Of a stretch of 20,586 bases of DNA, positions 1 through 20,586 are shown piece after piece. A model generated the notes under the pieces. It did not search any database and was not told the DNA's origin. It was given only the letters and a program-made list of their open reading frames with translations. Position 1 is the first letter of the stretch, and every line of letters starts with the position of its first letter. The translations under genes and the position numbers were made by a program. The stretch spans positions 1 through 20,586 of IMG/VR virus record IMGVR_UViG_3300034061_003333. One strand, given 5' to 3'. This stretch comes from a virus.

Positions 1-2
1 CG

Positions 3-356
3 CGCCCCGCCGACGAGAAGGCGATTGCCGAAGCCGCCTACGGCGGGCGCATGGGGAACAAGAACCCCGGCGACGGCTGGCGCTTCATCGGCCGTGGTCT
101 GATGCAGACCACGGGCCGGTACAACTACGAGAGCTTGGCCGAGATCGTGAACATGCCGGTGGACGACATGCCCGAGTGGATCGAGACGCGCGAAGGCGCG
201 GCCGAGAGCGCCGCGATCTTCTGGCACGCCAAGAACTGCAACGACGTGGCCGACGCTGGCGCCGTGGACCGCTGCCGCCAGCGGATCAACGGCGGCCTCA
301 TCGGCATTGACGACGTGCGCGCCCGCTACGCTACTGCGCTCGGACTTCTGACGTAG
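3..356 (+). CDS. Endolysin, GH19 chitinase-like, C-terminal part (5' end outside window)
   Basis: The reading frame is open from base 3 with no start needed, so the gene begins upstream of the window. The visible part has the glycoside hydrolase 19 pattern found in phage endolysins: YGGRMGN, then GDGWRFIGRGLMQTTGRYNY, and near the end a conserved INGG. The catalytic glutamates of the family lie further upstream and are not visible. By family knowledge it cleaves the glycan of host peptidoglycan at lysis. Being on the plus strand, it probably ends the late region that resumes with the terminase and portal genes at the other end of the window. Its last 26 bases overlap the 3' end of the opposing 65-aa gene. 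An internal ATG at 51 exists but is not the true start, because the homology continues upstream of it. Confidence 0.88.
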   Translation, partial: RPADEKAIAEAAYGGRMGNKNPGDGWRFIGRGLMQTTGRYNYESLAEIVNMPVDDMPEWIETREGAAESAAIFWHAKNCNDVADAGAVDRCRQRINGGLIGIDDVRARYATALGLLT

Positions 357-528
357 CGGCGTTCAAGATCTCGCGCCGCTCGCGGAGGTTCCGCAGGACG
401 GTGAACCGCTGGTGCATACGGATCAGAAGGGTGGGCCGACGCTCACCCCGCAGTTCCGCCTGGATCATTCCCTCCAGTTCGTCTTCGCGTAGGCTACCCA
501 GTCGGGCGTTCAGTTCACGCCAGTTCAT
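331..528 (-). CDS. Small protein, last gene of the DpdA operon
   Basis: This 65-aa protein is not recognised. It starts MNWRELNARLGSLREDELEGM and is rich in Arg, Glu and Leu, so it is probably a short helical, charged cytoplasmic protein. Its ATG overlaps the TGA of the helicase gene by 4 nt (ATGA), which indicates translational coupling and supports it as a real gene. Its 3' end overlaps the opposing endolysin gene by 26 nt, so the two transcription units meet tail to tail with no room for an intergenic terminator. Function is unknown; in phages, small proteins downstream of a helicase are often accessory factors, but nothing in the sequence shows this. Confidence 0.7.
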   Translation of the reverse strand: MNWRELNARLGSLREDELEGMIQAELRGERRPTLLIRMHQRFTVLRNLRERREILNAATSEVRAQ

Positions 529-1871
529 GCCGGTGTTCCTTTGAGTTCATCCAAGGCAATGTCCGACACCGCCCGCTTGTCGTAGAGCGCAGCCCAGATG
601 CGCTCGTCAATAGTCTTGTTACTTAGTAGCACGTAGGCCCAGACCGGCTTGGTCTGGCCGCCACGGTGCAGCCGCCCGACCGTTTGTTCGAACAACTCCA
701 GCGACCAGGGCAGCGAGACGAACACCATCTTGTTGCCGCCGTGCTGAAGGTTCAGCCCGTGCCCGGCCGACTTCGGGTGGATCAGCAGTAGCTGGATCTT
801 GCTGGCGTTCCACCGGGCGATGGCGTCGGGCTCGTCCACGGTCGCGGCGTGGGGGTAGCGCCGCCGCAGTTCGGCCAGCTCCTCGCGGTAGTTGTAGACC
901 ACGATGGTGTTGTCCCGCTGGTTCTCCGCCAGGATGTCGTCTAGCAGGTCGAACTTGTGCGGCGAGAACCAGACCGCCTCCTTGGCTTGCGTAAACTTGC
1001 CGGCCGTTTCCTGCGCTACGGTCTGGCTATTGTAAATGAACCCGCTGGCCATCTGTTGCAGCTTGCCGGTGACGGACGCCGCCGTCAGGGCCGTGATCTG
1101 CTGGCCTTTCAGTTCGACGAGGTAGTCCTTCTTCATCTTCTCGTAAGGTGCCCGGTCAGCCAGGTCGCAGCGCATCTCGACCGTGTGCAGCGGCGGCAGG
1201 CGGTCCTTGTACTCGCCGGGCTCCAGGACGTAGGTGGTCGGGCGGATGGCGTCCATGACGGCGCCCAGGGCGCCCTTACGCGGCATCCACTCGCCGTACT
1301 CGCGGTTGAGGCAGACAAAGTACTTTTGGAGGAAGGCGCCCTTCGACCGGCCCAGCAGCGCCTGCTCCACGATCTTGCATTGCCCGAAGACGTCCTCTAG
1401 GCCGTTCGACGTGAAGGAGCCGGTCAGGCCCCAGCGCACGTTGAACGGCTCGATGTGCTTCTCGAGCGTTTTGAACCGCTTCCCCGACGGGTTCTTCAGC
1501 CGGGTCAGTTCGTCGAAGACGATGCCGTCGAAGCTGCTAAGATCCGGCGGCGCGGTCTGGAGGTTGTCGTAGTTGGTGACGACCACTTTAGCGTCCGACG
1601 CGAACGCCGTAGCCCGCTGGCGGGGCGTGCCGACGGCCACGGCTATGGCCAACCCCGGCGCCCACTTCGGCCCCTCGACCGGCCAGACGTCGGTGCAGAC
1701 GCGCTTCGGCGCCAGCACCAACCACCGCTTGACGTGGCCGTCGGCCACCATCGCCGCCATGGCCGTCAGGGTGATCGCCGTCTTGCCGGCCCCCACGGGC
1801 GCCAGGATCATCCCCCGGTCATGCTCGTAGAGGAAGTCGGCGGCGTCGCTTTGGTACGGGCGGAGTTTCAT
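525..1871 (-). CDS. SNF2/DEAD-like superfamily 2 DNA helicase
   Basis: This 448-aa superfamily 2 helicase has the motifs in order: an N-terminal Q-like LRPYQ; Walker A APVGAGKT at 24-31; motif Ia near LVLAPKRV (51-58); TNYDNL near 99-104; Walker B DELT at 120-123; a motif III-like GLTGS near 153; and motif VI QTVGRLHRGGQ at 396-406. The last is typical of SNF2-type phage helicases. A longer frame runs up to 2039, but those 56 extra residues are low-complexity Arg-rich shadow sequence. The ATG at 1871 overlaps the upstream TGA by 4 nt and puts MKLRPYQ at the N terminus, as in the family. Such helicases often occur with a VRR-NUC protein in phages, and here that nuclease is encoded three genes upstream. 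Expected role: ATP-driven DNA remodelling in replication or recombination. Confidence 0.92.
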   Translation of the reverse strand: MKLRPYQSDAADFLYEHDRGMILAPVGAGKTAITLTAMAAMVADGHVKRWLVLAPKRVCTDVWPVEGPKWAPGLAIAVAVGTPRQRATAFASDAKVVVTNYDNLQTAPPDLSSFDGIVFDELTRLKNPSGKRFKTLEKHIEPFNVRWGLTGSFTSNGLEDVFGQCKIVEQALLGRSKGAFLQKYFVCLNREYGEWMPRKGALGAVMDAIRPTTYVLEPGEYKDRLPPLHTVEMRCDLADRAPYEKMKKDYLVELKGQQITALTAASVTGKLQQMASGFIYNSQTVAQETAGKFTQAKEAVWFSPHKFDLLDDILAENQRDNTIVVYNYREELAELRRRYPHAATVDEPDAIARWNASKIQLLLIHPKSAGHGLNLQHGGNKMVFVSLPWSLELFEQTVGRLHRGGQTKPVWAYVLLSNKTIDERIWAALYDKRAVSDIALDELKGTPA

Positions 1872-2347
1872 GAGCGCACTTTGGAGATCAGCCACGCCCA
1901 GATCGCGCCGCCGCACACCTTCGCGGCAAACTGAAGCACGATGATCTGCGGCATGAGGACGCCGAACGCGAGCGTCGGGAACACCAGCGAGTCCACGGCC
2001 GCGCCCGCCACATTGGAGGAGTTGGCCCGGAACAGCCAAGAACCGCGGAGCTTGGAGAACACCAGCCAGTCAACGAGCGCCGCAACGGTGAACGCCGCCG
2101 AGGACGCGATGGCGATGTGGACCGCCGCAGGGTTGAGGATGAACGTCAGCGCACCAGCGCCGAAGATCAGCGCGCCCATCTGCCAAAGCTTCAGCCGAAC
2201 GTGCAGCCAGTCGCGGAGCGCGAGGTCCAGCCCGATAAACAGAAACGCATTTATGGGCGACACCCAAGGACCAAAGAAAGCAATGGACAGGTTGGCGGCC
2301 GTCATGGCCGTGGCGTACACGGCGATAGCGATGTAGAGCATGTTCAT
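1868..2347 (-). CDS. VUT/YhhQ-type queuosine precursor transporter
   Basis: This 159-aa integral membrane protein has about five or six hydrophobic segments (roughly residues 3-22, 32-47, 56-72, 75-97, 118-135 and 137-155). It carries the VUT (YhhQ/QPTR) signature: an Arg followed by SNVAGAAVDSLVF at 111-123, with SN, DS and F at the conserved places. Earlier polar residues D41, R45 and D46 lie in a GLDLALRDWLH segment. Cellular YhhQ imports preQ0/preQ1, precursors of queuosine; this copy is shorter than the roughly 220 aa of E. coli YhhQ. It is coupled by ATGA overlaps to the upstream DpdA-like gene and the downstream helicase gene. Next to a DpdA homologue, its likely job is to supply a 7-deazaguanine base in the infected cell. 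The substrate is inferred, not shown. Confidence 0.8.
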   Translation of the reverse strand: MNMLYIAIAVYATAMTAANLSIAFFGPWVSPINAFLFIGLDLALRDWLHVRLKLWQMGALIFGAGALTFILNPAAVHIAIASSAAFTVAALVDWLVFSKLRGSWLFRANSSNVAGAAVDSLVFPTLAFGVLMPQIIVLQFAAKVCGGAIWAWLISKVRS

Positions 2348-3060
2348 TCTCCGTATGTGTATGTGGAAGGTGCGTTGTGGGCCTCAATTCTGGCCCGCAT
2401 GACGTAGGCCCTCGCCTCTTTAGTTGGCGGGAGGTAGTTACCGCTGGCCCATTTCTTATCTATGCCGACGTTCCGACCTATGTTGGTCGAGTCGGCGCTG
2501 GCGAACGGAAGCCGCGTGAACACCTTGGGGTTCAGCATCCGAAGGCCGTGCAGTTTGCACAACGGCCGTCCCTGCGCGTCGCAGGCCGCCGTCATGGCTT
2601 GGCCGATGCGGCGCCACCAGAGATCGTTACCTACCACGGAGTACTCGCCGGAGCTACCGATGCAGACCCTGGGGTACTGGTTAACCAAGCGGTCGAGGCG
2701 GTCCAGCGTTTCGTGCATGTGCCAAACCGGCGCGCCGAACCATAGCGGCAGCGGCCATTCGTCCAGCAGCGCGTCGTTCGCCGCCTCGTCGCCGTCTATG
2801 ACGTCGGGGATGACCGCGAAGTCGCAGGACGGGATGCGGCGGCACGCCTCGGCCCACTCGTAGAACGGACGCCAGTCCTTGACCGGCGCCCCCGCCTTCC
2901 ATGCAGAGAAGGCGCCATTGTCCACGGCGAAGGACTGGCACACGCTCACGGCGATGCCGAGCTGTTCCGCGTGGGCGAAGCTGATGAAGGCGTGGCCCGC
3001 ACCGATGGCGTGCGCCGCCGCCGTCGTCGGTGAGATGGGTAGCCCGTGGTAATGTATCAT
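2344..3060 (-). CDS. dpdA: DpdA-like 7-deazaguanine DNA transglycosylase (TGT fold)
   Basis: This 238-aa protein shows the pattern of tRNA-guanine transglycosylase (TGT) and its DNA-acting relatives (DpdA). AVDNGAFSAW (D47) corresponds to TGT SDSGGFQ with the general acid/base Asp. PDVI (85-88) is in a base-recognition position. CIGSSGEY (133-140) corresponds to TGT GGLAVGE. KLHGLRMLNPKVF (169-181) matches the LMGVG-P segment, and ADSTN (D190) matches the nucleophile-bearing FDC segment. TGT exchanges guanine for a 7-deazaguanine; DpdA proteins do so in DNA. The C-terminal zinc motif of bacterial TGT (CxCxxC...H) is absent: no cysteine follows D190. The adjacent transporter supports a role in 7-deazaguanine chemistry. 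DNA rather than tRNA as substrate is inferred from phage context and small size. Both ends overlap neighbours by 4 nt. Confidence 0.76.
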   Translation of the reverse strand: MIHYHGLPISPTTAAAHAIGAGHAFISFAHAEQLGIAVSVCQSFAVDNGAFSAWKAGAPVKDWRPFYEWAEACRRIPSCDFAVIPDVIDGDEAANDALLDEWPLPLWFGAPVWHMHETLDRLDRLVNQYPRVCIGSSGEYSVVGNDLWWRRIGQAMTAACDAQGRPLCKLHGLRMLNPKVFTRLPFASADSTNIGRNVGIDKKWASGNYLPPTKEARAYVMRARIEAHNAPSTYTYGE

Positions 3061-3350
3061 AGCGTCATGGCCCAGGCATCCACCTGCTCCTTCGTCCAGA
3101 GGCAGGCGTACCGCTGCCCCATGCGTTCCATCTCCTGCGCGAACAACTTCTGGAGCGGTTCCAGCCGGCCGCCCTTCGTCTTCAGTTCGATGAACCAGGT
3201 CTGGCCGCTAGGCAGGCAGACGATCCGGTCGGCTACGCCGCGGTGAGTTACCGACCGGAACTTGTAGGCGACGCCGCCCAGCCGGATGACGTGCCAGACC
3301 AGATGGCGTTCAATCTCGCTCTCGCGCATGGCCAACCCATACCGCTGCAT
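3057..3350 (-). CDS. VRR-NUC domain nuclease
   Basis: This 97-aa single-domain PD-(D/E)XK nuclease is of the VRR-NUC family. Visible catalytic signature: GVADRIV with D41, then FIELKTKGGRLEPLQ with E55, K57 and Q67. An N-terminal RESEIE helix carries the conserved early Glu. In phages such stand-alone VRR-NUC proteins cut branched DNA, perhaps resolving recombination or replication intermediates, and frequently sit near an SNF2-like helicase, as here. It is the first gene of the leftward operon and overlaps the DpdA-like start by ATGA. The start is uncertain: ATG at 3350, or ATG at 3329, which begins MRESEIE as many family members do. Neither has a strong Shine-Dalgarno sequence. Confidence 0.9.
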   Translation of the reverse strand: MQRYGLAMRESEIERHLVWHVIRLGGVAYKFRSVTHRGVADRIVCLPSGQTWFIELKTKGGRLEPLQKLFAQEMERMGQRYACLWTKEQVDAWAMTL

Positions 3351-3415
3351 TGCCTATTGTGCAACAGGTTCTGTTGTCATAGGATGCGGGCAAGCGAGGT
3401 TCAGTAGAGGACGAC
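3351..3415. promoter_or_regulatory. Divergent promoter/operator region between the DpdA operon and the replication operon
   Basis: The 65 bases separate two divergent operons. On the plus strand TTGTGC (3357-3362) and TAGGAT (3380-3385) are spaced by 17 nt, a plausible but weak sigma70 promoter for the DUF2800 gene. Between them lies a perfect inverted repeat CAACAG-gtt-CTGTTG (3362-3376), well placed for a repressor or for RNA hairpin formation. GAGGAC ahead of 3416 serves as ribosome binding site. The matching leftward promoter is not clear by eye. Confidence 0.5.
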
Positions 3416-4555
3416 ATGGCAGCACACTCCAACATCGTCGGCGGTTCGACCGCCAAGCGGGTCATCGCCTGCCCCGGCTCCGTAAAGCTGGTGCAGCAGA
3501 TGCCGCCCCGCCCGTCGTCCCGCTACGCCGACGAAGGCACGCTCTGCCACACCATCATGGAGGCGGTGCTGACGCAGGACCGTCAGCCGGAGGACTTCAT
3601 TGGCGACAAGCTGGGCGACGTCACCGTCTCGCGGGAGTTGATCGACACGAAGATCCGCCCGGCCATAGCGGCCCTGAGCGAGATCGACCCGAACTTCGAC
3701 ATGACCTACGAGTGCGAGGCCGTCGTCGGCTTCGGTGACGCGCTGCCCGGCGTCTTCGGTTCGGCGGATCTGGTCGGCCGGATTGGCGACACGGCCATCG
3801 TGCTGGACTGGAAGTTCGGGGACGGCGTGGACGTCGCCGTCGAAGAAAACCCGCAGGCGATGTTCTACGCTGCGGCGGCGATGCGGACGCCCAAGGTCGC
3901 GTGGGCCTTCAAGGGCGTCACACACATCGACTGCGTCATCGTCCAGCCGACGGCCGCGAGGCCGGTGAAGTGGTGGCGCACGACGCCCGACCGCATCCGC
4001 GCCTTCGAACGGCAGTTGTTCGCCGCCGTGAAGGAGGCGCTGGGGCCGGATCCGTCCATGCAGACGGGCGACCATTGCCGCTGGTGCGCGGCCAAGCCGG
4101 TCTGCCCGCTGCTGACGGGTGCCGTGGACCGGGCGATGAAGACCAGCCTCCAGAACATCGACGCCGCCCGGCTGGGCGAGATGCTGGAGCAGGCACCGCT
4201 GATCGAGAATTACCTTGCGGAGGTGCGGGCGCTGGCGCAGCACATGCTGGAGGAGGGCGTCCCGGTGCCCGGCTTCAAGCTGGTGCAGAAGCGCGCGATC
4301 CGCCAATGGGTGAACGACGACGAGGCTCAGGTGGCGCTGGCGCGCCTCGGCCTCGACGACACGGAATTGACGGTGACGAAGCTGGTCAGCCCGGCGCAGG
4401 CCGAGAAGGCGCTGAAGAAGCGCAAGCTCGCGCTGCCGGGTGAACTGGTCGTCGCCGTCTCAACAGGCAGCACGCTGGCCCCGGAGAGTGATCCCCGGCC
4501 GGCGGTCCTCAACATTGGGCGTCAGCTAGCCAACGCGCTTGGAAGGCTTGTTTGA
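3416..4555 (+). CDS. DUF2800 family PD-(D/E)XK exonuclease with Fe-S cysteines
   Basis: This 379-aa protein is of the phage DUF2800 family, related to RecB/Cas4 nucleases. Seen in order: IACPGS with C19; GTLCHTIME with H45; GSADLV with D118; VLDWKFGDG with D131 and K133; QAMFY with Q147 and Y151; and CRWCAAKPVC with C221, C224 and C230. The Asp, Asp-x-Lys and Gln-Tyr set is the RecB-type catalytic core. The N-terminal Cys plus three clustered C-terminal Cys is the arrangement that binds a 4Fe-4S cluster in AddB/Cas4 enzymes. DUF2800 genes typically sit in phage replication modules beside a family A polymerase and a primase-helicase, as here. Expected role: DNA end processing for recombination or replication. 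It opens the rightward operon, with an RBS (GAGGAC) ahead of the ATG. Confidence 0.88.
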   Translation: MAAHSNIVGGSTAKRVIACPGSVKLVQQMPPRPSSRYADEGTLCHTIMEAVLTQDRQPEDFIGDKLGDVTVSRELIDTKIRPAIAALSEIDPNFDMTYECEAVVGFGDALPGVFGSADLVGRIGDTAIVLDWKFGDGVDVAVEENPQAMFYAAAAMRTPKVAWAFKGVTHIDCVIVQPTAARPVKWWRTTPDRIRAFERQLFAAVKEALGPDPSMQTGDHCRWCAAKPVCPLLTGAVDRAMKTSLQNIDAARLGEMLEQAPLIENYLAEVRALAQHMLEEGVPVPGFKLVQKRAIRQWVNDDEAQVALARLGLDDTELTVTKLVSPAQAEKALKKRKLALPGELVVAVSTGSTLAPESDPRPAVLNIGRQLANALGRLV

Positions 4556-4556
4556 T

Positions 4557-5045
4557 ATGTTTGCCGAACACTCGCTCCGCGACGTTCTGTCGTATGACCC
4601 GGAAACCGGCGAGTTCACATGGAAAAAAGACATGCGCCGCGCAAAGGCCGGTTCGCGCGCCGGGTATAGAAGGCCGGATGGCTATCGAATTATCACCGTG
4701 TTCAACTACCAATACAGAGCCGGTCGTCTCGCGTGGTTTTTTAACTACGGCAAATGGCCTTCAAGCGAGATAGACCATATAAACGGCGCCCGCGACGACG
4801 ACCGCATCGCAAACTTACGGATCGCGACGCGAAGCCAGAACGTGGCGAACACGAGAAAGAAATGCTCCAGTCGTAACCTATTGAAAGGTGTTACTCTTAC
4901 TCGATCCGGTAAACGCTACATGGCGCAGATACGTATCGGAGGAAAGAACACCCGGTTAGGCACATACGACAGCGAGCAAGAAGCGCACGAAGCCTATCTG
5001 GCGGCGGCGCAAAAAGAATTCGGTGCGTTTGCACGCGCCGGATAG
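4557..5045 (+). CDS. HNH endonuclease with C-terminal AP2 DNA-binding domain
   Basis: This 162-aa free-standing homing-type endonuclease has an HNH core, EIDHINGARDDDRIANLRIA at 71-90 (D73, H74, N76, N86), followed by RSQN. An AP2-like DNA-binding domain follows at about 108-160 (LKGVTLTRSGKRYMAQIRIG, GTYDSEQEAHEAY). The start at ATG 4557 is preferred: GGAAGG lies 10 nt upstream and the gene follows the DUF2800 stop by one base. A TTG at 4539 would add six residues. Codon use is visibly less G+C-rich than its neighbours (one sampled 60-base line, 4681-4740, is 48% G+C), a mark of recent acquisition. Where relatives usually read AHRLAW, this one reads AGRLAW (G56), so catalysis may be altered. 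It cuts DNA to spread itself and has no expected role in replication. Confidence 0.9.
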   Translation: MFAEHSLRDVLSYDPETGEFTWKKDMRRAKAGSRAGYRRPDGYRIITVFNYQYRAGRLAWFFNYGKWPSSEIDHINGARDDDRIANLRIATRSQNVANTRKKCSSRNLLKGVTLTRSGKRYMAQIRIGGKNTRLGTYDSEQEAHEAYLAAAQKEFGAFARAG

Positions 5046-5069
5046 AGCGCCGGGAAAACCGGCCGCTCT
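5044..5069 (+). terminator. Hairpin at the end of the HNH-AP2 gene
   Basis: AGAGCG (5044-5049) plus CCGG (5050-5053) pair with CCGG (5059-5062) and CGCTCT (5064-5069) around a GAAAA loop, with one bulged C at 5063. The stem swallows the TAG stop of the HNH gene. There is no T-run, only TTGG, so it may be a weak terminator or an RNA-stability or processing stem rather than a classical terminator. Confidence 0.4.
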
Positions 5070-5103
5070 TGGTAAGCTCGTCTGAACACGAAAGGAAATT
5101 ACA

Positions 5104-5754
5104 ATGAACGAAGTTACGAAGTTCGGTGACGCCAACCTCCCGTCCGTGCAGTCGCTGTCGCAGTCTCTGCGGTCGCTCAACACGGGCACGACGCTCGGCA
5201 ACACGGTCATCCTCAAGATGGACAAGACCGGCCATTGGGTGTTCGGCGCCGACCAGACTGAGGTCGAGTCCGACAGCCTGTGGGCCATCAACCCGTTCAG
5301 CTTCACCCACGGCTACATCGCTTGGGGTGACGGCGAAGTGCTAGGCGAGAAGATGGTGTCGGTGCAGCAGCCGCTGCCCGAACTGGAGCCGGCGCCGCCG
5401 CAGTCGAAGCGGGGGTGGGAGCCGCAGGTCGGCATGTCGCTGAAGTGCATCAGCGGCGAGGACAAGGACATGGAGACGCGCTTCTCGACGACCTCGGTCG
5501 GCGGCAAGCGGGCCGTGCAGGTGCTGGCCCTCGCCATCGCCACGCAGGTCGAGAAGGACCAGTCCAAGCCGGTGCCGGTGGTGCGGCTGAAGAAGGAACA
5601 CTACACCCACAAGAGCTACGGCCGCATCTACACGCCGGTGTTCGAAGTGGTGGAGTGGGTCAGCCTCGACGGCCCCGGTGCGGAGGTGGCCGAGGAGGCC
5701 GCCGCCGAGGAACCGGCGCCGGAAGCGGGTCGCCGTCGTCGTCGCGCGGCCTGA
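5104..5754 (+). CDS. Replication-module protein of unknown function (possible ssDNA-binding protein)
   Basis: This 216-aa protein is not assignable to a named domain by eye. It has a Ser/Thr-rich N terminus (LPSVQSLSQSLRSLNTGTT) and a compact middle with LWAINPFSFTHGYIAWGDG. A Pro/Glu linker follows near residues 88-102 (LPELEPAPPQSKRGWEPQ). The second half is mixed beta-like, with SVGGKRAVQ and YGRIYTPVFEV. The tail is acidic (EEAAAEEPAPEA) and ends in Arg residues. In related phage modules the slot between a DUF2800 nuclease and the family A polymerase is often held by a ssDNA-binding protein (DUF2815), but this sequence does not resemble DUF2815. That role is inferred from position only. 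A good RBS, AAGGAA, precedes the ATG. The gene is bracketed by two HNH genes. Confidence 0.75.
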   Translation: MNEVTKFGDANLPSVQSLSQSLRSLNTGTTLGNTVILKMDKTGHWVFGADQTEVESDSLWAINPFSFTHGYIAWGDGEVLGEKMVSVQQPLPELEPAPPQSKRGWEPQVGMSLKCISGEDKDMETRFSTTSVGGKRAVQVLALAIATQVEKDQSKPVPVVRLKKEHYTHKSYGRIYTPVFEVVEWVSLDGPGAEVAEEAAAEEPAPEAGRRRRRAA

Positions 5755-5762
5755 GAAGGATC

Positions 5763-5790
5763 GGCCCCCGGCGCAAGCTGGGGGCCGTTT
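5763..5790 (+). terminator. Perfect 10-bp hairpin with GCAA tetraloop, candidate terminator
   Basis: GGCCCCCGGC (5763-5772) pairs fully with GCTGGGGGCC (5777-5786), with one G-T wobble, closing a GCAA tetraloop (5773-5776) of the stable GNRA class. GTTT follows, a minimal T-run. It begins 8 nt after the stop of the 216-aa gene and ends just before the second HNH gene. It would partly insulate the polymerase gene from the upstream genes, or stabilise the 3' end of the upstream message. Confidence 0.65.
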
Positions 5791-5796
5791 CACTGC

Positions 5797-6201
5797 ATGA
5801 CGCAAGACACGCCGACGCCCCCGAAAGACTGCCCTACCTGCGGCGGTCTTTTCGCGCCAGCCCGCCCTTGGCAGCAGTATTGCACTCCCCGCTGCCGAAA
5901 TAACTCGCCGCGCAAAGCGGCGCAGACCCAGCGTTTTCAGCGGCTGCGGCGGAACATGATAGACCGCATAAAAACAGAGCGCGGGTGTTCGGCGTGCGGG
6001 TACAGCGCCCACGCCGCCGCCCTCGATTTTAACCATGTTCGCGGCAATAAACTATTTAACGTTAGCCAAGACCCTAAACGGTCGTTGCACAGCATAATGC
6101 AAGAGATAGAGAAGTGCGACATCCTATGCGCGAACTGCCATAGAATACACACTTACGAAAACCGCCATTGGCACACTAAGCGCAAAGGCTCGGAAGAATG
6201 A
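5797..6201 (+). CDS. HNH endonuclease with N-terminal zinc ribbon
   Basis: This 134-aa protein begins with a zinc-ribbon-like segment (C12-x2-C15 ... C29-x3-C33). An HNH domain follows, of the type whose structural zinc is held by two further CxxC pairs: C64-x2-C67 and C111-x2-C114. The active site would be DFNH (77-80) with N113 and H115 in CANCHRIH. A Lys/Arg-rich stretch links the parts (40-62). It is likely a free-standing homing endonuclease. The sampled line 6001-6060 is 52% G+C, below the phage background. Its TGA overlaps the polymerase ATG (ATGA at 6198-6201), so insertion left the polymerase start intact and coupled. No good Shine-Dalgarno sequence is seen, because the terminator-like hairpin sits directly upstream. 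Confidence 0.88.
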   Translation: MTQDTPTPPKDCPTCGGLFAPARPWQQYCTPRCRNNSPRKAAQTQRFQRLRRNMIDRIKTERGCSACGYSAHAAALDFNHVRGNKLFNVSQDPKRSLHSIMQEIEKCDILCANCHRIHTYENRHWHTKRKGSEE

Positions 6202-8174
6202 CCATTTTGTGGGGGGACACAGAAACTAGAAGCCACTGCGATCTGTTGTCGGCGGGTGCGTATAACTACGCGCAAGACCGGACCACCGAGATTGTGCTGT
6301 TTAACTGGGCTTTCGACGATGAAGAGGTGGAGGAATGGTGGCCTGCGTGCGGGCGGCCATTCCCAGAGCGCGTCAAGCAGCACATCTTGAATGGCGGTCA
6401 GTTGCGGTTTCACAACGCCGGCTTTGACCGTCTGATCTTTAGCTACGTCTTGTGCCCGGATTTTGGCGTGCCAGAGCCGAAGCTAGAGCAGTTCTACTGC
6501 ACCGCAGCGCAAGCGCGGGCCAATTGCGGGCCTGGCAGTCTGGAAGATGTCGGCCGGTTTGCCGGCGCGGCCATGAAGAAGGACCACCGAGGCAAGCAGT
6601 TAATACGCCTTCTCTGTGTGCCCCCGTTCAATGCGGACCCCAAGCTGTTCGACGAGTTTCGGATCTACGGCGCGCAGGATGTGCGCGCCATGCGCGCCGT
6701 CAGCAAGGCGATGCGCGACCTGTCCGACGAGGAGCTGCTGGACTACCACGTCAACGAGCGGATCAACGACCGGGGTGTCCTGGTGGACACCGCGCTCTGC
6801 CAGGCCGCCGTGCGCTACGCGGGCGAGGAACTGACCGAGATCGAGCAGACCGTCCGCGAGGTGACGGGCGGCGCCATCACCAGCGTCCGCAGCCCGAAGA
6901 TGCGCGCGTGGGTCGAACACCGGGTCGGGCCGCAGGCCCGCAAGCTGATGGTCGTCCACAAGGACGGCGAGGCCAAGGTATCGATCGACAAGAACGTCCG
7001 CGCGAACCTGCTGGTCCTGGCCGCCGAGAACCCCGACGAGGTGCCGCCCGACGTGGCCGAGGTCATCCAATGCGCCGACGACCTCTGGGCCTCCAGCGTG
7101 GCGAAGTTCAACCGGCTGGCCGAACTGGCCGACCCCGAGGACGGCCGGGTGCGGGGCGCGTTCGTCTTCGCTGGCGGGGCCGCGACCGGCCGCGCGTCCA
7201 GCTACGGCGCCCAGGTCCATAACTTCCCCCGCAAGTGCGCCAAGGCGCCGGAGGACGTCCGGCAGGCGATGGTGCGAGGGCACCAGATCGTCCCGGCCTA
7301 CGGCAAGCGGGTGACGGACGTACTGAAAGGGATGCTGCGCCCGGCGCTGCTGCCCGCCTCCGGCAAGGTTCTGATCGCCGCCGACTGGTCGGCCATCGAG
7401 GCGCGGGTGAACCCCTGGCTGTCCAAGTCGAACAGCGGCGCCGAGAAGCTCGGGATCTTCGAACGCGGCGAGGACGTCTACAAGGTCAACGCCGCTGCGA
7501 CCTTCCGCGTCGCCGTCGAGGAGGTCACGAAGGACCAGCGCCAAGTCGGCAAGGTGCAGGAGCTGGCCTGCGGCTTCGCTGGCGGCGTCGGCGCCTTCGC
7601 GGCCATGGGCCGGATCTACGGCATCAACCTGCCCGAGAGCGAGGCCAGGAAGATGGTGGATGCGTGGCGCCGGGCGAACTCCTGGTCGGTGCCGTTCTGG
7701 CAGGGGCTGGAGGAAGCCTACACGCGGGCGATGCGGAACAAGGGCCATGAATTCACCGCTGGCCACATCACCTATTTGTTCGACGGCCAGCATCTTTGGT
7801 ATGCTCTGCCTTCCGGCCGCGTCCTCTGCTATCCCTTCGCGCGGCTGGAGCCCGAGGGCATCACCTATGCGAAAGCCTCCTGGAAACCGGCAGCGGACGC
7901 GAAAGAGTGGCCCCGCGCGCGGCTCTGGCGAGGGCTCGCGTGCGAGAACGTGACCCAGGCCACCGCGCACGATTTGCTTCGTCATACCCTGCGCCAGCTA
8001 GAGGCCGAGGGTCACGACGTCGTGCTGCACGTCCATGACGAGGTGGTGGTCGAGACGAGCGACCCGGAGGCGGCGCAGGCCGCCATGCAGCGCATCATGT
8101 GTTCACCACCAGCCTGGGCGGCAGGGATACCGCTCAATATCGAGGCTGCGGTGATGACCAGATATGGCAAGTAA
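6198..8174 (+). CDS. Family A DNA polymerase with 3'-5' exonuclease
   Basis: This 658-aa replicative polymerase is of the phage PolA type. The N-terminal DEDD-type exonuclease has DTET (D7, E9), HNAGFD (72-77) and YGAQD (157-161). The polymerase domain has motif A ADWSAIEAR (D396, E401), motif B from R448 to GF (459-460) including K452, and motif C HVHDE (D614, E615). All catalytic acids are present, so it should proofread and synthesise DNA. No 5'-3' exonuclease domain is present, as usual for phage enzymes. The first 130 or so codons are clearly poorer in G+C (53-60% in four sampled 60-base lines) than the body (72-73% in two). This matches the flanking HNH gene and suggests a recombination junction near 6600-6650. 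The ATG overlaps the HNH stop. Confidence 0.96.
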   Translation: MTILWGDTETRSHCDLLSAGAYNYAQDRTTEIVLFNWAFDDEEVEEWWPACGRPFPERVKQHILNGGQLRFHNAGFDRLIFSYVLCPDFGVPEPKLEQFYCTAAQARANCGPGSLEDVGRFAGAAMKKDHRGKQLIRLLCVPPFNADPKLFDEFRIYGAQDVRAMRAVSKAMRDLSDEELLDYHVNERINDRGVLVDTALCQAAVRYAGEELTEIEQTVREVTGGAITSVRSPKMRAWVEHRVGPQARKLMVVHKDGEAKVSIDKNVRANLLVLAAENPDEVPPDVAEVIQCADDLWASSVAKFNRLAELADPEDGRVRGAFVFAGGAATGRASSYGAQVHNFPRKCAKAPEDVRQAMVRGHQIVPAYGKRVTDVLKGMLRPALLPASGKVLIAADWSAIEARVNPWLSKSNSGAEKLGIFERGEDVYKVNAAATFRVAVEEVTKDQRQVGKVQELACGFAGGVGAFAAMGRIYGINLPESEARKMVDAWRRANSWSVPFWQGLEEAYTRAMRNKGHEFTAGHITYLFDGQHLWYALPSGRVLCYPFARLEPEGITYAKASWKPAADAKEWPRARLWRGLACENVTQATAHDLLRHTLRQLEAEGHDVVLHVHDEVVVETSDPEAAQAAMQRIMCSPPAWAAGIPLNIEAAVMTRYGK

Positions 8175-8184
8175 GGGGGAGACG

Positions 8185-10497
8185 ATGGACTTCGTAGAGT
8201 TCTTGCAGGGGCTTGCGCCGCCCAACGAGACGCTGCTGGTGGTGCGGCAGAAGGCGGTCCTGCGGGACGGCCAGCAGGCACTGCACGCCGACGGCACGCC
8301 GAAATACACTTGGCCTGCCTTCCTGCCCACCAAGCGGCGGAACGACGGCGGGTCGTGGTACGGCAATACCGGATCCTTCATCATCGACCGCTTCAAGGAT
8401 GGCCAGCCGTCGGCGGCGGCGGCCTGCTGCGAATACGTCCTGGTGATGATGCTGGACGACGTGGGCACCAAGGCGAAGACGCCGCCCCTGGCCCCGACCT
8501 GGATCATGGAGACGAGCGAGGGTTCGTTCCAATGGGGCTACGCCTTCGCGGAGCAGCCGACGAAGGGTGAGTTCACCGCGGCTATGACGGCCATCGCGGA
8601 GGCGGGCTACACCGACCCCGGCGCGACCAACGCCGTCCGCAACTTCCGACTGCCGGGCTCGGTCAACCTCAAGCCCGGCCGCGACGGCTTCAAGGCGCGG
8701 CTGGTGGAGTTCCACCCCGACCGTGAATTTACCCTCCCGCAGATCTGCGAGGCGCTGGGCGTCACGCCAGCGCCGGCCGACACGGCCTCGCAGGGCGTCT
8801 TCCGGCTGCGCGACACGGGCAAGGATGTGGTGCTGGAGTGGCTGAACGAGCAGGGCCTAGTCCTGTCGGCGGTCAACCAGGAAGGCTGGCTGGGCGTCGT
8901 CTGCCCGAACGCGGCAGAGCATACCACCGGCCAGAGCGAGGCTCGCTACAGCCCGATCAATCGCGCCTTCTGCTGCTACCACAGCCATTGCGAGCATCTG
9001 GACAGCGCGGCTTTCCTCAAGTGGGTCTGCGACCAGGGCGGTCCCCGCGCTGGCCACGGCCTGCGGGATGAGCTGCTGGCGGAGCAGATGTCCCGCACGC
9101 TCGACAAGCTGACGCCGACCGAAAACTTCCCCGACCGCGCCGCCGAGATCATCGCAGAGGTGGACCGCAAGGAGCTGGGCCGGGTCGAGAAGGCGGGTTG
9201 GTACGAGCGGTTCGCCTATGTCCTGTCGGACGACTGCTACTTCGACCTTCTGGATCGGCGGGAGATCAGCCGGAACGCCTTCAACGCCCTGTTCCGCCAC
9301 ATCCCCTGCAAGTCCATCCACAGCGGAAAGAAGATCGAGGCCAGCACCTGCTACGACGAGAACCGGCAGGCGATGGGCGCGCGGGTGCTGGTGGGCGTGA
9401 CCTACGCCGCTGGCGAAAGCGTGCTGGTGTCGCGCAACGCCGAGGTCTACGGCAACCGCTGGGTCAACGCCCGGCCGGACGTGTCGAAGGCGCCGGGCGG
9501 CGACGTGTCGCGCTGGGTCGAGCATTGCAAGCGGCTGGTGCCGGACCAGGCTGACCTCGACCACATTTGGGACGTGATGGCGTTCAAGGTCCAGAACCCG
9601 CGCGTCAAGATCAACCACGCGATCTTGCACGGCGGCCACGGCGGCAGCGGTAAGGATACCATGTGGGCGCCGTTCATGTGGGCGGTCTGCGGCCCGACGC
9701 TGGTCAACCGCGGCCTCATCGACGGGGACACGATCAACAGCCAATGGGGCTACGCGCTGGAAAGCGAAGTCATCCTGCTGAACGAGCTGAAGGAGCCGGA
9801 GGCGCGGGAGCGCCGGGCGCTGGCGAACCGGCTGAAGCCGATCATCGCCGCCCCGCCGGAGTATCTGGTGGTCAACCGCAAGGGCCTGCACCCCTACGAC
9901 ACGCTGAACCGGGCTTTCGTCCTGGCATTCTCCAACGACATGATCCCGCTCACGCTGTCGAGCGACGACCGGCGCTGGTTCGTCATCTGGTCCACCACGG
10001 GCCGCATGGACCCGAAGGAAGCGCAGGCGATCTGGCGCTGGTATAAGGAACAGGGCGGGTTCGAAGCCATTGCCCGCTGGCTGTATGCCCGCGACGTGTC
10101 GGCGTTCAATCCTGGCGCCGCGCCGCCCATGACGGACGTGAAGACGTCGCTGGTCGAGCATAGCATGAGCATGGCCGAAAGCGTCATCGTCGAGCTGGTG
10201 CGGGACCGGCGGGGCGAGTTCGCCCGTGGCGTCATCGGCGGCCCGTTCCACGCGCTCTGCGACCGTCTCCAGGCGGTGATGCCGTCGGGCGCGAAGGTGC
10301 CGCAGGCGGCGCTGCTGCACGCAATCCAAGAGGCCGGCTGGGTGGATATCGGGCGGGTGGACTCGACGGATCACCGGACGAAGAAGCACATCTTCGCCGC
10401 GCCCGAACTCGCGCGGGGTCTGAGCAAGAGCGACCTTCGGCGCATGATCGAGGAGCCCTCCGCGCCGAAGGTCGTGGATCTCAAGGTCGTGGGGTGA
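8185..10497 (+). CDS. Primase-helicase (RepB/PrimPol-like primase fused to SF3-type helicase)
   Basis: This 770-aa fusion replication protein has an N-terminal primase-like part: DDVGTK (91-96) with paired Asp, ETSEGSFQWGY (109-119) and RNFRLPGSVNLKP (152-164), the order seen in phage RepB/archaeo-eukaryotic primases. A likely zinc site follows: C240 with C263, C264, H266, H268, C269 and H271. The C-terminal helicase has Walker A GGHGGSGKDT (483-492, K490) and a Walker B-like VILLNELKE (529-537). Further on, LAFSNDMIPL and DDRRWFV match the sensor and Arg-finger region of virulence-E/D5-type proteins. The ATG at 8185 is chosen because AAGGGGGAG lies just upstream; an in-frame ATG at 8164 lies inside the polymerase gene. 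It would prime and unwind, and is the best candidate to act at the origin in 15377-15666. Confidence 0.93.
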   Translation: MDFVEFLQGLAPPNETLLVVRQKAVLRDGQQALHADGTPKYTWPAFLPTKRRNDGGSWYGNTGSFIIDRFKDGQPSAAAACCEYVLVMMLDDVGTKAKTPPLAPTWIMETSEGSFQWGYAFAEQPTKGEFTAAMTAIAEAGYTDPGATNAVRNFRLPGSVNLKPGRDGFKARLVEFHPDREFTLPQICEALGVTPAPADTASQGVFRLRDTGKDVVLEWLNEQGLVLSAVNQEGWLGVVCPNAAEHTTGQSEARYSPINRAFCCYHSHCEHLDSAAFLKWVCDQGGPRAGHGLRDELLAEQMSRTLDKLTPTENFPDRAAEIIAEVDRKELGRVEKAGWYERFAYVLSDDCYFDLLDRREISRNAFNALFRHIPCKSIHSGKKIEASTCYDENRQAMGARVLVGVTYAAGESVLVSRNAEVYGNRWVNARPDVSKAPGGDVSRWVEHCKRLVPDQADLDHIWDVMAFKVQNPRVKINHAILHGGHGGSGKDTMWAPFMWAVCGPTLVNRGLIDGDTINSQWGYALESEVILLNELKEPEARERRALANRLKPIIAAPPEYLVVNRKGLHPYDTLNRAFVLAFSNDMIPLTLSSDDRRWFVIWSTTGRMDPKEAQAIWRWYKEQGGFEAIARWLYARDVSAFNPGAAPPMTDVKTSLVEHSMSMAESVIVELVRDRRGEFARGVIGGPFHALCDRLQAVMPSGAKVPQAALLHAIQEAGWVDIGRVDSTDHRTKKHIFAAPELARGLSKSDLRRMIEEPSAPKVVDLKVVG

Positions 10498-10687
10498 CGC
10501 GGCCTAGGGTCGCGTTGGCCTGGATCCGGACGTCGCGGTTGCACCAGGTCCAACACGCGCCGTCCTCGTCCTGGAAGCAGACCCACATAAGGTCTGCCTC
10601 CGGGCCGTAGTCGATCACCAGATGCGCCCACGCCTTGCCCTTCGGCGTGAGCAGCGGCAGGGGCGGGTTGAGCTGCGTCAGCATCAT
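10481..10687 (-). CDS. Conserved-looking small phage protein (DYGPEADLMWVCF motif)
   Basis: This 68-aa protein contains LLTPKGKAWAHLVIDYGPEA followed by DLMWVCF and CWTWCNRDVR. I recall similar short proteins with a TPKGKAWAHLVIDYGPEH-LLWVCF pattern in many phages and mobile elements, without assigned function. It is the last gene of the long leftward cluster. It overlaps the opposing primase-helicase stop by 17 nt and the upstream gene by ATGA. The Trp/Cys-rich core suggests a small compact fold, possibly protein-binding, but this is inference. Confidence 0.8.
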   Translation of the reverse strand: MMLTQLNPPLPLLTPKGKAWAHLVIDYGPEADLMWVCFQDEDGACWTWCNRDVRIQANATLGRVTPRP

Positions 10688-10908
10688 CCCGCCCGGTAAT
10701 CCAGCCCTGTGGGCTCCCGGAAGGGCTCCGGCACCGGCAGGCCGCGGACCATAGCCCCGGCCTGCTCGTATGTGCTGGCGACCGTGTGGTCCTCACCCGT
10801 GCGAGCGCGCAGCCGCACATAGCGGGCGGCGTCCTTGCAGCGCCGCTCGGCCATCACCAGCGCGGCCAGGAAGCCTTCCCTCCAGGCCGCGCGTTCTTGT
10901 TCGCTCAT
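10684..10908 (-). CDS. Small helical protein of unknown function
   Basis: This 74-aa protein is not recognised. An N-terminal amphipathic helix (EQERAAWREGFLAALVMAER) leads into KDAARYVRLRARTGEDHTVA and a Pro-rich tail. It has no cysteine pair or membrane segment. ATGA overlaps at both ends with neighbouring genes, in a run of coupled minus-strand genes, are the main support that it is real. Confidence 0.7.
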   Translation of the reverse strand: MSEQERAAWREGFLAALVMAERRCKDAARYVRLRARTGEDHTVASTYEQAGAMVRGLPVPEPFREPTGLDYRAG

Positions 10909-11087
10909 CCGGCCAGCGCCTCCCGCGCCGACCGCACCAGCGTCTCGGCCAGCCGCAGCGCCTGCGCCGGGGTCAGGTCGGCCACGCGGTCGTCGGCGTA
11001 GGTCTTGCCGTTCAGCACCAGCCGGACCTGGCCCTGGTGCCAGATGGCAAAGGCTTCGCCGACAGGCGGAAGGTCGCGCTCGCTCAT
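10905..11087 (-). CDS. Small protein of unknown function
   Basis: This 60-aa protein begins MSERDLPPVGEAFAIWHQGQ and ends with a helical Ala/Leu/Arg-rich segment (LTPAQALRLAETLVRSAREA). The start at 11087 is chosen because it gives the ATGA overlap with the upstream stop; an ATG at 11105 would add six residues. The middle, VRLVLNGKTYADDRVADL, looks beta-rich. No known domain is recognised. Confidence 0.7.
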   Translation of the reverse strand: MSERDLPPVGEAFAIWHQGQVRLVLNGKTYADDRVADLTPAQALRLAETLVRSAREALAG

Positions 11088-11332
11088 AGCTTCGCTCCCG
11101 TCCACGGGTCGCGCGACGGCACCAAGCCGCCGCTAGGCAGGCGCCGCCGGGGCTCGCCCAGCGTCTTGACGATCTCGCGCTCTAGCTGGCGCAGCCGGTC
11201 GGTCCACGCCTCGATGGGCGCCGGGTCGTCCCCATTGTCGTAGGCGTGCCGGTCCAGCAGCACGGCAACGCGTTCGGCTGCGTCGAAGGCGCGATGCATG
11301 GCCGCATCAGCGGCCTCATGTTTATCGTGCAT
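11084..11332 (-). CDS. Small charged protein of unknown function
   Basis: This 82-aa protein has a long N-terminal amphipathic helix (HEAADAAMHRAFDAAERVAV), then WTDRLRQLEREIVKTLGE and a Pro/Arg-rich tail. It may form a helical hairpin or dimer. Its start overlaps the upstream 54-aa gene by 11 nt and its stop gives an ATGA overlap with the next gene. Function is not recognisable. Confidence 0.68.
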   Translation of the reverse strand: MHDKHEAADAAMHRAFDAAERVAVLLDRHAYDNGDDPAPIEAWTDRLRQLEREIVKTLGEPRRRLPSGGLVPSRDPWTGAKL

Positions 11333-11486
11333 GGTCCTTGTCCTCCTTCTCTACCTGTCGCCGGTAGGCGGTTGCGATGGCGACGGCCAGCACATCCGGG
11401 TGCTGGCCTTCGATTGCCTTGACGCCCCAGGCCCGCGCCAGGTCGCACAGGCGCTGGGGGTCGCGCTCCTCAATCCGGACCCTCAT
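11322..11486 (-). CDS. Small protein, ATGA-coupled to MarR gene
   Basis: This 54-aa frame starts MRVRIEERDPQRLCDLARAW, continues through GVKAIEGQHPDVLAVAIATA and ends in a charged tail (RQVEKEDKDHAR). The ATG at 11486 overlaps the TGA of the upstream MarR gene by 4 nt, and the stop lies 11 nt inside the next gene, so it fits the packing of the cluster. The sequence looks like a small helical protein. I do not recognise it. Confidence 0.6.
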   Translation of the reverse strand: MRVRIEERDPQRLCDLARAWGVKAIEGQHPDVLAVAIATAYRRQVEKEDKDHAR

Positions 11487-11794
11487 GCGCCGGGGTGCAT
11501 CTCGCGCAGCAGGCGCCGCCCGGCGGCGGTGACGGTCAGCCGCACCTTGCGGCGGTCCTCGTCGTCCTGCATCCGCAGCAGCAGCCCCAGCATAACGAGC
11601 CGGTCAGCGGCGCGGGTGATGACGGGCGCGGAGACGCCCAGCATGTTCGCGAGCGGGCGGTTGCTAAGGCCGGGATGCTCGGCGGCTGTGGCCAGGATGG
11701 CCATCTGGCGGCAGGTCATGTTGGCGTCCGCGTCGGCGGCGATGACGAACGGCCAAGCGTTCGCGGGGAAGTCGAGGTGGAAGCGGTCGGTCAT
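11483..11794 (-). CDS. MarR-family winged-helix transcriptional regulator
   Basis: This 103-aa protein has a winged helix-turn-helix of the MarR type: MTCRQMAILATAAEHPGLSN, then RPLANMLGVSAPVITRAADR (recognition helix, about 54-67), then the beta wing RMQDDEDRRKVRLTVTAAGR with the D-x-R-R signature near 80-82. Family members bind palindromic DNA as dimers, usually as repressors. It is shorter than typical MarR (about 140 aa), with reduced flanking dimerisation helices. It is the only clear transcription regulator in the window and so a candidate binder of the palindromes at 15726-15757 or 3362-3376. Its Shine-Dalgarno sequence (AAAGGGACC) directly follows the stop of the upstream zinc-ribbon gene. 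Confidence 0.85.
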   Translation of the reverse strand: MTDRFHLDFPANAWPFVIAADADANMTCRQMAILATAAEHPGLSNRPLANMLGVSAPVITRAADRLVMLGLLLRMQDDEDRRKVRLTVTAAGRRLLREMHPGA

Positions 11795-11808
11795 TGTGTC
11801 GGTCCCTT

Positions 11809-12114
11809 TCAGATTGCGTTACGGCAAGAGCCGCACAGTCGGTTATGTGGCCCCTCGCTGTCAAACGTTTTCGAGCAGCGAAGGCAGTTGCGCGCCGTGG
11901 TGGTCTGACGCGGCGCGGTTGGGCACTTGAAGCGGTCGCGGAATTGCGCCGCGGCTTGGGCCGTGCGGGTCTGATGCGCCCACCAAGCGCTTAAGCCCTT
12001 GGCGGAGATGTCGCCCACCTCATCCGCCAGTTGCTCCCACGTCATCCCCTGCGCCCGGCCGGTGGAGACGATGGCCACCCGCCGGGCGATGTAATCGCTG
12101 GCATAGGTCGGCAT
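11809..12114 (-). CDS. HTH plus zinc-ribbon protein
   Basis: This 101-aa protein's N-terminal half has a probable DNA-binding-like helical unit (MTWEQLADEVGDISAKGLSA, about 24-43). Its C terminus is a CxxC...CxxC zinc ribbon: NCLRCSKTF then HNRLCGSCR (C77, C80, C94, C97). Similar C-terminal ribbons (NRLC-x2-C) are common in small proteins of alphaproteobacteria and their phages. The start at 12114 is chosen because it makes a TGATG junction with the upstream stop; an upstream in-frame ATG at 12183 would add 23 shadow-like residues. Possible roles are transcriptional or adaptor; nothing decides between them. Confidence 0.8.
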   Translation of the reverse strand: MPTYASDYIARRVAIVSTGRAQGMTWEQLADEVGDISAKGLSAWWAHQTRTAQAAAQFRDRFKCPTAPRQTTTARNCLRCSKTFDSEGPHNRLCGSCRNAI

Positions 12115-12347
12115 CAGCGCCCCCGCAGCGGCACGATGTTTGGGTGGTATGCGCTGCTGTCCCATGCCGGCTGCTGGCGCCAATGGGGCGGCACGGTGCG
12201 GCCCTCCAGCAGCCGCGCCCGCTCGATTAGGTCGGGCAGCACCAGGGCCAGCAGCTCCAGCGCCACGATGGCCCGGTTAGGGTCGCCCTCGGTCGCCAGC
12301 GTGGCGGCCATGTCCGCGAGGGCGGTGAGGTCTTCCGTCAGGCTCAT
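12114..12347 (-). CDS. Small helical protein of unknown function
   Basis: This 77-aa protein starts MSLTEDLTALADMAATLATE. Two amphipathic helices (about 1-20 and 27-50) are followed by a Pro/Trp-containing tail (TVPPHWRQQPAWDSSAYHP). The start at 12347 overlaps the upstream TGA by 4 nt; a longer frame to 12581 is Arg-rich shadow sequence. No domain is recognised. TGATG coupling to the next gene suggests shared translation. Confidence 0.72.
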   Translation of the reverse strand: MSLTEDLTALADMAATLATEGDPNRAIVALELLALVLPDLIERARLLEGRTVPPHWRQQPAWDSSAYHPNIVPLRGR

Positions 12348-12565
12348 GCGACGCGCTCCGGCAGTTTGGTGGGCTCGCGCCCGTTGTGCTTGGCCCATAC
12401 GGCCTCGGCCTCGTCTAGCTGGCGGCCGAGATCCGCCAGCGTGCGGTTGATCCGCCAATGCTCCTCGCCGCCCACATAGGCCAGCTTTAGGAGCTGCTCC
12501 TGCATGGCGATGGCGGCGCACAAGACGCGGATCGTGCGGAAGGCGGGCGGGTTGGTTCTGATCAT
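12344..12565 (-). CDS. Small protein of unknown function
   Basis: This 73-aa protein begins MIRTNPPAFRTIRVLCAAIA and continues with a helical, charged stretch (INRTLADLGRQLDEAEAVWA). The start at 12565 gives an ATGA overlap with the upstream micropeptide gene; an ATG two codons earlier is less likely. It is predicted cytoplasmic, possibly coiled-coil-forming in the second half. Function is not recognisable. Confidence 0.7.
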   Translation of the reverse strand: MIRTNPPAFRTIRVLCAAIAMQEQLLKLAYVGGEEHWRINRTLADLGRQLDEAEAVWAKHNGREPTKLPERVA

Positions 12566-12684
12566 GGCCAACGGTCCTCATCCCTGTCGATCCGGCGCAG
12601 CAGCGCCCACGCGGCCAGTACGAACAGCCCTATGGCGGCCAGGATGGCGGCCAGGGCCAGCTTCAGCCAATCTAAAAACTCCAT
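12562..12684 (-). CDS. Single-pass membrane micropeptide (40 aa)
   Basis: The frame encodes MEFLDWLKLALAAILAAIGL followed by FVLAAWALLRRIDRDEDRWP. It has one strong hydrophobic helix (about 8-29) followed by a basic then acidic tail, consistent with a short inner-membrane protein. Its stop overlaps the next ATG by 4 nt. A Shine-Dalgarno-like GAGGGAG lies about 10 nt upstream of the ATG. Spanin, holin or host-modulating roles are all possible; position among early-type genes argues against lysis. No homologue is recognised. Confidence 0.62.
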   Translation of the reverse strand: MEFLDWLKLALAAILAAIGLFVLAAWALLRRIDRDEDRWP

Positions 12685-12781
12685 TGCGGTGCGTCTCCCT
12701 CATGTGTAACGCTATCGGTGACGGTGCTGCGGTGGTCGCGCCCGTCGTGCGCTGCGGCGGCCCTCCCCCGGCCCGCGCATC

Positions 12782-12820
12782 GCCCGGCCCGCTGCGCTAG
12801 TCCCTCGCGGCGGGCCGGGC
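12782..12820 (-). terminator. Long GC-rich inverted repeat in a 140-nt gap
   Basis: GCCCGGCCCGC (12782-12792) and GCGGGCCGGGC (12810-12820) form a perfect 11-bp stem with a 17-nt loop. It lies 4 nt beyond the stop of the 72-aa gene in the leftward direction, inside the only sizeable gap (12685-12824) of the small-gene cluster. No T-run follows leftward; GCTTTC follows on the plus side. It may be a partial terminator or an mRNA 3'-end stem. No clear new promoter is seen in the remainder of the gap. Confidence 0.45.
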
Positions 12821-12824
12821 GCTT

Positions 12825-13043
12825 TCACGGCAAGCGCACCCGGACGTCGATCCCGACCGTGTAGAAGATGACGGCGCGCGGGCGGTCCCACCCGTCGTAT
12901 TCGACCGTGATGCGATCCGGGTGCGTGTGTGCGTCCGAAACTATGACGCCGTCTCGGCTGGCGAGCCATTGGGCATAGAGCGCGGCCCGGTAGCGTTCCA
13001 AATCCTCGCCGCGGTAACGGTGGTGCATGGTGGCGGTGGTCAT
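12825..13043 (-). CDS. Small protein of unknown function (His-rich N terminus)
   Basis: This 72-aa protein starts MTTATMHHRYRGEDLERYRA and continues ALYAQWLASRDGVIVSDAHT, then a beta-rich end (RITVEYDGW, RAVIFYTVGIDVRVRLP). The start at 13043 is supported by AAAAGGGGGAC just upstream; a longer frame to 13244 is shadow sequence. The alpha then beta pattern suggests a compact small domain. Function is not recognisable. Its stop is followed by the hairpin at 12782-12820. Confidence 0.75.
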   Translation of the reverse strand: MTTATMHHRYRGEDLERYRAALYAQWLASRDGVIVSDAHTHPDRITVEYDGWDRPRAVIFYTVGIDVRVRLP

Positions 13044-13111
13044 GGTGTCCCCCTTTTGCGTAGCGTCGCCGCAGCGATAGCCACGGCGCGGATGAGTAGG
13101 TTGAAGATCAT
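13040..13111 (-). CDS. Possible 23-aa membrane micropeptide
   Basis: The frame encodes MIFNLLIRAVAIAAATLRKR followed by GTP. It fills the space between two genes exactly, with an ATGA overlap at both ends (ATG at 13111 in the stop of the 61-aa gene; its own TGA over the ATG at 13043). The hydrophobic stretch with a basic end resembles a membrane-inserting peptide. It may instead be a coupling leader that carries ribosomes between genes. Confidence is limited by length. Confidence 0.42.
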   Translation of the reverse strand: MIFNLLIRAVAIAAATLRKRGTP

Positions 13112-13293
13112 CGGCGGCCCTGCTGGATGACGTGGCGGGTGCCGTCGTCGTGGATGAGGATGGCGCGTAGGTGTTCCGGCACGCCATAGAAGCGCAGCAG
13201 GTCCGGCGGCGGTATGTCCCGCACGCGCTCATGCCGCGCGACAAGCCGGGGCGATAGCTCCGGCCGTTCGTCCCGTATCTCTAGCGTCGTCAT
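13108..13293 (-). CDS. Small protein of unknown function
   Basis: This 61-aa protein begins MTTLEIRDERPELSPRLVAR. The end, LRAILIHDDGTRHVIQQGRR, looks like a beta hairpin. The start at 13293 overlaps the upstream stop by ATGA; the longer frame to 13602 is an Arg/Pro-rich shadow. It is strongly charged and cytoplasmic, with no domain recognised. Confidence 0.7.
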   Translation of the reverse strand: MTTLEIRDERPELSPRLVARHERVRDIPPPDLLRFYGVPEHLRAILIHDDGTRHVIQQGRR

Positions 13294-13496
13294 GGCGCAA
13301 ACCTCTCCGCCATCATCCCGCGCAGATGCGCGAGCGTGCTGCTGGCGTCCTCGGCCAGCCAATGCAGCCCCATCACGACGCCTTGCGGGAGGCGGGCCGC
13401 CTCCGCGTCCGCGTGGAGCGCCACAAGGCGGGTGTGGGCTAGCTCTAGGTGGCGCGCGACGGTCTCGGCCGTGGCGGGCGGGCTGGCGGCGCTCAT
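13290..13496 (-). CDS. Small helical protein of unknown function
   Basis: This 68-aa protein begins MSAASPPATAETVARHLELA and is almost entirely helical by composition (THTRLVALHADAEAARL and GLHWLAEDASSTLAHLRGMM regions). It has ATGA overlaps with neighbours at both ends. It may be a helical-bundle or dimer-forming protein. It is not recognised. Confidence 0.7.
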   Translation of the reverse strand: MSAASPPATAETVARHLELAHTRLVALHADAEAARLPQGVVMGLHWLAEDASSTLAHLRGMMAERFAP

Positions 13497-13726
13497 GCGG
13501 TGTGTTCCTCATACATGGCGACAACGGCATGGTCCGGCGGCAGGGTGTCGTCCGACGGGTCGCACTTGTAGTAGGCGCGGGCGTTCCACAGGATATCCTC
13601 AAGCGCGGCGTCCGGGTCGCAGCACGCGGACGTGTCCAGCAGCAGCGTGTCCCCTTGGTGGATTTCGAGGCTTTCGACGGCGCCGCTTGCGTTGCGGCGC
13701 CAGACGACGGAAAGCGTGGTAGTCAT
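13493..13726 (-). CDS. Small acidic protein of unknown function
   Basis: This 77-aa protein begins MTTTLSVVWRRNASGAVESL. It has a beta-like first part (LEIHQGDTLLLDTSACCDPD), then DILWNARAYYKCDPSDDTLP, and an acidic C terminus (YEEHTA). Three cysteines are present but not in a zinc pattern. The start at 13726 is chosen over the longer frame to 13894 because the extra part is shadow-like and overlaps the upstream gene. Confidence 0.7.
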   Translation of the reverse strand: MTTTLSVVWRRNASGAVESLEIHQGDTLLLDTSACCDPDAALEDILWNARAYYKCDPSDDTLPPDHAVVAMYEEHTA

Positions 13727-13730
13727 GCGA

Positions 13731-13967
13731 TCAGTCCTCCTCGATGGCGGGCGGTGCCGCGCGGTAGAGGTCCACGCGATATAGAAGGCGCCCGTCGGCG
13801 CCCTTCTGGCGCGTCTTTGTGATGCATGACGCGGTCGCATCGGGGCCGGGCGGGCATATCCACAAGCAGCGATTAAGCGGCGGAAGCGGCTCATGGCCGC
13901 AGCCCTGCATTGCGAGGTACTCTAGCGCATGTGCCTTGGCCAAAAGGCCGGTCCAATATTGTTGCAT
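13731..13967 (-). CDS. Small cysteine-containing protein of unknown function
   Basis: This 78-aa protein begins MQQYWTGLLAKAHALEYLAM, followed by GCGHEPLPPLNRCLWICPPG. Four cysteines (C23, C34, C38, C48) might bind a metal, though the spacing matches no family I know. The C terminus, DGRLLYRVDLYRAAPPAIEED, is beta then acidic. A ribosome binding site, AAGGGGAGC, lies upstream of 13967. Confidence 0.72.
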   Translation of the reverse strand: MQQYWTGLLAKAHALEYLAMQGCGHEPLPPLNRCLWICPPGPDATASCITKTRQKGADGRLLYRVDLYRAAPPAIEED

Positions 13968-13982
13968 GGTGCGGCGCTCCCC

Positions 13983-14213
13983 TTAGCGGTTGCAGACGAA
14001 GGCGTAGCCAGAGCCCGGCAGGCTCCCGCCCACCATATCCTCGGGCCAGCCATAGCGGCGGGCGAGGGCCACGGCGGCGGCCTTGTGGTTGTCATGGACG
14101 CCGAGAGCATGGTCCCATGACAGCGTGATGGTGCCAGCGTCGGCGCGGGCTGAGACGCGCGCCGGGCGGGTGTTGGTCGGGCCGTGGAATTTGGTCTGGA
14201 TGGCTTGATACAT
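13983..14213 (-). CDS. Widespread small phage/mobile-element protein (TK-GPTNTR family)
   Basis: This 76-aa protein starts MYQAIQTKFHGPTNTRPARV, then has TITLSWDHAL, NHKAAAVALARRYGW and GGSLPGSGYAFVC. I recognise the pattern AIQTK-GPTNTR ... H-AA-AL-K-GW ... GG-GYVFV from many short uncharacterised proteins on phages, plasmids and other mobile elements. No biochemical function is known to me. The start at 14213 is supported by ACACAAGGGAC upstream; the longer frame to 14327 is shadow sequence. Its wide spread makes an anti-host or DNA-associated role plausible, but that is speculation. Confidence 0.85.
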   Translation of the reverse strand: MYQAIQTKFHGPTNTRPARVSARADAGTITLSWDHALGVHDNHKAAAVALARRYGWPEDMVGGSLPGSGYAFVCNR

Positions 14214-14284
14214 GGCGGTTGTCCCTTGTGTGCGATGGTCGCAGGAAAGTTTATGGCAGTATCCGTGGCGTGACGCAATAGGCT

Positions 14285-14383
14285 CTAGGGCGTCACGATT
14301 AGGAGCAGCCAGAAGGCTGCGATGCAAAGGCCAGCGGTGACCCCGTAGGCGAGGGCGGTGGCGATGATGCGGAGCGTATGCAT
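14285..14383 (-). CDS. Membrane micropeptide (32 aa)
   Basis: The frame from 14383 encodes MHTLRIIATALAYGVTAGLC followed by IAAFWLLLIVTP. It is a single hydrophobic helix with a short basic N terminus, so N-in insertion in the inner membrane is likely. A clear Shine-Dalgarno sequence, AGAGAGGAA, lies 9 nt upstream, inside the repeated leader motif of this cluster. A longer frame to 14482 is not preferred, as it lacks an RBS and overlaps the neighbouring gene. Function is unknown. Confidence 0.65.
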   Translation of the reverse strand: MHTLRIIATALAYGVTAGLCIAAFWLLLIVTP

Positions 14384-14399
14384 GTGTGCGGTTCCTCTC

Positions 14400-14678
14400 T
14401 TAGCGCCAGCGGATGACGCGAACAGAACGATAGGCGTTGTCGGCGGGCGAGCCGCCAAGGCTGCGCGTAGTGGCAACCTCAATGTGACAGGGGCGCCACC
14501 CGGTTGACCGGCGCACCCAAAAGCGGCGCCGTTCCCCGTAGGTGTCCACCACCTCTACCCGCGCGCCCTCTAGCCCGATCAATTGCGGGGTGAGGCCGGA
14601 CAAGTCGCGTGCGCGATCCTTCGCGGCCGGCGACAGTTGGTTCCACGCGGCTTGCGTCATGTTGTCGAGCGTTTGCAT
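14400..14678 (-). CDS. Small protein of unknown function
   Basis: This 92-aa protein begins MQTLDNMTQAAWNQLSPAAK, then DRARDLSGLTPQLIGLEGAR, then a beta-rich part (VEVVDTYGERRRFWVRRSTG, PCHIEVATTRSLGG). The start at 14678 follows the repeated leader GAGAGAAACCGCACCC; an in-frame ATG at 14696 would lie upstream of that leader. The helical head and SH3-like beta tail would suit nucleic-acid binding, but no family is recognised. Confidence 0.75.
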   Translation of the reverse strand: MQTLDNMTQAAWNQLSPAAKDRARDLSGLTPQLIGLEGARVEVVDTYGERRRFWVRRSTGWRPCHIEVATTRSLGGSPADNAYRSVRVIRWR

Positions 14679-14692
14679 GGGTGCGGTTTCTC

Positions 14693-14869
14693 TCACTTGC
14701 TGGCGCGGTTGCGCTGGTGGGGCAGGGCGCCGCGTTCGGCGCGGGCGATCAGATCAGCGTCGTGGCCTTCACGCAGGACGCGCCGCACCTCCGCGTTCGC
14801 TTCCGCGTTGGTAGGCTCGCGCCCGAGACGGGTTGCAAGGGCTTCCCGGATAGTAGGCTTGCGGGTCAT
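14693..14869 (-). CDS. Small basic protein of unknown function
   Basis: This 58-aa protein begins MTRKPTIREALATRLGREPT, then NAEANAEVRRVLREGHDADL, and ends with a basic tail (LPHQRNRASK). It is highly charged and probably helical, perhaps nucleic-acid binding by composition. The start at 14869 follows ACACAAGGGACCGCACGC, the repeated leader. The longer frame to 14911 adds a low-complexity shadow. Confidence 0.72.
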   Translation of the reverse strand: MTRKPTIREALATRLGREPTNAEANAEVRRVLREGHDADLIARAERGALPHQRNRASK

Positions 14870-14901
14870 GCGTGCGGTCCCTTGTGTTGTCGAGCTACTG
14901 G

Positions 14902-14944
14902 CGCTCGCCATGCGCGCGGCCGGAACCGCGCGCGGGCGCGAGCG
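14902..14944 (-). terminator. Two-tier GC-rich stem-loop filling an intergenic gap
   Basis: CGCTCGC (14902-14908) pairs with GCGAGCG (14938-14944), and inside it GCGCGCGG (14912-14919) pairs perfectly with CCGCGCGC (14926-14933) around a 6-nt loop. The 43-nt structure begins directly after the stop codon of the first leftward gene (TGA complement at 14945-14947). It lacks a T-run, so it is more likely an mRNA-stabilising or attenuating stem than a full terminator. Confidence 0.5.
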
Positions 14945-15130
14945 TCAGCGTTCGAAGATGACGCGCCCCGCCGCATCTTCGACGGTCACGCTGATCCGCA
15001 GCGCAACCAATTCCTTAGCCTTCGCCAGCGCATCCGCGCGCGTTGCGGCGGGCTGCTGGTAGACGACGCCGCGCCGGTCCATGCTGATGACAGCGAAGGC
15101 AGGGCAGGGTTCAACGTTGTGCCGGTCCAT
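14945..15130 (-). CDS. First gene of the leftward small-gene cluster, unknown function
   Basis: This 61-aa protein begins MDRHNVEPCPAFAVISMDRR, then GVVYQQPAATRADALAKAKE, then LVALRISVTVEDAAGRVIFER. The beta-alpha-beta pattern resembles a small compact domain. AAGGGATC upstream of 15130 is the ribosome binding site. It is closest to the control region and so would be the first gene transcribed leftward. Function is not recognised. Confidence 0.75.
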   Translation of the reverse strand: MDRHNVEPCPAFAVISMDRRGVVYQQPAATRADALAKAKELVALRISVTVEDAAGRVIFER

Positions 15131-15164
15131 CTGTCTGATCCCTTATCGGTTGCGACAAAGGAAG

Positions 15165-15192
15165 CGTATAAGCCCTATCGCAGCCGATGCAA
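15165..15192 (-). promoter_or_regulatory. Possible leftward promoter for the small-gene cluster
   Basis: On the minus strand TTGCAT (15187-15192) and TATACG (15165-15170) are separated by 16 nt, about 35 nt ahead of the first gene's ATG. Matches to consensus are only partial (3 of 6 and 4 of 6). A leftward promoter must exist somewhere between here and the AT-rich tract; this is the closest candidate. Confidence 0.33.
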
Positions 15193-15400
15193 CAGAAAAT
15201 GTAGCAGCGGACGCACATTTTTTCCGGCGCCTGGCGGGCTAGGATTCTATTCTAGCAGGGGGCGCGCGTTATCGGCGGTTTGCGGGGCGGTTTCGGCGGT
15301 CTCGGTGAAAACTCTCGGCGGGGTATCGGCCTGGCTGCCGAGGCAAAAAGCGCCGCTTTTCCAACGTGATAGCGCGGTTCTCGGCAATCTCGGTCATCTG

Positions 15401-15450
15401 TTATGTATATACTTAGGATATAGTAGGTATATATACCTATATATACTATA
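15401..15450. other. AT-rich tract with TATA palindrome, possible DNA-unwinding element
   Basis: Ten of these 50 bases are G or C (20%), in a strongly G+C-rich genome. The tract contains the perfect 16-bp palindrome TAGGTATATATACCTA (15424-15439) and TATAGTA/TACTATA arms around it (starting 15420 and 15444). It would melt easily beside the iterons. It may also contain promoter -10 elements on either strand. Confidence 0.6.
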
Positions 15451-15473
15451 GGGGTTAGCGGTCGAATAACCCC
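15451..15473. repeat. Inverted repeat GGGGTTA/TAACCCC
   Basis: GGGGTTA (15451-15457) and TAACCCC (15467-15473) are perfect 7-bp arms around a 9-nt spacer. The element sits exactly between the AT-rich tract and the first iteron cluster. It could be a protein-binding site or a cruciform/RNA hairpin. Confidence 0.6.
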
Positions 15474-15536
15474 TCTCGGCATTGCCGAGACTGCCGAGAC
15501 TGCCGAGACTGCCGAGACTGCCGAGACTGCCGCATC
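15474..15536 (+). repeat. Iteron cluster 1: five tandem TGCCGAGAC with inverted lead unit
   Basis: TGCCGAGAC repeats perfectly five times with a 9-bp period (15483-15527), followed by a degenerate sixth unit starting TGCCG. Immediately before it, TCTCGGCA (15474-15481) is the reverse complement of the unit's first 8 bases, forming an 8-1-8 inverted repeat with the first iteron. The absence of spacers rules out a CRISPR array. Confidence 0.9.
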
Positions 15537-15550
15537 ACGCCCCCGCCGCG

Positions 15551-15655
15551 TCATGCCTCGCCCCGACCTCGCTCGGCACTGCCGAGACTGCCGAGACTGC
15601 CGAACGCTGAATGTCTCGCCCTGACTCCGTTCGGCATTGCCGAGATTGCCGAGAC
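15551..15655 (+). repeat. Iteron clusters 2 and 3 within a diverged ~47-bp direct duplication
   Basis: Cluster 2 has TGCCGAGAC at 15580 and 15589 plus variant TGCCGAACG at 15598. Cluster 3 has TGCCGAGAT at 15638 and TGCCGAGAC at 15647. Each is led by an inverted unit (CTCGGCA at 15572-15578; TTCGGCA at 15630-15636) one base ahead of the first iteron. The flanks also match (CTCGCCCCGACCTCGCTCGG versus CTCGCCCTGACTCCGTTCGG), so 15551-15597 and 15608-15655 are diverged copies offset by 58 bp. Confidence 0.8.
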
Positions 15656-15725
15656 GCTGGCGCCAGCAGCTACGCGCCTGGCGTGGCAGAATGCAATAGA
15701 TTGTGTAGCGTATACATACAAACAC

Positions 15726-15757
15726 CTGCACAGTTGAACAGCTGTTCATATGTGCAG
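15726..15757. promoter_or_regulatory. 32-bp operator-like palindrome upstream of the late promoter
   Basis: The left arm CTGCACAGTTGAACAG matches the reverse complement of the right arm CTGTTCATATGTGCAG at 14 of 16 positions. The core TGAACAGCTGTTCA (15735-15748) is a perfect 14-bp palindrome. It ends 3 nt before the -35 box at 15761, so a dimeric regulator bound here could activate or block the promoter. The MarR-type protein at 11483-11794 is one candidate; a host regulator is another. Confidence 0.7.
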
Positions 15758-15760
15758 ACG

Positions 15761-15788
15761 TTGGATTGCCTGTAATAGATTGTATAAT
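15761..15788 (+). promoter_or_regulatory. Sigma70-like rightward promoter for terminase/structural genes
   Basis: TTGGAT (15761-15766, 4 of 6 to TTGACA) and a perfect TATAAT (15783-15788) are separated by 16 nt. It points to the small terminase gene at 15912 and implies an untranslated leader of about 115-120 nt. The sequence AATAGATTGTATA overlapping the -10 is nearly repeated at 15695-15707 (AATAGATTGTGTA). Confidence 0.72.
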
Positions 15789-15840
15789 GCACACGACCAG
15801 GGGGAGGGGGACCCGCGCCCCGCCCGGTCCAGGGCCGGAG

Positions 15841-15874
15841 GGGCCGCAAGCAATTTTTTATTTTTTGCGAGCCC
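15841..15874 (+). terminator. Leader hairpin with T-rich loop ahead of the terminase gene
   Basis: GGGCCGCAA (15841-15849) pairs with TTGCG-a-GCCC (15865-15874) with one bulged A, enclosing an AT-rich loop containing two T6 runs. It lies in the leader between the promoter at 15761-15788 and the terminase start, so it may act as an attenuator or as an RNA-stability element. It is not a classical terminator, because the T-runs are inside the loop. Confidence 0.4.
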
Positions 15875-15911
15875 TTTGCCTCCGCGTCACACAACATGAT
15901 ACAAAGCGGCC

Positions 15912-16361
15912 ATGACCATCTTCTCCCTCCCGTACGAGCCGCGCCGGCTGCAAGCGACGGAAGCGCGGCTGGAGGCCATCTACAACGCGGCGCGCAAGGG
16001 CCTGCGCGGAGACACGCTGGCGCTGGCCGCTGGCATGCGCCCCGCCGAATACCGCACGCTATGCGAGTTCGACCCGCTGGCGGCGCTGGCCGAGGAGAAG
16101 GGCCGCGCTGACGGCGAGCTGGAAATGGCGGGCGTGCTGTACGATGCGGCCAAGGGCGGCGACGCCAAGGCGGCGCTCGACATCCTCAAGCACACCCACG
16201 GCTGGGTGGCGAAGCAGGCCGTAACGGTCGAGGTCAACCAGACGATCTCGATCACGAACGCGCTACAGGAAGCGCAGCGCCGCGTCATAGAAGGGGTCGC
16301 AGAGGCCGCCGCAACCATCGAACACGCCCCCGCGCAGGACGCCGCCCGTGCAGACGGTTAA
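15912..16361 (+). CDS. terS: Terminase small subunit
   Basis: This 149-aa protein lies directly upstream of, and overlaps, the large terminase gene, the normal place for the small subunit. The N-terminal half has a helix-turn-helix-like DNA-binding segment (LRGDTLALAAGMRPAEYRTL, about 32-51) followed by EFDPLAALAEEKGRADGELE. Then come helical oligomerisation segments (VLYDAAKGGDAKAALDILKH) with GWVAKQAVTVEVN, a pattern typical of small terminases. The C terminus is Ala/Glu-rich. By family role it recognises the packaging site and regulates the large subunit. The Shine-Dalgarno sequence is weak (ACAAAGCGG), which may limit its dosage or make its translation dependent on leader structure. Confidence 0.82.
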   Translation: MTIFSLPYEPRRLQATEARLEAIYNAARKGLRGDTLALAAGMRPAEYRTLCEFDPLAALAEEKGRADGELEMAGVLYDAAKGGDAKAALDILKHTHGWVAKQAVTVEVNQTISITNALQEAQRRVIEGVAEAAATIEHAPAQDAARADG

Positions 16362-17871
16362 GTACTCGCCCGACGACGAGATGGAGCTGATGAGCCGGCT
16401 GTGGACGCCGGCCATCAAGGACGACCCGCTCAAGTTCGTGCTGTTCACCTTCCCGTGGGGGCAGAAGGGCACGCCGCTGGAACACTTCCAGGGACCGCGC
16501 AAGTGGCAGCGCGAGGTGTTGCAGAACCTGGCTGACCACATCCGCGGCAACAACGGCAAGGTGGACTTCGACACCTTCCGCATGGCCATCTCGTCCGGCC
16601 GCGGCATCGGCAAGTCGGCGCTCGTCTCCTGGCTGGTCATTTGGATGCTGACGACCAGGATCGGCTCGACGACCATCGTGTCGGCCAACAGCGAGGCGCA
16701 GCTTCGCTCCGTCACCTGGGCCGAAATTACCAAGTGGCTGAGTATGAGCCTTAACAGCCATTGGTTTGAGGTCAGCGCGACGCGCGTCATGCCGGCGAAG
16801 TGGCTGACGGAACTGGTCGAGCGCGACCTCAAGATGGGCACACGCTACTGGGGCGTCGAGGGCCGGCTGTGGTCGGCGGAAAACCCCGACGCCTACGCGG
16901 GCGTCCACAACTTCGACGGCGTAATGCTGATTTACGACGAGGCCAGCGGTATTGACGACACGATCTGGTCGGTCGCTGCCGGCTTCTTCACCGAGAACAC
17001 GCCGCATCGCTTCTGGCTGGCGTTCAGCAACCCCCGCCGCAACGCGGGGTACTTCTACGAGTGCTTCCACTCCAAGCGGGACTTTTGGGGTACGAAGATC
17101 GTGGACGCTAGGTCGGTCGAGGGCACCGACAAGCAGGTCTATCAGCAGATCATCGACGAGTACGGGCCGGACAGCACCCAGGCCCACGTCGAGGTCTACG
17201 GGCAGTTCCCCAACGCATCCGACGACCAGTTCATCGGGGCGTCCGTGGTGGACGACGCCATGCGCCGCCCCCAGCACAAGGATCCGTCGGCGCCAATCAT
17301 CATCGGGGTAGACCCGGCGCGGTTTGGGTCGGACAGCACCGTCATCGCCGTGCGCCAGGGCCGCGACATCATCGCCATCAAGCGGCACAAGGGCGACGAC
17401 ACCATGACCGTCGTCGGCCACGTCATCGAGGCCATCGAGACGTACAAGCCGGCGCTGGTGGTCATCGACGAGGGTGGCCTAGGGGCCGGCATCGTGGACC
17501 GGCTCAAGGAGCAGCGGTACAAGATCAAGGGGGTCAATTTCGGCAACAAGTCGAAGAACCCGGTGATGTGGGGCAACAAGCGCGCTGAGATGTGGGGCGA
17601 GATGCGGGCCTGGCTGAAGGACGCCTCCATTCCCCTCGACCGCTATCTGAAAAACGACCTGACCGGGCCGATGATGAAGCCGGACAGCAAGGGGACGATC
17701 TATCTGGAGAGCAAGAAGGACATGAAGGCCCGCGGGCTGGCCAGCCCCGACGCCGCCGACGCCATCGCCGTCACCTTCGCCTTTCCGGTGGCCCACCGGG
17801 AATATGTGGACAGAGGCCCCCGCCGCAACTATGCTGCGGGCGGCATACAGACGTCTTGGATGGGATCTTAG
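16348..17871 (+). CDS. terL: Terminase large subunit
   Basis: This 507-aa packaging motor has an N-terminal ATPase: adenine-binding FQGPRKWQREV region, Walker A SSGRGIGKS (82-90, K89), Walker B MLIYDEAS (D197, E198) and a coupling motif near FSNPRRNAGYF. The C-terminal RNase H-like nuclease has GVDPARFGSDST (D322), VVIDEGG (D374) and DAADAIAV (D471). All key acids are present. By family role it cuts concatemers and pumps DNA into the prohead. The start is a GTG at 16348 with AGGAC upstream, overlapping the small subunit by 14 nt; a later ATG at 16381 would remove 11 residues. The TAG is embedded in the RBS of the next gene (TTAGGACATG). Confidence 0.95.
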   Translation: MQTVKYSPDDEMELMSRLWTPAIKDDPLKFVLFTFPWGQKGTPLEHFQGPRKWQREVLQNLADHIRGNNGKVDFDTFRMAISSGRGIGKSALVSWLVIWMLTTRIGSTTIVSANSEAQLRSVTWAEITKWLSMSLNSHWFEVSATRVMPAKWLTELVERDLKMGTRYWGVEGRLWSAENPDAYAGVHNFDGVMLIYDEASGIDDTIWSVAAGFFTENTPHRFWLAFSNPRRNAGYFYECFHSKRDFWGTKIVDARSVEGTDKQVYQQIIDEYGPDSTQAHVEVYGQFPNASDDQFIGASVVDDAMRRPQHKDPSAPIIIGVDPARFGSDSTVIAVRQGRDIIAIKRHKGDDTMTVVGHVIEAIETYKPALVVIDEGGLGAGIVDRLKEQRYKIKGVNFGNKSKNPVMWGNKRAEMWGEMRAWLKDASIPLDRYLKNDLTGPMMKPDSKGTIYLESKKDMKARGLASPDAADAIAVTFAFPVAHREYVDRGPRRNYAAGGIQTSWMGS

Positions 17872-17874
17872 GAC

Positions 17875-18285
17875 ATGTCGAGCAACACCAAGCCGATTGG
17901 CGTCGCCTACGAAGACCAGAACATCGTGGGATCTGATCTGATCCTGTCTGGCGACGAGCTGGGCTACACCGCCGAAGCTCAGGGCACCGTCACGCAGCTT
18001 ACCAGCAAGTCCACGGCTGTGACGCTGAACCGCTCCATGGGCCGCATCACCACTAGCGGCGCAGAGTTGGCCGCGACCACCAGCGTGACGTTTACGTTCA
18101 ACAACGCCAAACTTAGCGCAAACGACGTCATTGTGCTGAACGTCAACGGCGGCACGACCGGCGCCTACAACGTCTACACCAGCGTCCTTGGCGCCGGCTC
18201 CGCGTCCATCACGCTGCGAAACATCACGGCCGGGGCGCTGTCTGAGGCGCTTGTGCTGAACTACGCCGTCATCCACGGCCCGTAA
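17875..18285 (+). CDS. Small beta-rich virion protein, probable capsid decoration protein
   Basis: This 136-aa protein has almost no charged core and is rich in Thr, Ser, Val and Ala: STAVTLNRSMGRITTSGAEL, then TTSVTFTFNNAKLSANDVIV, then NGGTTGAYNVYTSVLGAGSA, then LSEALVLNYAVIHG. I recognise this pattern of short all-beta proteins from many phage head modules, often annotated as hypothetical or decoration-like. Location between large terminase and portal supports a structural role. Decoration rather than another head role is inference. A TAATG junction couples it to the next gene. Confidence 0.72.
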   Translation: MSSNTKPIGVAYEDQNIVGSDLILSGDELGYTAEAQGTVTQLTSKSTAVTLNRSMGRITTSGAELAATTSVTFTFNNAKLSANDVIVLNVNGGTTGAYNVYTSVLGAGSASITLRNITAGALSEALVLNYAVIHGP

Positions 18286-18542
18286 TGCCAAAGAAGGGCG
18301 TTTCGCTGGCCGTAGGCCGCGGCGAGAAGCTACCGACGAGTAAGGGCGCCGGCCTGACCGCAAAGGGCCGGGCCAAGTACAATCGCGAAACGGGCTCCAA
18401 TCTTAAGCCCCCCGCGCCCAGCCCCAAGACTGAGGCCGACAAAGCCCGTAAGAAATCCTTTTGCTCAAGAATGGCGGGCGTGGTAGCTAAGTCGGAGAAC
18501 GCCGACCGCGCCAAGGCGAGCATGAGAAGGTGGAAGTGCTGA
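18285..18542 (+). CDS. Small basic protein (KARKKSFCSRM motif), possibly DUF6321-type
   Basis: This 85-aa, Lys/Arg-rich protein has GAGLTAKGRAKYNRETGSNL, then KPPAPSPKTEADKARKKSFC, then SRMAGVV and a C-terminal ASMRRWKC. The pattern LTAKGRAKYNR-TGSNLK followed by RKKSFC-RM and a final RW-C is shared by small phage proteins that sit near podovirus-type portal genes. I tentatively relate it to DUF6321; this is from memory. Strong positive charge suggests nucleic-acid association, for example packaging or an internal virion protein. The start overlaps the previous stop (TAATG) and the stop overlaps the next start (TGATG). Confidence 0.82.
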   Translation: MPKKGVSLAVGRGEKLPTSKGAGLTAKGRAKYNRETGSNLKPPAPSPKTEADKARKKSFCSRMAGVVAKSENADRAKASMRRWKC

Positions 18543-18703
18543 TGGCCAAGCCAGGTCTGTACGCCAACATCCACGCAAAGAAGGCCCGCATCGCCGCCGG
18601 CTCTGGCGAGAAGATGCGGAAGCCGGGCTCCAAGGGCGCGCCCACCGCGGCGGCCTTCCGCGAGTCTGCCAAGACGGCCAAGCCCGCGAAGAAGGGCAAG
18701 TGA
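18542..18703 (+). CDS. Small basic protein ([19 protein letters not shown])
   Basis: This 53-aa protein begins [20 protein letters not shown], then [20 protein letters not shown] and a Lys-rich end. The [20 protein letters not shown] pattern is familiar from phages with P22-type portals, where it lies upstream of the portal gene; its function is unknown. The TGATG junction supports it. Confidence 0.82.
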
Positions 18704-18704
18704 C

Positions 18705-18845
18705 ATGCCTCTGGTGAAATCCACCTCCAAAGAGGCGTTCCGCAAGAACGTGAAGGCTGAGATTGCCGCCGGAAAGCCGCCGAAACAGGCGGTCGCAATC
18801 GCGTACTCGACCAAGCGCGAAGCCGCGAAGAAGGGCAAAAAGTGA
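18705..18845 (+). CDS. Small basic protein ([16 protein letters not shown])
   Basis: This 46-aa protein is [20 protein letters not shown], then [20 protein letters not shown], then AKKGKK. The [15 protein letters not shown] segment is widespread in short phage proteins next to portal or head genes; no function is known to me. It begins one base after the previous stop and overlaps the next ATG (TGATG). Confidence 0.82.
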
Positions 18846-19012
18846 TGAACAAGCTGGAACCCATCAAGAAGCTGAACGCGCGCGAGCCAAAGGTGGCCAA
18901 CGGCGGGATGCCAAGCCGCAACAGCGGCACCTACCACAAGGACTGCCACGGCTCGATCCCGGCAAAGCTCGACGTTCGGGCCACCGCCGCCAAGGTGCTC
19001 AAGGGTAAGTAA
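18845..19012 (+). CDS. Small protein upstream of the portal gene
   Basis: This 55-aa protein begins [20 protein letters not shown], then GMPSRNSGTYHKDCHGSIPA, then KLDVRATAAKVLKGK. It is basic and rich in Asn and Gly, with a single Cys and His pair (KDCHG). TGATG and TAATG junctions couple it to its neighbours. I do not recognise a domain. Position suggests a head-assembly or virion role. Confidence 0.75.
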   Translation: MNKLEPIKKLNAREPKVANGGMPSRNSGTYHKDCHGSIPAKLDVRATAAKVLKGK

Positions 19013-20586
19013 TGGCCGCGAACGACGTACAGGCTGCCGGACGCGTCTCCGACAGCGGCGAGGCAGACCGCCTGTCCGTCATGCGCCGGCGCTACACGCT
19101 GGCGCTGTCGGCGTACTCGGACAGCCGTGAAGACGAGCTGGACGACCTGCGCTTCATGGCGGGTAGCCCGGACAATCAATGGCAATGGCCTGCCGACGTG
19201 CTGGCCACCCGTGGGTCGGTGCAGGGCCAAACGATCAACGCCCGCCCCTGCCTGACGATCAACAAGCTGCCGCAACACGTCCGTCAGGTGACGAACGAGC
19301 AGCGCCAGAACCGCCCGACGGGCAAGGTGATCCCGGCCGACGACCGCGCTGACGTGCGCGTGGCTGAGATTTTTGACGGCATGGTCCGGCACATCGAGTA
19401 CATCTCGGACGCCGACGTCGCCTACGACACCGCCTGCGACAACCAAGTCACTTACGGCGAGGGCTACATCCGCCTTCTGACCGAGTACTGCCGCGAAGAC
19501 AGCTTCGACCAGGACATCAAGATCGGGCGCGTCCGCAACGCCTTCTCGGTCTACATGGACCCCACCATCCAGGATCCCTGCGGCTCCGACGCTGAGTGGT
19601 GCTTCATCACCGAGGACGTCAGCAAAGCCGACTACGAGCGGATGTTCCCGGACGCGGCGCCTATCTCAAGCCTCATGACGCAGGGCGTGGGCGACCAAAG
19701 CCTGTCGCAATGGCTGTCGGAGGATATGGTCCGCATCGCGGAGTACTTCTACTACGAGCATGAAGACGCGACGCTGAACCTCTACCCGGACAACATCACG
19801 GCCTTCGCCGGCACGCCGCAGGACAAGGCCCTCAAGGCCATGTTCGGCAAGCCGCTGCGGACCCGCAAGGTGGACCGCAAAAAGTGCAAGTGGATCAAGA
19901 CCAACGGCTTCGAAGTGCTGGAGGAGCGCGACTGGGCCGGCAAGTGGATTCCGGTCGTGCGCGTCGTCGGCAACGAGTTCGAAGTGGACGGCCAGCTCTA
20001 CGTCTCGGGCCTTGTGCGGAATGCCAAGGACGCCCAACGCATGTACAACTATTGGGTCAGCCAGGAGGCCGAGATGCTGGCCCTAGCGCCCAAGGCGCCC
20101 TTCATTGGCTACGGCGGCCAGTTTGAAGGCTACGAAATGCAATGGAAGACGGCCAACACGAATAACTGGCCGTACCTGGAGGTCAACCCGGACGTCACAG
20201 ACGGCGCTGGCGCGGTCCTGCCGCTGCCGCAGCGCGCCCCGCCGCCGCTGGCCCAGACCGGGCTCATCCAGGCCAAGCTGGGGGCCTCTGACGACATCAA
20301 AGCCACCACGGGCCAGTACGACAGCAGCCTCGGCGCCCAAAGCAACGAGCGGTCTGGCAGGGCCATTCTGGCGCGCGAGAAGCAGGGCGACACCGGGACG
20401 TATCACTTCGTCGATAACCTCTCCCGCGCAATCCGCCACGTCACGCGCCAGCTCGTTGATATGATCCCGAAGATCTACGACACCGCCCGCGTGGCCCGCA
20501 TCGTGGGCCTCGACGGCGAGGTTGGCATGGTCCGCATCAACCCAACGCAGCCGGAGCCCGTGAAGGAGATCCGCGACGAGAACGGG
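19012..20586 (+). CDS. P22-type portal protein (3' end outside window)
   Basis: The frame from ATG 19012 stays open for 525 codons to the window edge. It shows the P22-like portal pattern: RRYTLALSAYSDSREDELDD, WPADVLATR then PCLTINKLPQHVRQVTNEQR, QRNRPTGKV-type text, VTYGEGYIRL, then AFSVYMDPTIQDPCGSDAEW. Later come GKWIPVVRVVG, YNYWVSQEAEM, APKAPFI and RSGRAILAREKQGDTGTYHF with DNLSRAIRH. Portals form the dodecameric channel at the capsid vertex through which the terminase pumps DNA. P22-type portals are about 600-750 aa, so some of the C terminus is missing. This type points to podovirus morphology. The ATG overlaps the previous stop (TAATG). Confidence 0.94.
   Translation, partial: MAANDVQAAGRVSDSGEADRLSVMRRRYTLALSAYSDSREDELDDLRFMAGSPDNQWQWPADVLATRGSVQGQTINARPCLTINKLPQHVRQVTNEQRQNRPTGKVIPADDRADVRVAEIFDGMVRHIEYISDADVAYDTACDNQVTYGEGYIRLLTEYCREDSFDQDIKIGRVRNAFSVYMDPTIQDPCGSDAEWCFITEDVSKADYERMFPDAAPISSLMTQGVGDQSLSQWLSEDMVRIAEYFYYEHEDATLNLYPDNITAFAGTPQDKALKAMFGKPLRTRKVDRKKCKWIKTNGFEVLEERDWAGKWIPVVRVVGNEFEVDGQLYVSGLVRNAKDAQRMYNYWVSQEAEMLALAPKAPFIGYGGQFEGYEMQWKTANTNNWPYLEVNPDVTDGAGAVLPLPQRAPPPLAQTGLIQAKLGASDDIKATTGQYDSSLGAQSNERSGRAILAREKQGDTGTYHFVDNLSRAIRHVTRQLVDMIPKIYDTARVARIVGLDGEVGMVRINPTQPEPVKEIRDENG

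Follow-up and report, generated by a model that had tools for sequence, protein, structure and literature searches.

Phages that combine DpdA with a full pathway for its precursor, such as CAjan and Rosebush, carry modified bases at about 30% of G (PMC6884629). In CAjan, about 32% of G is present as dPreQ0, which is lost when dpdA is absent, and the DpdA of phage 9g inserts dPreQ0 into plasmid DNA on its own (PMC6884629). The closest described relatives of the enzyme considered here come from singleton DpdA phages (group 3 of Hutinet et al., 2019; DpdA/TGT_1 in the MED16 study), including MED16, Salmonella phage 7-11 and SEN1, in which phage-encoded preQ0 synthesis genes are unreported. MED16 has dpdA as its only gene of this kind, and dADG was detected in its virion DNA by LC-MS (PMC8306585). 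Only MED16 and 7-11 among the short-DpdA relatives have reported dADG, in both cases as traces (about 0.13% and about 0.02% of G replaced, respectively; PMC8306585, PMC6884629), and the enzymes tested for dADG digest MED16 DNA normally (PMC8306585). Mycobacteriophage Orion, with DpdA only and a host lacking the pathway, has no modification at all (PMC6884629). Given the unmodified DNA of Orion and the traces in MED16 and 7-11, the short DpdAs may work poorly or may have diverged in part, a possibility raised by Hutinet et al. themselves (PMC6884629). The same authors suggested that DpdA-only phages may use host preQ0 or take up a precursor, and found YhhQ homologues in some phages, uncorrelated with any phage group (PMC6884629).

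Transporters are also known in phages with more of the pathway. The Seuratviruses CAjan and EC151 make preQ0 (FolE, QueD, QueE, QueC), and EC151 has a preQ0 transporter alongside the full pathway. Pantoea phage Vid5 encodes a putative preQ0/preQ1 transporter of Vut_1/COG1738 type, for which salvage was proposed in 2018 (PMC6266253); it retains the greater part of the pathway and produces dG+, at about 7.55% of G. Bacteria with QPTR/YhhQ and TGT salvage queuosine precursors by a comparable two-part logic, importer plus transglycosylase, and QPTR-TGT fusions are known; the E. coli QPTR takes preQ0/preQ1 and that of Chlamydia takes queuine (PMC11130926). The components of the cassette discussed here, and the idea of uptake, are already published.

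The window differs from each of these. It is a linear fragment of 20,586 bp (65% GC) from an uncultured phage. Its short DpdA is of the same family as those of MED16, 7-11 and SEN1, but those phages have no importer beside dpdA, whereas the window has a QPTR gene dedicated to this purpose next to it. As in CAjan, DpdA occurs together with a phrog_4899 transporter; the CAjan transporter lies 2.3 kb away from dpdA, and the two window genes overlap. CAjan and EC151 make their own preQ0, unlike complete relatives of the window type, and Vid5 retains most of the pathway. The bacterial QPTR and TGT pair targets tRNA, whereas the window enzyme is a member of the DpdA family, which modifies DNA. A recurrent two-gene DpdA-QPTR cassette, and the exchange of its importer for QueD or QueE, appear to be undescribed in the part of the phage DpdA literature covered.

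Both ORFs were found on the minus strand where the sequence-only reading had placed them, a DpdA-like 7-deazaguanine transglycosylase of 238 aa at 2344..3060 and a putative 7-deazaguanine importer of Vut_1/QPTR (YhhQ) type, 159 aa, at 1868..2347, along with the 4-nt overlap claimed between them, an ATGA stop/start sequence at 2344..2347. An alternative start for the VUT gene, an ATG at 2341-2339, lies 2 nt past the DpdA stop and has a better-spaced GGAG. The pair is part of a run of five minus-strand genes coupled by ATGA overlaps. Directly upstream of the DpdA gene (overlap at 3057-3060) is a VRR-NUC nuclease gene (3057..3350, 97 aa; phrog_93, E 2.2e-25, with Pfam VRR_NUC at 17.7 bits, under its cut-off); directly downstream of the VUT gene (overlap at 1868-1871) is an SNF2-type DNA helicase gene (525..1871; PF00176, 47.8 bits; phrog_62, E 1.3e-116). 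The run ends with a 65-aa ORF (331..528) that is kept after the helicase in the gene-order table of related phages. Pfam and PHROGs matches on the opposite strand include a Cas4-like exonuclease, a family A DNA polymerase, a primase and a terminase. Both genes of the pair are under strong purifying selection, with a dN/dS of about 0.06 in comparison with L006, an approximate value since dS is near saturation.

By homology, the ORF at 2344-3060 is a short phage DpdA, as had been proposed. It matches phrog_887 (annotated as queuine tRNA-ribosyltransferase; E 2.6e-69), which also contains the DpdAs of 9g, CAjan, 7-11, MED16 and SEN1, and has no match in Pfam or NCBIfam, including PF01702 (TGT). 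In hhalign comparisons it is closest to the MED16 DpdA (43% identity over the full length, E 4.5e-55), followed by those of 7-11 (E 9e-37), CAjan (E 6.5e-10) and 9g (E 1.9e-9). The motifs VDNGAF (D47), GSSGEY (135-140) and ADSTN (D190) are present as described from the sequence, and their cores are invariant across 36 DpdA-like homologues: D47-N-G-A-F51, G135-S136-G138 and S188-x-D190-S191-x-N193. Putative catalytic or binding residues are D47, D86, H114, G135-G138, H171 and D190; D47, H114, G135, H171 and D190 align with the corresponding residues of the 9g and CAjan DpdAs, and the two putative catalytic acids, D47 and D190, lie within the motifs D-[NS]-G-A-F and S-x-D-S, respectively.

A TGT fold, which the sequence-only reading also expected of the enzyme, has only indirect support. 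The AF2 model is barrel-like (pLDDT 83), with the key residues mostly at or just after predicted strands, which would fit a TIM-barrel active site, and the named significant matches in a BFVD fold search are largely phage queuine tRNA-ribosyltransferases. In the PDB, the model resembles TIM barrels in general (dehydroquinase, TrpA and others), with no TGT among the top 50 matches; the case for a TGT fold therefore comes from relatives and from the viral structure library. Among the relatives, the MED16 DpdA was matched by HHpred to TGT 2ASH at 99.18% (PMC8306585). Profile comparison with ten bacterial host TGTs was not significant and aligned only the DSGGF motif, and profile searches of PDB sequences with the DpdA and VUT alignments gave zero matches. 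At 238 aa, the enzyme is far shorter than the 357 positions of the Pfam TGT model.

The neighboring gene can be placed in the YhhQ/QPTR family, in agreement with the earlier assignment: Pfam Vut_1 (PF02592) scores 45.3 bits against a cut-off of 27.2, and the AF2 model has six helices (pLDDT 92.9). The expected SN-x6-DS-x2-F signature is present (SNVAGAAVDSLVF), with N112, D119, S120 and F123 invariant in 26 VUT homologues. The protein also shares phrog_4899 with CAjan gp41, a “putative preQ0 transporter” (hhalign E 2.7e-8). It is a relative within the family, not an assignable equivalog, since the NCBIfam queuosine precursor transporter models stay under their cut-offs (TIGR00697, 23.8 bits against 50.95; NF008406, 25.9 bits against 252). 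A PDB profile search found no relative of solved structure by sequence, and the fold search gave only a non-significant likeness to ECF S-components. Family members differ in taking preQ0/preQ1 or queuine, so the substrate is unreadable from sequence; import of some 7-deazaguanine base is the most likely function.

The pairing of the two genes is not due to chance. An IMG/VR search with the enzyme found at least 594 relatives, with VUT directly downstream in 68 of the best 80; the reciprocal search with the VUT protein found 260 relatives, and a DpdA gene was present in all 80 of the best loci. In five scans covering 394 viral DpdA loci on contigs of uncultured phages, 247 had VUT beside DpdA, 40 had QueD and/or QueE, 107 had neither, and none had VUT together with QueD or QueE within 2 kb; these counts include the best 80 per query, with some contigs common to several scans, and are not unbiased frequencies. 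The gene within 30 bp after DpdA is VUT in 223 loci and QueD in 43; in relatives without VUT, the slot right after DpdA is often taken by a QueD-like gene, and rarely by a QueE-like one. On a tree of 153 non-redundant DpdA proteins, the VUT/Que labels require 24 changes, and starred branches taken by themselves imply no fewer than 10 for VUT and three for Que genes, indicating that the DpdA-VUT pairing arose or was lost repeatedly; the labels give VUT precedence, and the exclusivity of VUT and Que genes is taken from the 394-locus count, not from the tree. That exclusivity is a property of this DpdA branch rather than of all phages, since CAjan has both the full pathway and a transporter. Conserved adjacency, the reciprocal searches and the label changes together uphold the functional coupling proposed for the two genes.

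The settings of the pair also vary, as those of a mobile unit would: it is found before or after VRR-NUC, after a helicase, and near terminase or primase genes. Seven cultured phages that were checked have it, in the order DpdA then VUT in Acinetobacter phage AB3P2 and VUT then DpdA in PEAT2, Tbat1_6, Opt-719, Phc, RCIP0319 and LHE71. Several phages with the pair infect E. coli, LHE71 being a phage of strain K-12.

How would such phages obtain a base to insert? Within the window itself, the claim that preQ0 genes are missing is borne out for FolE, QueD and QueC, none of which has a match in the 20,586-bp fragment; radical SAM matches are absent as well. QueC, QueD and FolE are also absent from the complete genomes of PEAT2, AB3P2, Tbat1_6 and Opt-719 and from VUT-bearing contigs of 29-54 kb; G087 has a single sub-threshold QueC match. 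The four genomes and the VUT contigs gave no match to one QueE model, itself of limited reach. Where QueD occurs in the searched contigs it is alone, without QueC or FolE, and would then boost one step of the host pathway. Hosts of related prophages are mostly well supplied: a strong QueC match is present in 46 of the 49 host genomes that harbor a related gene in a prophage, and a true TGT in all ten tested. The description of the system as salvage-only therefore holds for the phage gene set, complete relatives having no QueC, QueD or FolE, but not for the infected cell, since 46 of 49 hosts have a strong QueC match. With strong QueC matches in nearly all prophage hosts, an imported base is indistinguishable from a host-made one, and a need to import preQ0 that most hosts make is not obvious. 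One candidate reason, that the importer compensates for a host lacking QueC, was set aside as weak: two of eight hosts of paired prophages have no strong QueC match, vs. one of 41 other hosts (p = 0.065, by a statistic that ignores kinship). The prophage hosts with only a weak QueC match are Rhizobium subbaraonis and a Devosia MAG, both with the DpdA-VUT pair.

The reading preferred here is that DpdA and VUT probably work as one supply-and-insert cassette that modifies phage DNA with a 7-deazaguanine. The short DpdA would exchange DNA guanine for a 7-deazaguanine available as the free base, most likely preQ0 but possibly preQ1 or queuine, through TGT-type chemistry in which D47 and D190 are the key acids. 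The six-helix QPTR would import this base or top up the host pool, keeping supply from limiting insertion; with the base coming from the medium or the host, the phage would need no synthesis genes of its own. If supply is limiting, an importer or an extra pathway enzyme would be expected beside DpdA.

Other explanations can be proposed for both proteins. The enzyme could be a reduced TGT that acts, with imported precursor, to raise tRNA queuosine during infection and aid translation; PHROGs and several records do label it as a queuine tRNA-ribosyltransferase, and QPTR importers normally serve tRNA queuosine (PMC11130926). Its length of 238 aa, far below the 357 positions of the TGT model, and the lack of a significant profile match to bacterial TGT make this improbable, as does the fact that homologues with measured products modify DNA; moreover, all ten tested host genomes already have a true TGT, and the surrounding genes encode nuclease, helicase and polymerase functions. 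Doubt can also be directed at the membrane protein, which could carry something else and be linked to DpdA by operon convenience. Its similarity to known transporters is at the Pfam level, with the NCBIfam QPTR models under cut-off, no solved relative by sequence and only the non-significant ECF S-component likeness in the fold search; in phage mEp021, a VUT gene adjoins DNA methyltransferases, and DpdA is absent for 2.5 kb around it. A different substrate would, however, leave unaccounted for the use of the same slot by QueD or QueE, the pairing in both gene orders, and the adjacency of DpdA to VUT in 80 of 80 best loci of the VUT search, and there seems little chance that this is the better explanation.

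A third possibility accepts DNA as the target but gives the importer a minor part: modification would be at trace level, drawn from the host pool, and would serve a role other than protection against restriction, such as marking, packaging or transcription. The DpdA-only phages MED16 and 7-11 fit this, with dADG at about 0.13% and 0.02% of G and, in MED16, DNA that is cut normally, and preQ0 is made by nearly all hosts. These two phages have no importer or supply gene, however. In phages equipped with the full supply pathway, about 30% of G is modified, and the fact that a supply gene has been kept beside DpdA at hundreds of loci, under strong purifying selection, suggests that supply matters. 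Trace modification of this kind is considered rather unlikely, though it deserves more weight than a tRNA target or a different transport substrate.

The sequence-only reading had the modification blocking host restriction; this is not established, as modification in MED16 and 7-11 is at trace level and the DNA of MED16 is cut normally. It is conceivable, as a tentative extension, that the level of substitution is set by importing a free modified base rather than by synthesizing it, with DpdA alone giving traces from the host pool, and DpdA with an importer, or with a single boosted step (QueD or QueE), giving substantial, protective modification; phage fitness might then be tied to the 7-deazaguanines that neighboring cells release, and the pair might be a widespread mobile two-gene system.

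Where DpdA phages without synthesis genes obtain their base has been a question since 2019, when uptake was suggested (PMC6884629). The presence of the pair in hundreds of related viruses suggests that the building block is taken up or borrowed rather than made: one DpdA branch is strongly paired with an importer, whose place can be taken by a pathway enzyme. Because several carriers infect E. coli, a direct test in laboratory strains is possible. If supply does limit modification, the traces found in DpdA-only phages would be explained, and the pair would offer a minimal tool of two genes for introducing 7-deazaguanine into DNA; the protection of phage DNA would also be tied to metabolites shared by the community.

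In one relative of the window's locus (L045), the position directly after the DpdA gene, held in the window by the putative importer (VUT) gene, is occupied by a gene for a QueE-like protein (4710-5327), which scores 118 bits against TIGR04508, below the cut-off. QueD-like genes lie immediately 3' of DpdA in L077 (1966-2325), L065 (3215-3577) and L051 (1297-1719), with neither QueC nor FolE in the same contig; a QueD-like gene alone in this place would be a one-step boost to the pathway.

A second DpdA subfamily, comprising L153 (3330-4010) and its relatives (rows L089-L157 of A1, the alignment of DpdA-like homologues), is likewise linked to VUT; its members are about 226 aa long, with 38% identity, and most have a CAxC motif at the C-terminus. 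Phage mEp021 (MH706966) has a phrog_4899/VUT membrane protein gene (L517, 2429-2941) immediately 5' of a putative DNA cytosine methyltransferase gene, with an adenine methyltransferase gene also nearby; DpdA was not found within 2.5 kb.

Weak TGT-like matches in Variovorax and Achromobacter (L249, G031:C23:516943-517530; L250, G035:C5:613447-613836), each with a QueC gene at a distance of about 1.6 kb, are possibly bacterial DpdA proteins of a dpd-type cluster.

Between its exonuclease and DNA polymerase genes, the window contains two HNH endonuclease genes (4539-5045 and 5797-6201) flanking a gene at 5104-5754; they are perhaps homing endonucleases. The closest match in cellular genomes is a Nitrosomonadales MAG contig (L162), whose DpdA is 78% identical and accompanied by VUT, a hint that the window phage infects a betaproteobacterium.
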